From Verrucomicrobia bacterium IMCC26134 (GTDB lineage: Bacteria > Verrucomicrobiota > Verrucomicrobiia > Opitutales > Opitutaceae), in assembly GCA_000972765.1 (NCBI GenBank), contig CP011265.1:806001-870000 (forward strand): a stretch of 64,000 nt of DNA. The letters are read 5' to 3'. A model generated the notes under the pieces. That model ran no database searches. It was not told the origin of the DNA and worked only from the letters and a program-made list of their open reading frames with translations. Within the stretch, counting starts at the first letter, position 1. Every line of letters begins with the position of its first letter. Of this stretch, positions 1-64,000 are shown piece by piece. Position numbers and translations under genes: made by a program.

Positions 1-1279
1 CCTGGGCCTCGCGGGCGCGGCGTTTGTCGCCGTCATTACCCCCTCCGCCGTGCACGATGACTATTGCCGGGCATTTGGCTGGAACAGGATTGGGGAGGTA
101 GAGATCGGCTGTCTCCCGGCGTCCTTCGGGTAGGTATTTTACATCGGCGAGTGCGGGGTCGGCGGAGTATCCGGAGGTATCAACTTTTAAAGTGGCGGGT
201 AGGGCGGGTCCGCAAACTTTCAGTGGCGCGAAAACTTTGAGCATCGCGGGTGCAGAGAGAATTTCGCCATCGGTGGAGGAAACACGGCAGGAAAAACGAA
301 CTCCGTCATCAGCGCGGTCAGGGGCGGATAGGTGCAGTGTGGCGGAGTTGGCGCCTTGGATCGCCACGCCATCGCGCAACCATTGGTAAGCCAGCTCGCC
401 GCGACCGCTGGCCTCGACTTCGAAGTCAACACCGCTCCCGAACGGAACGGTTTGCGAGAGGGGGTGACAGCTGATGGATGGATTCGAGTCTGCGAAATCG
501 GTCACGCGGACATTGTCGATGGCAACGACTGCTGCTTCGCCGCTTATGCGGCTGATTTCCCAAGCGAGCCAGAGCTCCTCGCTCTCGGCAATCTGCAGGC
601 CACTGATGCGTTCGTTGCAACTATTCCAGCAGTCTGGAATCGAGGTGTCATGGTTGTTGATTTTAACCGACGCCACATCGGTCCATCCTTGGGGCGAATG
701 GCCCAGAGCGCCCTGGCCGGAGGTGAATTTGCACCAGCGAAATGTCATGATTTGGGTGCTGGTGACCGGAAGCGGCTTGCCCTTGCCTATGAGCGAACCG
801 GTGTAAGCCCATTTGGTTTCCCAGGACACGCGAAGGCTGCTGATCGTTTTTTTGGTTTGATTGCGCAGACGCAGACCAAGGGTGACCGGCGCATTGGTGG
901 TCGATGGCATGGCACCCAATGCCCGCCAAGTGGAGACCGGTGAGTTGTTGTTCGAAGTGTCGAAGTGCTGCGCTATCGAGAACAGAATGCCACCGGGGTT
1001 GGCCGGGCCTGTAGCGCTAGTGACAAGCGTAGTAATTTTACTGGTCGCATCGCCGGACTGGGTCGCTGAGGCATACCAACCGGGCAGGGTGCGGTTGTCT
1101 TCCCACGGCGTGGCGGTGCCTGGTGCGGCGTTCGGGAGCGCATTGAAATCCTGTCCGTAGCTGGCGCGTATACTGGCTTCGCCCGAATGAGAGGCATGCT
1201 CGACGATTGATATCTGGGCGTTCGCGATGGACACCAAGATTAAGGCAAACGTGGACAACAAGCGGTGGAATTTTTGCAT
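1..1279 (-). CDS. Secreted Ig-like / alpha-beta hydrolase (esterase) protein, C-terminus outside window
   Basis: An open frame runs from an ATG at 1279 off the left edge (426 codons visible). Residues 1-22 form a signal peptide ending SIANA|Q. Residues about 25-260 are a beta-rich extracellular domain with no catalytic motif that I recognise. Residues about 267-345 look like an Ig-like domain (AYQWLRDG followed by FSCRVSSTDG). A hydrolase domain begins near residue 365, and HGGGG at 410-414 is the oxyanion-hole motif of carboxylesterase or dienelactone-hydrolase type enzymes. The nucleophile serine and the rest of the triad would lie outside the window. Together with the esterase at 11558 and the hydrolase at 8689 it suggests deacylation of polysaccharides. 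The frame was translated continuously with no internal stop. Substrate is unknown. Confidence 0.8.
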   Translation of the reverse strand, partial: MQKFHRLLSTFALILVSIANAQISIVEHASHSGEASIRASYGQDFNALPNAAPGTATPWEDNRTLPGWYASATQSGDATSKITTLVTSATGPANPGGILFSIAQHFDTSNNNSPVSTWRALGAMPSTTNAPVTLGLRLRNQTKKTISSLRVSWETKWAYTGSLIGKGKPLPVTSTQIMTFRWCKFTSGQGALGHSPQGWTDVASVKINNHDTSIPDCWNSCNERISGLQIAESEELWLAWEISRISGEAAVVAIDNVRVTDFADSNPSISCHPLSQTVPFGSGVDFEVEASGRGELAYQWLRDGVAIQGANSATLHLSAPDRADDGVRFSCRVSSTDGEILSAPAMLKVFAPLKVCGPALPATLKVDTSGYSADPALADVKYLPEGRRETADLYLPNPVPAKCPAIVIVHGGGGNDGDKRRAREAQ

Positions 1280-1383
1280 GGGGGGGGGTATTCTCTGGGC
1301 TTGATTCGGGCAACGCAGAGAGTGTGGGGAGGTGCGCTATTACATCGTGGCACATCGGCGGAGCGGTAAAAGAGCGCCTTTTG

Positions 1384-1395
1384 CTAACGCGTTAG
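1384..1395. promoter_or_regulatory. CG-centred palindrome in divergent promoter region (possible LacI-family operator)
   Basis: CTAACGCGTTAG is a perfect 12-bp palindrome in the 218-bp gap between the divergent genes starting at 1279 and 1498. LacI/GalR operators are typically palindromes with a central CG. A related sequence lies at 14993-15004, and a LacI-type regulator is encoded at 13117-14145. The rest of the gap holds an AT-rich stretch (about 1411-1432) that may contain the rightward promoter. Assignment of this site to that regulator is inference. Confidence 0.4.
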
Positions 1396-1497
1396 GCTTT
1401 TGGCGGCGTGTTTTTTTAAATAAATTATTCATGGTTCTACCATCGCCATCCCCCAGTTTGGAATTTTCCACGGCGTCCACCCCATCCCTCAACTCCC

Positions 1498-4400
1498 ATG
1501 TCACGTGTAAACTTGGTTTGCAGCTTTACGGTCGCGCCCTTACGCGCTTTTTTTGTCACCCTCTGCATCTCATGGAGCGCCGCTTTATCTGTATCTCAGG
1601 CGGCTACATTGCTCACTTGGAATATCACCGGCACGACTGGAGCTTCTAGCGGAGTTGTTGCCTCGGCCCCCGCCTTGGGCGCGAGCGGATCAGACCTGAC
1701 GGTAGGCGGCGCTACCGGAAACAGCACCTCTCCGAGTAATACATGGAACCGCTCTTTCGCGCTCTCTGCTGACGTCGGCGCCGCGCAGACAGCCGGAAAC
1801 TACTTCTCTTGGACGACGACTGCAGCCGCAGGCTACACGATCACTTTCAATGGTCTCTCGGGCCTGAATCTATCTCGCACTACTACTGGTCCTGCCTCCG
1901 CTGAACTCTGGTATAGCACAGACGGCACGACTTTTAACAAAACCGGAAACACCTTTACGGTTGGCACCACGCTCGCTTCGGCGGCCTCGGCTCTAGCCGC
2001 GACGATCACCACGACTCCGATCGTCATTGTAGGTGGTGTCTCCAGTCCCACGGTCGGCTACTGGCGTCTGGTGGTATACGGGGGGGCAGGAACCAGTCGC
2101 ATGGGTATCGGCAATGCTGACGCAACCAACGATTTTTCCATGCTCGGCACGATTTCAGGCGGTGCAGCCCGTGATCTGGTTTGGAGTGGCGGTGGTAATG
2201 GCTCCTGGAACACCACCGCTGGCAACACCCCCTGGACCTTCTCGTCCAGCGCCACCAGCTTTGTCAGCAATGACAATGTCACGATCGGATCCGCTGCATC
2301 CATCGCGGTGGATTCGGGTGGCATATCTGTGGGTTCGCTGGCAGTTTCGAATTCGTCAGGCACCGTAACGCTTTCAGGAGGTTCTCTCACGGGCACGACC
2401 TTAACAAAAATAGGCGCCGGAACGCTCTCGCTCCAAGTTGCCAACGTTTTTGCCGGAGGTGTCTCCGCCACGGGCGGCACTCTCGTTGCAGGCAATTCCA
2501 CTGCTTTTGGTTCCCTTGCGGTCTTGCTGGATACCGCCACACTTCAAATCACAGATCCTGCTGTAACAACACTGTCCAATACGCTAGCCGTCGCCAATGG
2601 CGACGCGATCGTCAACACAGGCGGAAATGTCACTCTAACGATTAGCGGCGCTATTTCCACCACCGGCACCACCGGCGGGGTAGGCGTGATTAAGGGTGAT
2701 GCGCAGACCTTCAATACCCTCACCAAAACGGGGCCGGGTAAACTCACCCTGACTGCCAACTTGGGAACACAGATGACCTACAGCACGGGAAATGGCACAT
2801 CGGGTGTTACGACGACGGGTGGCATCGCCCTTCAGATCGCTGGAGGATCGATGGAAATCACCAATGGCAGAACGTGGAATTTGGCCTCCGGTGTGTTACT
2901 CGATACGTTTGATTCCCTAGGCAATCAAACGGCCTCCTACAACGGCATGGTATGGGATGGCGACGTCCTGATGCGCGGCGGCACCATTCAGGTCAACGGC
3001 GGCAATATTCGCGGCAATGGCACCATCACCATCGGTGTGCTTGGCGAAAGTCCCGTCACCAATACGATCGGTCAGCGCCTTAATTTCAACAGCCCCGATA
3101 TTACCAACAGTGTAGTCATCACATCAGGCCATACGCTGACTCTGAGCGCAGCCGCAGGAGGTGCGATCGGACTCTTAGGTAACATTTCTGGCAACGGCAC
3201 GATCACCAACACTGGCACTGGAACGTCCAATATTATGCCGGCCTCGGCTTCCGCCTTTACTGGCAACTTTGTGGTGGTTGGTAAAATGGGCGTAAACGCT
3301 CAAGCACTTGCCGCCGCAGCGGGTGTGAACACGGGCTCTCTCTCAACCAATGTGCTTACGCTGGATAACAAGTCATCCACGAGCGGAGCGGTGGTCAGTG
3401 CTCCAATCAATGGCCTGGGATACATAGTAAAAACCAGCGACGGTGATGTGGCCCTCACTGGTAACAACACTTTCAACGGCGGCCTCACATTAAACTCTGC
3501 CGGTGGTATATTGGTGGATTCCGTAACTGGGCTCGGCACCGGCACGATCACCTCCTCCAATGCCGGGGCAAAAGTCGGTATCTCCACTGCAGGCGCCTCT
3601 CCGCTTACGATTCCCAATACTCTCATCACCGGCACAGCCGACCTGCTGACCTCCTATTACCCTGTTCTCGCGTTCGTCCCCGGCGTCGGGAAAACCATCG
3701 TGCTTACCGGCCCGATCTCCGGCTCCGGCCAGCTCAAGGTTTCAGGTGGCGGCGACCTCGATCTCACCGGCCAGACTTCAAATACCAACACAGGTGGAAT
3801 CGAGATCGGCACAGGTCGTATTCTCGCTTCGGGCGATGCCAATTTGGGCACCGGCACGATCAACTTCGGCACCATTGCCAACAGTCACCTAGTGTCTTCC
3901 GGTGTAGCAGGAAGCGCAACATTCAGTAACGCTGTCACGATCGGCGCCACAAGCACCGCCGGCTACACCGCCAACTTCGACACAAACGGTAGCACCGTTA
4001 CTCTCACCGGTTCCATCTCCGACAAAGCAGGCAACGTGGTCGGTGGCGCACTCACCAAACTCGGCGCGGGCGAGCTCATCCTCTCGGGCAACCTCAGCTA
4101 CAGCGGTAACACCACTGTCAGCGCCGGCACCTTGACGTTGAATAGCGCGAACGCTGCCAATGAGGCCTCTGCGGTCAGCATCGCATCCGCCGCATTCCTG
4201 AAACTGAACTTTTCCGGCACATATACGGTCGCGGCTCTTTTTATCAACGGCGTCCAGAAAAGCGCGGGAACCTATACCTCGGCCAATTCCTCCGGCGCAA
4301 TTATCGGCACCGGCTCGCTCACCGTCACGACTGGCCCGGTAGTGACTGACGCCACGCCCCCTGTCATCACCCTCACCGGAAGCGCCTCGGTAGCGGTAAA

Positions 4401-4947
4401 CTGGGGGGCCACCTATACTGACCCCGGTGCCACCGCCACGGATAATGTGGACACCAGCGTGACCGTCACGACGACCGGCACAGTGAATACCGCCAAGCCA
4501 GGCGTTTATACCGTGACCTACACCGCAACCGACGTCGCGAACAACGCCGCCACACCGGTCACCCGCACTGTGACCGTCTCGATTGCCAATTCCACCACGG
4601 TTGGCGCGGATGGCTACTCGCCCTTGTTGCGCTACGCGCTCGGTGCGAGCGCTCCCGCGGATATCATCCCGACGCCCGTCACCACCTCGACCGCTACTAC
4701 GCTATCCATCACTGCCGTGGTGCGAGTCAATGATCCGGCGCTCACGATCGGAGCAGAAGCCGCCACCGATCTCACCGCTGCGCCTGGCGCCACCGGTGCC
4801 TGGGGCACGCTAGGCACAGGCACCATCACCGTGACGAACGCGGCCGATCAGAGCGGCGTGAGCGTCGGCATCACCGCCCGCAAGGTCTTCACCGTAGATA
4901 CCACGGGAGCGTCCAAGAAGTTCCTCCGCCTCAAGGCGACGCTCTAG
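1498..4947 (+). CDS. Large secreted autotransporter-associated beta-strand repeat protein with DUF5011-like Ig domain
   Basis: 1149 residues. The signal peptide covers about residues 1-35, with probable cleavage after SVSQA. The N-terminal 200 residues resemble those of the next gene (5021), which suggests paralogy. The middle (about 230-930) is a long Gly/Thr/Ser-rich beta-solenoid with repeated units of the form LTKxGxGxLxL followed by TVSAGTL, the autotransporter-associated beta-strand repeat. Residues about 949-1028 form an Ig-like domain of DUF5011 type (PVITLTG, YTDPGATATD, YTVTYTATD). The last 110 residues are a small module ending KKFLRLKATL, similar in layout to the end of the protease at 38122. 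There is no beta-barrel and no PEP-CTERM motif. It is probably a surface or matrix protein; no enzymatic motif is visible. Confidence 0.85.
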   Translation: MSRVNLVCSFTVAPLRAFFVTLCISWSAALSVSQAATLLTWNITGTTGASSGVVASAPALGASGSDLTVGGATGNSTSPSNTWNRSFALSADVGAAQTAGNYFSWTTTAAAGYTITFNGLSGLNLSRTTTGPASAELWYSTDGTTFNKTGNTFTVGTTLASAASALAATITTTPIVIVGGVSSPTVGYWRLVVYGGAGTSRMGIGNADATNDFSMLGTISGGAARDLVWSGGGNGSWNTTAGNTPWTFSSSATSFVSNDNVTIGSAASIAVDSGGISVGSLAVSNSSGTVTLSGGSLTGTTLTKIGAGTLSLQVANVFAGGVSATGGTLVAGNSTAFGSLAVLLDTATLQITDPAVTTLSNTLAVANGDAIVNTGGNVTLTISGAISTTGTTGGVGVIKGDAQTFNTLTKTGPGKLTLTANLGTQMTYSTGNGTSGVTTTGGIALQIAGGSMEITNGRTWNLASGVLLDTFDSLGNQTASYNGMVWDGDVLMRGGTIQVNGGNIRGNGTITIGVLGESPVTNTIGQRLNFNSPDITNSVVITSGHTLTLSAAAGGAIGLLGNISGNGTITNTGTGTSNIMPASASAFTGNFVVVGKMGVNAQALAAAAGVNTGSLSTNVLTLDNKSSTSGAVVSAPINGLGYIVKTSDGDVALTGNNTFNGGLTLNSAGGILVDSVTGLGTGTITSSNAGAKVGISTAGASPLTIPNTLITGTADLLTSYYPVLAFVPGVGKTIVLTGPISGSGQLKVSGGGDLDLTGQTSNTNTGGIEIGTGRILASGDANLGTGTINFGTIANSHLVSSGVAGSATFSNAVTIGATSTAGYTANFDTNGSTVTLTGSISDKAGNVVGGALTKLGAGELILSGNLSYSGNTTVSAGTLTLNSANAANEASAVSIASAAFLKLNFSGTYTVAALFINGVQKSAGTYTSANSSGAIIGTGSLTVTTGPVVTDATPPVITLTGSASVAVNWGATYTDPGATATDNVDTSVTVTTTGTVNTAKPGVYTVTYTATDVANNAATPVTRTVTVSIANSTTVGADGYSPLLRYALGASAPADIIPTPVTTSTATTLSITAVVRVNDPALTIGAEAATDLTAAPGATGAWGTLGTGTITVTNAADQSGVSVGITARKVFTVDTTGASKKFLRLKATL

Positions 4948-5020
4948 CTCCAAGCGAAGCTTTGAATCAGGCAAAACCTGAATGAACACGATTCGTATCA
5001 TTTAACTTTAGACACTTACC

Positions 5021-8000
5021 ATGAATACCCCCGCACGTTCTCGTTTAATAGAGGCTCAAATCCCAACGCCAGAAGATGAATCTATCTCGCAAAGTGCGAC
5101 GCGTTATCGTCTTGCGGCGCGCATGCTGCTGGCCATTTCAGCGTGCGCAGCATTTGCTCCCTGCGCATTGTCGCAGACATTGATTGGTTGGGATATTCCG
5201 ACTTCGACTACAGCGGCAGCTTCGATCTCAGGCACGCCCGCATCAGGCCTAAGCGGAACCAGCATCGGTCTCGGCAGCGGACTTAGCATTGTCAGTTCAA
5301 GCACTTCTTGGCGTGTAGCCAGTTTGAACAATACGGCTAGCTTCGATACAGCGACGACCGGTGCGAACGCGACGAATGACTTTTTCCAATGGAGTGTGAC
5401 GACTTCTGCGCGCACGACTGCTGCTATCACTGGGAGCTCAGGTTTCTTATGGACCACTTCAGGTAACGGAACATCCACGTCTGCACAGCTTTGGGTCAGC
5501 ACCAATAGCGGAACCTCTTGGGCGCAGGTTGGTGGTAATGCCACTTTATCAACCTCCGAAGTGAACGTTGGTAGTTCATGGTTTAATTCCACTTATAATA
5601 TCCCTGCGGGCACGACCGCCATGTTTCGCGCCGCTCCACTCGGTGCAACCGGAGGTGCCACTTCACCGAAAGTAGCTTGGAATTCAGGCTCCGTTTCGAC
5701 TCAGGATGTTACTCTCACGGGCACCACTGGCGGAGGCGCTTACAATCTGGTATGGAATGGCAATGCCACGTCAGTGACTGCCGGTCAGTCCGGACAATTT
5801 ACAGGAACAAATAACCTTGGAGTCGCGGTCAGTAATCCTACCTTTGAAAGCGGTGACAATTTAACCATCAGCCAGTCCGGCACCATGAATGTGATCGCCG
5901 CCGGTCTCACAATTGGAACTTTGACTGATTCGAATGCTTCCGGCAATTCTGCCGTCGCGGGTGGAAATATCACTGCAGCTACCCTCAGTAAAACTGGTGC
6001 TGGCACGCTTTCATTATCCGGTAATAACAGTTTCAGCGGTGGTGGCAGTATTACCTCAGGAACGGTGGTGGCGGGCAGCTCAGGCGCGCTCGGCTCTTCC
6101 ACGATGACGCTCAATGGAGCAGTTATTTCGGTTACGAACTCCGCCGTAACCACACTCAGTGTTCCGCTCAGCATCGGTGCTGCGGGCGGCACGGTGGATA
6201 ATGCGAATGACCTCACACTCAGCGGAGCCATCACCGGCTCAAGCAATACTTTAACTAAAACTGGATCGGGTAAACTTTCCCTCACTGGAACACTTGGCAG
6301 TAACAAGAACGGTGTCGCGATCAGCTTGAGTGCTGGATCGCTGGATTTAAGCGGCTCTGCAAAGGAGCTAGGTGGAACAAGCACCCTGAACGGCAACGTA
6401 ACTGCAACGAGCACCACCCTGAATCTTAGCCAAAGCTCGGTCATTAATGGCACGGGAACGCTCTTTATTAACGGCGGAACCATTGCCACGGTTTTTGGCT
6501 CAACCGGCGGGAGTTCCACCATCAACAAAGACGTTAACTTCGCAAATAACGTAGCTTTAACGGGGGCCTCCGGTAAGAGTCTGAAATTCGATACCGGCAC
6601 GCTTTCGGGCAACGGCACTTTAACCACTTCCGGCTCAGGCGGCGTTCAATTAAACAGCACTGCTACATCTAGTTACAGTGGAAATATAGTTAACTCAACA
6701 ACCTTGACCGCATCGGCCCAGTCATTGGCGGCAGTCTCAGCGGTAGCCACCACGACTAACTTCACTATTGATAACAAATTAGCTAACACGGGGGCTACTG
6801 TCGCGGCGAATATCACAGGCACGGGTGCGGTATTTAAGACGAGTGACGGTGACGTTAATCTGACCGGCATAAACGGCTTTTCTGGCGGACTTACCCTGAC
6901 CGCGGGCGGAGTTTTAGTAAATGCTGCGAATGGCCTTGGCAGTGGAACAATCACTGCGGCTAACGCCAACAGTAAGGTGGGTTTGGCAACGGGTAGCAAT
7001 GCGAGTGTTTCTCTAAATAATTCGGTAAACACCGGAACCCTGGCTACGCACGTAATGGCATTCTCGCCGACGGCGGGAAAGACGATCACTTTAAACGGAA
7101 CCGTGTCTGGCAGCGGCATCCTCAAAATCAGTGGAGGGGGTGACCTCGCGGTCGCTAACTCCGCCAACAACTACTCCGGTGGCACCGAGATCGGCACCGG
7201 TCGTATTATTATCGCCGACGATGCGGCGCTCGGCTCGGGTGCGGCTAATTTTGGCACCACCAGCAATAGCTACTTCGTCGCCACTGCTAATATCACTTCA
7301 TCACGGTCATTTACGATCAGCGGGACGGGCTATACCGCAAATTTCGATACTAATGGTAACAACATGAATCTCATCGGAGCAATCAGTCCCGTTAGCTCAG
7401 GCGGCAATTTGAATAAACTCGGCGCCGGCACCCTGACGCTTTCCGGTATCAGCACCTATGCCGGCGCAACGACAGTCACTGCCGGCACCTTGATCATCGG
7501 CGGGTCGGGTAGTATTAATAGCTCAAGCGGGATCACTCTCAACGGAGGCACGTTTAAGAACAACTCCACGGTTGCGCTTACCGCACCTCTCACGGTGAAC
7601 AGCGGCACGGTTGGCGGCACCAATCTTTCGGGCGTTGCACTCACCATCGGCGCCAATCAGACGGTGTCGCCCGGAAACAGCCCTGGGACATTGGCCGCTG
7701 GAGCGACGACTTTCTCAAACGGCGGCACCTACGTTTGGGAGATCAACAACGCCGCTGGCACTGCCGGCACGAATTGGGACTTGTTGACCGTTCCCTCCAT
7801 GGACGTTTCAGGACTAAGCGCGGGAGGATTCACTGTAAATCTGGTCACCCTCGTAAATCCCGGTAACGCAGCCGGACTGGCTGACAGTTTTAACAGCGCG
7901 GTGAGCCAGAGCTTCCTCTTTGTCGATGCTGCGGCGACCATCAGCAGCTTCGCCGGGACCGCCTTCATAATCGACGCCTCCTCGTTTCAAAATCCCTACG

Positions 8001-8170
8001 GCGGCACGTGGAGCATCAAGCGCGGTGACGACGTGAGCATTGTTGGCGGCGACGACACCCAGCTTTATGTTTCCTATGCCGCGATTCCGGAGCCGTCCGC
8101 TTATTCGGCTTGCGTGGGCTTGGGCGTGGTCGGCCTCGCCCTTCACCGCCGTCGCCGCAAAGCAGCCTAA
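5021..8170 (+). CDS. PEP-CTERM autotransporter-associated beta-strand repeat surface protein
   Basis: 1049 residues. A hydrophilic leader of about 33 residues precedes the hydrophobic signal core (MLLAISACAAFAPCALSQ), so M35 at 5123 is an alternative start. An N-terminal beta domain related to that of the 1498 protein is followed by about 700 residues of beta-strand repeats (LSKTGAGTLSLSG, LTKTGSGKLSLTG, LNKLGAGTLTLSG). The C-terminus carries a canonical PEP-CTERM signal: IPEP around 1022-1025, a hydrophobic helix, then RRRRKAA. Such signals are processed by exosortase and linked to exopolysaccharide export. No exosortase lies in this window. A tandem duplication with the preceding gene is likely, with only the second copy keeping the sorting tail. 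Confidence 0.9.
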   Translation: MNTPARSRLIEAQIPTPEDESISQSATRYRLAARMLLAISACAAFAPCALSQTLIGWDIPTSTTAAASISGTPASGLSGTSIGLGSGLSIVSSSTSWRVASLNNTASFDTATTGANATNDFFQWSVTTSARTTAAITGSSGFLWTTSGNGTSTSAQLWVSTNSGTSWAQVGGNATLSTSEVNVGSSWFNSTYNIPAGTTAMFRAAPLGATGGATSPKVAWNSGSVSTQDVTLTGTTGGGAYNLVWNGNATSVTAGQSGQFTGTNNLGVAVSNPTFESGDNLTISQSGTMNVIAAGLTIGTLTDSNASGNSAVAGGNITAATLSKTGAGTLSLSGNNSFSGGGSITSGTVVAGSSGALGSSTMTLNGAVISVTNSAVTTLSVPLSIGAAGGTVDNANDLTLSGAITGSSNTLTKTGSGKLSLTGTLGSNKNGVAISLSAGSLDLSGSAKELGGTSTLNGNVTATSTTLNLSQSSVINGTGTLFINGGTIATVFGSTGGSSTINKDVNFANNVALTGASGKSLKFDTGTLSGNGTLTTSGSGGVQLNSTATSSYSGNIVNSTTLTASAQSLAAVSAVATTTNFTIDNKLANTGATVAANITGTGAVFKTSDGDVNLTGINGFSGGLTLTAGGVLVNAANGLGSGTITAANANSKVGLATGSNASVSLNNSVNTGTLATHVMAFSPTAGKTITLNGTVSGSGILKISGGGDLAVANSANNYSGGTEIGTGRIIIADDAALGSGAANFGTTSNSYFVATANITSSRSFTISGTGYTANFDTNGNNMNLIGAISPVSSGGNLNKLGAGTLTLSGISTYAGATTVTAGTLIIGGSGSINSSSGITLNGGTFKNNSTVALTAPLTVNSGTVGGTNLSGVALTIGANQTVSPGNSPGTLAAGATTFSNGGTYVWEINNAAGTAGTNWDLLTVPSMDVSGLSAGGFTVNLVTLVNPGNAAGLADSFNSAVSQSFLFVDAAATISSFAGTAFIIDASSFQNPYGGTWSIKRGDDVSIVGGDDTQLYVSYAAIPEPSAYSACVGLGVVGLALHRRRRKAA

Positions 8171-8688
8171 AATTAAGCGACGCCGATGATCTTTAAAATG
8201 AAACTCCTCCTGATCAAAATCAGCGTTCTTAAGTCGTTTAAAGGTTGATGCTTCACGCCACTAAGTTTCTGGGAGTCAGGCCTCTTGTTAAGCTTATCCG
8301 CGCTGGTGGCATTCCCTGGGTTCAATGCTTCCGTGCTCGTTTGTGGATGAATCGTTTGCCCACCCGGACGCTTCCTTGCGCTTGGCAGAGGCTTTCCAAG
8401 GATTCGGTTTGAAAACTTATCTCCTATCACGATTGAGGCAAACGCCGCCAGCATTGGCCTCGGCAGTGGGGTGGATTACCGTATCACTGACAAGTTTTCC
8501 TCCCTTGGTCAGGATTCCGCTCCAACTCCTTCATTCGAGGCCTGATGCAAAAATGGGGTTGAATTCTTTTAAAGGTGAGGACCGCTTGGTGCAGCCATTT
8601 GGCGAGCTAAGTAAAATAAAATTCGGCGCAGACTCAGCTCGTTCATGCGCCTCAAAAGAGAACGCGAAGGGCTTGTATAAATAATCTA
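8171..8688. other. 518-bp intergenic region with a short orphan reading frame
   Basis: No convincing gene. A stretch at about 8405-8545 encodes ITIEANAASIGLGSGVDYRI in the plus-strand frame ending TGA at 8543-8545. It looks more protein-like than the other frames but has no plausible start. It could be a fragment of a lost gene. A TATAAAT box at about 8676-8682 sits close to the start of the hydrolase at 8689. Confidence 0.4.
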
Positions 8689-10116
8689 ATGAGAACCCCA
8701 CTTTTAACTTCAATAATCCTGCTGATGACAGCTGGCGCGGCTTGCGCTACAACCGCCGAATCCGCGCCCCTGCACACCGTTGAAGTGAAAGCCGATCCTG
8801 GCGAGGTTAAGTGGCAGAATAAGCCTACCCGGACGATAGATCAATTAGACGGGTTTTCATCTTCGAAACCCGTCGAAACCTCGCGCTGGGGCGGTTGGAT
8901 GGCTCATCGTGAGGGCAACGGAGACGGATTTTTCAGGGTAAAAAAAGCGGAGAACGGCAGATGGTGGTTCGTTGATCCCGAGGGTTATCGGTTCATCCAT
9001 GTCGGCGTCGCAGCCGTCTACCAGGGGATCGAGAAGGTAGCCGCCGCGACTACCCTCGATAAATTCCATACGCCAAAGGCATGGGCGGACTTCACGCTGG
9101 AGATATTGCGGGATGCACACTTCAACGGGATGGGGGGATGGACGGAGCGGGCTGCAGTTCACGATAACCCTTCGGTATTGCCCTACACTGTCTCACTGGA
9201 TTTCTCGGGCGATTTTGGTCGTAAAATGGGCATCACCCACGTGAACCCGGGGCAAACAGGTTACATCAATGAGGTTCCGCCCATTTTCCATCCCGATTTC
9301 CCCGCTTGGTGTGAGAATTACGCCATGGAGAGGGTCACCAGGCTAAAGTCCGACTCAATGCTGATCGGGTATTTTGCCGATAACGAGCTGCCTTTCCGGC
9401 GCGAAATGCTTGATAACTCGCTCACCCTCGACCCAGACATCAAAGGAGTCGGCCCTTTGCGCAGCGCAGCTGAAGCCTGGCTGATGACGCGAAAAGGATG
9501 CGCCAAGGATTCGTTAAGCAAGCTCACCCTAACCGACGAGGACCGCATCGCCTTTCTAAGCGACGCCTGCGAGCGTTACTATAGTTTAGTTGGCGCGGCA
9601 TTGCGCAAATACGATCCGAATCACCTCTTTCTCGGCACCCGTTTCCATGGCCGCATAACGCAGCAGCCCGAGGTTTTCAAGGCCGCCGGAAAGCATGCCG
9701 ACGTGATTTCGGTTAACCTCTATCACGCTTGGTCCGCAAAACCGGACCGGCTGGAAATGTGGACTAAAGAATCCGGCCGCCCGGTTCTGGTGACTGAGTT
9801 TTACGCCAAAGGCATGGATTCCGGACTGGAAAACATAAACGGTGCCGGCTGGGTCGTGAAAACGCAGCAGGCCCGCGGGGAGTTTTATCAAAATTTCACG
9901 CTGAGTCTGCTGGAGGCTAAAAATGTCGTTGGCTGGCATTGGTTCAAATACCGGGACAACGAGCATTTTGATGATAATGCCCAAAAGGGAAACCGTGACT
10001 CAAACAAGGGCATCGTGACTTGGGACTATAAACCCTACGTCCCCTTGATTGAAAAGATGAAGGAGTTGAATGCCAACGTGTATCCGTTAACCGATTACTT
10101 TGACAAGTCTCGCTAG
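8689..10116 (+). CDS. Secreted agarase-like glycoside hydrolase (clan GH-A fold)
   Basis: 475 residues with a signal peptide at 1-20 (ILLMTAGAACA|T). The region GRWWFVDPEGYRFIHVGV is typical of beta-agarase (GH50-like) and related TIM-barrel hydrolases. The clan GH-A pattern is present: an Asn-Glu pair in FADNELPF (E233, predicted acid/base) and VLVTEFYAKG (E370, predicted nucleophile). WHWFKYRDN near 425 matches a late barrel strand. It is followed after 13 bp by a sugar symporter and then an esterase, so it probably starts a secreted degradation, uptake and deacylation operon. The exact CAZy family and substrate are not certain; agar-like or other galactan is the first guess. Confidence 0.75.
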   Translation: MRTPLLTSIILLMTAGAACATTAESAPLHTVEVKADPGEVKWQNKPTRTIDQLDGFSSSKPVETSRWGGWMAHREGNGDGFFRVKKAENGRWWFVDPEGYRFIHVGVAAVYQGIEKVAAATTLDKFHTPKAWADFTLEILRDAHFNGMGGWTERAAVHDNPSVLPYTVSLDFSGDFGRKMGITHVNPGQTGYINEVPPIFHPDFPAWCENYAMERVTRLKSDSMLIGYFADNELPFRREMLDNSLTLDPDIKGVGPLRSAAEAWLMTRKGCAKDSLSKLTLTDEDRIAFLSDACERYYSLVGAALRKYDPNHLFLGTRFHGRITQQPEVFKAAGKHADVISVNLYHAWSAKPDRLEMWTKESGRPVLVTEFYAKGMDSGLENINGAGWVVKTQQARGEFYQNFTLSLLEAKNVVGWHWFKYRDNEHFDDNAQKGNRDSNKGIVTWDYKPYVPLIEKMKELNANVYPLTDYFDKSR

Positions 10117-10129
10117 GATTGCCCGTAAC

Positions 10130-11545
10130 ATGTCCGAACAAAAGTCTCCGGCGGTGGAAACACTCCGCCTAAAGTCCCAGATCGGCTATGGGTTGGGCAA
10201 CTTTGCCACTATGATTGGCAAGCAGGCGCCGAAGCAACTGTCGTTGCCGGTTTATAACATTACGCTGGGAGTCAGTCCAAGCAGTGTGAGCCTGATCCTT
10301 GCCTCGGGACGGCTTTTTGACGCCTTTATTGATCCTTTTGTAGGGCATTGGTCGGACCGTTCGCAAACGCGATGGGGCCGCCGGCGTCCGTTTATTTTTC
10401 TTGGGTCCATTCTCACGGGGATGTTTTTCGCGTTGATGTGGGTCTTTCCGCGCGGACTTGGCGAGAACGCGTATCTTGCCTATTACGCCGTCACCTCACT
10501 CCTGTTTTACTTCGCACTGACCTTATACTCCGTGCCCTGGTATGCCCTCGGGTATGAAATGGCCGAGACCTACGATCAGAGAACGAAGTTAATGGCCTTT
10601 CCAACCGCCATCGGTCCGGTTGCTCAAATTCTAGTCGCGTGGCTTTTTGCATTCACCCAGCTCGATATATTTTCTGATACGATAGAGGGAATCCGAGCCG
10701 TGGGGCTGGGGGCAGGCGTCATCTTGGTCGCATTCGGACTCATGCCGTTTTTTTGGGTGAAGGAGAAGGCGCTGCCGGTTGTGCCGAAGACGCTGAAGGT
10801 AAAGCCGCCGTCGTTTTTGGATGGAATGAAAGCGTCCGCAAAAAACCGGCCCTTTCGCAGTCTCACCATCGCGTTCACTTTGATATTAATCGGCACGTCG
10901 ATGGTGGGTGGGCTTGGTTTTTACGTGCACACTTACGTGCTCTTTGGCGGCGATACGAAGGCGGCTTCCATCCTTAATGGCTGGGCAGGAACCCTGACAC
11001 AGGTAGTCACCATTGTCTGCACGCCGCTGGCGGTGAAGTTATCCACCCGCTTTGGGAAAAAAGAGGTTTTTATGGCGGCTATCGCGTGCGGCGTCGCTCG
11101 CATGGGCATACTTTGGTTTTTACTCGATCCAGCCCATCCGAATCTAGTGCTGATCAACGCGGCTCTCTATGGAATGGAGAGCGCTGCGATCTTCATGCTT
11201 TGTCACGCAATGATAGCCGATGTGTGCGATTTGGATGAACTCGAGTGCGGTGCTCGAAGGGAGGGCCTCTTTGGTGCGGTTTACGCGTGGATATTCAAGA
11301 CTGGTATCGCGCTTTCATACGGCCTGTCGGGGTATATTCTGACGGGTATCGGGTTTGATCGTGCCTTGGGCGGTGCGCAGGCCGGAACGACCTTGTTGTG
11401 GATGAAAATAGCCTACTGCGTTGCGCCTGCGGCGGCGTTCATTGCCGCCTTGTTTGTGTTGCGCGGTTATACATTGAATCGCAGCGGAGCGGAGGTGGTG
11501 CGTTTAAAACTCGCGGAGCGACACATTCAAACCCAGGCCGGTTGA
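10130..11545 (+). CDS. GPH-family sugar:cation symporter (MFS)
   Basis: 471 residues from ATG 10130. An in-frame ATG at 10100 lies inside the preceding gene, whereas 10130 has AGGA about 11 bp upstream, so 10130 is chosen. The N-terminal GYGLGNFATMIGKQ and the SGRLFDAFIDPFVGHWSDRS-type motif, followed by WGRRRPF, are hallmarks of glycoside-pentoside-hexuronide:cation symporters. Twelve hydrophobic segments are apparent. It probably imports the mono- or oligosaccharides released by the hydrolase upstream. Substrate is not deducible from sequence. Confidence 0.9.
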   Translation: MSEQKSPAVETLRLKSQIGYGLGNFATMIGKQAPKQLSLPVYNITLGVSPSSVSLILASGRLFDAFIDPFVGHWSDRSQTRWGRRRPFIFLGSILTGMFFALMWVFPRGLGENAYLAYYAVTSLLFYFALTLYSVPWYALGYEMAETYDQRTKLMAFPTAIGPVAQILVAWLFAFTQLDIFSDTIEGIRAVGLGAGVILVAFGLMPFFWVKEKALPVVPKTLKVKPPSFLDGMKASAKNRPFRSLTIAFTLILIGTSMVGGLGFYVHTYVLFGGDTKAASILNGWAGTLTQVVTIVCTPLAVKLSTRFGKKEVFMAAIACGVARMGILWFLLDPAHPNLVLINAALYGMESAAIFMLCHAMIADVCDLDELECGARREGLFGAVYAWIFKTGIALSYGLSGYILTGIGFDRALGGAQAGTTLLWMKIAYCVAPAAAFIAALFVLRGYTLNRSGAEVVRLKLAERHIQTQAG

Positions 11546-11557
11546 TCCAAGTTTATC

Positions 11558-13102
11558 ATGCATGACTTTACGGCATTTATCAGATTCAGCTGGGTTCTTT
11601 TGACGGTTTCCGGCCTCACTATGTTCGCCGCCACCGGAGTTACGGACAGACCCGATCCAACCATGTTAGTTATGGACGAGCGTTTTGAATATCCCGAAGG
11701 CCTTCTTCATGAGGTTGCCGCCCCGGTTTGGAGACGGGCGCAAGGTGCCCCAATGATTGAAGCGCGCGGTAAATGCGCATTTATTCCCGGTCGCGCAAAG
11801 TCCGAGGCTTATATCGCGCGCAGCTTTCCCGTTACGGCTCCGGTCGGCTCTACCCTGCTGGCTACATTCGTGTTGCGGGTTGATACCAACGACGGCGCTA
11901 CAGAACCAAGCTCGGGCGTGGTGTTTCAGTTTGTCTCAGCGGATGGCAGGCAACGTCGCGCGCGAGTCGCGGTGCGCGTAAATCTGGATGGCAGCTGCAA
12001 CCTGGGCATCACTGCAAAATCATCCAACACGATACATTGGGCGGCCGGTGAAGTATCACGTTTTGAAAATCACACGGTGAGGGTCACCTACGATTTCGCC
12101 ACCGGCTGCGCGTCTCTTTGGGTAGATCCGGCGGTAGGGGACTCTCCTCCCGCTGCACAATCGACTGCCCCGGATGCAGTCATTCCATCGCAGGTCAGCC
12201 TTCAACATACCGGAAAGGCCGGAGCTCCCGATGTTCGCATCTCCGAGTTGATGGTGAAGACGGTGCCTTCCGACGTGCTGGCGGACAAGCTTCCCAAAGC
12301 ACAACCCGGAGAGGTCGCCACTGTTCCTGCCGGGCAGCAAATCACGCCACCTGCCCGAAATTTCAAAGTGTTTCTTTTAATCGGCCAATCTAACATGGCC
12401 GGACGTGGGGTGGTGGATGACATCGACCGCAGTTCAAATTCACGCATTCTGGCGCAACAAGCGGACGGTAGCTGGGTGCTGGCCAGGGAACCGCTGCACT
12501 GGGACAAGCCGCGTGTGGCGGGGGTCGGGCCGGGCATGGCCTTCGCAAGGGAGCTTTTGGATAAAATGCCACAGGACGCCAGCATCGGACTCATTCCGGC
12601 GGCCTTTGGCGGCACGCGGATCGCCTGGTGGCAAAAGAACTACTCCGGCGAACAGCACTGGCCCAACGGTGAAACCTACTACCAACACGCACTACAGGCC
12701 GCCAAGAATGTGCCGGCAGGCAGCCTTGCAGGTGTGTTATGGGCTCAAGGCGAGTCGGACATAAGCGCCGCAAGTGGCGATCGAGGCGACGCATACCGGA
12801 AGGATTTGCATGCGTTGATCAAAGATCTCCGTGCCGATCTGGATAAAGTCGGGATCCCTTTTGTCGCGGCGACGCTAGGTCCCTGGCACGCTGACCACGC
12901 ACAGATCCTCAACGATATTTACCTGTCCCTGCCGCAAGAAGTGAAACAAACCGCGGTTGTCTCCACCGTCTCCCCCGATGTCGTGCACCTGTTGCACAAC
13001 AAGCCTGACGACATTCCCCATTATGATTCCCCTTCTGCGCGTCTGCTCGGGAGGTTGTTTGCCCGCGAGATGTTTCCACTGCTGGAGTCATCACGCCATT
13101 GA
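11558..13102 (+). CDS. Secreted SASA-domain carbohydrate esterase (sialate O-acetylesterase-like)
   Basis: 514 residues. A signal sequence covers about 1-26. Residues about 35-235 form a beta-sandwich (LamG/concanavalin-like in appearance) and residues about 265-505 a SASA/SGNH-type esterase domain. FLLIGQSNMAGRG holds the nucleophile S278, VLWAQGESD is the second conserved block, and PHYDSPSARLLG carries the probable catalytic H488. Family members remove acetyl or other acyl groups from sugars (CE6 and sialate O-acetylesterase relatives). Third gene of the putative 8689-13102 operon, 12 bp after the symporter. Sialic acid as substrate is not implied. Confidence 0.85.
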   Translation: MHDFTAFIRFSWVLLTVSGLTMFAATGVTDRPDPTMLVMDERFEYPEGLLHEVAAPVWRRAQGAPMIEARGKCAFIPGRAKSEAYIARSFPVTAPVGSTLLATFVLRVDTNDGATEPSSGVVFQFVSADGRQRRARVAVRVNLDGSCNLGITAKSSNTIHWAAGEVSRFENHTVRVTYDFATGCASLWVDPAVGDSPPAAQSTAPDAVIPSQVSLQHTGKAGAPDVRISELMVKTVPSDVLADKLPKAQPGEVATVPAGQQITPPARNFKVFLLIGQSNMAGRGVVDDIDRSSNSRILAQQADGSWVLAREPLHWDKPRVAGVGPGMAFARELLDKMPQDASIGLIPAAFGGTRIAWWQKNYSGEQHWPNGETYYQHALQAAKNVPAGSLAGVLWAQGESDISAASGDRGDAYRKDLHALIKDLRADLDKVGIPFVAATLGPWHADHAQILNDIYLSLPQEVKQTAVVSTVSPDVVHLLHNKPDDIPHYDSPSARLLGRLFAREMFPLLESSRH

Positions 13103-13116
13103 TTGGGGGCAGGGAC

Positions 13117-14145
13117 TTACCTTGCCGGCAATGTGGGTCCATCGTGCCATACGCCCTCGATTTCCACGATCTTAGGAATGCGGGGAATGCCCCGTTGGTT
13201 GGCTTGAATCTGCTCGCCTAGCATTTCGACCGCCATGCCGCCTACTTCAGACAAACGCTGATCCATGCCGGCCTGTGTGATTGAATCGGGGGGGCAGTCT
13301 AGGTGCACAAACCCAATGTCCTGACCGATACGAAATCCTGCATCACGCAGCCACTCCATGACAACACTGCGGCTGGCGATCACGACATCTGGATTATTCT
13401 TTCGAACCCATGAGACCACGCCTTCCGCCGTTAATTCATCCTCACTGCATAGCATCGGAGGCACGGTCAACTCGCCAAGGTTTTCGTGAACGAAAGCGAG
13501 GTAGGAGCCAAGTAAACGATTCTCAACCGCTGCGCTCAGGCGTTGGTTTAAAATTGCCCCCGGCCGGCGCCAGCCCCTCGCTAAAATAGCACGTAGAACA
13601 GTGCGCATATTGTGGTAGGTGGAGGCTTCGATGCGATTTGATGGCACCTCGGTTAGGGTTTGTCCGACGCTGACATAAACGAGCCGTGGGTAATCCAGTC
13701 CAAGGATGTATCCGGCCTTTGGTAAAGGTGCTATGATTACTCCGTCCACTCCCCGGGCCTCCACTATCTGCTGCAATCTTCTACCCGGCTGTTTCGCCTT
13801 GGGCAGAGTGATGAGTTCAAAACCATACCCCAATTCCTCGGCTCGTTCTCTTGCCCCGCGACTGATTTCATAGTGAAAGCGATGCCTGCCTTTCCACTCC
13901 GGCTCTTCCAGCGCCACAATTAGCGCAAGAGAAGTGCGTCGTTTTCCCCGTTTTTTGCTTCGAATGGAACGCATTAGCGCCGCCAGCGTGGGATTGGGGC
14001 GGTAGCCAAGGCTTTTGGCCACCACCTGAACTTTGTTCCGTGTAACGGTAGCGACTCTCGGACTGTTCCGTAAGGAAAGGGATACGGTGAAGCGCGACAC
14101 TTTTGCCGCAGCCGCAATGTCACTTAGCGTGGGTGCGCTGAACAT
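13117..14145 (-). CDS. LacI/GalR-family transcriptional regulator
   Basis: 342 residues. The N-terminal helix-turn-helix is clear (PTLSDIAAAAKVSRFTVSLS, then a hinge YRPNPTLAALM), followed by a periplasmic-binding-protein-like effector domain (DGVIIAPLPKAGYI, FVHLDCPPDS). It is convergent with the esterase operon, the stops being 14 bp apart. By family it represses or activates carbohydrate genes in response to a sugar. The CG-centred palindromes at 1384 and 14993 are candidate operators. Confidence 0.92.
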   Translation of the reverse strand: MFSAPTLSDIAAAAKVSRFTVSLSLRNSPRVATVTRNKVQVVAKSLGYRPNPTLAALMRSIRSKKRGKRRTSLALIVALEEPEWKGRHRFHYEISRGARERAEELGYGFELITLPKAKQPGRRLQQIVEARGVDGVIIAPLPKAGYILGLDYPRLVYVSVGQTLTEVPSNRIEASTYHNMRTVLRAILARGWRRPGAILNQRLSAAVENRLLGSYLAFVHENLGELTVPPMLCSEDELTAEGVVSWVRKNNPDVVIASRSVVMEWLRDAGFRIGQDIGFVHLDCPPDSITQAGMDQRLSEVGGMAVEMLGEQIQANQRGIPRIPKIVEIEGVWHDGPTLPAR

Positions 14146-14200
14146 CTTTACACCCTAGTCACTCAGGCCCCCTTAACAAGTCGCATATCGCTTTATAGGC

Positions 14201-14935
14201 TCAATAGTTGGCAGCGAAATTGCGCTGCTTGAGCTCTTTTTGTCCATACGCTGCCACGTGCGCATCGGTAAAAACCACGTTGGCTTTATTAGAGTGACGG
14301 AAACGTATGTGACCTCCGGTAACAGTGGTTCCGCCGACTACGGAATCCACGTCAGGACTCATGTCGATGGGGGTGTCGGCATTGGCCAGCAAAGTGGGCT
14401 GGCTTTTCCACACATCGACCTCGACCAAAGCGGACTGGCAGCTTCCGGATGTTGTAGAAACTTGAATGCCATCGGCGAAAATCAGGGTCTCGCTGGGACG
14501 CGTAATCCGGTTTATCTTGTAGGATGGAGTGACGGTATCCGTCGAGCTGGTGCGCTTCACGATCACGAACGGATTCGCGCTATAGGTGCGCGAATAGCCT
14601 TGGCTGGGATCTGCCGGAGGAATGGAGGCGCTGGGGCAGGTTACAACGGAGGTGTTGCTGTAGACATTACTGGCCGGACGATTGTTGTTAAAGTAGCGCT
14701 CCATGTAAAAAGTCCATGGGTTGTTCGCGGTGTAGAACGGCATTTCGCTCTTGTTATCCTGCGCGTAAAGCTGGGTGGCCATGCCGATTTCCCTCATCTG
14801 GGACTTACATTTTGCCGCATTAGCTGTGGCGCGAACCTTGCCGACAGTCGGAATGATAATGGCAGCCAGAATCCCTATGATGGCTATAACCGTGAGCAAC
14901 TCGATTAGAGTAAAGCCGGATGACGATTTTTTCAT
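14201..14935 (-). CDS. Prepilin-type N-methylation protein (type II pseudopilin-like, H-x9-DG family)
   Basis: 244 residues. SGFTLIELLTVIAIIGILAA at residues 6-25 is a prepilin peptidase site; cleavage is expected between G7 and F8, and E12 is the conserved Glu5 of the mature protein. A globular C-terminal domain ends with RHSNKANVVFTDAHV, the histidine and aspartate pattern common to the large planctomycete and verrucomicrobial pseudopilin expansions. These are often encoded singly next to glycan-use genes with LacI regulators, as here. Actual role (secretion pseudopilus or other envelope function) is unknown. Confidence 0.9.
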   Translation of the reverse strand: MKKSSSGFTLIELLTVIAIIGILAAIIIPTVGKVRATANAAKCKSQMREIGMATQLYAQDNKSEMPFYTANNPWTFYMERYFNNNRPASNVYSNTSVVTCPSASIPPADPSQGYSRTYSANPFVIVKRTSSTDTVTPSYKINRITRPSETLIFADGIQVSTTSGSCQSALVEVDVWKSQPTLLANADTPIDMSPDVDSVVGGTTVTGGHIRFRHSNKANVVFTDAHVAAYGQKELKQRNFAANY

Positions 14936-14992
14936 TTGGGGTATATATGAACCACTATCTCAGGTGATTGTTTAACACAATGCCGTCCTAAT

Positions 14993-15004
14993 CAAACGTG
15001 TTAG
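14993..15004. promoter_or_regulatory. Operator-like site related to the 1384 palindrome
   Basis: The minus-strand reading CTAACACGTTTG differs at two positions from the palindrome at 1384, and the extended match (TTTGCTAACRCGTT) is better than the core alone. It lies 58 bp upstream of the pseudopilin gene start. A second dyad, TTGTTTAACACAA, follows closer to that gene (about 14969-14981). A shared LacI-type regulator is inferred, not shown. Confidence 0.35.
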
Positions 15005-15108
15005 CAAACCGGGCCAAATGTTTTAAACTTATAGAACGTGCTTCCAGAAAGTTATGGCTAGTTAGGATTTGGGGTTGAGCCTGCGAGCGACTGGCGTTGC
15101 TTAGTCGC

Positions 15109-15447
15109 ATGAGTCCTACGTTCTACCACATACTCCACGTCCTCGCTTTGCTCGCTCTTTACGGTGGCACTTTTTATGCCTTTGCCGCTCCTGCTGAGAC
15201 CCGAAAGGGGACCCTGATGCTTACGGGCATTGCCTCGCTGGTCATGTTGATCTCCGGGTTCGGCCTCATGCACAAACTGGGTTTGGCTTGGACTGGCTGG
15301 GTGTTCGTTAAGATCGTATGCTGGCTCGGTCTTTCCGCTTTGGGAGGCATTGGTTACAAGCGCCGCGGTGCGGTTGGTGCGCTCAAGGCTACCGCGTTCG
15401 GGCTGGCGGCCGTGGCACTTGTAATGGTCTATACCAAACCTTTCTAG
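15109..15447 (+). CDS. Small four-helix integral membrane protein
   Basis: 112 residues from ATG 15109; another ATG 12 bp upstream adds MLSR and cannot be excluded. Four hydrophobic helices fill the protein: YHILHVLALLALYGGTFYAF, a segment around residues 35-55, WVFVKIVCWLGLSALGG, and a final one around 90-107. The layout resembles small SirB2-like or DUF-type membrane proteins. No catalytic residues are seen. It precedes the family-B polymerase by 9 bp, which may only reflect compact packing. Confidence 0.7.
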   Translation: MSPTFYHILHVLALLALYGGTFYAFAAPAETRKGTLMLTGIASLVMLISGFGLMHKLGLAWTGWVFVKIVCWLGLSALGGIGYKRRGAVGALKATAFGLAAVALVMVYTKPF

Positions 15448-15456
15448 TCCCATCCG

Positions 15457-17631
15457 ATGCCTGGCGCGCTTTGCGGTCTGTGGGTTGATGAGGACGGTTG
15501 TGTCCACACAGCGCTTGAGTGCGTCGATGGCAAACGCGAGGTGTTCGTCGAAACGCTGCGGCCATTCGCCTGGCTCAAGGCGCAAGCCTTGGCCGAGGGG
15601 GAGGGTGTCAGCGTTGAGGCGTTAATCGGCGACGGCGTTTTCAACCGTTTGCTGCATGCGGAGACGCTCGGTCAGTTCGAGCTCTGGCAGGAACAAGCCA
15701 AGGCGCTGGGCGGCACCGATGTCATCCGCCCGCTGGAGAGCCAGTATCTGCTCCAAAGCCGCCGTCGGCTCTTCGCGGAGCTGCCCTTTTCCCGGCTTCG
15801 GCGGTGCCAGTTGGATATCGAGACCGGCTCGACCGACGGCAGCTTCAGCGACGCCACCAAGGCGGGAGACCGCGTGCTGGCGATCGGGCTGCGCTGCGGC
15901 GGCGAGAATCGGTTTCTCGTCCTCGGCGACGACACCCCGGCGGCGGAAAAAGCCCTGCTGGAGCAACTCAACGCCACGCTGGCGGAACTCGATCCCGACA
16001 CCCTGGAGGGGCACAATATTTTCAAGTTCGACCTCGATTTCCTGCGCCTGCGGGCGAAACGCCACAAAGTCCCCTGTGCCTGGGGACGCTTCGGGCAACC
16101 CGCTAAATTTCGCAACAGCCGCCTCAAGGTCGCGGAGCGCATGGTTGATTTTCCACGGTGTGATCTGCCCGGCCGCACCGTGGTGGACACTTACCTGCTG
16201 GTGCAGCTTCACGACATCTCCGCCCGCGAGATGACCTCCTACGGACTCAAGGCCGTCGCCACCTACCTTGGCATCACGGACGAGGACGATGAGCGCACCT
16301 ACCTCGCGGGTGACAAAATCCAGCAGGCCTTTAACGAGGACCGCGCGACATTCCTGGCCTATCTGGGCGACGACCTGCGCGAGACGGCAGGCGTGGCGGA
16401 CCTCCTGCTCCCGACCTATTTTGAACAGGTCAAAACCTTCCCCATCCTGCTCCAAGAGGCGACTCTGCGCGGCACGACGAGCAAGATAGACCTGCTCTTC
16501 CAGGAGGAGTATTACCACGCGCGCCGGACCTGTCCGATCCCGCCGGAAATGGCTCCCTTCGAGGGCGGCTACACCCGGAGTTTTCAGGAGGGCGTTTTCC
16601 GGCATGTGCTGCATTTCGACGTAGCGTCGCTTTATCCGAGTCTCCTCCTCCTGCTCGATCGCAACCCCCGCAACGACGCGCTCGGTGTCTTTATCCCGCT
16701 GCTGCGCCGGCTGCGGGAGTATCGGCTCAAATACAAGGCGCTCGCCAAAACCGGGGCCACGGCCGACGAGCGCGCCGAGGCGCAGGCACGGCAGGCGAGT
16801 TTCAAAATCCTCATCAACTCCTTCTACGGCTACCTCGGTTTTTCCGGTGCGCGTTTCGGCGATGGCGAACTCGCGGCCGACGTCACCCGGCGCGGGCGCG
16901 AGCTGTTGCAGCAGTTGATCGACGGCTTCGCCGCGCAGGGCTGCCTGATCCTGGAGGCGGACACGGACGGCATTTACCTGTCATCGGAAAAGCACTACGC
17001 CGAGCCGGAACAACTTCTGGCCACGGTGGCGTCCGTCCTGCCGGCGGGCATCGAGCTCGAGCACGACGGAAGCTACGAGGCGATGTTTTGCTACAAATCC
17101 AAAAACTACGCCCTGCGCGAGGGCTCGCGGATGATCCTGCGCGGCAGCGCGCTTCGCTCGCGCGGCATCGAGCGTTTCCTGCAAGAACTCACCGGACGGC
17201 TCATCCGTTTCCTGCTCGGGTTGGAGCCTGAAACACCGCTGGTGCGACTCGAGCAACTGCGCGCGCAGATCGCGGCGAGGGAGTTGCCGGTGGCGGAGCT
17301 GGCCAAGGCGGAGGTGCTGAGCATGAACCCCGACGCCTACGAACGCATGATCGCGGAGGGTGGAAAGCCCCGCCGCGCCTCGGCGGAGGCGGCGCTGTTG
17401 ATGAGCCCGAGGCCACGCATGGGCGAGCGGGTCAGCTACTATCTTGCGGTCAAGGCCAAGGGCCAGACGAGCGACTGGCAACGCGCCCGGCCGGTGGCGG
17501 CCTACGATCCGGTGACGGCGCCTTACGATCCCAAGACCTACCTCGAAAAACTGGACGACTGGCTGGAGCGCTACGGGCCCTTTTTAGGTGTCAAACCGGC
17601 GGGTGGCGAGCAGGGCGACCTGTTTTCCTGA
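15457..17631 (+). CDS. Family-B DNA polymerase with 3'-5' exonuclease domain
   Basis: 724 residues, shorter than Escherichia coli Pol II (783). The exonuclease ExoI motif is LDIETGS (D120, E122), ExoII is EGHNIFKFDLDF, and YLGDDLRE is a candidate ExoIII. Polymerase motif A is DVASLYPSLL (D388), motif B is KILINSFYGYLGF, and motif C is ADTDGIY (D502, D504). All catalytic carboxylates are present, so an active proofreading polymerase is expected, probably in repair or translesion synthesis. The N-terminal domain before the exonuclease is only about 115 residues. Confidence 0.93.
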   Translation: MPGALCGLWVDEDGCVHTALECVDGKREVFVETLRPFAWLKAQALAEGEGVSVEALIGDGVFNRLLHAETLGQFELWQEQAKALGGTDVIRPLESQYLLQSRRRLFAELPFSRLRRCQLDIETGSTDGSFSDATKAGDRVLAIGLRCGGENRFLVLGDDTPAAEKALLEQLNATLAELDPDTLEGHNIFKFDLDFLRLRAKRHKVPCAWGRFGQPAKFRNSRLKVAERMVDFPRCDLPGRTVVDTYLLVQLHDISAREMTSYGLKAVATYLGITDEDDERTYLAGDKIQQAFNEDRATFLAYLGDDLRETAGVADLLLPTYFEQVKTFPILLQEATLRGTTSKIDLLFQEEYYHARRTCPIPPEMAPFEGGYTRSFQEGVFRHVLHFDVASLYPSLLLLLDRNPRNDALGVFIPLLRRLREYRLKYKALAKTGATADERAEAQARQASFKILINSFYGYLGFSGARFGDGELAADVTRRGRELLQQLIDGFAAQGCLILEADTDGIYLSSEKHYAEPEQLLATVASVLPAGIELEHDGSYEAMFCYKSKNYALREGSRMILRGSALRSRGIERFLQELTGRLIRFLLGLEPETPLVRLEQLRAQIAARELPVAELAKAEVLSMNPDAYERMIAEGGKPRRASAEAALLMSPRPRMGERVSYYLAVKAKGQTSDWQRARPVAAYDPVTAPYDPKTYLEKLDDWLERYGPFLGVKPAGGEQGDLFS

Positions 17632-17752
17632 TCGAGGCGGGCGTCGTTGCGTTAGAGCCGCTCGGCCGTGACGCTGCGCTGCTTGTTCATCGCGCAAACG
17701 AAGAGGACTTTGAGGCGGGCGGACATGGGGCTGGGGAGGCGGCGCCGAGAAC

Positions 17753-18214
17753 TTAAAATCGCCTATCGAAATGGAAGGCCTCGGGCGGGCTGAACTTGAG
17801 TTGGGCGAACTCGGGATGGAGCGGGTTGAGCAGGTAGTTGAACTCGCCGGGCACGACGGCACTGGGCACGCGTAGGGCGGGGGATTTGGCCGAAGAGAAC
17901 CAAGCCTTGCCGAAAGCGCGGGTGCTGTCGGGCGGCGGATTTTCGCGCCAGTTTTCGGGATAAGTTGTGGGAGCGTGAATCAGCCCCGGCGGAATCTCGG
18001 CGGACGCCATCACCCAGAGCCGGTCGTGTAATGACGCGGCACCGGCTGCGTTGGCGAGTATCTCCAGTGTGGCAAGTGCGCGTGAGTCTGACGTGTAAAT
18101 GACCGGTATGCCCTTGGGGTGCCAGCGTCCGTTGACGCGCAGACTTCCTTCGCCGGTAAAAATACGGTCGGCGTAGGTGGCCGCGCAAATGCGCCAGACG
18201 ACGAGCGGGTTCAC
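17753..18214 (-). CDS. RES-domain toxin
   Basis: 153 residues from a GTG at 18214 that overlaps the TGA of the upstream antitoxin gene (GTGA), giving translational coupling. RES-domain signatures are present: VWRI at the N-terminus, RVNGRWHPKGIPVIYTS, ALATLE, and PPGLIHAPTTYPENWR. RES toxins belong to an ADP-ribosyltransferase-like fold and deplete NAD+ in characterised members. An upstream in-frame ATG at 18571 would read through antitoxin DNA in another frame and is rejected. The gene looks intact. Confidence 0.9.
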   Translation of the reverse strand: MNPLVVWRICAATYADRIFTGEGSLRVNGRWHPKGIPVIYTSDSRALATLEILANAAGAASLHDRLWVMASAEIPPGLIHAPTTYPENWRENPPPDSTRAFGKAWFSSAKSPALRVPSAVVPGEFNYLLNPLHPEFAQLKFSPPEAFHFDRRF

Positions 18215-18615
18215 AGGTAGATGCCGTGCTCGATGGCACCGATGACGTTTTCGACTTCGCGGGCGCCAGGCTCGGTGCGCGCCATCTGGAGCGGGGTGCG
18301 CCAGCCGAGGGCGGGGAGCTCGGTGTTCAGCCACTTGCGGGTGTTCTCGTGGGTGCCGAACAAAGCCTTGGCCAGATCGTAGAGACGCATGATGCGCACG
18401 GCGCGCTCGCCCTCGGGGATGTCGAGACGGGCCTTGGCGGCGACGCGGCGGGCGTAGGTGCGCGCAGGGATGTGAACGAGCTTGGCCAGCTCCTCGGTGG
18501 TGAAGCCCGACGCGCGGCCGAAGACAACGAGGTCCTTGATCGGCAGACCCTCCTCGACGGCATCGGCCCACTCGGCATCGGTGCGGACCGGGTAGGGATA
18601 AGTTGGATTAGGCAT
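18211..18615 (-). CDS. Xre/MbcA/ParS-type antitoxin of the RES toxin
   Basis: 134 residues from ATG 18615 (MPNPTYPYPVRTDAEW). The more distant in-frame ATG at 18732 would place both operator palindromes inside the coding region, so it is rejected. The centre has a helix-turn-helix (FTTEELAKLVHIPARTYARR), and the C-terminus has the toxin-binding DUF2384-like domain (ALFGTHENTRKWLNTELPAL, then ARTEPGAREVENVIGAIEHG). It should neutralise the RES toxin and repress its own promoter through the two palindromes just upstream. Confidence 0.9.
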   Translation of the reverse strand: MPNPTYPYPVRTDAEWADAVEEGLPIKDLVVFGRASGFTTEELAKLVHIPARTYARRVAAKARLDIPEGERAVRIMRLYDLAKALFGTHENTRKWLNTELPALGWRTPLQMARTEPGAREVENVIGAIEHGIYL

Positions 18616-18631
18616 GTGGCGAACATGTGAG

Positions 18632-18693
18632 TGCCAAATGGCAGGGTCAATGTATAAAGTAACAAATGGCGGATTAACGTATGCCATTTGGCA
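18632..18693 (-). promoter_or_regulatory. Toxin-antitoxin promoter with paired palindromic operators
   Basis: Two copies of the same dyad in opposite orientation: TGCCAAATGGCA at 18632-18643 and TGCCATTTGGCA at 18682-18693, with centres exactly 50 bp apart (about five helical turns). A degenerate third copy (ACAAATGGCG) lies at 18662-18671. On the minus strand a TATACATT -10-like box sits between them at about 18648-18655. The first dyad is 16 bp before the antitoxin ATG. This arrangement fits cooperative autorepression by the antitoxin or the complex. Confidence 0.7.
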
Positions 18694-18724
18694 AAAATAC
18701 TCTTTGGCGATCAAACCGAGATTT

Positions 18725-18836
18725 TCACGCAAAGTCGCAGAGACGCAGAGAAAGCATTTTATTCAAATGAGTAACCTCAGAGGAACGGGATTTTTTGTCA
18801 CGGAGGACACGGAGCTCCGACACAGAGCGCACGGAG
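18725..18836. repeat. Dispersed-type extragenic repeats
   Basis: Two short purine-rich motifs, CGCAAAGTCGCAGAGACGCA in 18725-18755 and TCACGGAGGACACGGAG (18798-18814) with a CACAGAGCGCACGGAG echo at 18821-18836. They belong to a style of dispersed extragenic repeat seen in many environmental genomes; the same wording recurs at 19090. The rest of 18733-19089 shows no gene that I can support. Confidence 0.55.
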
Positions 18837-19089
18837 CGGCGAAGCCGCAGCTGAAAATGAAAGGTTAAGTTTAAGGTTGGCGAGCGAAGGGAGGGAACAA
18901 AACTGCAGCGGAAAAGAGAACCGGCCGGCGGGGACGGAGTTTTGCAACACAGTCACAGAGGTTTAACCACGTTTCGAGCGAAGCGACAGGCCAGACAACT
19001 TTGTGCTGGAAGTTTTTATTTCGATTGAGGCCATGGGTTTTGAATGGGGGGACTTCGGGCCAACAGCCTGTTCAAAATAGACTTTATTC

Positions 19090-19180
19090 AACGCAAAGGC
19101 GCTAAGTCGCCAAGGACGCAAAGAACTGATATTAAATTGTTTCTTTGCGGGCTCTGCGCCTCCGCGACTTCGCGTTAAAG
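19090..19180. repeat. Imperfect inverted repeat (extragenic palindrome) abutting the IS
   Basis: The left arm 19090-19125 (AACGCAAAGGCGCTAAGTCG and onward) and the right arm 19141-19178 (ending CGACTTCGCGTTAA) are imperfect reverse complements around a short AT-rich loop, giving a hairpin of about 36 bp. The right arm ends at the IS boundary. It is a longer relative of the motif at 18725. Confidence 0.6.
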
Positions 19181-19230
19181 TGGGCTTCCCCCGATAAAAC
19201 GGACACGCGTTGGGCGCGAGTTATGTGTGG

Positions 19231-20067
19231 TTAGTTGAGGTTGGATTCGTAGTCGAGGGGGCTTTTAAAGCCGAGGGACGAGTGAAGGCGTATTCGGTTA
19301 TAGAAGCTCTCGATGTAGTCGAAGATGGCGGTGGTGGCTTCGCTGCGGGTGGCGAAGCGGCGGCGGTAGATCAGCTCATGTTTGAGCGTGCTCCAGAACG
19401 ACTCCATTGTAGCGTTGTCGTAACAGTTACCCCGGCGGCTCATGGAGGCGATGCAACCGTGGCCGGCCAAGGTGGAGCGATAGGCTGCGCTGGCATACTG
19501 ACAGCCACGATCCGAGTGATGAAGCAGGCCTGCGCCCGGCCGGCGTTTTCGCAAGGCCATGTGCAGGGCGGCCAGCGGGAGCGCTGTCTCCAGGCTCGAT
19601 CCCATGGCCCAGCCGATCAATCGGCGGCTATAAAGGTCGAGCACTCCGGCCAAGTATAACCAGCCTTCGCCGGTTTCGACATAGGTGATATCGGTGACCC
19701 ACACTTCGTCGGGCTTGGTGGGGACGCTTGCCTTTGGCAGCAGGTTTGGGGCGATAGGCTCGTTGTGCGCGCTGTCGGTGGTTCGAACCCGATACCGGCG
19801 GGCCTGTCGACCGTGCAGTCCGGCTTCTTTCATCAAGCGGGCCACGCGGTTGCGGCCTACCGCTTCGCCTTGCTTGTGCAGGGCCACCGTCACCCGCGGA
19901 CTCCCATATGTGCCACGCGAGTCCTCGTGCACCCTGGCGATCTTTGCCCTGATCGCTTTGGTTTTAAGTGCACGAGCCGAGGCCCGCGCGCTTTGCCATT
20001 GGTAGTAACCACTGCGCGAGACTTCCAGCACCTCGCACATCGTTTTGGTCGGATGTTCGTGGCTCAT
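19231..20067 (-). CDS. IS3-family transposase OrfB (DDE integrase core)
   Basis: 278 residues. N-terminal HTH_21-like segment (TMCEVLEVSRSGYYQW), then the retroviral integrase-type core: VTDITYV (first D), HHSDRGCQYA (second D) and NATMESFW (E), with 35 residues between the second D and the E. The ATG overlaps the orfA stop as ATGA. The frame stays open upstream to the A7 slippery run, so the functional product is probably OrfAB made by -1 frameshifting. Confidence 0.95.
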   Translation of the reverse strand: MSHEHPTKTMCEVLEVSRSGYYQWQSARASARALKTKAIRAKIARVHEDSRGTYGSPRVTVALHKQGEAVGRNRVARLMKEAGLHGRQARRYRVRTTDSAHNEPIAPNLLPKASVPTKPDEVWVTDITYVETGEGWLYLAGVLDLYSRRLIGWAMGSSLETALPLAALHMALRKRRPGAGLLHHSDRGCQYASAAYRSTLAGHGCIASMSRRGNCYDNATMESFWSTLKHELIYRRRFATRSEATTAIFDYIESFYNRIRLHSSLGFKSPLDYESNLN

Positions 20068-20405
20068 CGCTTTAATCCGGGCATACCGCTGTGCGATGGT
20101 TCGGAGAGGATGCCCGCAGCTTTTTTTAGGATGTCCCTCTGCTCGGTGATCCTCGCCAGCTCTTGCCGCAGTCGTTCGTTCTCGGCCTGCAACACCTCCT
20201 TGCTATCGGACGGGGCAGCCAGCCCGGCGGCCCGGGCTGGCTGCCCCGTCCGATTCCAGTCGTAGAGCTGGAACACACTGATTCCCAGCTCCCGGGCAGT
20301 CAGCTCCGCTGACCTCCCGCTTTGCTTCCACATGCGCACTGCTTGCTGACGAAACGCTTCGTCGTGCCTTGGTGGCTTCATTCCTGTCTGCTTTTGTTCT
20401 TTCAT
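20064..20405 (-). CDS. IS3-family transposase OrfA (HTH, leucine-zipper)
   Basis: 113 residues. HTH_Tnp_1 domain (FRQQAVRMWKQSGRSAELTA, then LGISVFQLYDW) binds the terminal repeats. A coiled coil follows (VLQAENERLRQELARITEQR) that mediates multimerisation. Near its end the run CTA AAA AAA GCT supplies an A7 slippery site (20121-20127). Slipping by -1 continues as SCGHPLRTIAQRYARIKAMS into OrfB. Confidence 0.95.
   Translation of the reverse strand: MKEQKQTGMKPPRHDEAFRQQAVRMWKQSGRSAELTARELGISVFQLYDWNRTGQPARAAGLAAPSDSKEVLQAENERLRQELARITEQRDILKKAAGILSEPSHSGMPGLKR
20121..20127 (-). other. A7 programmed -1 frameshift site in the IS
   Basis: Seven A residues on the coding (minus) strand within the orfA 3' region. 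The -1 frame is open from here to the orfB start and encodes a segment resembling the OrfA-OrfB junction of other IS3 fusion transposases. Confidence 0.75.
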
Positions 20406-20460
20406 CGTTGAGTCTTTCTTTAGTGGCTCAACTCGTGTCCGTCGATTCGGGGCAACCTCA

Positions 20461-20720
20461 AAAGTGTATGTCCTAAGGGCGATTGGTATCAGACGGGAAT
20501 TGAAGGGGATTTGACGGAGGCCGAGCTGGAGCTCGGCGTTCCCAGGGGCGCGTCGGGCGGGCGGGACGGGTCGCTTGGCGCTCCCCGCTACGCTGAGGGG
20601 CGGGCACTTGAACTCACGTTCAAGCCGACGGACGAAACCATGGGCGGGACGCCCATGCCACGCCGGAAGGGCGGAAACTTGAACTCACGTTCAAGCCTAC
20701 CAGAAGGAGGATGCGGCTGA
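20461..20720. repeat. Mosaic of dispersed repeats with twin hairpins downstream of alaS
   Basis: The gap after the IS holds two identical 18-bp hairpins, CTTGAACTCACGTTCAAG at 20607-20624 and 20678-20695 (7-bp stem, TCAC loop). Also present are ATGGGCGGGACGCCCAT at 20640-20656 and a GAGCTGGAGCTCGGCGTTCC tract near 20523. These resemble mobile extragenic repeats. The hairpins lie downstream of the alaS stop on the minus strand and could act as transcript ends, though there is no T tract. No gene is seen. Confidence 0.6.
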
Positions 20721-23477
20721 TCAGCCGGCCAGGACTTCGGCGAGGTTGGCGGTGTTTTTGCCGCCGCCCATCGCGAGGTCGGGTTTGCCGCCGCCTTTGC
20801 CGTCGAGCTGGGCGGTCAACGCCTGGATGATCTTGCCGGCGTTTTTGCCGGACTTGATCGCGGCGGGGCTACATAGGGCGACGACGCTGGCCTTGTCGCC
20901 GATCACGGCGCCGAGCTGCACCACGCCCTCGCCGAGCAAGCCGAGGACTTGCGCGCCGAGGTTGCGCAGCGCCTCCGCGCCGTCGGAGGTGACCACGGCG
21001 GAGATGAAGGGCAGGCCGTCGCGGGTGGTCGCGCCTGCGACGAGCTTGGCGGCCTGGGCGGCGGCGGCGGCTTGTTCGAGGGCGGCGAGCTTTTTGGCCT
21101 GCTCGGCTTTTTCGGCGAGGAGTGACGTGAAACGTTGCTCGAGCTGGGAGAGCGGGGCGCCGACCTTCTCGGCGAGGGCGTGGAGGCGGGCCTGCTCGGC
21201 GCCGACGTAGTCGTAGGCGGCCTGGCCGCAGACGGCTTCGATGCGGCGGGTGCCGGCGGCGACCGCGCCTTCGGAGACGATTTTGAAGAAGCCGATCTCG
21301 CCGGTGGTGTTGGTGTGGGTGCCTCCGCAGAGCTCGCGGCTGTAGCCGCCGATGTCCACGACGCGGACGCGTTTGCCGTATTTCTCGCCGAAGAAGGCGA
21401 GCGTTCCCTTGGGCTTGGCGTCGAAGTCGGTCTCGTAGCCCTTGACCTCGGCGTTATCGAGGATGCGCCAGTTGACGATGTGCTCGATCTCGTGGAGCTG
21501 GGCGGGGGTGACGGCCTCGAAGTGGGCGAAGTCGAAACGCATGCGGTCGGGGGCGTTGAGGGAGCCGGCCTGGCGGACGTGGGTGCCGATGACGCGGCGC
21601 AGGGCGAAGTGGAGCAGGTGCGTGGCGGTGTGGTGGCGCTGGATGGCGCGGCGGTGAATCATGTTCACGCCGGCCTCGACGGTCTGGCCGCGCAGCGAGT
21701 GAACGTAGTCGGCGGTGACAGGCTTGGAGCCGCGCGGGGCGCTGGGGAGCATCTGGCCATCGAGGTTGGAAACCTGGTGGAGGTGGCGGCCGGATTTGTC
21801 CTTGATGGTGTCGCCGATCTGGACGGCCTCGCCCTTGAAGAGGAGCACGCCGCAGTCGCCGAGCTGGCCGCCCATCTCGGCGTAGAACGGAGTCTCGTTG
21901 AAAACAAGGAAAGTGCCGGCCTCGGCCACGACGACATCGGTGACGGTGACGGCGTAGGATTGGGATTTGTCGATGACGTAGCCGATGAACGGCGTGGGCT
22001 TGGCCTCGGCGGCTTCGGCGCCCTCGGTGGCGGCGACGACGATGACCTTCTTGGTGGAGGCCTGGCCGCGGGCGCGCTGCTGGTCCATGAGGCGCTCGAA
22101 CTCGGCGGTGTCCACGGTGAGCCCGCGCTCGGTGGCGAGCAGCTGGGTCATGTCGAGGGGGAAGCCGTAGGTGTCGTAGAGCTCGAAGGCGAGGGCGCCG
22201 GAGATAACGGCGGCGCCGGCGGCGGCTTTGTTGAAAATGGCGAGGCCGCGATCGAGGGTGCGGCCGAAGCTCTCCTCCTCGCTCTTGATGACGCGGCGGA
22301 TGATGTCCTGGCGTTCGGCGACCTCGGGGAAGACCGGGCCGAGGCTCTCGACCACGGGGGCGACGAGTTGCTCGAAGAAGCCGGCTTTGAGGCCGAGCTT
22401 GGTGCCGTAGAGGATGCCGCGGCGGAGGATGCGGCGGATGACGTAGTTGCGGCCCTCGTTGCCGGGCATGATGCCGTCGGCGATGGAGAGGCTGACGGTG
22501 CGGGCGTGGTCGGCGAGCACGCGGTAGGCGACGTCGATGTTCTCCTGCTCGGTGAGGCCCTCGCGTTTGGTGGGGACGGTGCCGCGGTAAATCTTGTCCG
22601 GAGCGAGCTCGCTGACCTTGGCGAAGAGGGGGGCGAAGACGTCGGCGGCGTAGTTGGAGGGCTCGGCGGTGAAGTCGGTAAAGCCCTTGGTGTTGGCGTA
22701 GATGCCGGCGACGCGCTCAAAACCCATGCCGGTGTCCACGTGCTTGGCGGCGAGCGGGGAGAAGGTGCCGTCGGCGTTGGCGTTGAACTGGATGAAGACG
22801 TGGTTCCAGATCTCGATGCAGCGGGGGCTGGAGGCGTTGACGCCCTTGCGGCCCTCGGCCTCGTCGTCGGAGGGGAGGAGGTTGAAGTGGATCTCGGAGC
22901 AGGGGCCGCAGGGGCCGGTGTCGCCCATCTGCCAGAAGTTGTCCTTGCGGTTGCCGTGGACGATGTGGAGGGCGGGGTCGAGGCCCTCGGCCTGGAAAAG
23001 GGCGGTCCAGATGGCGGCGGCTTCGTGGTCGAATTCGGAGGGGTCGCCGGGCTTGGGGGCGTAGACGGTGGCGAAGAGGCGCTTGGCGGGGATGCCCCAG
23101 ACCTTGGTCAGGAGGTGCCAGCCCCAGGTGAGCGACTCCTTCTTAAAGTAATCGCCGAAGGACCAGTTGCCCAACATCTCGAAAAGCGTGTGGTGGTAGG
23201 TGTCGTAGCCGACGTCCTCGAGGTCGTTGTGTTTACCGCCGGCGCGGATGCATTTCTGGGTGTCGGCGGCGCGGGTGTCGGCGGCGGGGCGGGCGCCGGC
23301 CCATTTGGAGACGTCGGCCTGCTTATCGCCGAGGAAGATGGGCACAAACTGGTTCATGCCGGCGTTGGTGAAGAGCAAGCCCGGGGAGTCCGGCAGGAGC
23401 GACGACGAGGGCACGATCGTGTGCTGCTGGGAATGGAAGAAATCGAGGAAGGACTGGCGGATTTGCGCGGAGGTCAT
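20721..23477 (-). CDS. alaS: Alanine--tRNA ligase
   Basis: 918 residues from ATG 23477 (MTSAQIRQSFLDFFHSQQHT). A start 48 bp further upstream is possible but adds MPSPARPCVVATFPLP, which is not family-like. The class II catalytic core carries FTNAGMNQF near the N-terminus. The editing domain has HTATHLLHFALRRV and CGGTH zinc-site residues, and the C-terminal oligomerisation region is Ala/Lys-rich and ends with a DHHA1-like glycine-rich segment (KGGGKPDLAMGGGKN). It charges tRNA-Ala and hydrolyses mischarged Ser/Gly-tRNA-Ala. It stands alone, not in an obvious operon. Confidence 0.97.
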   Translation of the reverse strand: MTSAQIRQSFLDFFHSQQHTIVPSSSLLPDSPGLLFTNAGMNQFVPIFLGDKQADVSKWAGARPAADTRAADTQKCIRAGGKHNDLEDVGYDTYHHTLFEMLGNWSFGDYFKKESLTWGWHLLTKVWGIPAKRLFATVYAPKPGDPSEFDHEAAAIWTALFQAEGLDPALHIVHGNRKDNFWQMGDTGPCGPCSEIHFNLLPSDDEAEGRKGVNASSPRCIEIWNHVFIQFNANADGTFSPLAAKHVDTGMGFERVAGIYANTKGFTDFTAEPSNYAADVFAPLFAKVSELAPDKIYRGTVPTKREGLTEQENIDVAYRVLADHARTVSLSIADGIMPGNEGRNYVIRRILRRGILYGTKLGLKAGFFEQLVAPVVESLGPVFPEVAERQDIIRRVIKSEEESFGRTLDRGLAIFNKAAAGAAVISGALAFELYDTYGFPLDMTQLLATERGLTVDTAEFERLMDQQRARGQASTKKVIVVAATEGAEAAEAKPTPFIGYVIDKSQSYAVTVTDVVVAEAGTFLVFNETPFYAEMGGQLGDCGVLLFKGEAVQIGDTIKDKSGRHLHQVSNLDGQMLPSAPRGSKPVTADYVHSLRGQTVEAGVNMIHRRAIQRHHTATHLLHFALRRVIGTHVRQAGSLNAPDRMRFDFAHFEAVTPAQLHEIEHIVNWRILDNAEVKGYETDFDAKPKGTLAFFGEKYGKRVRVVDIGGYSRELCGGTHTNTTGEIGFFKIVSEGAVAAGTRRIEAVCGQAAYDYVGAEQARLHALAEKVGAPLSQLEQRFTSLLAEKAEQAKKLAALEQAAAAAQAAKLVAGATTRDGLPFISAVVTSDGAEALRNLGAQVLGLLGEGVVQLGAVIGDKASVVALCSPAAIKSGKNAGKIIQALTAQLDGKGGGKPDLAMGGGKNTANLAEVLAG

Positions 23478-23876
23478 CGGCAGGGGAAAAGTGGCAACCA
23501 CACACGGGCGGGCGGGGCTAGGCAAGCGGGGAGTGGCAAGAGCCGTCAGGACCTAGAAAGCAGTGGTCACCCTGGGCCCGTGTGATAGACCGCGGGCTCC
23601 CGGCCGGGACGACTGCGCGCATCAAGCCGTGCCGAGAAGAAAGGAAGGTTTACGTCGGGCCAGCATGCGTTTTACCGCTGCGCCGCGACCAAGCGGTGCG
23701 CGCCCGGCACGTATTTAGGTCTAACTCCACTTATTATAGGCCAACGTTATGAGGTTTTTAACCACGAGCTATGCCAGGTGTATAAAATAGGATCAACGAT
23801 CGCTTTACTTTATGCAAAACGTTATCACGTTGTGGGAAAACTTGTATTACACGTGGTAAGTTAACTCCACGGCTCC
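23478..23876. other. 399-bp intergenic region with an inverted repeat before the RHH gene
   Basis: No gene supported. TTATCACGT (23822-23830) and ACGTGGTAA (23851-23859) form an 8-of-9 inverted repeat 17 bp upstream of the ribbon-helix-helix gene. It is a plausible autoregulatory operator. ATAAAATAGG and TTACTTTATG tracts nearby could hold promoter elements. Confidence 0.4.
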
Positions 23877-24198
23877 ATGCCAAATAAACATGCAGCAGAC
23901 AAAATTTGTGTGGGTGTCTGGATTCCCCGGACGCTAAGGCAGCGCTTAATCCGCGCGGCTTCGGATAGAAACCTAACCTTAACTCAAATTATAGAAATAG
24001 CCTACCTCAATGAAACCAGAGACATCGAGCTCACCGCGGAAGACTACCGACAAATCGCGCTTGAAACAGAAGCGGCGCAACGAGGTGTTGATCGCCGTGC
24101 ATCACCCGCGCGAGCTGGTGCGAAAGCTGGAAATAGCAGTGGCAGCCACGGGATTAAAAAGGGCTGACGCCCTACGCCTTTTTTTAAGCAAGGTGTAA
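23877..24198 (+). pseudogene. Tandem ribbon-helix-helix protein split by a frameshift
   Basis: The first frame (from ATG 23877) encodes an RHH-like unit: strand ICVGVWI, then PRTLRQRLIRAASDR and LTLTQIIEIAYLNE. After about residue 69 (near 24081) that frame turns into Ala/Gly/Arg-rich shadow sequence. The +1 frame becomes sensible there with a second RHH-like unit: VLIAVHHPRELVRKLEIAVA, then LKRADALRLFLSKV to the stop at 24198. Joining the two gives a protein of about 107 residues with two RHH units. Either a one-base indel, a programmed shift, or two overlapping genes is possible; I favour a frameshift. RHH proteins are DNA-binding repressors, often in plasmid or toxin-antitoxin control. No partner gene is seen. 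Confidence 0.6.
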
Positions 24199-24995
24199 GT
24201 AACCTCAGGGGTAAGTCCTGACTTTTGTATACTTAGGCAGGATCAAAACCGTGACCGGGCGGGGAGGCAGTTTGTGTCCGTCTAGTTTGGACGCTCCGCG
24301 GTTTGGTTGACCAGCGAGGGCTCTCGCTAGCCCGCTTATAGCGTATCTGCAAAGCTGATACGCCGGCCCGGAGAGCGCGGGAAAAGCTTCGGCTTCGGCG
24401 CAGCGGCGGGCGGGCTTGCTGGCAGGAAACGCAATGGCGGAGCCTTTCACGAGCGGCTGGATGAGGTCCGGCGGGTGCCTTGAGGGGTGTTTTGATCTTG
24501 CTGGCGACAGCACCGTCCAGCTTGGGGCCCCTTCACACTGGCAGTTATAGGTTTTTAAAGGCCAAGGCCTTGGGGTTTTAAGTAAATGAGTGACTAAACC
24601 TATTTAACTTCGCCACGTCCCCAGCGCGCGAATAGGAGTGTTTCACTACAAAAGGTTAAAGTAACCTTGACACCATATGCCTGTTTTTTTCACTGTTTAT
24701 ACCGTTTTCTAATACCCCACTGCGTGAGAACAACAGCTTATCGTTTTGTTTGGGTGTCGTGCGCGGCCCCCCCCCCCCCCCTCTGGGGCGCTTACGCGAC
24801 ATCCCGTGGCGAATCCTAAACCTGATGCGTGGACTCGCGAGGGAAGGAAACGACTTCGCCTTCGGCGGTGCGACGGGCAAGCCACTGTCAAAAAAAACAA
24901 CGTAGAATTTCACCTAAGCAGCATTTCATCTTGGCTTTACACCGGATCATTTACATCTCGTTTCTTGTCTGTTATTAAATAGTCTAACCACGTAT
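24199..24995. other. 797-bp non-coding stretch with hairpins
   Basis: No supported gene in any frame. Visible structure: AGCGAG-GGCT-CTCGCT hairpin at 24313-24328; GCGTATC/GATACGC hairpin with 9-nt loop at 24341-24363; an AT-rich section 24540-24740; and a C15 run at 24767-24781. A structured RNA or decayed mobile DNA are possibilities; neither is shown. Confidence 0.45.
24767..24781. repeat. Poly-C tract (C15)
   Basis: Fifteen consecutive C on the plus strand. Slippage is likely at such a run, but no recognisable gene spans it, so phase variation of a protein is not supported. It lies 215 bp upstream of the kinase at 24996. Confidence 0.9.
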
Positions 24996-27470
24996 ATGAA
25001 AAAATCTACTGTTGAAGCCAATGGATCTAGTGGCGTGGCGTCTCCTCTGGCGGTAGATGAACTCGGCCGACTTAGGCAGGAGCTGGATAGTCGTATGCGT
25101 GAACTGGAGGGTCAACGGGCCGAGCTCAGCCGTGCCAATGCCGTGGTTCAGGACAGTCTGGCGCGATACATCGAACTTTTCGACTGCGCGCCGGTGGGCT
25201 ATTTCGATCTTGGCGGCGACGGCACCGTCCAGCTGGTGAACTTAACCGGAGCGCGTTTTGCCGGAATCGAGCGGGCGCGCTTGTTGGGTAAGCCCTTCCA
25301 TTTTCTGGTGAACGAGGAGCAGCAAAAAGAGTTTGGCGCTTTTCTGGAGCAAGTGTTCGCGACGGGTTGCAAGGCGAGCTGCGAGTTATCCCTGGCCAGG
25401 GTGGCGGGGCGACCTGAATTGGCGGTCAGAATCGAAGCTGTGCTCGCGGAGGACAGGCAATCATGCCGCGCCATGATGCTGGACATCACAGAGCAAAAAA
25501 AGGCCGAGAAGGCACTCTGGGAAAAGGAGGTGTTTAACCGGGCCACACTCGACGCGCTGGGCGCTCTGGTCGTGGTGCTCGATCACGAGGGAACCATACT
25601 GGCGAGCAACAGTGCGTGGAGAGAGTTCGCCTCGCTAGGCGCGGTCGACTGGCAGAAAGTCAGCGAAGGGCGAAACTACCTGAAGGTGTGCGAAAAGGCC
25701 GCCTCCCGTGGCTGCCTGGATGGGGCCCACACCCTCAAGGGGATTCGCGATGTCATTTCGGGAAAGCTTACCACGTGGAGCTACGAATACCCCTGTCATT
25801 CTCCGGGGGAGCGACGCTGGTATATGTGTAATGTCACCAAACTTCCCGGTGAGGGCCCGGTGAGAGTGGTCGTGGCGCATGAGAACATCACCCCCCTGAA
25901 GCTTGTGCAAGAGGCGCAACGGGCGGGGGCGGAGCGGCTGCGCGTCGCAGTGGAGAAGGCAAACCTCGGCCTTTGGGAATGGGACCTGGCAACCAACCGG
26001 ATTATTTTCTCGGCCGAATGGGCAAGTCAACTGGGCTACGAAAGCGCGGAGATCGGCCACGGACTCGACGAGTGGGAAACCCGCCTGCATCCTGAGGATC
26101 GCGAGCAAGCGCTGGCCTGCATCAAGTCCTTTCTCGAGCGACCGGAGGGGCCCTACCATTCCGAATTCCGCTTGCGGCATAAAGACGGCTCCTGGTGCTG
26201 GATTCACAGTCGAGGGGAGATGCATCGTGATGCGGAGGGAAACCCCGCTCGTATGACGGGCTGGCACATCGACGTCACCGATCAGCGTGAGTTGGCCTTT
26301 CATGCGCTACGTAATCAGCGCCTGGAGGCGATCGGCAACTTGGCCGGTGGCGTGGCGCACGAGCTGAACAACATCCTCGCGCCCACCCTGCTCGTCACCG
26401 ATATGATGCGGCGCAAGACGCAAGACCCCGAGCTTTTGCGTTATATCGCCATGATTGAAGAGAGCACGCGGCGCGGTGCCGACATCGTGCGGCAAGTCTC
26501 GATGTTCAGCCGGGGCGGCCAAGGGCTGCGCCTGCAGGTGCAGATGGAAGCGCTGCTGCGCGATTTTAGAACCTTAATCCTGGCGACCTTACCCCGGGAG
26601 ATTTCCATCCGTTTTGAAGTCGCCCCGGATTTGAGTCCGGTCAGGGCGGATGCCACGCAACTCCAGCAGGTGTTGATGAATCTATGCCTCAACGCTCGTG
26701 ACGCCATGCTGCCCAAAGGCGGCGAGCTCACGATCACGGCAAGCAATGTCGAGGTGACGGGGGCCGAAGCGAGTTTACATACGAACGCCAAGCCAGGCCC
26801 CCATGTGTTGCTCGAGGTCGGTGACACCGGAGATGGCATACCTAACAAAATTATCGGTCTGATTTTCGACCCCTTTTTCACCACGAAGGACGTCGGTAAA
26901 GGCACCGGGCTCGGTCTGTCTTCAGCGCTTGGTATAGTGCTTAGCCATCAGGGATTCATGACCGTATCCAGCGAGCAAAAGAATGGATCGACCCTTCGTG
27001 TTTATCTGCCGGCGGACGAGGTGAAGGAGAAGGCCGAACAAGCCTCCATCGGCCCTCAAGATCCTCATGTTATCGAGAGCGATACTATCCTGGTGGTGGA
27101 TGACGAAGAGACACTGCGTGACACCATGAGAATCGTGCTCGAGGGCAAAGGATACCGTGTATTGACGGCGATCAACGGGCGGGATGCCTTGCGGGTCTAT
27201 ACCGAGGAGCAAGCCGCCATCAGGCTTATGATCACGGATATGATCATGCCGGAAATGAACGGGGTAACACTTATCCGGGAGATGGTCGGCCTCGCGCCCG
27301 GCCTGCCGATCGTGGTATCGACCGGGCACATGCAGCAGGCCGAAAGCAATGAGCTCAAGGACCTCGGTGTTTTTGAAGTGCTGAAGAAGCCCTATGGTGC
27401 CGATGATTTGCTCACGGCGGTGCAGAGACGCTTGCCGGCGACACGCCCTCACGGTCAGGCGTGTCGCTGA
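24996..27470 (+). CDS. PAS hybrid sensor histidine kinase with C-terminal receiver
   Basis: 824 residues, no transmembrane segment, so a cytoplasmic sensor. A coiled-coil start (residues 20-55) is followed by three PAS-like domains at about 55-170, 180-305 and 315-435. The third is PAS_3-like (GLWEWDLATN, then RLRHKDGSWCWIHSRGE). The HisKA H-box is NLAGGVAHELNNILAP with H455. The ATPase domain has NLCLNARDAM, GDTGDGIP and GTGLGLSSALGIV. The receiver has VVDDEE and predicted phospho-acceptor D748 in LMITDMIMPEMNG. NtrB-like H-box with terminal receiver; no DNA-binding output domain and no neighbouring regulator, so the phosphorelay partner is elsewhere. Confidence 0.93.
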   Translation: MKKSTVEANGSSGVASPLAVDELGRLRQELDSRMRELEGQRAELSRANAVVQDSLARYIELFDCAPVGYFDLGGDGTVQLVNLTGARFAGIERARLLGKPFHFLVNEEQQKEFGAFLEQVFATGCKASCELSLARVAGRPELAVRIEAVLAEDRQSCRAMMLDITEQKKAEKALWEKEVFNRATLDALGALVVVLDHEGTILASNSAWREFASLGAVDWQKVSEGRNYLKVCEKAASRGCLDGAHTLKGIRDVISGKLTTWSYEYPCHSPGERRWYMCNVTKLPGEGPVRVVVAHENITPLKLVQEAQRAGAERLRVAVEKANLGLWEWDLATNRIIFSAEWASQLGYESAEIGHGLDEWETRLHPEDREQALACIKSFLERPEGPYHSEFRLRHKDGSWCWIHSRGEMHRDAEGNPARMTGWHIDVTDQRELAFHALRNQRLEAIGNLAGGVAHELNNILAPTLLVTDMMRRKTQDPELLRYIAMIEESTRRGADIVRQVSMFSRGGQGLRLQVQMEALLRDFRTLILATLPREISIRFEVAPDLSPVRADATQLQQVLMNLCLNARDAMLPKGGELTITASNVEVTGAEASLHTNAKPGPHVLLEVGDTGDGIPNKIIGLIFDPFFTTKDVGKGTGLGLSSALGIVLSHQGFMTVSSEQKNGSTLRVYLPADEVKEKAEQASIGPQDPHVIESDTILVVDDEETLRDTMRIVLEGKGYRVLTAINGRDALRVYTEEQAAIRLMITDMIMPEMNGVTLIREMVGLAPGLPIVVSTGHMQQAESNELKDLGVFEVLKKPYGADDLLTAVQRRLPATRPHGQACR

Positions 27471-27479
27471 CCCGGCGGC

Positions 27480-28583
27480 TTACAGATTGGCGATGATGGC
27501 GTCGGCCATGGCCTTGGTGCCGACGGACGGTTTGCCGAAGGCGATATCCCCGGTGCGGACGCCGTCGGTGGCGACGGCCTTGCGGACGGCGGCTTCGATC
27601 CTGGCGGCCACGGCATCGAGGCCGAAGCTGTAGCGCAGCATCATCGCGACGGAAAGAATCTGGGCGCAGGGATTGGCGATGCCCTTGCCGGCGATGTCGG
27701 GGGCGGTGCCGCCGGCGGGCTCGAAGAGACCGAAGGGCAGGCCGAGGGAGTTTTTGCCAGTGCCGAGCGAGGCGCTGGACAACATGCCGAGGGAGCCGCA
27801 GATCACGGCCATCTCGTCGGACAGGATGTCGCCAAACATGTTTTCGGTGAAGAGCACGTCGAACTGGTTGGGATCGCGCGCGAGCTGCATGGCGGCGTTA
27901 TCGACATACATGTGGCTCAGGGCGATCTCGGGGTGGTGTTTGGCAAAGTAGGCGGTGACGACGCGGCGCCAGAGGACGGAGGTTTCGAGGACATTGGCCT
28001 TGTCGACCGAGCAGACCTTCTTGCCGCGAGCCTTTGCGGTGACGGCCGCAACCTCGGCGATGCGTTCGATCTCGGAGGTTTTGTAGACCATGGTATCGAC
28101 CGCCATTTCCTCGCCGTTTTCGAGCAAGGTGGTGGTCTTGGGCAGGCCGAAATAGATGCCGCCGGTGAGCTCGCGAATGCACACGATATCGATGCCGTTG
28201 GGAATGCGGGCGGTCTTGAGCGGGGAAGCATCGGTCAGGTCGGAATAGAGGAGACCGGGGCGAATGTTGGCAAAGAGGTTGAAGGCTTTGCGAAGAGGCA
28301 GGAGGGCGGCGCGCTCGGGTTGTTCCTTGGGCGGGAGTTTCTCCCACTTCGGCCCGCCGACGGAACCGAAGAGGATGGCGTCGGCCGACTGGCAGAGCGC
28401 GAGGGTGGAGTCGGGGAGGGCCTTGCCGTGGTTATCAATGCCGGCGCCGCCTACGTCGGCGTGCTGGTAGGAAAGGGTGAGCCCCTCCTTCTTGGCCACG
28501 TGCTCGAGCACGCGGAGGGCTTCGGACATGACCTCGGGGCCAATGTAGTCTCCAGGCAGGACGGCGAATTTAAGGGTCGGCAT
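27480..28583 (-). CDS. leuB: 3-isopropylmalate dehydrogenase
   Basis: 367 residues, usual length for the family. LPGDYIGPEV at the N-terminus, GGPKW, the IRPGLLYSDL substrate region with following Arg residues, and a C-terminal NAD-site block (EPAGGTAPDIAGKGIANPCA) identify LeuB rather than isocitrate dehydrogenase. It oxidatively decarboxylates 3-isopropylmalate in leucine synthesis. It is convergent with the hybrid kinase and not next to leuA, leuC or leuD in this window. Confidence 0.95.
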   Translation of the reverse strand: MPTLKFAVLPGDYIGPEVMSEALRVLEHVAKKEGLTLSYQHADVGGAGIDNHGKALPDSTLALCQSADAILFGSVGGPKWEKLPPKEQPERAALLPLRKAFNLFANIRPGLLYSDLTDASPLKTARIPNGIDIVCIRELTGGIYFGLPKTTTLLENGEEMAVDTMVYKTSEIERIAEVAAVTAKARGKKVCSVDKANVLETSVLWRRVVTAYFAKHHPEIALSHMYVDNAAMQLARDPNQFDVLFTENMFGDILSDEMAVICGSLGMLSSASLGTGKNSLGLPFGLFEPAGGTAPDIAGKGIANPCAQILSVAMMLRYSFGLDAVAARIEAAVRKAVATDGVRTGDIAFGKPSVGTKAMADAIIANL

Positions 28584-28715
28584 AAAAGGGCAACTTGTGG
28601 GTAATTCCCGGCCAGAAAAAGCCTAAACTCACCCGCGAGCCGGGACGGGCCTGCTCCGGGCGGTAAAGGCAGCGACAGGCGAGGCCGCGATTATTTCGCG
28701 CCATGCCGTGAGAAA

Positions 28716-29123
28716 CTAGGCGCTGTCGATCCAGGCGCTGAGAGCGGGCGGGAGGGTAAGGCGTTCGCGGGTTTGGGAGGAAATGCAGACGTGTTCCGTG
28801 CGCGCGACCGCGGCGCGTTTGTCGGCGGCTCCGGTTTTCCAGATCACGTAATCGAGCGCGAAACTGTTATCCGTCAGCCGGGTGGGGTGGACGTCCACCC
28901 GAAGCTTGTCTCCGCAGAAAAGAGGGCGGAGATAGCTGGCTTCAGTTTTAGCGATGGGAACGACCACCCCGTGGTCTGCAAAAAACGTGCCCAGCGGGAT
29001 GCCCGCGGCGGCGAGCGCTTCCTCGTAGGCCTCGTGGCAAATGGAGAGATAGCGCGCAAAAAAGACCACGCCGGCGGCGTCGGTATCCGGAAAGTGAACG
29101 GTGCGGGCGTAGGCGAAAGGCAT
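28716..29123 (-). CDS. Hotdog-fold acyl-CoA thioesterase (4HBT / DHNA-CoA hydrolase-like)
   Basis: 135 residues. VHFPDTDAAGVVFFARYLSI carries the catalytic Asp (D15) of the 4-hydroxybenzoyl-CoA thioesterase family, followed by the helix CHEAYEEALAAAGIP. The closest characterised classes are YbgC and 1,4-dihydroxy-2-naphthoyl-CoA hydrolase (menaquinone pathway). No menaquinone genes are adjacent, so the substrate is open. 132 bp separate its stop from the leuB start; both are on the minus strand. Confidence 0.88.
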   Translation of the reverse strand: MPFAYARTVHFPDTDAAGVVFFARYLSICHEAYEEALAAAGIPLGTFFADHGVVVPIAKTEASYLRPLFCGDKLRVDVHPTRLTDNSFALDYVIWKTGAADKRAAVARTEHVCISSQTRERLTLPPALSAWIDSA

Positions 29124-29260
29124 GCCCTATACCAATAAAGGAAGCGGGATCCCGCAAGGCGGGATCCTTCTTCCCCGTGCCCCATGGCAAGTGACTTGGC
29201 GGCGGCGAGGCGAAGCGACGGGAAGTTGACGCGGGCCGTCAGGTGAGTGCGCTAGGGGGA

Positions 29261-31038
29261 ATGAACAAGACCGAGATCGCCGAAGTATTAAACGAGATAG
29301 GCACCCTGCTGGAGCTGCAGGGAGAAAACCCATTCAAGATTCGCGCCTACCAGAACGGCGCGCGCCTGCTGGAGCAAATGGACGCGGCGGACTACACCAC
29401 ACGCGTGCAGGCCGGCACGCTCGGGGAGTTGAAAGGCTTCGGCGAGGCGCTCGTCGATAAGATAGGCGAACTGCATCGCACCGGTGCGCTGGCGTTTTAC
29501 GAGCGACTCAAGGCGCAGGTGCCGGCCGGACTGTTTGCGCTTTTGGAAGTGCCGGGGCTGGGACCGAAGAAGATCAAGGCGCTGCGTGAACAGCTCGGGG
29601 TGGAGTCACCGGAAGCCCTGGCGGACGCGTGCCGCGCGGGCAAGGTGGCGACGCTGGCCGGCTTCGGGGAGAAGACGCAGGCAAAGCTACTGGAAGGGCT
29701 GGCGAATCGTGAAGCTTACGCGCGCCGGCACAGGTGGTGGGATGCGAGCGCGGTGGCGGAGCCGATCGTCGCGGGATTGCGCGCCCTGCCGCAGGTGTTG
29801 CGGGCGGAGGCGGCCGGATCGCTCCGGCGAAATCTGGAGACGGTGGGAGACCTGGACTTCATCGTCGCGGCGGAACCGGCGGACGTGGGCGCGGTGGTGG
29901 CATGGTTTTGCGCGTTGCCAGAAGTAAAAGAAATAACGGCCCGGGGAGAGACGAAGGCGAGCGTGCGCTTCGTGAGCGGGTTGCAAGCGGACCTGCGCAT
30001 CGTGCCGGCCCGGCAGTTCGCGTTCGCGCTCCATCATTTCACAGGGTCGAAGGCGCATAATGTCGAGATGCGCCAGCGGGCGCTGGCGCGGGGCCTCAGT
30101 TTATCCGAGTGGGGGCTGGCCCCCGCGGAAGGCGAAGGCACGGCGAAGGAGAAGATCGGTCAGGAGGCGTCGACCCTGGCGGTGAAGGACGAGGTGGAGT
30201 TGTTCTCGGCCCTGGGGCTTGCGTTTATCCCCCCGAGCTGCGGGAGGGCATGGGCGAAATCGCGGCGGCGGAGAGCGCGGCAACGGGAGGCGCACCCTTG
30301 CCGCGTCTAGTGGACACGGGGGAACTGCGCGGTGCCTTTCACAACCACACGACGGAGTCTGATGGCAAAGCCACGCTGCTGGAAATGCGGGCGGCGGCGA
30401 CGGCCCTGGGGTGGGACTACCTCGGAATCGCGGATCACTCAAAGTCGAGCGTGCAGGCGCGCGGACTGGACGAAGGGCGACTGGCGGCGCAAGTCGATGC
30501 GATCCGGCAAGCGAACGCGGCCGGCGGAGGGGCCTGGTTGTTTGCCGGCACCGAGTGCGATATCCTGCCGGACGGCAGGCTGGATTTCGACGACGCCGTG
30601 CTGGCGACGCTCGATTACGTGGTGGCCTCGGTGCACAGTGCATTCTCGCAGAGCGAATCCGAGATGACGGCCCGCATCATCCGGGCCTTGGAGCATCCGC
30701 GGGTTTCCATGCTGGGGCACGCAACGGGGAGGCTGCTCCTGCGCCGTGAGGGCTACAAAGTGGATCTGGTGCGGGTGATAGACGCGGCGATCGCCAACCG
30801 GGTGGTCATCGAGCTGAATGCGCATCCCTCTCGGCTGGATTTGGACTGGCGGCATTGGCGAAGGGCGGCGGAGCGCGGCCTGATGTGCGCAATCAATCCC
30901 GACGCACACGATGTCGCCGGGCTGAGACATGTAGAGGCGGGGGTGCGAGTGGCGCGGAAAGGCTGGCTCACGGCCAATAGTATTCTGAATACACGAAATC
31001 GGGCGGGCGTGGAAAGCTGGTGGCGCGAACGGCGGTGA
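29261..31038 (+). pseudogene. polX: DNA polymerase X with PHP domain, broken by a frameshift in a C run
   Basis: Start ATG 29261 (MNKTEIAEVLNEIGTLLELQ); an upstream ATG at 29243 adds six residues. The N-terminal half has helix-hairpin-helix motifs (LLEVPGLGPKKIKALRE, LAGFGEKTQAKLLEG) and the Pol-beta-like catalytic site (AGSLRRNLETVGDLDFIV, then ADLRIV). The frame breaks at C6 (30229-30234), after FIPP. Adding one C would restore [15 protein letters not shown]. The PHP domain then continues in the other frame with [42 protein letters not shown] and NPDAHD, all metal-site motifs. Repaired length about 592 residues, normal for bacterial PolX. A sequencing error at the homopolymer or a recent mutation are both possible, since both halves are otherwise well preserved. 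Confidence 0.9.
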
Positions 31039-31164
31039 ACTTTAGGTTCCAGCCCGTGGCTTGGACTTGTTCTAAGAAATTGGAATATAGTGATTAACGT
31101 GAATAAAAAATTCCGTATTGATTGCCTCGCATATGCATGTAAACGACACAAATTGTAAAAGCTC

Positions 31165-31740
31165 ATGTTATCGTCACTTTTAGTCGTGTTAGGTCTTGGA
31201 CTATTCCTTTTGCCCATCTGGCGCTTGCACGCCCCAGATGCACGGCTTGCGGCGTTTGACCAGCGGGAGTGGCCGAAAGGGCGTAATCTGCTGCTTGCCT
31301 TGCTGGATCTGGCGCGGGCGAGTGGAGGCGCCTGGTTGCTGGCGAAGGGTATGCCGGAGTTGCCCCTGCTCAGCAGCGAAAACGAATGGATGCCGGATCT
31401 GGTCATCTCGGCGATCGTCGCCTTGGGGTTGACGGTGCAGACCTTTGCATGGACTGACGAAGACCATGTGCAGGCCCCTGTGGTGTTTGTGGCTGGAGTG
31501 GCGGCGGTTTTGGTGGCTCCCGCCGTGGCTGCCTTGGTGGGGGTGCTGGCAATAGGCGCGTCGCTGGCGCTTCGCGCGTGGTCGGGGGTGTTTTTGGCGG
31601 CGAGCTTGGGGACGATCTTAATCGGCTGGCTGTTAAACGTGCAAAGTCCGTCGCGCGTGATTTTCCTCGGTGTGGCCCTGGGCTTGCCCGTAGTGCTCTC
31701 CATTCTGGCGGGGCGGCACATGGGCTGGCCGAGGAAGTGA
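31165..31740 (+). CDS. Integral membrane protein of unknown function
   Basis: 191 residues. Hydrophobic segments at about 1-18, 80-95 and several between 105 and 185 suggest five or six membrane passes. A soluble loop (DQREWPKGRNLLLALLDLAR) follows the first helix. No motif that I recognise. Start ATG 31165 is 15 bp downstream of the AT-rich leader. It stands 113 bp before another unknown membrane gene on the same strand. Confidence 0.7.
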   Translation: MLSSLLVVLGLGLFLLPIWRLHAPDARLAAFDQREWPKGRNLLLALLDLARASGGAWLLAKGMPELPLLSSENEWMPDLVISAIVALGLTVQTFAWTDEDHVQAPVVFVAGVAAVLVAPAVAALVGVLAIGASLALRAWSGVFLAASLGTILIGWLLNVQSPSRVIFLGVALGLPVVLSILAGRHMGWPRK

Positions 31741-31853
31741 AACGGTTCGGTTACGCGTTCATCTGCCAAGGGGGGGATCGTTAACTATTTTGGGTTTCGA
31801 CCACCTTAGGGTGGACTTGCTGCTAATCTCTTTTCAATAAGGCAGTCCTAGTC

Positions 31854-32477
31854 ATGAGCTTCATCATCATTCACTGGATACCGCTGATTATCGGCCTCTG
31901 CTTCGGCCTGATACCGCCGCGAGCACTGATCAAAGGGGAGGTGCGTTACCTGATGTTTGAAGACCTTTGGGAAAAAGCGCTACGGCCGCCGCCCGATGAC
32001 CCTCGCCGCCGCCGCTGGTGGAAAATGCCTTTGGTCTGGATTGATCCGGTCAGGGGCTTTGCCACCGCTTATTACCTCGTGCAGGCCTTTCCCAAGCCGC
32101 CCAGAGGCTCGGGATTAACCATCTATCCTGTGATTACGGCCTTGGCCGTTTCGTCGCTGATTTGCCTGGCGGTCCAGATGTCAGGAAGAAAAAACATGGG
32201 CGAGACGATCTCCCCCACGGGGTTTTTATCGGGCATGCTCTTGTTAATACTGCCCTACAATGTTTCGATACCGGTCCTGATCGTGGCCGCTTGCACGGTC
32301 ATCGCGGTGAGAAGCTACGCTGCGGGGTATGTAGCGGCGGCTTTGGTTTGCTTGATTTTCGGCTTTCTCTACATGGGTGTCAGCCTGTCTCTGATCACGC
32401 CGATGGGATTGATAATCCTGCCTCTTTTCAACGACTGGAAGAGCGGCACACGCATGGTGGTGCCGGTGCGCTGCTAG
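31854..32477 (+). CDS. Integral membrane protein of unknown function
   Basis: 207 residues. An N-terminal helix (IIHWIPLIIGLCFGLIPP) is followed by a basic cytoplasmic-looking loop (PPPDDPRRRRWWKMPLVWID), then three or four hydrophobic segments between about 85 and 195. No family recognised. It is convergent with the nitroreductase, with a 22-bp gap. Confidence 0.7.
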   Translation: MSFIIIHWIPLIIGLCFGLIPPRALIKGEVRYLMFEDLWEKALRPPPDDPRRRRWWKMPLVWIDPVRGFATAYYLVQAFPKPPRGSGLTIYPVITALAVSSLICLAVQMSGRKNMGETISPTGFLSGMLLLILPYNVSIPVLIVAACTVIAVRSYAAGYVAAALVCLIFGFLYMGVSLSLITPMGLIILPLFNDWKSGTRMVVPVRC

Positions 32478-32499
32478 GAGCTGCCGTTTCCGCTGCCCT

Positions 32500-33171
32500 T
32501 TAACCTACGGAGCGGAACCACGCTTCAGGTGGTAGTCGGGCGGGTTGGAAGGAATTGACCCGGCTGCCTGGCTTCGGAATCCCAAAAGGGAGTCCGGCGA
32601 TGAACAGGGTATCTTCCGATCCCGGCAAATGGCGGCAGAGTATATCGGGGTAGCTCACGGCACTGTATTGCGGACAGGAGCCCAAGCCCTGGGCGGCAAG
32701 GCCCAGCATAAGACGCTCAAGCACAAAGCCGCAGTCTAAAAAAGTGCCGTAGCCATAGGCGGAAGCGTGCGTGCCGAGAAAGAAAACGTGGGGAGCGTCG
32801 AAAAACGTGAAGTTCGCCCGGTCATGCGCACGGCGACCGACTGCATCCTCTCGGGCTATGCCCTTGTGTTGAAGAATACCAATCCCAACCGATTTAGCCC
32901 GGGCTTGCCACTCGGGCGGGAGCGGATCGGGCGAATAGCGGTAAGCCGGGCGAGGTGCTTCGCCAGCATCAAAGGCGGCCAGATAATCTCGTCGCAGTGC
33001 TTCCAGCGGTTCGCCCTGAATTAAAAAGAGGCTCCACGGCTGGGTGTTTTTGGAGCTCGGCGCCCGCCCTGCGGCCTCGATTAAAGGGCGAAGGGTGTCG
33101 GCTGGAACAGGAGTGGCCTCAAACTCCCGGATCGAGCGCCGGGCGTGCATGGCATCAAGGGTGGAAAGCAT
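32500..33171 (-). CDS. Nitroreductase-family FMN oxidoreductase
   Basis: 223 residues. The FMN-binding start (AMHARRSIREFEATPVP, then EAAGRAPSSKNTQPWSLFLI) and the C-terminal LGLAAQGLGSCPQ and FIAGLPFGIPKPGS are standard for the nitroreductase superfamily, which act as homodimers using NAD(P)H. Substrate unknown. The 63-bp gap to the upstream AlkC-like gene would allow co-transcription. Confidence 0.92.
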   Translation of the reverse strand: MLSTLDAMHARRSIREFEATPVPADTLRPLIEAAGRAPSSKNTQPWSLFLIQGEPLEALRRDYLAAFDAGEAPRPAYRYSPDPLPPEWQARAKSVGIGILQHKGIAREDAVGRRAHDRANFTFFDAPHVFFLGTHASAYGYGTFLDCGFVLERLMLGLAAQGLGSCPQYSAVSYPDILCRHLPGSEDTLFIAGLPFGIPKPGSRVNSFQPARLPPEAWFRSVG

Positions 33172-33234
33172 GGCGAGGCGACCAGCCTAGCGTTCTCCGC
33201 CGGCGACAGAAAGCTGTTTCTTGGCGGAAAGACG

Positions 33235-34347
33235 TCACGCGTTGGTGCGCAAAGTAAAAGCGGATGTTGCGATCCGGCGACCGTTGATTTGCAGCTCGAT
33301 GCGGTGGAGTCCGGAGTGGTGGCGCCGGGTGCTGAAGTCCGTAACAAGCTGCCGCTTGGTCAGCTTGATCGTCGCGAGCGGAGGAAGTTCGAGCGTTTTC
33401 CATTTAAAAACCTTGGACGATATCGCACCCAAAGGACGCGCATAGTGCAGCACGTAGTCCACGACCAGGCGTTGGGCGCTTGAGGTGGTGGAAACGAGGG
33501 TTGCGGCTAGCGTGATCGTATCGCCTAGCAGGATACGGCGGGGCGCGGCTGTGAAGCGAGAAACGGTCAGTTGAGGCGCGGCTCCTGCGCCGATAAGGGC
33601 CAGGGCCGGCGGGCAAGAAGACTTGATCAAGGTGCGGAGCGCATGCCTCACGATCCAGCTGGTGGCGGGGTGGGTCCTGTCCCAAGCTTGGACGCGGTCA
33701 ATCACCCAGTCCGGATTGTCCTTGGTGATGTCGTTGAGGTGATTGGCGACGGATTTTCGAACATAGGGAGAGGGGTCGGTTTTGAGCTGCTCGAGGATCG
33801 GCATGACCGGTGTTGGGTCGCGCACGAGAGCGGTGAGACGCAGCCCCCACGGAAGTCGGGGGCGGCTGCCTTCGCTGGCGAGGCGACGCACGTCGGCGTC
33901 CGGGGCCGAGGCCCACGTTTCCATAACCTTTAACGTGCGGTGCAAGTCATGGACGAGAAACGGGCGCACCGCGAATTCCGCCGAGCCGAACGAGGTGAAA
34001 AATCGCAACGCCTCCAGCGAGCGGTCAAAATCAGCGGGACGGAGTCCTTCACGGGCAACAAAATCGCACAGACTGATGGCGACAAAGGTATGGCCGATTC
34101 GCGGAGCGAGTTCGCGCAAGACGGCGAGTTGAGCGGGGTAGCCGCCGGGCAAGGTGGCGGCGAAGGCACGTGCGGTTTGGTGCAAACGCTCCATCAACGC
34201 TCGCTCCTCAAGCCCGCCGAGGGTAAGGGTAAGAAACCGTGAGCGATCAAATCGGGGGCTCAGGGCTGCGAGCTCACCGGCGAGATGGTGGTAACGGGCC
34301 TCGTCGAACCAGTGCTTGAGCGGAACGGCGGCGGAGGCGGCGGACAT
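33235..34347 (-). CDS. AlkC-like DNA alkylation repair glycosylase (HEAT repeats plus Ig-like domain)
   Basis: 370 residues. Residues about 20-255 are alpha-helical HEAT-like repeats of the AlkC/AlkD superfamily (VRPFLVHDLHRTLKVMETWA, DPSPYVRKSVANHLNDITKD, HPATSWIVRHALRTLIK). The last 110 residues are a beta-rich Ig-like domain (ITLAATLVSTTSSAQRLVVD, then HHSGLHRIELQINGRRI), the feature that separates AlkC from AlkD. The family removes alkylated bases such as N3-methyladenine or N3-methylcytosine. It is followed by the nitroreductase and preceded after 5 bp by the hybrid kinase. Confidence 0.85.
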   Translation of the reverse strand: MSAASAAVPLKHWFDEARYHHLAGELAALSPRFDRSRFLTLTLGGLEERALMERLHQTARAFAATLPGGYPAQLAVLRELAPRIGHTFVAISLCDFVAREGLRPADFDRSLEALRFFTSFGSAEFAVRPFLVHDLHRTLKVMETWASAPDADVRRLASEGSRPRLPWGLRLTALVRDPTPVMPILEQLKTDPSPYVRKSVANHLNDITKDNPDWVIDRVQAWDRTHPATSWIVRHALRTLIKSSCPPALALIGAGAAPQLTVSRFTAAPRRILLGDTITLAATLVSTTSSAQRLVVDYVLHYARPLGAISSKVFKWKTLELPPLATIKLTKRQLVTDFSTRRHHSGLHRIELQINGRRIATSAFTLRTNA

Positions 34348-34352
34348 TGCAG

Positions 34353-36329
34353 CTAAAGACCCGCAGAGTCCTCGGGCGGCGTCTCGGGGCGGGGGTTATC
34401 CACAAGCCACGCGTGAGCGATACGCAGCGCATTGGCCAAAGTTTCGGGGCGGAGGGGCTTGGTCAGATAATCTTGCATGCCTACGGCAGTAGCGGCGGCC
34501 CGGTTTTCGCTGAGCACATTGGCGGTCAGCGCGATGATGTAAGGGTGGAGCAGGCCACCCGGCTGACTGCGAATCATGCGGGTGGCGCAAGTCCCGTCCA
34601 ACTCGGGCATCTGCAAATCCATCAGCACTACGTCGTAGTGATTTTGGGCGACAGCGGCAAGGGCCTGACGCCCATTCGCTACCTCGTGCGGGTGATAACC
34701 GAGACGATCCAGATAGAGTTCGATGACCTTGCGGTTGGCGGCGACATCCTCGGCGATGAGGATGCGCAGCGGGTATTTTAGTGCAAAGTCAGAGTCGGCG
34801 CCGGTCGATTGGGGCGAGGCGGGTGGTTTGGCCGCTGGAACGGATTTGGGTTTGAGGACAGAAACAAGGGCTGTGCGTAATTCGGTGGGTTTGACCGGTT
34901 TTGTGAGTTTCCGTGCGATGAGCGTTCCGAGTTCTTCCGTCTGCTGCCCACGGGCCCCCATGAATATCACGGGGGGAAATTTATTCGGTTGGGCTTTTTG
35001 AAGCGATCGGGCGAGCTGAGACCCGTTCATCCCTTGCAAATTGTGATCTAGAATCAGCAGGTCATAGGGGGGATTGTCAGCGTAAGCCTTGCAGGCGTCG
35101 TCGGGTGAAGCTACGAAATCGGCCTTGATGCCCCAGCCGATAAGTTGGGATTCCAAGATACGAAGACTTATGGGGTTATCGTCCACTACGAGAATACGGC
35201 GACGGGCTAGCTCGGCATCAGGCGCAAACAAAGGAATATCAGCGAATTCACAGGCCTGGGTCATGATATGGAATTTGAACGTAGCGCCCGCGCCTTCCCG
35301 ACTGGTGACGCTGATCGCGCCGCCGAGCATTTCAACGAGACGGTTGGTGATGGCGAGGCCCAGTCCGGTCCCGCCATATTTACGCGTGGTGGAGGTATCA
35401 ACCTGGCTGAAGGCCTTGAACAAACGGTCCTGTCTATCAGCGGGGATTCCAATGCCCGTATCCGCGATCGAAAAGTCGATTCGAAGGCCCTTCTCCATGC
35501 GCGTAGCTTCCACCAGGATACTTACCCCGCCGACGCGCGTGAACTTGAGCCCATTGCCCACAAGATTGACAAGGATCTGACGCAGGCGCGTGGGGTCGGT
35601 GACGATACAGGCAGGGACATCGGCGCTAAAGGCCACGCCGAGATCCAGTCCGGATTTGACGGCGCGATCAGAGAAGAGGTCGAGCACCTGCTCGACGACT
35701 TCGCTGAAATTACAAGGGATGGACTCCAGGTCGAAATGGCCGGCTTCGATTTTTGAAAAGTCGAGGATGTCGTTGATGATATCCAGGAGTGCCTCGACAT
35801 TCTGGCGGATAATCTCGGTGTATTCACGTTGAACGGGAGCGAGGTCGGTATCGTTCAGGAGATTGGTCATGCCGACCACCGCATTGAAGGGGGTGCGGAT
35901 TTCGTGGCTCATATTGGCCAGAAACTCACTCTTGGCGAGGTTGGCTGAATCGGCGGCTTTTTTAGCCATCCGCAGAGCGTCCTCGGTGGCCTGACGACCG
36001 GCCACGAGGCGCTCAATGTCGCCGGCTAGATCTAAAATGTCCTGGCCCGGAGCCGTGGGTTGTTCCGGGTGGAGAATGCTTAAGGTCTGACTCAGGCGGG
36101 ACAGGAGGGCTTCGTTGCGATGATTTTGCTCCAGCAACGTCGCATTGGCTGCGGTAAGCTCCCGTGAACTGACATTGAGAACGTGCTCGGTAAGGCGGCG
36201 ATCTTGATCGAATTGCAGGTAGGTGTCGGAGACCTTCGTCAGCAGGGCTTCAAGTCCGGGCGGAATGGCGTTCGCGGTGCCGAAAGTGCGGCGTAGCTGG
36301 CGAAGAAGCAACGGATGCAAGCTGCTCAT
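34353..36329 (-). CDS. Hybrid sensor histidine kinase with two receiver domains
   Basis: 658 residues, no membrane segment. An N-terminal coiled-coil region (about 30-130) is followed by the H-box [18 protein letters not shown] (H142). The ATPase has [20 protein letters not shown] and [17 protein letters not shown]. The first receiver spans about 380-495 (VVDDN, acceptor in [12 protein letters not shown]) and the second about 520-640 (IAEDV, acceptor in [13 protein letters not shown]). There is no sensor domain inside the protein. The FIST-domain protein encoded 7 bp upstream is the likely sensory partner, so the pair looks like one signalling module. No HPt domain is visible. Confidence 0.94.
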
Positions 36330-36336
36330 AGCGCAC

Positions 36337-37467
36337 TCATGAATCTACTTCGGCGATGCTGGTGATCGTCATGGTCTGGTTGTGCAGCTGGCAGGCCTGC
36401 GCCTGGCCAGAGGGGGCAAGTTCGCCGTAGGAATAAAAACCGGTCAGCACCGGGCCTGGGCCGAAAGTGGCACGGACTCCTTCGAGTTCATCCTCGGTTC
36501 TTGGCCCCAGCACGATGCGGCGACCGACACAACTCACGCAGAGCACAAGCGAGGCCTCCTGGGCGGCCTGGCGGGCGGCATCCTCAGCGCCGGAAATGAG
36601 TTCCTCATACGTGGCACGCATGAAACGAACGGTCGAGCCGACGGGGACATCACCGGCAAAGGTCATCGATTGCGCGGCCTCATCGATCGACAAGATGGTG
36701 CGAACCACTGCGTTCGTCTGGCCGGGAGAAGTGACGTGGAGGGGGAAGCGCAGGGCGGCAGCCGGAAGGCCGGAGGCGGCGGGCCCGAGGTATTCCTTGT
36801 AGAGTGAGAGTGCAGGGCGGCCGTCCAGCGTATGCAGGATGTTTCCCGTGGCGGCGGACACACTGCGCTGGGGGCCAAAGCAGGTCCAGCCACCGGCACT
36901 GCCAAAGCCGATGCGAAGGGCATCCCCATAAAGACCGATGGCAACGATCACTCCTGGCTCGGGTGGAGCGTCAAGTCCGACAAGCGTGGAAACGAAATCA
37001 GTGCCATCGCCGGCAAGGCCCCCGCTGAGTGTCACATCCGGGGGAAGGACGGAGTTAAAGGTATCGCTCAACACACTGCCGTTGACCAAGCCGCCGTCGG
37101 AAAAAATCAACACATGGCGCAGGTCTGGAGCGGCGAGCCGGTAGGCGAGGAGCGTGCAAAGCTTACGCAAGTCATCGCCGGGCTTGAAGCCGACGGAGGC
37201 ACAGCGGCTGGACGCACGGTCGAAACGCAGGGCCGTGCACACGAGGCCGGCATCCTCGATCTCGGTATCGGCGAAATTACCTGCGGTGGAGACCAGCACA
37301 AGATGCGCCGATGGGTAGCGGGCTCGCAACGCGGCCAGCGCCTCCGGTCTGGCCAGCGGAACACGAAGACCAAAGACCAGAACCAACCCGGCTTCGGCTG
37401 GGATCAGGTCGCCGGAGCGATCGCGCCAGCTGGAGTCGTTTGCCAGAATGGATTGGAGTAAGCGCAT
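36337..37467 (-). CDS. FIST N/C-domain sensory protein
   Basis: 376 residues. The FIST N region covers about 25-210 ([49 protein letters not shown]). FIST C covers about 225-360 ([20 protein letters not shown], then [12 protein letters not shown]). FIST proteins are cytoplasmic and are thought to bind small ligands such as amino acids for signalling. First gene of a two-gene minus-strand unit with the hybrid kinase, separated by 7 bp. Confidence 0.92.
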
Positions 37468-37531
37468 GCGGGGTAAGGGTTGAGTGAGGCTAAATTGAGA
37501 TCGGTAACGAGGTTGGCAACGAGTGTGTAGC

Positions 37532-37561
37532 TGACACTGCTGAAGGGGTATTTCAGTGTCA
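37532..37561. other. Hairpin upstream of the FIST gene
   Basis: TGACACTG and CAGTGTCA form a perfect 8-bp stem with a 14-nt loop, 65 bp before the FIST start codon. It could be an operator or a leader-RNA hairpin; no further evidence. Confidence 0.35.
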
Positions 37562-37666
37562 TTTGACTACTCTGCAGGGATATGGGGTTTTTAACAGGGT
37601 CGTTTAACTGCCTATGTGAGTCAAAACGTGAAGGCAATAAATAGACTGTGCAAGGGAAGTATGCCC

Positions 37667-37685
37667 CCGCCTGACTCTTAGGCGG
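37667..37685 (-). terminator. Possible hairpin terminator after tRNA-Pro
   Basis: CCGCCT-GACTCTT-AGGCGG, a perfect 6-bp stem 40 bp downstream of the tRNA 3' end on the minus strand. There is no U tract, so the assignment is weak. Confidence 0.3.
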
Positions 37686-37724
37686 ACTGAGTTTGTCCGT
37701 CATAATTCAATGTTAGGGTCAAAT

Positions 37725-37801
37725 TGGTCGGGGTGGAGAGATTCGAACTCTCGGCCTCTACGACCCGAACGTAGCGCTCTACCAGGCTAAGCTACACCCC
37801 G
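37725..37801 (-). tRNA. tRNA-Pro (anticodon CGG), CCA encoded
   Basis: Cloverleaf read on the minus strand: acceptor CGGGGTG/CACCCCG, D-arm with TAGCCTGGTAGAGC, anticodon stem CTACG/CGTAG around loop TTCGGGT giving anticodon CGG, and T-loop GTTCGAATC. A73 is followed by an encoded CCA at 37725-37727. Reads CCG codons, common in a GC-rich genome. Confidence 0.95.
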
Positions 37802-37927
37802 ATTAGGTCAGAGTAGAGTATCAAGCACCCGCTCAGGTGCTGCAGCAAGCGGAAACTTGGCGGCAAATAGAGGAACGAGAAGGAACATAAATAAACGGTG
37901 CACGGCGCGAGCTCTTTCGGGGGCACT

Positions 37928-37967
37928 TAGTGTAAGGCTAAGTAAACTAGTGTAAGCCTAAGTAAAC
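37928..37967. repeat. Two tandem 20-bp units
   Basis: TAGTGTAAGGCTAAGTAAAC followed directly by TAGTGTAAGCCTAAGTAAAC (one mismatch) and a partial third unit CTAAGTGAGC. They sit in the otherwise featureless 320-bp gap between tRNA-Pro and the protease gene. Confidence 0.8.
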
Positions 37968-38121
37968 CTAAGTGAGCTTTTATTTTGATGTTCGATCTGA
38001 TTTCAGGGCTTGGTAACGCATAAGGTTTCTCTCTTCGCAAGCCGGCGGGGTTTATTTTTCTAGCTGTTGCTAATCTTATCTGACTCCCTCGGCCTATCAC
38101 TAGTCTTTTCTTAAACAACTT

Positions 38122-41100
38122 ATGAAAAAGTTACTTCGCCTTACCTTATATTTAATCATATTAGCTGCGGTGCTGGTGTGGCTACCACGGCAATTCGGTC
38201 CATCTCACGACGGGAACTCATTCATCGCAGCACTGGCCAAGTTACCGGCGACACCCATTCCCGGCACATCGGCGCAGATAAAAAGTCGATTACTTGGAAC
38301 GGCTCAAGTTCGCGAAGGGGACGAAATGACAAAGCGCGTAGCTGCCGTATTCGCCAATCTTTCTACGGCATCTTCTAACGTAGACGCCCCGCCTGCTGCT
38401 GCGATACCCGATGCCGCGAAGGGGCCTAAGCAGCCTAAGTTATCGGAAGCTCAGCGCCACAACTTGGCCAAGCTTCGCTGGGGTCCCACCAAATCGCTCC
38501 GCTATCGTGGGGATGGCGAAGATGCCACGGTCCGTTTGCTTGCTGCTCCGGCGCTAATTCTACCCAAAGATCCCGCGAACCCCAAGGCCGAGTCACCCGA
38601 AGCGATGACAAAACGGTTCCTATCTGAGAATCGCGAATTGCTGCTGATTAAGAATCCATCCGCAGAGTTTACGGTCACCTCCGTCGAAACCCAGCCCAAG
38701 GGCGATACGGTCCTCCGGCTTTCGCAGAAATTAGGTGACCTTGACGTTTGGCCTGGCCAAATCACTGCCAACGTCAGCGAAGCGGGCTATCTGACTGTGA
38801 TCACTGGGGCTTATGCACCGACGCCAGAGGGTATCAAAACGACCCCGGCTATCACAACTGAGCAGGCGCAAGCTGCCGCGTTGCAGCATGCGAATGAAGA
38901 TAATTCATCTCTTTCAGTTAATCAGCCCCCCATATTAAAGATATTCGCAGATAAAGGACGTGTGCCAGAATTGAGCTACGAAGTCCAAGTTGAGGGAGCA
39001 AATCGCCATGAACGTGTTTTCATAAGTGCCCTAACTGGTGATGTGCTGCTTTCGGTTTCTGAAATTTGCACAGGCGCGACGACAGGAACTGGAACGGATA
39101 CCCGGGGATACTCGCGGTCGTTAAATGTATATTCTGACGGGGCACCGGTTAAATATTATTTATTGGACACAAGTAAACCGATGTTCAATGCATCTACGTT
39201 TAACGGATATATCGGCATTTTTAATGCAGCGAATGCATTAAACATCTCTTTCTCGACGCAGTTAAATAGTGGATACGATCCAGAGGGTGTAGGCGCCTCG
39301 TTTAACATGGGTAAGGTGTATGATTTTTACAAGAATGTCTTTGGCCGGAATTCATACGATAACAATGGGGCCTCCATTATGTCGGTGATCAGGCAGGCGA
39401 ATCCGGATGGAAGCCCGATGGAGAATGCTTATTGGGATGGATCAAAGATGGCTTTTGGAACAGCTGATCGTTACACCGCAGCTACTGACGTTGTTGGCCA
39501 CGAATTCACCCATGCGGTTGTTACGGCAACATCTGACCTTATATATAAAAATGAATCGGGTGCCCTAAATGAAAGCTTCGCGGATGTTTTCGGCGAAGCG
39601 ATAGAAAGAGTTGTCTATGGCTCGAATGATTGGCTTATGGGAAGCTTTTTAAGCGTTGGCGGCCCGATTCGAAGCATGCAGAATCCTCAAATCTACGGCG
39701 ATCCAAGTAAGATGTCAGAGTTTCTCAGAACGGAAGCTGACGATGGAGGAGTTCATTCAAATAGTGGTATTCCTAATAAAGCATTCTATCTGCTTGCAGA
39801 AGGCCTAGGCACTGGTGGCATTGGATTTGATTCAGCCAGAAATATTTTTTATCGCGCCTTGGTGACGAAATTGAATCCGAACTCCGACTTTATTGCGTTG
39901 CGAGAGGCATGTATCTTATCAGCTGAAGAGATTCATGGCGTAGGCACTACGCAGGTGACCAAAGTTCGTGCAGCGTTTGATGCGGTGGAAATTTTTGACG
40001 CAACCATCGTCGGTATGCCAAGTGACCTCACCCCCGCATCTGGACAGGACTCATATCTTTTTAGTTATCTTGCGGTTGATGGCAATTACTACCTTGGTCG
40101 TAGGGAGGGCGCGTTGGGTGATGGTAGTGGTGTGGTTGGTATTGCAGGCACTCCGATGAATCCTGACACAAGACCTTCTGTGTCGGGCGATGGCTCGCTT
40201 GCTGTCTTTGTCAGCTCGACTTTCGATTTGGTGGTTGCGCCCACCAACGGTTCTGGCGCCACATCTTTAGGCTACCCAGGCCAAGTCTATGCCACCACTT
40301 TATCTGCAGACTCGAAGCATATGGCTTTCATAATGCGTGACCCAGCAACAGGACTGCCATTGCGTGAAATATCTTATTTCAATATTACTACTGGAAATTC
40401 CAAAGTAATACCGCTTTACTTGCCTGCAGCGGATGGGGGGAATTCAATATCGATCGATTTAATAGATGAAATTGATCTTTCTCCAGACGGGCAAACGGCA
40501 ATTTTTGATGGTCTGGCTGAAACTACTCTTGGAAATGGCACGGTCCTTCGCGCGTGGTCGATTTTTGCGGTAGATATCGCTTCGGGTTCTATTTACAGCA
40601 TAGCTGGACCTTTTGATGGATTAGATATTGGTAATCCATCTTTTGCCAGAACTTCCGCAAACCGTATGGTTTTCGAAACCTTGTCGACCAATTCAAGTAT
40701 AGTGTCGCTTTCAATGGAGCCTGTTGTCGGCGCAGTCGTAAAAAACTACAGCATTGCCAGCGATTTCCTTGCCTATCCAAGATTTTCAGCGGCGGATAAC
40801 TTTATAGTCTTTACGGATGAATACTACGACTACGGAACATTTACGTATAGACCGCGTGTAGTAAGGTTGAGCCTACAAGCTGATCACATAAATCCAACTG
40901 GTTCTGAAACCATACTGCAATACTTGGCGATTAATGGATTGAGTTATAGGAGAGGTAGCTTCGCGGGCGCACCGGTTTTATCCGTGAGCACAACGACCCC
41001 GACTGTGGTCGGCGGATCGTCTGGCTACTTCCGCATAAGCAGGATTTCGGGGGATCAAGCGATACAAGTTCCAATCAGCTTTAAGGCACTGGGCACCGCA

Positions 41101-41664
41101 CGCTCCGGTATTGACTACACGCGCATCAATCTTACCGCAACACTGGGGGCAAACGTGAGTTTTATAGATATACCCGTTAGCGCGTTGTTGAATCCAAATA
41201 CGGCGGCTTGTGCGCTTACGTTAAGCTTGGATCCGCAATCTCATTACCGACTCTCGAGCCCGGGAAGTAGTAGCACGATTAGCCTCGTTGCGCCGGCCAT
41301 GACGTATTCCTATTGGGCTGCTTCACTAGGCGTTGGGGCGGCCACGGCCGACCAGGACGGTGACGGTCTAAAAAACCTGGTCGAATACGCCATCGGCTCT
41401 AGTCCGACTCAAGGAGATGGAGGAGTGATACAATCCGGAGTGCGCACGGTGGCGCTTCAGAACTTTTTAGAGGTGACTATCAAACGTTCACTGATCCGGT
41501 CAGGCGTTACCTGGACCCTGGAACGCTCAAGTGACTTGGCAGTATGGCAACAAGCAAGTATGGCCGTGGTGACTGATACTTCTACAGAATTAGTATTACG
41601 GGATACTTTGCCCATTGACGGTGTGCAGCGCCGGTTTCTGCGAGTGAAAGCAAGCGTTCCGTAA
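38122..41664 (+). CDS. Secreted M4-family (thermolysin-like) metalloprotease, multidomain
   Basis: 1180 residues. A signal or anchor helix covers residues 5-22. A propeptide of FTP/PepSY type spans about 95-320 (PEAMTKRFLSENRELLLIKN, AGYLTVITGAYAPTPEG, then YEVQVEG). The catalytic domain covers about 325-640 with zinc motif HEFTH (H460, E461, H464), third ligand E484 in GALNESFADVFGE, and GGVHSNSGIPNKAFYLL. A beta-propeller-like region follows (about 650-940), then a Calx-beta-like segment (about 955-1055). The C-terminal 110 residues contain a calcium-type DQDGDGLKNLVEYAIGS and end RRFLRVKASVP. It is longer than the family norm and should act extracellularly. Confidence 0.92.
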   Translation: MKKLLRLTLYLIILAAVLVWLPRQFGPSHDGNSFIAALAKLPATPIPGTSAQIKSRLLGTAQVREGDEMTKRVAAVFANLSTASSNVDAPPAAAIPDAAKGPKQPKLSEAQRHNLAKLRWGPTKSLRYRGDGEDATVRLLAAPALILPKDPANPKAESPEAMTKRFLSENRELLLIKNPSAEFTVTSVETQPKGDTVLRLSQKLGDLDVWPGQITANVSEAGYLTVITGAYAPTPEGIKTTPAITTEQAQAAALQHANEDNSSLSVNQPPILKIFADKGRVPELSYEVQVEGANRHERVFISALTGDVLLSVSEICTGATTGTGTDTRGYSRSLNVYSDGAPVKYYLLDTSKPMFNASTFNGYIGIFNAANALNISFSTQLNSGYDPEGVGASFNMGKVYDFYKNVFGRNSYDNNGASIMSVIRQANPDGSPMENAYWDGSKMAFGTADRYTAATDVVGHEFTHAVVTATSDLIYKNESGALNESFADVFGEAIERVVYGSNDWLMGSFLSVGGPIRSMQNPQIYGDPSKMSEFLRTEADDGGVHSNSGIPNKAFYLLAEGLGTGGIGFDSARNIFYRALVTKLNPNSDFIALREACILSAEEIHGVGTTQVTKVRAAFDAVEIFDATIVGMPSDLTPASGQDSYLFSYLAVDGNYYLGRREGALGDGSGVVGIAGTPMNPDTRPSVSGDGSLAVFVSSTFDLVVAPTNGSGATSLGYPGQVYATTLSADSKHMAFIMRDPATGLPLREISYFNITTGNSKVIPLYLPAADGGNSISIDLIDEIDLSPDGQTAIFDGLAETTLGNGTVLRAWSIFAVDIASGSIYSIAGPFDGLDIGNPSFARTSANRMVFETLSTNSSIVSLSMEPVVGAVVKNYSIASDFLAYPRFSAADNFIVFTDEYYDYGTFTYRPRVVRLSLQADHINPTGSETILQYLAINGLSYRRGSFAGAPVLSVSTTTPTVVGGSSGYFRISRISGDQAIQVPISFKALGTARSGIDYTRINLTATLGANVSFIDIPVSALLNPNTAACALTLSLDPQSHYRLSSPGSSSTISLVAPAMTYSYWAASLGVGAATADQDGDGLKNLVEYAIGSSPTQGDGGVIQSGVRTVALQNFLEVTIKRSLIRSGVTWTLERSSDLAVWQQASMAVVTDTSTELVLRDTLPIDGVQRRFLRVKASVP

Positions 41665-41825
41665 TCGAATGAAAGTCCCGCCCTCATATACCAACAGAAG
41701 GGGCCTCGGGATGGTTGAAGTTTTATCTACGTTCTGCCGTGGAGTCATCGGTTAAGAATACCGTTTCAAAGATCAGCGAAGCATCGCGTGCGAGCACGAT
41801 CTCATACCGGTGGCCCAAAACCGGT

Positions 41826-41864
41826 CGCCACAAAGGCGCGCCGAGGTGGCGCGCCTTTGTGGCG
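41826..41864. terminator. Perfect 17-bp inverted repeat between convergent genes
   Basis: CGCCACAAAGGCGCGCC (41826-41842), loop GAGGT, then the exact complement GGCGCGCCTTTGTGGCG (41848-41864). It is 162 bp after the protease stop and 41 bp from the htpG stop on the other strand, so it can serve as a bidirectional transcript end. No T tract on either side. Confidence 0.6.
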
Positions 41865-41904
41865 ATGACACGTGGCGGGCGCGCGAGTCGCGCCTGACGC
41901 GAGC

Positions 41905-43767
41905 TCAGCCCTGCTCGAGGAGCTTGTTGAGCCGCTTGACCATCGCGCTCGGGTCTTCGAGCAGGCCGGCGCTGATGAGGGCGTTGTCGAGCAATTGCTC
42001 GGCCACCAACACGGCGCGCCCGGGGTTGCTGGCGCGGGTGGCGTTCAGCTTCTGCATCACGAGGTGGCGGGGGTTGATCTCGAAGTTCACCTTCAGCGGG
42101 CTCTCGGCGCCGTCCTTGTTCATCGCCTTCATCATGCGGCGCATCTGCGGGGTGAGGAACTTGTCGGCGTTGGTGGCGAGGGCGGGGGAGTCAACGAGGC
42201 GGTCGCTGGACTTCACCTCGGCGACGCGGTCGCCGAGGGTGGTCTTGAGCCAGTCGGCGAGGGACTTGGTGTCGTCCTCGGAGAGGTCGCCCTCGGCGGC
42301 GGGAGGCTTGGGGGCGTCGGCGAGCTTCACGTCGGCGTGGTCGGCGGCGACGAGCTTCTTGCCGTCGAACTCGCGCACGTTGTTCATGACGTATTCGTCC
42401 ACCGCCTCGGTGCAGAAGAGGACCTCGAGGTTGCGGGCCTTAAAGCCTTCGAGGTAGGGGCCGTTCTCGATGGCGGCGCGGCTGGGGCCGACGAGGTAGT
42501 AGATCTCTTTTTGCTCGGCGGTGGCGCGGGAGAGATAGTCGGCGAGCGAGGTGGGTTTACCGGCCTCGGTGAGGGAGGACTCGTAGCGGAGAAGCTTAAC
42601 CAGCTCGTCCTTGTGGGTGTAGTCGGTGGCGGCGCCCTCCTTGAGGAAGATGCCGAAGGTGGCGTAGAACTCGAGGTAGGCCTCGGGGCGGTTCTTGGCT
42701 TCCTCGGTGAGGAACTTGAGGAAGCGTTTCGTGAGGACCTTGTTGAGCTTCTCGATGAGGGCGCGGTCCTGCATGGTCTCGCGCGAGATGTTGAGCGGGA
42801 GGTCCTCGGAATCGACTACGCCCTTGAGGAAGCGCAGCCACTCGGGGAGGAGGTCCTTGGGTTTGGCGTCGATGAGGACCTTGCGGCAATAGAGGGAGAC
42901 GGCGGCCTCGAGGCGGGACATGCCGAATTTCTCCGAGTTGTCCTGCGGGACGAAGAGGAGGGCGTTGATCTGGAGGGGGGCGTCGGCGCTGAAGTGGAGG
43001 CGCAGGCGGGGCTCGTCGTAGGCGTGGGACTGGAACTTGTAGAAGGCGGAGTAGTCCTCGTCGGTGATCTCGTTTTTCGAGCGCAACCAGAGGGCCTGGA
43101 CGGTGTTGATATGGGTGCCGTTGAGCTGGATGGGGAAGGAGACGAAGGCGCTGTAGCGCTCGAGGATCTCCTTGATGCGTTGTTCCTCGGAGAACTCGGC
43201 GCATTCTTCCTTCAAGGTGATGACGATGCGGGTGCCACGACCGGTGTGCGCGGGGGCGGGCTCGATGGTGTAGCGGCCGGCGCCGTCGCTGGTCCAGACG
43301 TTGGCGGCCTCGTCGGCGCGCCAGGAGCGGGAGAAAACCTCGACCTTGGTGGCGACCATGAAGGCGGAGTAGAAGCCTACGCCGAACTGGCCGATGAGGT
43401 TGGCGTTTTTCTGGCCGCCCTCGCTGAGGGATTTGAGGAAGGCCTTGGAGCCGGAGTGGGCGATGGTGCCGAGGTTCTTGGCGAGCTCGGCCGCGCTCAT
43501 GCCGAGTCCGGCGTCCTCGATGACGAGGGTCTTGGCCTTGTCGTCGGTGGTGAGGGAGATCTCGAGCTTGCGCTCGGCGTCGTGGATATCCTTCTCGGTG
43601 AGCTGGAGATGGCGGAACTTTTCCAGGGCGTCGGAGGCGTTGGAAACGAGCTCGCGGACGAAGATCTCCTTTTCGGTGTAGAGCGAGTGGATGACGATAT
43701 CGAGCAGCTGCTTGATTTCGGCTTGGAACTCGTGGGATTGGGGGGCGGGAGTGGTTTCGGTGGACAT
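41905..43767 (-). CDS. htpG: Chaperone HtpG (bacterial Hsp90)
   Basis: 620 residues, normal family length. GHKL ATPase motifs: ELVSNASDALEKFR, IEDAGLGMSAAEL, GTIAHSGSKAF and GQFGVGFYSAFMVA. The middle domain has SDSEDLPLN-like VVDSEDLPLNISRETMQ with the conserved Arg, and the C-terminal dimerisation region is present. ATP-dependent cytosolic folding chaperone. It lies 122 bp downstream of leuS on the same strand. Confidence 0.97.
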   Translation of the reverse strand: MSTETTPAPQSHEFQAEIKQLLDIVIHSLYTEKEIFVRELVSNASDALEKFRHLQLTEKDIHDAERKLEISLTTDDKAKTLVIEDAGLGMSAAELAKNLGTIAHSGSKAFLKSLSEGGQKNANLIGQFGVGFYSAFMVATKVEVFSRSWRADEAANVWTSDGAGRYTIEPAPAHTGRGTRIVITLKEECAEFSEEQRIKEILERYSAFVSFPIQLNGTHINTVQALWLRSKNEITDEDYSAFYKFQSHAYDEPRLRLHFSADAPLQINALLFVPQDNSEKFGMSRLEAAVSLYCRKVLIDAKPKDLLPEWLRFLKGVVDSEDLPLNISRETMQDRALIEKLNKVLTKRFLKFLTEEAKNRPEAYLEFYATFGIFLKEGAATDYTHKDELVKLLRYESSLTEAGKPTSLADYLSRATAEQKEIYYLVGPSRAAIENGPYLEGFKARNLEVLFCTEAVDEYVMNNVREFDGKKLVAADHADVKLADAPKPPAAEGDLSEDDTKSLADWLKTTLGDRVAEVKSSDRLVDSPALATNADKFLTPQMRRMMKAMNKDGAESPLKVNFEINPRHLVMQKLNATRASNPGRAVLVAEQLLDNALISAGLLEDPSAMVKRLNKLLEQG

Positions 43768-43889
43768 GGTGGAAAAAGGAAGAGCGGTTATTTTAGTGAG
43801 TTAAGGGAAAAATCAAGAGATGCGTTTGGCGGAGGAGCGAGGCGAGCTGCGCCCCCGATTCCGGGGACGGGCGGGGTGCGGAGAGTGGT

Positions 43890-46514
<2,625 letters not shown>

Positions 46515-46754
46515 CGTAGGAAAAGGGAAGAGTGAATGGCGGCGCGGCGCGGGGGGTCAAGGGCGGGTGCCGTGTAAAAGGATTCACCCAAGGGGCGGTG
46601 GTGATTTGGCCGAAGGGAGGGGGCTCGTTCCCAGGATTCAGGACTTGGGGTGGCTGCTTTTCGCCGGGAATGAGCAGGCCAAGAGACACGGATTACACGG
46701 GCTTTACAGCTCAGGCTTGCTCCCGACCTAAGCCGAAAGCACGCTGCCCGCCCT

Positions 46755-49406
46755 GTGGAAACCCCTTCGAAAAATCCGTCGCGCTCAAACTCGGTAGCAG
46801 CAGGTTGGTATAATATTTTCCCCGTGCTTCTGCTTTGCATCTTTTGGGTGCTGGTAAACGCCTTTTTGGTGGATGCGGTGACGGTTCGGCTTTGCGAACA
46901 GGCCGATAACGGGATCGCGAAGGAGCTGCGCATGCCGGTGTTTCTGCACGAGATCGCGAACGACGGCTACACGTGGAACCACTACGCCGAACACATTGGC
47001 GAAAATGGTGATTGGCGGCTCAGGCACACTGAATTTGACAACGCGCCCGAGGGGCGGGAGGTCCACTGGAATTCCGCCTTTGCCTGGTATCTGCGCGGCT
47101 TGGGGGAGATCTACCGTTCATCCACGGGCGATTCGCTGAGGAATAGCATTTTCCGGATGTCGATCTGGGCGAACCCGATTTTACTCGTGCTGGCGCTGGG
47201 TATTTTCACCACGCTGTCGGCACGCCGCTTTGGTCCGCTCTGCGGTGCGGTCATCGCCATCGGCATGGTGTCGGTGCCCACGTTTTACGAGGGCTTTTTG
47301 CCGGCTTATCCCGATCACCATGGCTTGATCGCCTTTGCCATATTGGGCACGATCTTCGGCATCGCCTGGGCGGGTGCGGGCTGGGTTCAAGCTGAGTCGG
47401 GCGATGATTTTGTGCTGCCGCGCTCTCTGCGCCAGGCACGCCACGGTATGATTTTTTCCGCTCTCTGCGGCGCGGCGGGCCTGTGGATAAGCGCTGTCTC
47501 CGCCACGATTGTGCTGATCTCAATCGGGGTGGGCGCGCTGGCGGCGGCGGCATGCTTTGGCCGCACCTTGCGTCGCTTGGGGGTGGTCTTTGACGTCGGG
47601 CTTTGGCGCTTGTGGGCGCTTTGGGGCGCGGGAGGGAGCATGTTTTTTTATCTACTGGAATATTTCCCCTCGAATTTGGGCTTTCGGCTCGAGGTGAATC
47701 ATCCTTTTTATGCTTTGGCCTGGCTGGGCGGAGGTTGGCTGGTCGCCCTTTTGACGGGATGGCTGTGCGGGCGAGACGACTCCACTTGCCGATTCCCGTG
47801 GCGGGCGATGCTCTGGCCGCTGGCCAGTTGCATGGTCTTGCCGATCGTGGCCTTGGTCGGCGGCCCCGGGGTCTATGCCCCGCTGGATCCGTTCATGGCG
47901 GCGATTCACCGCAACATCCGTGAGTTTCTCCCGCTGGGTTTGGTGGTGAAGCTGAGCGGGTCCACCTGGCTTGCGACTCTTGGCTGGTTCCCAGTGCTTG
48001 TGCTCGTGGCGGCCGTAACCTTGTTTATCAAGCGAGTCGGCGCCGGGACGAAAGCTGCCTTGGTATTCCTGCCCATCCCGATCCTGATGATCACCGGATT
48101 GCAGCTGTATCAAGTGCGCTGGGGAATGCTGGCGGGGCCGCTCTACATCGCCCTCGCGGGCATTGTCATCCCGCAGTTTTGGCGGATTTTACCTCGGGCG
48201 CTTTGGTGCCGGATTCTGGCCGTCCCTGCTTTGCTCGTCTTCGGCTACCAGTTTGTCGGGCCTTCGTTTAAAGCCAACATTGGCTCGGCGTGGGCCCAGT
48301 ATCGGAACCCGCAATCGCTGTCTTTTGGTCAGGGTATCGCGCTGCTTCATCGCCAGATGGCACGGACCATTCTTGATAGCGCGGGCGGCAAGCCGGTGGT
48401 CTTGCTCAGCAGTCCCAACAGTTCATGCATCTTGGCCGGTCTCGGCGGGTTTCGCGCCATCGGCACCCTCTACTGGGAAAATGTTGCGGGGCTGAAAGCG
48501 GGCGCCGAGGGACTCAACACCCAGAACGACGCCGAGGCGCTCGCTTTTATGCAAAAGCACGGGGTCACGCACGTCTCCCTGATGAATTGGGAAAACTTCA
48601 TCGAACCCTATTTTAACATACTTCATCCCAATCCGGCGGTGGGCGTGTCGGTGCAAAATTCCTTTGGCAAGGCCGCGCTGGCCGACAAACGCATCCCCGC
48701 CTGGGTGCGCCCCTTGATTTTCCCCGCCAACTCCTTGAGCCAGAATTTGCAGCAGAGCATCCTCTTGTTGCAGGTCGCACCGGAGCAAAGCCTCAATGAG
48801 GCGAGGTTTCATCTCGCACGCTTCATTCGCTATGTCGAGGGCCACCCCGAGCAGTCGGAAAGCATGTTTAAGGAAATCCTCGCGTCCGAGCCCTCAAGCA
48901 GCCTGGTGATGATCGAGCTTACCAATATTTACCTGGAGCAGCGGCGTTATGACGAGGCCGTCGATCAATTGCTGAATGCTTTGCCTGATGCCAACGCCGA
49001 CACCCGTGCATCGCTTGCCGGCCAGGTGGTGGCTGAACTCAGCAAGGTCGGCCAATGGCCCCTCCTGGCCAAGGTTCTGCGGCGCACGGCGGAGTTCCCT
49101 GACACCAGCTCCCAGACCCTGCACAATGTCGCCTGGGTGATTGCCACTCTTCCTACTCCCGAGGCGCGTGATCCGCTCTTTGCCCTGGCTTGTTGCGACC
49201 GTTTGGATCGTATGACGCATGATGTGGCCATGCTCGCCCTTACCCGTGCCGCCAGCCAGGCCGCGCTCGGCAACTTTCCGGTCGCGTTGCAACTCGCTCA
49301 AGAGGTGGCCTCCGGCGTTGTCCCCTCCACGGACGAGCGTCGTCGCCAGGCCACAGAGATGGCCGCGTCCTTTCAGGCGCAGAAAGCCTGGATCACCTCG
49401 CGGTGA
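46755..49406 (+). CDS. STT3/PglB-like GT-C membrane glycosyltransferase with C-terminal TPR domain
   Basis: 883 residues from GTG 46755. The first helix is followed by an external loop with ANDGYTWNHYAEHI, which resembles the NDGY segment of PglB oligosaccharyltransferases. A second acidic motif, AYPDHHGLIAF, lies after later helices, where STT3 proteins have a metal-binding motif. About 11 helices end near residue 510. A soluble part follows (about 525-640), but I see no WWDYG motif. Residues about 670-880 are helical repeats of TPR type (FKEILASEPSSSLVMIELTN, then RRYDEAVDQLLNAL). It starts the glycan cluster and could transfer or ligate glycan from a lipid carrier. Function is inferred from topology and two short motifs. 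Confidence 0.6.
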   Translation: METPSKNPSRSNSVAAGWYNIFPVLLLCIFWVLVNAFLVDAVTVRLCEQADNGIAKELRMPVFLHEIANDGYTWNHYAEHIGENGDWRLRHTEFDNAPEGREVHWNSAFAWYLRGLGEIYRSSTGDSLRNSIFRMSIWANPILLVLALGIFTTLSARRFGPLCGAVIAIGMVSVPTFYEGFLPAYPDHHGLIAFAILGTIFGIAWAGAGWVQAESGDDFVLPRSLRQARHGMIFSALCGAAGLWISAVSATIVLISIGVGALAAAACFGRTLRRLGVVFDVGLWRLWALWGAGGSMFFYLLEYFPSNLGFRLEVNHPFYALAWLGGGWLVALLTGWLCGRDDSTCRFPWRAMLWPLASCMVLPIVALVGGPGVYAPLDPFMAAIHRNIREFLPLGLVVKLSGSTWLATLGWFPVLVLVAAVTLFIKRVGAGTKAALVFLPIPILMITGLQLYQVRWGMLAGPLYIALAGIVIPQFWRILPRALWCRILAVPALLVFGYQFVGPSFKANIGSAWAQYRNPQSLSFGQGIALLHRQMARTILDSAGGKPVVLLSSPNSSCILAGLGGFRAIGTLYWENVAGLKAGAEGLNTQNDAEALAFMQKHGVTHVSLMNWENFIEPYFNILHPNPAVGVSVQNSFGKAALADKRIPAWVRPLIFPANSLSQNLQQSILLLQVAPEQSLNEARFHLARFIRYVEGHPEQSESMFKEILASEPSSSLVMIELTNIYLEQRRYDEAVDQLLNALPDANADTRASLAGQVVAELSKVGQWPLLAKVLRRTAEFPDTSSQTLHNVAWVIATLPTPEARDPLFALACCDRLDRMTHDVAMLALTRAASQAALGNFPVALQLAQEVASGVVPSTDERRRQATEMAASFQAQKAWITSR

Positions 49407-49593
49407 GCCTGGCGGGCGGGCGGGTAGTCGTGTTACGTGGGGGTGATGCGTATGCGCTGCCGCCATCAAGTTCCGTGTTTAGGGCGATCCACCTTTCGAG
49501 TTTAACTCCTTTAGGGGAGGCGCAAAGTTGACGTTGCCCACGGCGCATTCCCGCCCTCCGATATGTGTTTTTAATCCCCCCCCATAACCCCGT

Positions 49594-50364
49594 ATGAAAG
49601 CAGTCATTCTGGCCGGTGGTCTAGGCACCCGAATCAGCGAAGAGACCCACCTCAAGCCCAAGCCCATGGTTACCATCGGCGGGCAGCCCATCCTTTGGCA
49701 TGTGCTGAAGATCTACTCCGCGCATGGGATCAACGACTTTGTCATCTGCGCCGGTTACAAGGGTTACATGATAAAGGAGTATTTCGCCAACTACGCGCTG
49801 CACATGTCCGACGTCACCTTTGATTTGCGTGATAATCGCATGGAGATCCACCACCGCCGCAGCGAGCCCTGGCGTGTCACCATAGTGGATACAGGCGAGT
49901 CGACCCAGACCGGCGGGCGTCTCCGTCGTGTCGCACGCTACCTCGACGATGAAACATTTTGCCTCACCTATGGCGACGGGGTCGGCAACGTCGACATCAC
50001 TTCGCTTCTTGCCTTTCACCGCGCCGAAGGTCGCGCCGCCACCCTCACCGGCGTTCAGCCTCCCGGACGTTTTGGCGCGCTAGAGATCGACGGCACCGCC
50101 ATCGAGCGGTTTCAGGAAAAGCCCGAGGGTGACGGCGGCTGGATCAACGGCGGATTCTTTGTGCTCGAGCCCTCCGTCCTTTCGCTGGTCAAAGATGATG
50201 CCACCCTCTGGGAACGCGAACCCCTCGAAAGCCTCGCCGCCCGCCGCCAGCTTTCTGTTTATAAACACACCGGCTTCTGGCAGCCTATGGATACCTTGCG
50301 CGACAAACAGCACCTCGAAACGCTCTGGGCGTCGGGCAATGCCCCTTGGAAACTTTGGTCCTAA
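49594..50364 (+). CDS. rfbF: Glucose-1-phosphate cytidylyltransferase
   Basis: 256 residues. The nucleotidyltransferase signature [20 protein letters not shown] is followed by [10 protein letters not shown] and the RfbF-specific [27 protein letters not shown] and [10 protein letters not shown] are also typical. It makes CDP-glucose from CTP and glucose-1-phosphate, the first step toward CDP-3,6-dideoxyhexoses. rfbG follows 8 bp downstream. Confidence 0.96.
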
Positions 50365-50372
50365 CCCCTCGC

Positions 50373-51497
50373 ATGTCCTTTTCGGATATCTATCGCGGCA
50401 AACGTGTCCTTATTACGGGGCACACTGGTTTCAAGGGGGCCTGGCTTGCCGAATGGCTGATCCAGCTCGGAGCCGAAGTCACCGGCTTCGCGCTGCCGCC
50501 TCCGACTGAACCGTCTTTGTATAACCAGCTCGGACTCGGCTCCCGTCTCAGTCATGTCGAGGGCGATGTCCGCGACCTCGCCGCCGTCCTCGCCGTGGTC
50601 TCCAAGGCGGGTCCGGATTTTATTTTCCATCTGGCGGCGCAACCTCTGGTGCGCCTGTCCTACGAGCAACCGGTGGAGACCTACGCGACTAACATCATGG
50701 GCACGGTCAACGTGCTCGAGGCGGTCCGCCTCGCCGCTCGTCCTTGCTTCGTCGTCATCGTCACGACCGACAAGTGTTACGAGAATCGCGAATGGGCCCA
50801 TGGATACCGCGAGGAAGACGCGATGGGCGGTTACGATCCTTACAGTTCCTCCAAGGGTGCGGCGGAGCTCGTGGTGTCCGCCTACCGGCGCTCCTATTTT
50901 TCGGGTCCCGACACCGCGATCCGTGTGGCCACGGCCCGTGCCGGCAACGTGATCGGTGGCGGAGACTGGGCGCTCGATCGCATCGTGCCGGATTGCATTC
51001 GCGCGCTAGTAGCCGGTGATGCCATTCCGGTGCGCAACAAGGTTGCGACCCGTCCTTGGCAGCATGTGCTGGAACCTCTCTCCGGCTACCTCTGGCTCGG
51101 CGCGTGCCTGGCTACGCCGACGCTTTCTCCGTTCCACTCCAAGCTGGCCTCGGCTTTCAATTTCGGTCCGGCCCTCGCTTCCAATCGAACCGTCGCCGAG
51201 CTCGTTCAAGAGATCCTCAAAAATTGGCCCGGTGAATGGGTGGATAAAAGCGATCCGGCCGCCGTCCACGAGGCCAGGCTCCTTAACCTCGCCACCGACA
51301 AAGCCCATCACTTGCTCGGTTGGGCCCCCGTCTGGCCCTTTGCCGAAACCGTCAGCCGCACCATCGGTTGGTATCGCGAAGCACACACGGCGTCCTCCGT
51401 TGCCGGTATTCACGCATTCAGCAGCTCCCAGATTGCCGCCTACACCTCCGCCGCGCGTGCCGCCGGTATCGCTTGGGCAATCGAAGGCAAAAGCTGA
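50373..51497 (+). CDS. rfbG: CDP-glucose 4,6-dehydratase
   Basis: 374 residues from ATG 50373 (MSFSDIYRGKRVLITGHTGF); an ATG at 50346 inside rfbF would add nine atypical residues. Extended SDR with Rossmann motif GHTGFKGAWLAEWL, TTDKCYENREW, the Y-x3-K site in YDPYSSSKGAAELV, and GGGDWALDRIVPD. It converts CDP-glucose to CDP-4-keto-6-deoxyglucose. The last codons (GGC AAA AGC TGA) fall inside an AT-rich repeat copy, so its C-terminus may be repeat-derived. Confidence 0.96.
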   Translation: MSFSDIYRGKRVLITGHTGFKGAWLAEWLIQLGAEVTGFALPPPTEPSLYNQLGLGSRLSHVEGDVRDLAAVLAVVSKAGPDFIFHLAAQPLVRLSYEQPVETYATNIMGTVNVLEAVRLAARPCFVVIVTTDKCYENREWAHGYREEDAMGGYDPYSSSKGAAELVVSAYRRSYFSGPDTAIRVATARAGNVIGGGDWALDRIVPDCIRALVAGDAIPVRNKVATRPWQHVLEPLSGYLWLGACLATPTLSPFHSKLASAFNFGPALASNRTVAELVQEILKNWPGEWVDKSDPAAVHEARLLNLATDKAHHLLGWAPVWPFAETVSRTIGWYREAHTASSVAGIHAFSSSQIAAYTSAARAAGIAWAIEGKS

Positions 51498-51523
51498 AAC
51501 GCGGAAAATCTAAAATTTGAAAT
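51484..51523. repeat. AT-rich repeat copy A, spanning the rfbG stop
   Basis: GGCAAAAGCTGAAACGCGGA then AAATCTAAAATTTGAAAT. It shares AAAAGCTGAAA and GGAAAA/TTTGAAA words with the copies in and around rfbH. The rfbG stop TGA lies inside it, and the next gene starts right at its end. Confidence 0.65.
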
Positions 51524-51892
51524 ATGAGCCGACTCTCTGAAGAACTTCGCCAGCGCTGCAAAGCTTATGCCTCCGGGACAATTAGGCTTTACGTCTCCCT
51601 TCCGAAAGAACGTGAAGAAGTGCATATTTTAGGGAAACAGTTGCTTCGCGCCGGAACCTCCGTGGCGGCGCATTCCCGGGAAGCGTCCAGCGCTCGGTCC
51701 GATGCGGAATTCGTCTCTAAACTCGAAGTTTTGCTTCAAGAAGCTGACGAGGCTGCCTTGTGGATGGAACTGCTCCGTGAAGATTGCGGGATTCTGCTGC
51801 CGGCCCTGCCAATACTTCTGGAAGAAACAGGTGCCCTTCTCGGCATCTTCACCACCATTGTCGCCAAAGTAAAACGCAGCGACCGTCCCTAA
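51524..51892 (+). CDS. Four-helix bundle protein (23S rRNA IVS-encoded type)
   Basis: 122 residues. Helical throughout, with the family core LGKQLLRAGTSVAAHSREAS, then SDAEFVSKLEVLLQEADEAA and WMELLRED. These proteins were first noted in intervening sequences of 23S rRNA and are common as orphan genes in environmental bacteria; biochemical function is unknown. Its placement between rfbG and rfbH interrupts the usual rfbFGH order, and it is flanked on both sides by AT-rich repeat copies. Confidence 0.88.
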   Translation: MSRLSEELRQRCKAYASGTIRLYVSLPKEREEVHILGKQLLRAGTSVAAHSREASSARSDAEFVSKLEVLLQEADEAALWMELLREDCGILLPALPILLEETGALLGIFTTIVAKVKRSDRP

Positions 51893-51894
51893 TC

Positions 51895-51993
51895 AGACTT
51901 TTCCGCTTTTCAGTTTTTCCAAATTTCAGATTCTCCGCCCCCCTTTCCGCCTTAGTTTCCGCTTTTCCAAATTTCCGCTTTCCCAATTTTCAG
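51895..51993. repeat. AT-rich repeat copy B, between IVS-type gene and rfbH
   Basis: Plus strand is C/T-rich (CTTTTCCGCTTTTCAGTTTT, CTTTTCCAAATTTCCGCTTT), i.e. mainly the opposite orientation to copy A. It runs up to the rfbH ATG and contains no evident ribosome-binding site. Confidence 0.65.
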
Positions 51994-53748
51994 ATGTCTT
52001 CCCCCGCCGAGCTCAAAGCCGAGATTCTCCGTCTCACCCGCGAATACTCCTCCCTCATGCACACCGGCCAGCGTCCGGGTGACGATGCCGCTCACGCGCC
52101 TTGGCAACCCGGCCAGACCATCCCCTACGCCGGACGCGTTTTTAATCAGGACGAGGTGGAGGCCGCAGTCAGCTCCACGCTCGACTTCTGGCTAACGCTC
52201 GGTCCCGAGGGCGATGCATTCGAACGCGAACTCGCCGCACTTCTCGGCGTCAAACACAGCCTTCTCGTCAACTCTGGTTCCTCCGCCAACCTCGTCGCGC
52301 TCACCGCCCTGACCACGCACAAGTTGCCCGCGCACAAACGCCTCCAGCCTGGCGACGAGGTCATCACCGTCGCCGCCGGTTTTCCGACCACGGTCACGCC
52401 GATTATCCAAAACGGTCTCGTCCCTGTCTTCATCGACAACGACCCCGTGACCGGCAACCTCCGCCCCGGGCAACTCGAGTCTGCCTTCGTCTCTGGCAAG
52501 ACCAAGGCGGTGATGATCGCCCACGCCCTCGGCAACCCCTTCGACCTCGGTGCCGTCCTCGAGTTCTGCCGGGCCCACGACCTCTGGCTCATCGAGGATA
52601 ACTGCGACGCGCTCGGCTGCACTTACTCCATGCCCGAATCACGGGCGCGGGCCTTGGGTTTGGATCACCTCCTTAAAATAGCTGAACTCGGCGCGCACCC
52701 GCTCATTCGGTTCGAAGAAGCAATCGAACCGGATGGAAATTTGGAAAAGCGAAAATTTGAAAATCTGAAATCGGAACCTTCCGAATTTCCAAATTCCAGC
52801 GTTTCAGCTTTTTCCGGTGAGCGTCTGCTCACTGCACCCACCGGCACCTGGGGAGATATTTCCACCCAGTCCTTTTATCCACCGCATCATCTCACCATGG
52901 GCGAGGGTGGGGCGGTCAACATCGTCAGCCGCCCGCCGCTCAAAACTTACGCCGAGAGTTTCCGCGACTGGGGCCGGGACTGCTGGTGCGCCTCCGGCAA
53001 GGACGACACCTGCGGCAAACGTTTCGGCTGGCAGCTCGGCGAGCTCCCCAAGGGCTACGATCACAAATACATTTACAGCCACCTCGGCTACAACCTGAAG
53101 CCCCTTGATCCGCAGGCCGCCATCGGTCGCCAGCAACTTAAAAAACTCCCCGCCTTCATCGAGGCCCGTAAACAAAACTGGGAGGCTCTGCGCACCGGTC
53201 TTGCCGACCTGGAAGATCTCCTCGAGTTCACGCTGCCCACGCATGCCGTTCGCTGGATACCGCCCAGCGAACGGCAAAAAGTGGAAAAGCAGTCCGAAAA
53301 TTTGGAAAACGAAAAAGCAAAAAAGCTGAAATCGGAAATTTCCGAATTTCCAAATTCCAAATTTTCCGACGTTGTTTCCGATTTTTTCAACTGGGATTCG
53401 AGCGGTTGCCGCGTAAATCCCAGTTGGTTCGGTTTCATGCTCCGCGTCAAACCCACCGCTGGCTTCAGCCACACCGACCTCGCCCGACACCTGGACGAGA
53501 AGAAAATCGGCAACCGCATGTTTTTCGGCGGCAATCTCCTTCGCCAGCCCGTCTTCGTTCAGCTTAAGAAAGACCGCCCCGACTCGTTCCGTGTCGTGGG
53601 TGAGATGACCGGCGCCGACCAGATCATGAACAGCGCGATCTTCCTCGGCACCTACCCCGGTCTTACGCCCGAGATGCTCCGATATGAGATCCAGGTCATC
53701 CGCGACTTCTGCCGGAAAAGCGGAAAAGCTGAAATTTTGAAAAGCTGA
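51994..53748 (+). CDS. rfbH: CDP-4-keto-6-deoxyglucose-3-dehydrase (RfbH) with two large in-frame insertions
   Basis: 584 residues from ATG 51994 against about 437 for the family. PLP-fold motifs: SGSSANLVALTALT, DEVITVAAGFPTTV, EDNCDALG. SFYPPHHLTMGEGG has His at 298-299 where aminotransferases have the PLP-lysine, as in E1/RfbH. Iron-sulfur ligands C204, C330, C332 and C340 keep the C-x-C-x7-C part, but the first spacing is 125 rather than 57. Insertion 1 is about residues 212-282, and insertion 2 about 420-475, just before NPSWFGF. Both contain translated AT-rich repeat. The TGA also lies in a repeat (AAAAGCTGA). All core motifs outside the inserts are intact, so the enzyme may still work. 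With an E3-type reductase it would yield CDP-4-keto-3,6-dideoxyglucose. Confidence 0.93.
   Translation: MSSPAELKAEILRLTREYSSLMHTGQRPGDDAAHAPWQPGQTIPYAGRVFNQDEVEAAVSSTLDFWLTLGPEGDAFERELAALLGVKHSLLVNSGSSANLVALTALTTHKLPAHKRLQPGDEVITVAAGFPTTVTPIIQNGLVPVFIDNDPVTGNLRPGQLESAFVSGKTKAVMIAHALGNPFDLGAVLEFCRAHDLWLIEDNCDALGCTYSMPESRARALGLDHLLKIAELGAHPLIRFEEAIEPDGNLEKRKFENLKSEPSEFPNSSVSAFSGERLLTAPTGTWGDISTQSFYPPHHLTMGEGGAVNIVSRPPLKTYAESFRDWGRDCWCASGKDDTCGKRFGWQLGELPKGYDHKYIYSHLGYNLKPLDPQAAIGRQQLKKLPAFIEARKQNWEALRTGLADLEDLLEFTLPTHAVRWIPPSERQKVEKQSENLENEKAKKLKSEISEFPNSKFSDVVSDFFNWDSSGCRVNPSWFGFMLRVKPTAGFSHTDLARHLDEKKIGNRMFFGGNLLRQPVFVQLKKDRPDSFRVVGEMTGADQIMNSAIFLGTYPGLTPEMLRYEIQVIRDFCRKSGKAEILKS
52735..52815. 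repeat. AT-rich repeat copy C, in frame inside rfbH
   Basis: Within insertion 1. Core 52765-52798 starts CTGAAATCGGAACCTTCCGA and continues ATTTCCAAATTCCA. It is partly self-complementary (AAATCGGAA-CC-TTCCGAATTT) and is translated as ENLKSEPSEFPNSSVSAFS. Confidence 0.8.
53281..53390. repeat. AT-rich repeat copy D, in frame inside rfbH
   Basis: Within insertion 2. Core 53326-53359 starts CTGAAATCGGAAATTTCCGA and matches copy C at 32 of 34 positions. It is translated in the same reading phase (LKSEISEFPNSKFS), so both copies present the same peptide LKSExSEFPNS. Confidence 0.85.
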
Positions 53749-53893
53749 AATCAGACCTTTCCGTATTTCCCAATTTCCACGTATCCGCTTTCTCCGCCTT
53801 CCGTCCTTTCAACTTTTTCTAGTTTCTAAATTTCAGATTTTTCAGCGCTCCTTTCCGCCTTTCAGCATTTCCAATTTTTCGCTTTTTCCGCCT
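53716..53893. repeat. AT-rich repeat copies E/F, rfbH stop to next gene
   Basis: GGAAAAGCTGAAATTTTGAA, then AAAGCTGAAATCAGACCTTT and CCGTATTTCCCAATTTCCAC repeat the core of copies C and D with several differences. The section after 53780 is C/T-rich in inverse orientation. The rfbH TGA (53746-53748) lies within it, and the next gene starts at its end. Confidence 0.7.
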
Positions 53894-54958
53894 GTGCCCC
53901 TCCCGCCCCTTCTGCCCGCAGACCTCGTCCATGTGCTGGCGCACACCCGCGAGCTTTGGGCGGAGGCGCGCGGCCAGTCCTTCTTCATTACCGGCGGCAC
54001 CGGGTTTTTTGGCATGTGGCTTTTGGAGAGCTTCGCCCACGCCAACGACACCCTCGGTCTCGGCGCACGTGCAACTGTTCTTACCCGCGACCCTGCCGCC
54101 TTCGCGCGCAAAGCTCCGCACCTCGCCAGCCGCGCCGACCTCACCTTTATCCAAGGCGACGTGCGGACCTTTGCGTTCCCCGTCGGGCAATTCTCCTACA
54201 TCATCCACGCCGCCACGGAGGCCAGCGCAAAACTGAACGACGAAGCTCCGCAGGAGATGCTCGACGCCATCATAGGCGGGACCCGCCGCGTGCTGGATTT
54301 CGCAGCGCAATGCGGCGTTAAAAAACTTCTGCTTACCAGCTCCGGTGCCGTTTACGGAAAACAGCCGCCCGAGCTCACGCACATTCCCGAGGATTACCTT
54401 GGTGCGCCCGATCCGCTCCTGCCCGGCTCGGCCTACGGCGAGGGCAAACGCGTCTCCGAGCACCTCTGCGCCGTTCACGCCCTGCAGCACGGCTACGAGG
54501 TGAAAATCGCCCGCTGCTTCGCGTTCGTCGGCCCGCATCTGCCGCTGGATGCGCATTTCGCTATCGGTAACTTTATCCGCGACGCCCTCGCCGGCGGCCC
54601 GATCCAGATCAACGGCGACGGCACGCCCCTCCGCAGCTACCTCTACGCCGCCGATCTCGCCGTCTGGCTCTGGACAATCCTCTTCCGCGCCCCAAGCGCC
54701 CGCGCCTATAATGTCGGGTCGGACTCCGGTTTGTCTATCCGCGAAGTCGCGGAGTCGGTCCGCACGTCCGTTGGGGGTAGTATAGATGTGCAACTTGCCC
54801 GCTCCCCTTTGACTGGCATTGCGATCACGCGCTACGTCCCAGCCGTCGACCGAGCCGACCGGGAACTGAATCTTGCCGTTGCCATCCCCCTGCCTGACGC
54901 CCTGCAGCGCACAACCGCTTGGCTTCGGTCTGAATATCTGGCTCTGCATTCACCGTGA
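53894..54958 (+). CDS. NAD-dependent nucleotide-sugar epimerase/reductase (extended SDR)
   Basis: 354 residues from GTG 53894. Rossmann motif FITGGTGFFGMWLLESF, then LLTSSGAVYGKQPPE and the Y-x3-K site SAYGEGKRVSEHL. INGDGTPLRSYLYAADLAVW and YNVGSDSGLSIREVAE are typical of sugar epimerases and 4-ketoreductases. It follows rfbH, where pathways place a CDP-abequose or CDP-paratose synthase, but a second SDR follows at once and either could be the 4-ketoreductase. Its stop overlaps the next start (GTGA). Confidence 0.85.
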   Translation: MPLPPLLPADLVHVLAHTRELWAEARGQSFFITGGTGFFGMWLLESFAHANDTLGLGARATVLTRDPAAFARKAPHLASRADLTFIQGDVRTFAFPVGQFSYIIHAATEASAKLNDEAPQEMLDAIIGGTRRVLDFAAQCGVKKLLLTSSGAVYGKQPPELTHIPEDYLGAPDPLLPGSAYGEGKRVSEHLCAVHALQHGYEVKIARCFAFVGPHLPLDAHFAIGNFIRDALAGGPIQINGDGTPLRSYLYAADLAVWLWTILFRAPSARAYNVGSDSGLSIREVAESVRTSVGGSIDVQLARSPLTGIAITRYVPAVDRADRELNLAVAIPLPDALQRTTAWLRSEYLALHSP

Positions 54959-55923
54959 GCACACCTGTTCAACGAATTGTCCTCACGGGTGCATCCGGCA
55001 CGCTCGGAGGTAATTTTGTCCGCCTCGCCGCCCGCCGATCCGATCTGCACATTCTCGCCCTGCTTCGAGAGCAATCGCGCCCGCCTGAGCTTGGACCGAA
55101 TATAGAGTGTGCGCGGGTAAACTTTGAGGACAGGGCCGCCGTCATGAAAATCATCAATGACTACGCACCCACCACATTGGTTCACTGCGCGGCCACCGGT
55201 ATGGATTTCCCAAAACCCGTTTGGTTCGACCTCATTCGCTTCAACGTGGATGTCACGGTGAACCTCTGCGAGGCGGCCGCTCAGCTCCCGGGGTGCCGCT
55301 TCATTTTCGTGAGCACGGGCTTGGTTTACGGTCGGCAAATGCGACCGCTGCATGAACAGGATCCAGTGGAAACGCTTCACCCCTACGGAGCCAGCAAGGC
55401 CGCTGCTGATTTGCTCGTTCGGGCCGCAGCCGCCGAATTCGGCGTGCCGCTGACAATTCTACGGCCCTTCTCATTCACTGGACTCGGGGACGATCGCAAC
55501 CGCCTTTTTCCCTCCCTGCTCCGCGCCGCGGCCGCCGGGGAAATCCTGCGGCTCTCCCCCGGTGATCAGCTCCGCGACCATTGCTCGGCTCGCGACATAG
55601 CCGGAGGTATCTTGGCCGCGTTGCTCACTCCCCATATTACTCCTGATGCCCGTATCTTTAACCTCGGTAGTGGACAGGCCGCTCCCTTGCGTGATGTTGT
55701 CTGCAGGGTCGTTTCTGAACTCGGCCTGAAACTCAGGCTCGACTTCGGTGCTCGTGGCTACGGACGCCATGAGCCCATGCATTTCGTAGCAGACATACGT
55801 AACGCCCGCACCCAACTTGGTTGGGCGCCACGCCACAATCTTGCGCATGCTGTCTGGCAACTCGCGCAGGCCTCTTTCCCCCAACTCGCAGTGTGCGAAC
55901 CGCTCGAAACTCTTCCTACATGA
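54955..55923 (+). CDS. NAD-dependent epimerase/reductase, candidate CDP-paratose synthase
   Basis: 322 residues from GTG 54955, overlapping the previous TGA. Rossmann motif VLTGASGTLGGNFVRLAA, FVSTGLVYGRQMRP and the Y-x3-K site HPYGASKAAADLL. The C-terminal GRHEPMHFVADIRNARTQLG parallels the NELMYSCADIAELEKIGW block that I recall from Salmonella RfbS, which reduces CDP-4-keto-3,6-dideoxyglucose to CDP-paratose. That would supply the substrate for the RfbE-like epimerase two genes on. The RfbS role is inference. Confidence 0.82.
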   Translation: MSTPVQRIVLTGASGTLGGNFVRLAARRSDLHILALLREQSRPPELGPNIECARVNFEDRAAVMKIINDYAPTTLVHCAATGMDFPKPVWFDLIRFNVDVTVNLCEAAAQLPGCRFIFVSTGLVYGRQMRPLHEQDPVETLHPYGASKAAADLLVRAAAAEFGVPLTILRPFSFTGLGDDRNRLFPSLLRAAAAGEILRLSPGDQLRDHCSARDIAGGILAALLTPHITPDARIFNLGSGQAAPLRDVVCRVVSELGLKLRLDFGARGYGRHEPMHFVADIRNARTQLGWAPRHNLAHAVWQLAQASFPQLAVCEPLETLPT

Positions 55924-56654
55924 CCCAGCCGTCCATCGACCTCAGCGTCGTGCTTCCCGCCTACGAAGAGGCACAGAACCTCGATATGCTTCTGCCCGCC
56001 CTGCATCGTGTGCTCGCGGACCTGGGCGTGACTTACGAGATAGTGGTGGTGGATACGCAGACCCCCCACGACGAATCGCCCTCGATCTGTGCCAGACATA
56101 GCGTCCGCTATGTGCCTCGCACCGGTGGAGCCTTTTATGGCGATGCCATACGCTCGGCTCAGGCCGCGGCCCTTGGCCGCTACATCATTCTCATGGATGC
56201 CGATGGTTCCCATGGCCCTGGCTTTATTCCAAAACTTTGGGCGCAGCGCGACGAGGCCGGTGTCGTCATCGCCTCGCGCTACGTGCGCGGCGGTCAGACG
56301 GAAAACCCCGCCATCCTCATCTTCATGAGTCTGACGGTTAACTACATCTTTCGTGTCTGCCTCGGCCTCCGTTGCGCCGATGTTTCCAACAGCTTCCGGC
56401 TCTACCAAGGCGATGAATTTCGCAGCCTTAAGTTGCTCTGCAACCACTTCGACATCGTCGAGGAGATCCTGATCAAGCTCTACTTCGCGCGTAAAAACTA
56501 CCTTTTGAAGGAAGTCCCTTTTACCTTTGAGAAACGCAAGGCGGGAAAGACCAAGCGCAAGCTTCTGTCCTTCGCCATAGGCTATGGCGTCACCCTTCTT
56601 CGTCTGCACCGGCTCAAGTCCTCCATGGGTAAACCCTCCACTCTTTCCTCATGA
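55920..56654 (+). CDS. Family 2 glycosyltransferase (dolichyl-phosphate mannose synthase-like)
   Basis: 244 residues from ATG 55920 (MTQPSIDLSVVLPAYEEAQN), overlapping the upstream stop as ATGA and its own stop overlapping the next ATG. GT-A fold motifs: VVLPAYEEAQNL, YEIVVVDTQTPHDES, RTGGAFYGDAIRSAQ, and DADGSHGP as the metal-binding DxD. No C-terminal membrane pair is present. It could load a sugar onto a polyprenyl phosphate for the GT-C proteins nearby, or extend the glycan. Confidence 0.9.
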   Translation: MTQPSIDLSVVLPAYEEAQNLDMLLPALHRVLADLGVTYEIVVVDTQTPHDESPSICARHSVRYVPRTGGAFYGDAIRSAQAAALGRYIILMDADGSHGPGFIPKLWAQRDEAGVVIASRYVRGGQTENPAILIFMSLTVNYIFRVCLGLRCADVSNSFRLYQGDEFRSLKLLCNHFDIVEEILIKLYFARKNYLLKEVPFTFEKRKAGKTKRKLLSFAIGYGVTLLRLHRLKSSMGKPSTLSS

Positions 56655-57691
56655 AATACCTGGTGACCGGCGGTTGCGGCTTTGTTGGCAGTAATATCGT
56701 GTCCCGTCTCACCCGTCAGGGAGAGTCGGTCGCGCTTTTTGATAATCTTACCCGCCACGGCGCCGCCGCCAATCTCGACTGGCTCAAAAGTCTCGGGCCA
56801 CAACAATTCGTGCACGGTGACATTCGTAATCCCCACGACGTGGATCGTGCGATTTCTAGCCTCATGCCCGACGTGATTTTCCATCTCGGTGGACAAGTCG
56901 CCATGACGACATCCATGGAAAATCCGCGGCACGACTTCGAGGTCAACGTCGTCGGATCTTTAAACCTCTTGGAAAGCGTCCGCCGCCACTGCCCGCAAAC
57001 CACCATTGTTTACTCATCCAGTAACAAGGTCTATGGTGGTCTCGATAGTGCCGCCTTGGTGGAAGGGGCGCGTCGCTACACCGTTCCTTCGTTTCCCCAC
57101 GGACTCGATGAAACTGCGCCACTCGACTTTCAGACCCCCTATGGTTGCTCCAAGGGCGCCGCTGACCAATACATGCTGGATTACGCGCGCAGCTTCGGGC
57201 TCAAAACCGTCGTTTTTCGCCACTCCACGATTTACGGAGGCCGGCAGTTCGCTACCTTCGACCAAGGCTGGGTCGGCTGGTTCTGCCAGCAAGCCATTGC
57301 CATCCAAAATTATCCATCGCGTCCACCGTTTACGATTTCAGGTAATGGCAAACAGGTGCGGGATCTTCTCTTCGTGGACGATGCGGTCGATTGCTATCTT
57401 CAAGCCGCGGCTAACATCGAGCAAACCCGTGGCCAGGCTTTTAATATCGGAGGCGGTATGGACAACAGCTGTTCGCTCCTTGAATTGTTTGATATTTTGG
57501 AAACGCTTCTGCCTATAAAAATGATATATAGGGAACTGCCCTGGCGCCATAGCGACCAAAAGTTTTTTGTCGCCAACAACGCCAAGGCCCTGCGCCTGAT
57601 TTGCTGGCAACCCCGCGTGACCAAAGCTGTAGGTGTAGCCGCAACTTTACAATGGGCCAAAGAACAATTTAAATCCCAAAGACAGCGATGA
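56651..57691 (+). CDS. rfbE: CDP-paratose 2-epimerase (tyvelose epimerase)
   Basis: 346 residues. YLVTGGCGFVGSNIVSRL, HLGGQVAMTTSMENPRHDFE, YSSSNKVYGGL, and the long block DFQTPYGCSKGAADQYMLDY match RfbE closely, as do VVFRHSTIYGGRQFATFDQG and FTISGNGKQVRDLLFVDD. RfbE interconverts CDP-paratose and CDP-tyvelose through a C2 keto intermediate. With rfbFGH and the 54955 reductase it completes a predicted CDP-tyvelose route. ATGA overlaps on both sides show tight coupling. Confidence 0.92.
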   Translation: MKYLVTGGCGFVGSNIVSRLTRQGESVALFDNLTRHGAAANLDWLKSLGPQQFVHGDIRNPHDVDRAISSLMPDVIFHLGGQVAMTTSMENPRHDFEVNVVGSLNLLESVRRHCPQTTIVYSSSNKVYGGLDSAALVEGARRYTVPSFPHGLDETAPLDFQTPYGCSKGAADQYMLDYARSFGLKTVVFRHSTIYGGRQFATFDQGWVGWFCQQAIAIQNYPSRPPFTISGNGKQVRDLLFVDDAVDCYLQAAANIEQTRGQAFNIGGGMDNSCSLLELFDILETLLPIKMIYRELPWRHSDQKFFVANNAKALRLICWQPRVTKAVGVAATLQWAKEQFKSQRQR

Positions 57692-59391
57692 AGCACAGAC
57701 TTTGGTTCTTGGTCCCAGCGGTTCTATTGACACTGCTTGGCATGCATTATTCGTCCCAAGTTGCCGCCGCCGCTAATCTGTCGCTGGCTTATGATCTCCA
57801 TTGCGCGGTTATAGTGGCTTTTTCTCTTTCCGGTGCGTTCTGGCTGCAAACTTGCGGCTTTTGTATGCGGGTAAAACCCGTAGCTGATAATAAAAATAAC
57901 ACGCTGCAATGGAGCGTTATAGCGCTTACCGCGGTTTGCGTAGGTATTTATAGTTTTCTGATCGGAATGCGGCAATTCGCAGGGTTTGATCATAGCGCAT
58001 TGATTGATCCGGCTTGGCGTATTTATAGCGGGCAGCGACCCTATGCCGACTTCCCCTGCTCACTCCCCGTCGGGTTTTATTTGCCGGCATTTTACGCATT
58101 CAAGTTGTTTGGTGTCTCTTGGTTGTCGCTCGTGCTCATAAGTAGTATCTTGGCGGTTATCAGTTATATCTGGATTTACGTGCTTCTCATTAACTTGTTT
58201 GGATCTAATGCGAGAACTTGGACGCTTTCATTAGCCATACAGGCCTGCACTACTTTACTGGTTGGTTACTGGTGGTATAACCCGGTGACCACGGTGATGG
58301 GAGTGGTGTTTTTTCTCTGCTGCGTAGTTTGGTTAAGAAAGCCAGGTTCAAAGATCGCATTCTGCTCTTGGACTATAGCATTGCTGATATTTGCTGCGTG
58401 TAAGCCAAACATTGCTGGCCCAACTCTGCTAGGTTCCTTTCTTGTTCTTATCTTCGATTCTCGTTTACGCGGAAAAGTGTTAATCGGCACGGCGGTAGCC
58501 TTCGGGGTCTTCATTGGAATTCTTGCCTGCAATCATATCCGACTGACTGACATGTTGGGCGGATATTTTAGCGTAGCTTCACGCGGTTTTTCATTCGCTC
58601 AATTCCTTCAGGATCTCGACCCGCGGGAAAAGACGCTATCATTGATCACACTTGGGTTCATTATCTTGCCGGTTTTACTCTCTGCGGCGCCCCCATACCT
58701 CAGTCGTCTGCGCTGCCTGTGTTTGCTTAATATAATAACGGGACTATACGGCTTTGTGACAAATGGAGAGAGCAAGCTCGTGGATATGCCAATGATTTTT
58801 ATCGCAGCTTTTGTCTGGCTGAATGAGGCCGAACATTATTCTCTGCCAAACTATAAATTAAGAAGATTTCAGCCCGTCTTTAACGGAATATATACCACTC
58901 TCGCCATAAGCCTGATTTTTTGTGGAGTAGGATTGGGCTGGTCAAGACATCGGGTAAAGCTCGCTGGTCCGGGTTCATTTTTTGAATATCAACCGCTTGG
59001 TTACTCATCCGCAGTTCCTTTCTTTGCGGGCTTAAAGTCGGGTCCTTTTTTTCGATACACATTAGATGAAGTGTCGGCCGCATGCCGGCTATTTCCTAAT
59101 TCAAAAATATTTTTCGGCCCCAGAATGCAATGGGGGTATGCTGCCATGAATTTACCCGCTCCGGCTCATGAACCTTCCTGGTGGCATCCTGGCGTTTCAT
59201 ATAAAACTGAGGACGAAGCCGTTTACCTTAAAAACTGGGTCGAGGCTAGGCATGAAGTTCTGATATTTTTAAATAACGACTACACGTTTTTTTCACAGAG
59301 TTTTTTGCAGGAGATTGTAGCACGTTATGAAGGAAAGGCTTTTAATTGTATTACAATCTTTACCTTGAAAAAAACAGTTCCCGTTCCCTGA
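57688..59391 (+). CDS. Polytopic GT-C-type membrane protein, probable glycosyltransferase
   Basis: 567 residues from ATG 57688 (ATGA overlap). About 11-12 hydrophobic segments. The first large external loop has FDHSALIDPAWRIYSGQRPY followed by ADFP, the acidic-loop pattern of polyprenyl-phosphate-sugar-dependent GT-C enzymes. A soluble C-terminal section starts near residue 425. The DNA is visibly more AT-rich than its neighbours (many AAA, TTT and ATA codons), which suggests separate acquisition. Acceptor and donor are unknown. Confidence 0.7.
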   Translation: MKHRLWFLVPAVLLTLLGMHYSSQVAAAANLSLAYDLHCAVIVAFSLSGAFWLQTCGFCMRVKPVADNKNNTLQWSVIALTAVCVGIYSFLIGMRQFAGFDHSALIDPAWRIYSGQRPYADFPCSLPVGFYLPAFYAFKLFGVSWLSLVLISSILAVISYIWIYVLLINLFGSNARTWTLSLAIQACTTLLVGYWWYNPVTTVMGVVFFLCCVVWLRKPGSKIAFCSWTIALLIFAACKPNIAGPTLLGSFLVLIFDSRLRGKVLIGTAVAFGVFIGILACNHIRLTDMLGGYFSVASRGFSFAQFLQDLDPREKTLSLITLGFIILPVLLSAAPPYLSRLRCLCLLNIITGLYGFVTNGESKLVDMPMIFIAAFVWLNEAEHYSLPNYKLRRFQPVFNGIYTTLAISLIFCGVGLGWSRHRVKLAGPGSFFEYQPLGYSSAVPFFAGLKSGPFFRYTLDEVSAACRLFPNSKIFFGPRMQWGYAAMNLPAPAHEPSWWHPGVSYKTEDEAVYLKNWVEARHEVLIFLNNDYTFFSQSFLQEIVARYEGKAFNCITIFTLKKTVPVP

Positions 59392-59430
59392 GCTTTCGGC
59401 ATTTCGTTTCACTTGCAAATCAGACTAACT

Positions 59431-61227
59431 ATGATCCGCGTTTCCGACTACATCGTTCAAACCCTTGCCGCGCAAGGTATCCGGCACGTCTTCATGGTGA
59501 CGGGCGGCGGGGCCATGCACCTCAATGATGCGTTTGGCCGGACCAAGGATATAGAGGTTGTTTGCTGCCATCACGAACAGGCCTGCACCATGGCCGCCGA
59601 GAGTTACTTTCGTCTCACCAACCGCCTCGCCGCCGTCAATGTCACGACCGGCCCCGGAGGCACCAATGCCATCACCGGCGTTTATGGTGCTTATGTGGAC
59701 TCCATGGCCATGATCGTTGTCTCCGGCCAAGTGAAGTGGGAGACTTGCGTCCGCAGCACCGGCCTTCCCTTACGACAACTCGGCGATCAGGAGATCGACA
59801 TCGTCCGTATGGTCGAATCGGTCACTAAATACGCCGTCGTTGTTTCCGACCCCGCTACTATTCGTTACCATCTCGAACGAGCCCTCCACCTCGCCACTCA
59901 CGGTCGTCCCGGCCCGGTCTGGCTCGATGTGCCGATTAACGTTCAAGCCACCAAAGTTGATCCCATGGCGCTTCGTGCCTACGACCCATCCGAGGATGCC
60001 ATTGGTTGGGAAACCACCGACCTGAGCGCCGCCGTGAACGAGATCATGACCCGCCTCGCTCAAGCCGCCCGTCCGGTCATTTACGCTGGCACCGGCATTC
60101 GCCTCTCTGGCCAGTATGAGGTATTTCGCAGCCTCGCGGTCTGCCTCGGCATTCCCGTCGTCACTGCATGGAATTCGAACGACCTTCTTCCTGACGACCA
60201 CCCTGCCTATGCCGGACGCCCCGGCAGCCTTGGCAATCGGGCCGGTAACTTCACCGTTCAGAACGCGGACTATCTGCTCATCCTTGGCTGTCGGCTCAAC
60301 ATCAGGCTGGTTTCCTACAACTGGGAGAACTTCGCGCCCCGCGCCTATAAGACAATGGTGGACATAGACGCCACCGAGCTAAAAAAGCCCACCCTCCGGA
60401 TCGACCAACCGGTGCATGCAGACCTCCGCGACGTGCTCCCCCGCCTCCTTTCGGCGGCGTGGACGCCCATTCCCCATCATGCCACCTGGCTCAAGTGGTG
60501 CCGCGAACGCCTCACCCGTTACCCAGTCGTCCTCCCTGCATACTGGACTGAAGCGCAAAACGTGAACCCCTACTGCTTCATGGACCGCCTGTTCCATCAG
60601 CTGAAGGAAAACGAAATCGTAGCCTGTGGTGACGGCACCGCGTGTGTAACGGCATTCCAGGCCGCAACCATTCGCGAGGGCCAACGCCTCTTCCATAATT
60701 CGGGTGCCGCCTCGATGGGCTACGATCTCCCCGCCGCTCTCGGTGCTGCGATCGCAAATCCGGGCCAGCGTATCATCTGCCTCGCTGGCGACGGCTCGAT
60801 CATGATGAATCTTCAGGAGCTGCAGACCATCGTGGGGCGCCGCCTGCCCATCAAAATTTTCGTCCTCTTTAATTTCGGTTATCACTCGATCCGCCAGACC
60901 CAGCAAAATTTCTTTCCGGATAACATCATCGGATGCGGCACAGATTCCGGCCTGAGTTTCCCGAACTGGGAAAGGCTCGCCCATGCCTTTCAACTGCCGT
61001 TCCGTCGGGTGGATAACCACGCTGACCTCGAAGCCGCCATTTCCGACTCGCTCGAGATCGATGGCCCCGCGCTCTGTGAAGTGGTGCTCGACCTGCGCCA
61101 GCCTTTCGCGCCAAAACTCTCGTCGCGCAGACTAGACGACGGACGCATGGTCACCTCACCGCTTGAGGACATGGCCCCCTTTCTCGATCGCGCTGAATTG
61201 CAGGCCAATATTTACCCTTCCTCGTGA
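59431..61227 (+). CDS. Thiamine-diphosphate-dependent enzyme (acetolactate-synthase-like)
   Basis: 598 residues from ATG 59431 (MIRVSDYIVQTLAAQGIRHV); an ATG at 59413 adds six residues. The N-terminal Pyr domain holds catalytic E49 in VCCHHEQACTMAAES, then TTGPGGTNAITGVYGAYVDS. A central domain spans about 190-340, and the C-terminal PP domain has the ThDP motif GDG (453-455) to N481. It is part of a glycan cluster, so carboligation or cleavage on a sugar is more likely than acetolactate synthesis. YerE in yersiniose synthesis is a known precedent for an acetolactate-synthase relative adding a two-carbon branch to a CDP-sugar. Stop overlaps the next GTG. Confidence 0.88.
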   Translation: MIRVSDYIVQTLAAQGIRHVFMVTGGGAMHLNDAFGRTKDIEVVCCHHEQACTMAAESYFRLTNRLAAVNVTTGPGGTNAITGVYGAYVDSMAMIVVSGQVKWETCVRSTGLPLRQLGDQEIDIVRMVESVTKYAVVVSDPATIRYHLERALHLATHGRPGPVWLDVPINVQATKVDPMALRAYDPSEDAIGWETTDLSAAVNEIMTRLAQAARPVIYAGTGIRLSGQYEVFRSLAVCLGIPVVTAWNSNDLLPDDHPAYAGRPGSLGNRAGNFTVQNADYLLILGCRLNIRLVSYNWENFAPRAYKTMVDIDATELKKPTLRIDQPVHADLRDVLPRLLSAAWTPIPHHATWLKWCRERLTRYPVVLPAYWTEAQNVNPYCFMDRLFHQLKENEIVACGDGTACVTAFQAATIREGQRLFHNSGAASMGYDLPAALGAAIANPGQRIICLAGDGSIMMNLQELQTIVGRRLPIKIFVLFNFGYHSIRQTQQNFFPDNIIGCGTDSGLSFPNWERLAHAFQLPFRRVDNHADLEAAISDSLEIDGPALCEVVLDLRQPFAPKLSSRRLDDGRMVTSPLEDMAPFLDRAELQANIYPSS

Positions 61228-61907
61228 ATCCCTTACCTCAATCGCGTCGCGCCCTGATTACCGGTGGGTCGCGTGGTCTCGGCGCCGCCATCGCCGCCGA
61301 GCTTACCCTTCGCGGGGTTCAGGTGATGGCGCCCGATCGAGCGACGCTTGATCTCGCCAATCCGGCATCACTGGATGCCTACCTCGACGAGCACGCTTCG
61401 ACTGAGATCGACATTCTGATCAACAACGCGGGCATCAACGTTCTTCAGGGGCTCTCCTTTCTGGAGCCTTCCGTTTGGCAGGCCATGCTTCAGGTGAATC
61501 TGACCTCTGCCCTCCGCCTAACTCAGGCTTTCGCGCCCGGCATGGCCGCTCGCGGTTGGGGGCGGGTTGTTAATCTGAGCACCATCTTCAGCCTTGTGAC
61601 CAAAGAACGCCGGGCTGCCTATTCCATGACCAAGGCCGCCCTCAATGCGCTCACCCGGAGCGCAGCGGTCGAGTTCGGGCCCGGCGGCGTGCTCGTCAAC
61701 GCCCTCGCCCCCGGCTATGTCGATACTGAGCTTACCCGTCGCAACAACTCGCCGGCCGACATCGCCGCGATCGAGGCGGCTATTCCCTTGCGCCGGCTTG
61801 CCGCCCCCTCGGAGATTGCGCGGCTCGCCGCTTTCCTGGCTACCGACGAGAATACTTACATCACCGGTCAAACCCTTGTCGCCGACGGAGGATTCACCTG
61901 CCAATGA
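61224..61907 (+). CDS. Short-chain dehydrogenase/reductase
   Basis: 227 residues from GTG 61224 (GTGA overlap with the ThDP gene). Classical SDR: ITGGSRGLGAAIAAEL, ILINNAGINVLQ, Y133-x3-K137 in AAYSMTKAAL, and a C-terminal ITGQTLVADGGFTC. FabG-like sequence, but the coupling on both sides ties it to the ThDP enzyme and the cyclase, so a keto-sugar or cyclitol reductase is more likely. Its TGA overlaps the next ATG. Confidence 0.9.
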   Translation: MNPLPQSRRALITGGSRGLGAAIAAELTLRGVQVMAPDRATLDLANPASLDAYLDEHASTEIDILINNAGINVLQGLSFLEPSVWQAMLQVNLTSALRLTQAFAPGMAARGWGRVVNLSTIFSLVTKERRAAYSMTKAALNALTRSAAVEFGPGGVLVNALAPGYVDTELTRRNNSPADIAAIEAAIPLRRLAAPSEIARLAAFLATDENTYITGQTLVADGGFTCQ

Positions 61908-62989
61908 GCACGCTCACCATCCAGGCCCGAGCTCACGCCTACACGGTCGAGCCCTGTGCAGACCTCGCCGTCGCGCTGGCTGGTGTGACAGGTAAAGATC
62001 GTGCCATCTATTTGGTGGATAGCCGGTTTCGTGCGCTTTATCGGGGTGCCCTTGATGCTCTGTTACCGGCTGATCGTGTCACCGAGGTCGAGGCATCCGA
62101 GCCTGCCAAATCATTCGAGGCACTCACCCCGGTTTTCCTCGATCTGCTTGCTCGTGGCCTCAAGCGCGATCGCACCCTCGTGGTCATCGGCGGTGGAGTG
62201 CTGCAGGATATCGGCTGCTTTATCGCTTCCGTTCTTTCGCGCGGGCTGCGCTGGGAGCTTTTGCCAACCACGTTGCTGGCGCAGGCCGATAGCTGCATCG
62301 GCAGCAAAAGCTCCATCAATATCGGCCCTTACAAAAACCAGTTGGGCACCTTTTATCCGCCTCATCGCGTAATGCTCGTTTCAGGGGTTCTTTCTACCTT
62401 ACCGCCTGACGAGATTCGCTCCGGACTTGGCGAGGTGATAAAACTCCAGCTCCTCGCCGGAGATGCAGGTTTCCGTGAGCTCATGACCGACCTTGGTCAA
62501 CGCCCCTCTTCTGATCCCGATCTTCTTTCCAAATGGGTCACCCGTTCACTCGCGGTCAAAAAACCCTATATCGAGAGCGATGAGTTCGACCGTGGCGTGC
62601 GTAATCTGCTCAACTACGGTCACACCTTCGGTCACGCTTACGAATCAGCTACCGCCTTTGCTATTCCCCACGGCATCGCGGTCATTCTGGGCATGCTGAC
62701 CGCTACGTTTGTCTCCGTTCGGCTCGGTTTGGTTTCAGTGTCTCACTACGACGAACTAAACCGGTTGCTGGGGCCGTGGCACCAGCCCTATATCGAGGCG
62801 CTCCGAGCGGCGTCTTTGGATGATATGCTCACGGCCATTCGACATGATAAGAAAAACACCGGCGATTCAGTGAACTGTATCCTGACTCGGGGTTACGGCC
62901 TTATGGAAAAGACGCCGGTTCCATTGAACGAGGTCCTTGCGCCTGCCATTGCTGACTTCATAGTCGGTCTCCCTCCGGTTTACCGCTGA
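61904..62989 (+). CDS. 3-dehydroquinate-synthase-like sugar phosphate cyclase
   Basis: 361 residues from ATG 61904. NAD-binding VVIGGGVLQDIGCFIASVLS, PTTLLAQADSCIGSKSSINI, KNQLGTFYPP, SGLGEVIKL, and metal ligands in LNYGHTFGHAYE show the sugar phosphate cyclase fold. The SCIGSKSSIN stretch departs from the SSVGGKTGVN of true dehydroquinate synthase, as in relatives that cyclise other substrates (epi-valiolone or deoxy-inosose synthases). It lies in a sugar operon with a NeuB-like gene, not with aro genes. The product cannot be told from sequence. Confidence 0.88.
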   Translation: MSTLTIQARAHAYTVEPCADLAVALAGVTGKDRAIYLVDSRFRALYRGALDALLPADRVTEVEASEPAKSFEALTPVFLDLLARGLKRDRTLVVIGGGVLQDIGCFIASVLSRGLRWELLPTTLLAQADSCIGSKSSINIGPYKNQLGTFYPPHRVMLVSGVLSTLPPDEIRSGLGEVIKLQLLAGDAGFRELMTDLGQRPSSDPDLLSKWVTRSLAVKKPYIESDEFDRGVRNLLNYGHTFGHAYESATAFAIPHGIAVILGMLTATFVSVRLGLVSVSHYDELNRLLGPWHQPYIEALRAASLDDMLTAIRHDKKNTGDSVNCILTRGYGLMEKTPVPLNEVLAPAIADFIVGLPPVYR

Positions 62990-63024
62990 CCTTTTCCCGT
63001 TTCCCTTTTTAACTACTCATTCCC

Positions 63025-64000
63025 ATGGCCATTGACCGCGACATCTTTGAAAACCTCTTTGTGCTCGAGATGACGAATAATCATCAGGGTAACTTAGACC
63101 GCGCCCTGGAGATCGTGCGCGAACATAGCCGTATCGTGCGTTTCAACAACGTTCGTGCAGCGATTAAGCTGCAGTTCAGGGACATCGACACCTTTGTCCA
63201 CAAGGACTTCCGTGATCGCACCGATATCCGATACGTCCGCCGTGTGCTTGAAACTCGTATCGACAAGGCTGGCTACGCACGGTTGGTCGAGGCGATTCGC
63301 AAGAGCGGCTGCATCCCCCTCGCCACTCCCTTTGACGAGAAATCCGTGGATCTTTGCGTCGAGTTCGACCTGCCCATGATCAAAATAGCCAGCGCCGATT
63401 CGAATGACTGGATGCTGTTGGAACGCATTGCTAAGACCCGCAAGCCCTGTATCATCTCGTTTGGTGCCACCCCGCTGAAGGATATGGACGATGTCGTCAC
63501 CTTCTTTGAAAATCGTAATATACCCCTAGCGATTAACCATTGCGTCGCGGCCTATCCGCACGAGGACGCCGAGTGCGAACTGGAGCAGATAGATTTTATG
63601 CGCGACCGTTATCCCGGTCATGTGATCGGCTGGTCCTGCCACGAATACCGGGACTGGGATACCTCCATCAAGATTGCTTACGCCAAAGGCGCCCGCACCT
63701 TTGAGCGCCATATTGATATAGACTCGGATGGCTTTAAAGTGGCGCCGTATTCCTCGTTACCCAGCCAGCTTGATATCTGGTTCAAGGCTTTTCATAAAGC
63801 GGTGGAATTTTGCGGCACTGCCCGGAACGGTCGCAAACTTCCTTTAGCCAAGGAAACGGCCTACCTGGATACGTATATACGCGGCGTATATGCCAAGCAC
63901 GGACTCCAACCCGGTCAGATTCTGCGTGAGGAAGATATCTACCTGGCGATACCTCTACAAAAGGGACAGATTTCCTGCCGCGAACTTATGCTCGGACAAT
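63025..64000 (+). CDS. NeuB-family synthase (N-acetylneuraminate-synthase-like), 3' end outside window
   Basis: 325 codons from ATG 63025, open to the right edge. LFVLEMTNNHQGNLDRALEI matches the NeuB start (usually AEIGxNHxG). KIASADSNDWMLLERIAKTR, CVAAYPHEDAECELEQIDFM, VIGWSCHEY and TFERHIDID follow the TIM barrel. A SAF/antifreeze-like domain begins near residue 300 (GQILREEDIYLAIPLQKGQI). NeuB enzymes condense phosphoenolpyruvate with a six-carbon sugar to give nonulosonic acids. The divergent barrel motifs suggest a non-sialic substrate. It is 35 bp after the cyclase gene. Confidence 0.87.
   Translation, partial: MAIDRDIFENLFVLEMTNNHQGNLDRALEIVREHSRIVRFNNVRAAIKLQFRDIDTFVHKDFRDRTDIRYVRRVLETRIDKAGYARLVEAIRKSGCIPLATPFDEKSVDLCVEFDLPMIKIASADSNDWMLLERIAKTRKPCIISFGATPLKDMDDVVTFFENRNIPLAINHCVAAYPHEDAECELEQIDFMRDRYPGHVIGWSCHEYRDWDTSIKIAYAKGARTFERHIDIDSDGFKVAPYSSLPSQLDIWFKAFHKAVEFCGTARNGRKLPLAKETAYLDTYIRGVYAKHGLQPGQILREEDIYLAIPLQKGQISCRELMLGQ

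Follow-up and report, generated by a model that had tools for sequence, protein, structure and literature searches.

Palindromic DNA that is read in frame inside protein genes is known from the Rickettsia palindromic elements, ORF-less inverted-repeat copies near a gene-bearing element characterize the MITEs and REPINs, and tandem heptamer repeat arrays are found in cyanobacteria as STRR. Regarding the intervening sequences (IVS) of 23S rRNA, excerpts of one report describe that of Coxiella as a 428-nt hairpin which holds the S23p gene in its loop and is excised by RNase III, with tandem heptamers before the S23p start whose number varies between strains (PMC4990558). Excerpts of a second report present the TAACTGA repeats as tandem 7-mers, mostly intergenic with some inside ORFs, that are direct repeats of a single word lying mostly before start codons (PMC4679880). 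In addition, according to the portions of two further sources, 23S_rRNA_IVP genes were reported in cas loci, among CRISPR-Cas-associated functions (PMC3936711), and ORFs of the family in 16S and 23S rRNA insertions of CPR bacteria (PMC11270868). The locus presented here shares with the 23S rRNA IVS of Coxiella and Leptospira a gene of the S23p family enclosed by complementary ends, in the loop of a putative hairpin, but differs from them in that it lies between protein genes and, gene-less, inside coding sequence, and in that its arms are arrays of locus-specific words. Compared to the tandem 7-mers of the TAACTGA repeats, the element of the window reads as 8-mers and its family most often has a period of 7; the words S23 and four helix are absent from that report (PMC4679880). 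As for the sources on cas loci and CPR bacteria, their excerpts show members of this protein family among the genes of an operon or within rRNA and leave word arms unmentioned (PMC3936711, PMC11270868). None of the literature matches listed, which come mostly from outside subscription journals and consist of partial texts, links PF05635/TIGR02436 genes to inverted word arms. Family genes in cas loci and in rRNA are already known, and so are heptamer arrays, the latter without such a link.

The window, meaning the whole 64,000-bp stretch of DNA analysed, corresponds to positions 806001-870000 of a genome that consists of a single 4.001-Mb contig; unless stated otherwise, coordinates are those of the window and the features of the locus lie on its + strand. 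The host of the inserts, rfbH (51994-53748, ATG at 51994), encodes a protein of 584 aa belonging to the CDP-4-keto-6-deoxyglucose 3-dehydrase family, with RfbH as the top NCBIfam match (617.6 bits for a cut-off of 423), compared to 437 aa for the solved E1 homologue 3bcx. A sequence-only reading of the window had set these 584 residues against an expected length of about 437, which the solved homologue bears out. It had also pointed to two cores, at 52765-52798 and 53326-53359, as matching at 32 of 34 bases, partly self-complementary, in the same phase and translated as LKSExSEFPNS, and all of these observations were reproduced: the cores lie at ATG offsets of 771 and 1332, both multiples of 3, they encode LKSEPSEFPNS and LKSEISEFPNS, respectively, and the centres of the inserts hold TCGGAA/TTCCGA inverted repeats.

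In both inserts, purine-rich 8-mers (GGAAATTT GGAAAAGC and so on) form a run that is followed by its approximate reverse complement. Insert 1 (52735-52817) thus comprises a left array, the centre AAATCGGAACCTTCCG, and a right array, and insert 2 (53278-53386) is built in the same manner around the centre AAATCGGAAATTTCCG. Compared to shuffled sequence, folding is clearly better for insert 2 (z -4.5) and weakly so for insert 1 (z -1.9). The coding frame is stop-free in both, stops being present in the two remaining frames of insert 1 and in one of the two remaining frames of insert 2. The C-terminus of rfbH provides a third in-frame piece: its final 11 residues (RKSGKAEILKS) and the stop codon (53746-53748, which falls in a word) are encoded by the left array of a third hairpin with AATCAGACCTTTCCG as its centre (53712-53800); over 53705-53800, this hairpin beats shuffles in folding (z -3.4). 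Like inserts 1 and 2, it is an inverted repeat without an ORF of its own. A further pyrimidine-rich array with word chains then fills the gap before the next gene (53800-53893), and the pyrimidine-rich stretch 53775-53900, folded alone against shuffles, gave no fold (z +0.5). Both gaps flanking rfbH (51890-51993 and 53749-53893) are occupied by related arrays, as had been proposed from the sequence. Besides, 3bcx has three residues (between residues 201 and 205 of the chain) where rfbH has residues 213-282, including insert 1, which supports the view that insert 1, at least, would sit in a loop. This placement is based on the 3bcx alignment since the AlphaFold model of rfbH obtained from a 9-row alignment is too poor to be used (mean pLDDT 48.7).

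Upstream of rfbH, an element located between rfbG and rfbH (51490-51993), and not in a 23S rRNA helix, carries a PF05635 ORF that the rfbH inserts lack. Its left word arm, AAAGCTGAAACGCGGAAAATCTAAAATTTGAAAT (51490-51523), includes the rfbG stop codon (51495-51497), which likewise falls in a word. The gene itself (51524-51892) belongs to the four-helix-bundle family of 23S rRNA intervening-sequence proteins (55.5 bits with TIGR02436 and 41.5 bits with PF05635), and is the sole match to this family at E<=0.001 in the 4.0-Mb genome. The right arm, which extends from the stop codon of the gene to the rfbH start (51890-51993), is made of pyrimidine-rich 8-mers with word chains. The arms of this locus (L055) reach an inverted match score of 31, a value equalled or exceeded by 2 of 48 permuted pairs. 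As in the case of MITEs and REPINs, ORF-less hairpins are found here near a gene-bearing element, and the centre AATCAGACCTTTCCG of the hairpin at 53.7 kb resembles the stop junction of the four-helix-bundle gene, TAATCAGACTTTTCCG, at 51890. This likeness is a hint of an internal deletion rather than a proof since the window contains five occurrences of AATCAGAC, distributed over both strands. Unlike MITEs and REPINs, the element is devoid of a known transposase, the PF05635 gene not being known as one.

The reading that we favor, with a probability of about 0.6, is that the inserts in rfbH derive, as local copies devoid of the ORF, from an IVS-like hairpin element, and would be tolerated in protein loops. 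A full copy separates rfbG from rfbH, and arrays of the same words without the ORF are found in the gap beyond rfbH, at its 3' end and, in frame, at two places inside it. The four-helix-bundle protein would recognise its own word in the stem, the arrays would grow by slippage, and template switching between the arms would maintain their complementarity. From the full copy, empty ones may then reach sites within a few kb, and among those that land in genes the survivors would be the copies placed in a surface loop and in a stop-free phase. Such an element would act in the way of the Coxiella and Leptospira rRNA intervening sequences, i.e. as a hairpin parasite that leaves the host molecule working, although it would do so in operons of protein genes and within coding sequence. 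What counts against this proposal, in which the movement of the element is putative, is that the boundaries of the arrays are too degenerate to be defined precisely.

The sequence-only reading had rather explained the inserts by a mobile palindrome of the Rickettsia type, inserted in frame and tolerated in loops. The in-frame palindromic insertion stands, as does, from 3bcx, the loop in the case of insert 1, whereas the genome-wide dispersal does not: in the whole 4.0-Mb genome, a core pattern of 33 bases, two of them free, matches twice at up to 3 mismatches and is absent beyond these two places. A third, looser relative was seen at 53739-53764 on the + strand (G000:C1:859745-859770), and outside the locus the intergenic hairpin sequence gave only short and weak matches, the best one being of 31 bases with an E value of 5.3e-5. 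A fixed mobile sequence present in many genes and gaps would account for the in-frame palindromic inserts and for the related arrays in the gaps, but a core pattern occurring only twice, hairpin matches of this weakness, and inserts made of other residues and words at the same sites in congeners largely refute it and render it very unlikely. The locus therefore resembles the Rickettsia palindromic elements in its in-frame palindromic inserts in protein genes, and departs from them in having no fixed dispersed sequence, in lying beside a specific gene and in being made of word arrays.

What is encountered elsewhere in the genome is a looser family of words. The word pattern AAATTTGGAAAAGCTGAAA has 16 matches at up to 3 mismatches (backwards control: 0), eight of them at 51.9-53.9 kb of the window and the other eight outside the locus; in the congener G005, the same pattern gives 21 matches (control: 1), eight of which are on the rfbH contig. 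A 450-kb sample contains 19 chains made of three or more [TG]GAAA words spaced 7-9 bp apart, nine of them within 51.5-53.9 kb of the window, compared to a mean of 0.2 in five simulated sets, which is more than expected by chance; of the 20 stretches that compose the sample, 4 were picked around BLAST hits. These exact-word chains replaced a laxer array detector, for which the simulated 64-kb maxima went up to 49.7. The recurring unit is an inverted pair of 7/8-mer word arrays, associated with the neighbouring PF05635 gene, and not a fixed sequence. Counting against the element reading, the arrays found elsewhere in this genome stand without another PF05635 gene, and several of them are single, without an inverted partner. 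Another cluster of GGAAA-type arrays, partly inverted and apparently located in intergenic gaps, was observed in the same genome at positions 6509-7403 of L082.

Relatives of rfbH were searched in 57 genomes, 8 of which yielded a strong match, and nine sequences were aligned. In G000, the genome of the window, and in G005, a gene of the window type lies directly upstream of rfbH and GGAAA-type inserts are present at both sites, those of G005 being long. In G006, the last residues of a window-type gene are seen at the end of a contig, and rfbH bears an insert at site 2. In G002, a partial gene of another subfamily, with 17% local identity to the window protein, is located upstream of rfbG, a CAACAAC array stands between the two, and CAACAAC-type inserts are found at two of the three rfbH sites. 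In G000, G005 and G006, as well as at these two G002 sites, the inserts and the nearest family gene thus have their word in common. The third G002 insert is made of a GTTGAAAGG-like word, unlike that of the upstream gene, which counts against the element reading. The same holds for L032 (G003:C31), where a CAACAA-type insert occupies site 2 with no family match listed on the contig, and for the folding of insert 1 and of the G005 and G002 inserts, which is modest over shuffles (z -1.7 to -1.9). The CAACAA pattern was not used as a measure of significance, given that several genomes also score high in the backwards control (in G002, 7 matches for 6 in the control). In L038 (G003:C1), with a gap of 36 bp between rfbG and rfbH and no family gene in it, rfbH has no insert; none is seen either in the rfbH of L035 (G011), where apparent toxin-antitoxin genes lie between rfbG and rfbH.

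It had been considered beforehand that distant orthologs might share the insert residues as ordinary protein sequence. The rfbH alignment speaks otherwise: the outgroups L036 and L037 have no inserts, and the inserts of the congeners at the same positions are made of other words and encode other residues. The place of the inserts is thus conserved and their word is not, since the same rfbH positions carry other words in congeners. These data also bear on the idea of ordinary low-complexity protein linkers under peptide selection, with which the stop-free state of the inserts and the position of insert 1, which aligns with a short loop of the solved homologue, would agree. The presence of the same words in non-coding gaps and around the upstream gene, along with unrelated peptides at the same place in congeners, nevertheless refutes this idea in the main and makes it scarcely credible. 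As separate observations, the first residues of rfbG in G002 (L031, reverse strand), MTTNNQQPTTGNPQ, are encoded by a CAACAAC word array, and the rfbH frame of L032 (991-3198) and L035 (reverse strand, 1483-3345) is continuous with an upstream toxin-like gene, which replaces the first rfbH residues and which we take to be PemK/MazF-like.

The arms of the PF05635 family were assessed by matching the 200 bp that precede each family gene against the 200 bp that follow it, taken as the reverse complement. In the phylum set, composed of 30 loci and 80 more chosen among the matches listed, the 110 loci have a mean score of 33.9 with their own arms compared to 17.2 with permuted ones, a level reached by none of 10,000 permutations. 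Among these same loci, 77 lie above the 95% point and 61 above the 99% point of the permuted pairs, and the inverted match exceeds the direct one in 92, the opposite being true in 16. The named set, with titles of Verrucomicrobia, Lentisphaerae, Kiritimatiellae and others, contains 71 of the 79 scan loci, the remainder having been dropped for a flank under 120 bp. Its mean is 40.3 compared to 27.0 for permuted pairs (again 0/10,000 permutations), and 355 shifted placements average 17.8; only 14 named loci pass the 95% point of the permuted pairs because the named loci share words. The congener set goes from at least 35 matches to 30 taken as loci and 25 used, L056, L069 and L071 being dropped for a flank under 100 bp, and L067 and L073 as weak hits in long frames.

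After deduplication, 136 of 203 loci have an arm score of at least 30, namely 19 of the 25 in the congener set, 56 of the 68 in the named set and 61 of the 110 in the phylum set, this last set being drawn from the matches listed; the 67 loci under this cut-off count against the element reading. As controls, 2 of 123 neighbouring ORFs reach 30 in L094-L202, compared to 78 of the 101 family genes there, and PemK genes of the phylum sample never do so (0 of 20). The score of 30 is also reached by 9 of 10 loci of cyanobacterial plasmids (10 of 18 records used), 7 of the 10 being above the 95% point of the permuted pairs, and by 22 of 28 loci on virus-labelled contigs, for which the corresponding figure is 23 of 28. 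These 28 were kept out of 35, with L286, L287, L291, L294, L309, L311 and L313 omitted as apparent duplicates and with L290 and L292, 82% alike, both retained. L094, L168 and L170 duplicate L059, L053 and L068; they are absent from the deduplicated 203 and present in the analyses of 152 loci mentioned below. G004:C2 and JAIYBI010000190.1 are both of 14063 bases and have a locus in common. Further away from the gene, extra copies were above threshold in 15 of 196 regions compared to 4 of 583 permuted ones, 4 of the 15 rows representing one locus under two names, and the spread seems to be local since these extra copies further out are few, a rarity that also counts against the element reading.

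The main rival explanation would do without any moving element: short words and small hairpins, arisen by chance in gaps and loops, would have grown through replication slippage and through template switching from one arm of a quasi-palindrome to the other, the PF05635 gene being a bystander. In line with this, the arrays consist of degenerate tandem words, orthologous loci differ in array length (as do L044 and L045 in their right arms), arrays are found without a PF05635 gene, and template switching between the arms would account for the kept complementarity. Slippage by itself is however hard to reconcile with arms of at least 30 in two thirds of the PF05635 loci and so rarely around neighbouring ORFs or PemK genes, as well as with the repetition of the word of one locus at separate sites and with the change of word at the same site between species. 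Although this explanation appears unlikely as a substitute for the hairpin element, slippage with template switching may be the way in which the arrays grow in either case.

Of the 152 loci whose arm score is 28 or higher, 100 have a best period of 7 and 46 one of 8 (146 with either), the element of the window reading as 8-mers. The words vary by locus, with TAGGCTT, AGTTGAG, GGAGAAC, GACCAATG, AGCTNGTA and many others, and their similarity follows protein identity, with a Mantel r of 0.64 over the 152 loci (0/2000), of 0.64 after deduplication (0/1000) and of 0.28 without the named loci L094-L172 (0/2000). Arm likeness is at background below about 40% protein identity, and word sharing rises from 50% on. 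The word is common to both arms of a locus, differs between loci and covaries with protein similarity. This covariation would fit word recognition by the four-helix-bundle protein without proving it, since joint inheritance explains part of it, and the support that it lends to recognition is weak because the words change quickly outside the window-type subfamily. Within that subfamily, CTGAAA-like words are kept across Verrucomicrobia, Lentisphaerae and Kiritimatiellae records, and the left arm is of the GAAA type in 59 and of the TTTC type in 2 of 62 loci; the other subfamily clusters show a faster change of word.

Host genes other than rfbH were also found. In-frame arrays are present directly downstream of the family gene in the Wzt-type ABC ATPases (O-antigen) of two Kiritimatiellae, L142 and L157, with Wzt_C above the cut-off in L157 and just below it in L142, and, likewise directly downstream, in the group-1 glycosyltransferase of L059. 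Over nine in-gene arrays, whose boundaries were set by hand and which were considered without control sequences, the coding frame is stop-free in all cases and a stop is present in 17 of the 18 other frames. In-gene arrays thus look like survivors, given that such arrays are not open by nature. In two of the ten cyanobacterial plasmid loci (L318 and L327), the family gene lies between cas6 and cas4 with inverted word arms, and in a Nostoc plasmid (L319), it is bordered by nrdB and nrdA, the genes of ribonucleotide reductase beta and alpha, is oriented against them and has word arms of GGGAGTA.

These settings are also of relevance to a regulatory interpretation, in which the protein would bind its word in the operon mRNA, in the gaps and in rfbH, and would thereby tune polysaccharide synthesis. 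The arms closely border the family genes at their start and stop, word and protein covary, and rfbH, the Wzt-type ATPases and the glycosyltransferase as hosts suit surface-polysaccharide loci. Nevertheless, the cas6/cas4 and nrdB/nrdA settings on cyanobacterial plasmids fit insertion better than a single regulon, and two congener rfbH loci do without a family gene, which makes such regulation highly doubtful.

The hairpin-element reading can be extended, tentatively, to the whole family. In this possible extension, PF05635 genes would define a large and unrecognised class of bacterial mobile hairpin elements, each with its own 7/8-nt word in two inverted arms read by its own protein; the rRNA IVS would be copies that landed in rRNA, and ORF-less copies would invade neighbouring genes in frame, adding a peptide to the enzyme. 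Apart from this extension, the word arms give a shared genomic signature to the protein family known from rRNA intervening sequences, the presence of the family in cas and other operons may reflect insertion rather than a role in the pathway, and rfbH would represent a case of non-coding hairpins becoming protein sequence.

Two more candidate hosts were judged weak and left uncounted, namely the ATPase of L125, whose words differ from the arms of the upstream gene, and the carbamoyltransferase of L136, with a right arm alone. Finally, the glycosyltransferase of L059 contains, at positions 2433-2600 of this locus, a heptamer-encoded tandem repeat of the seven residues KPETGDL.
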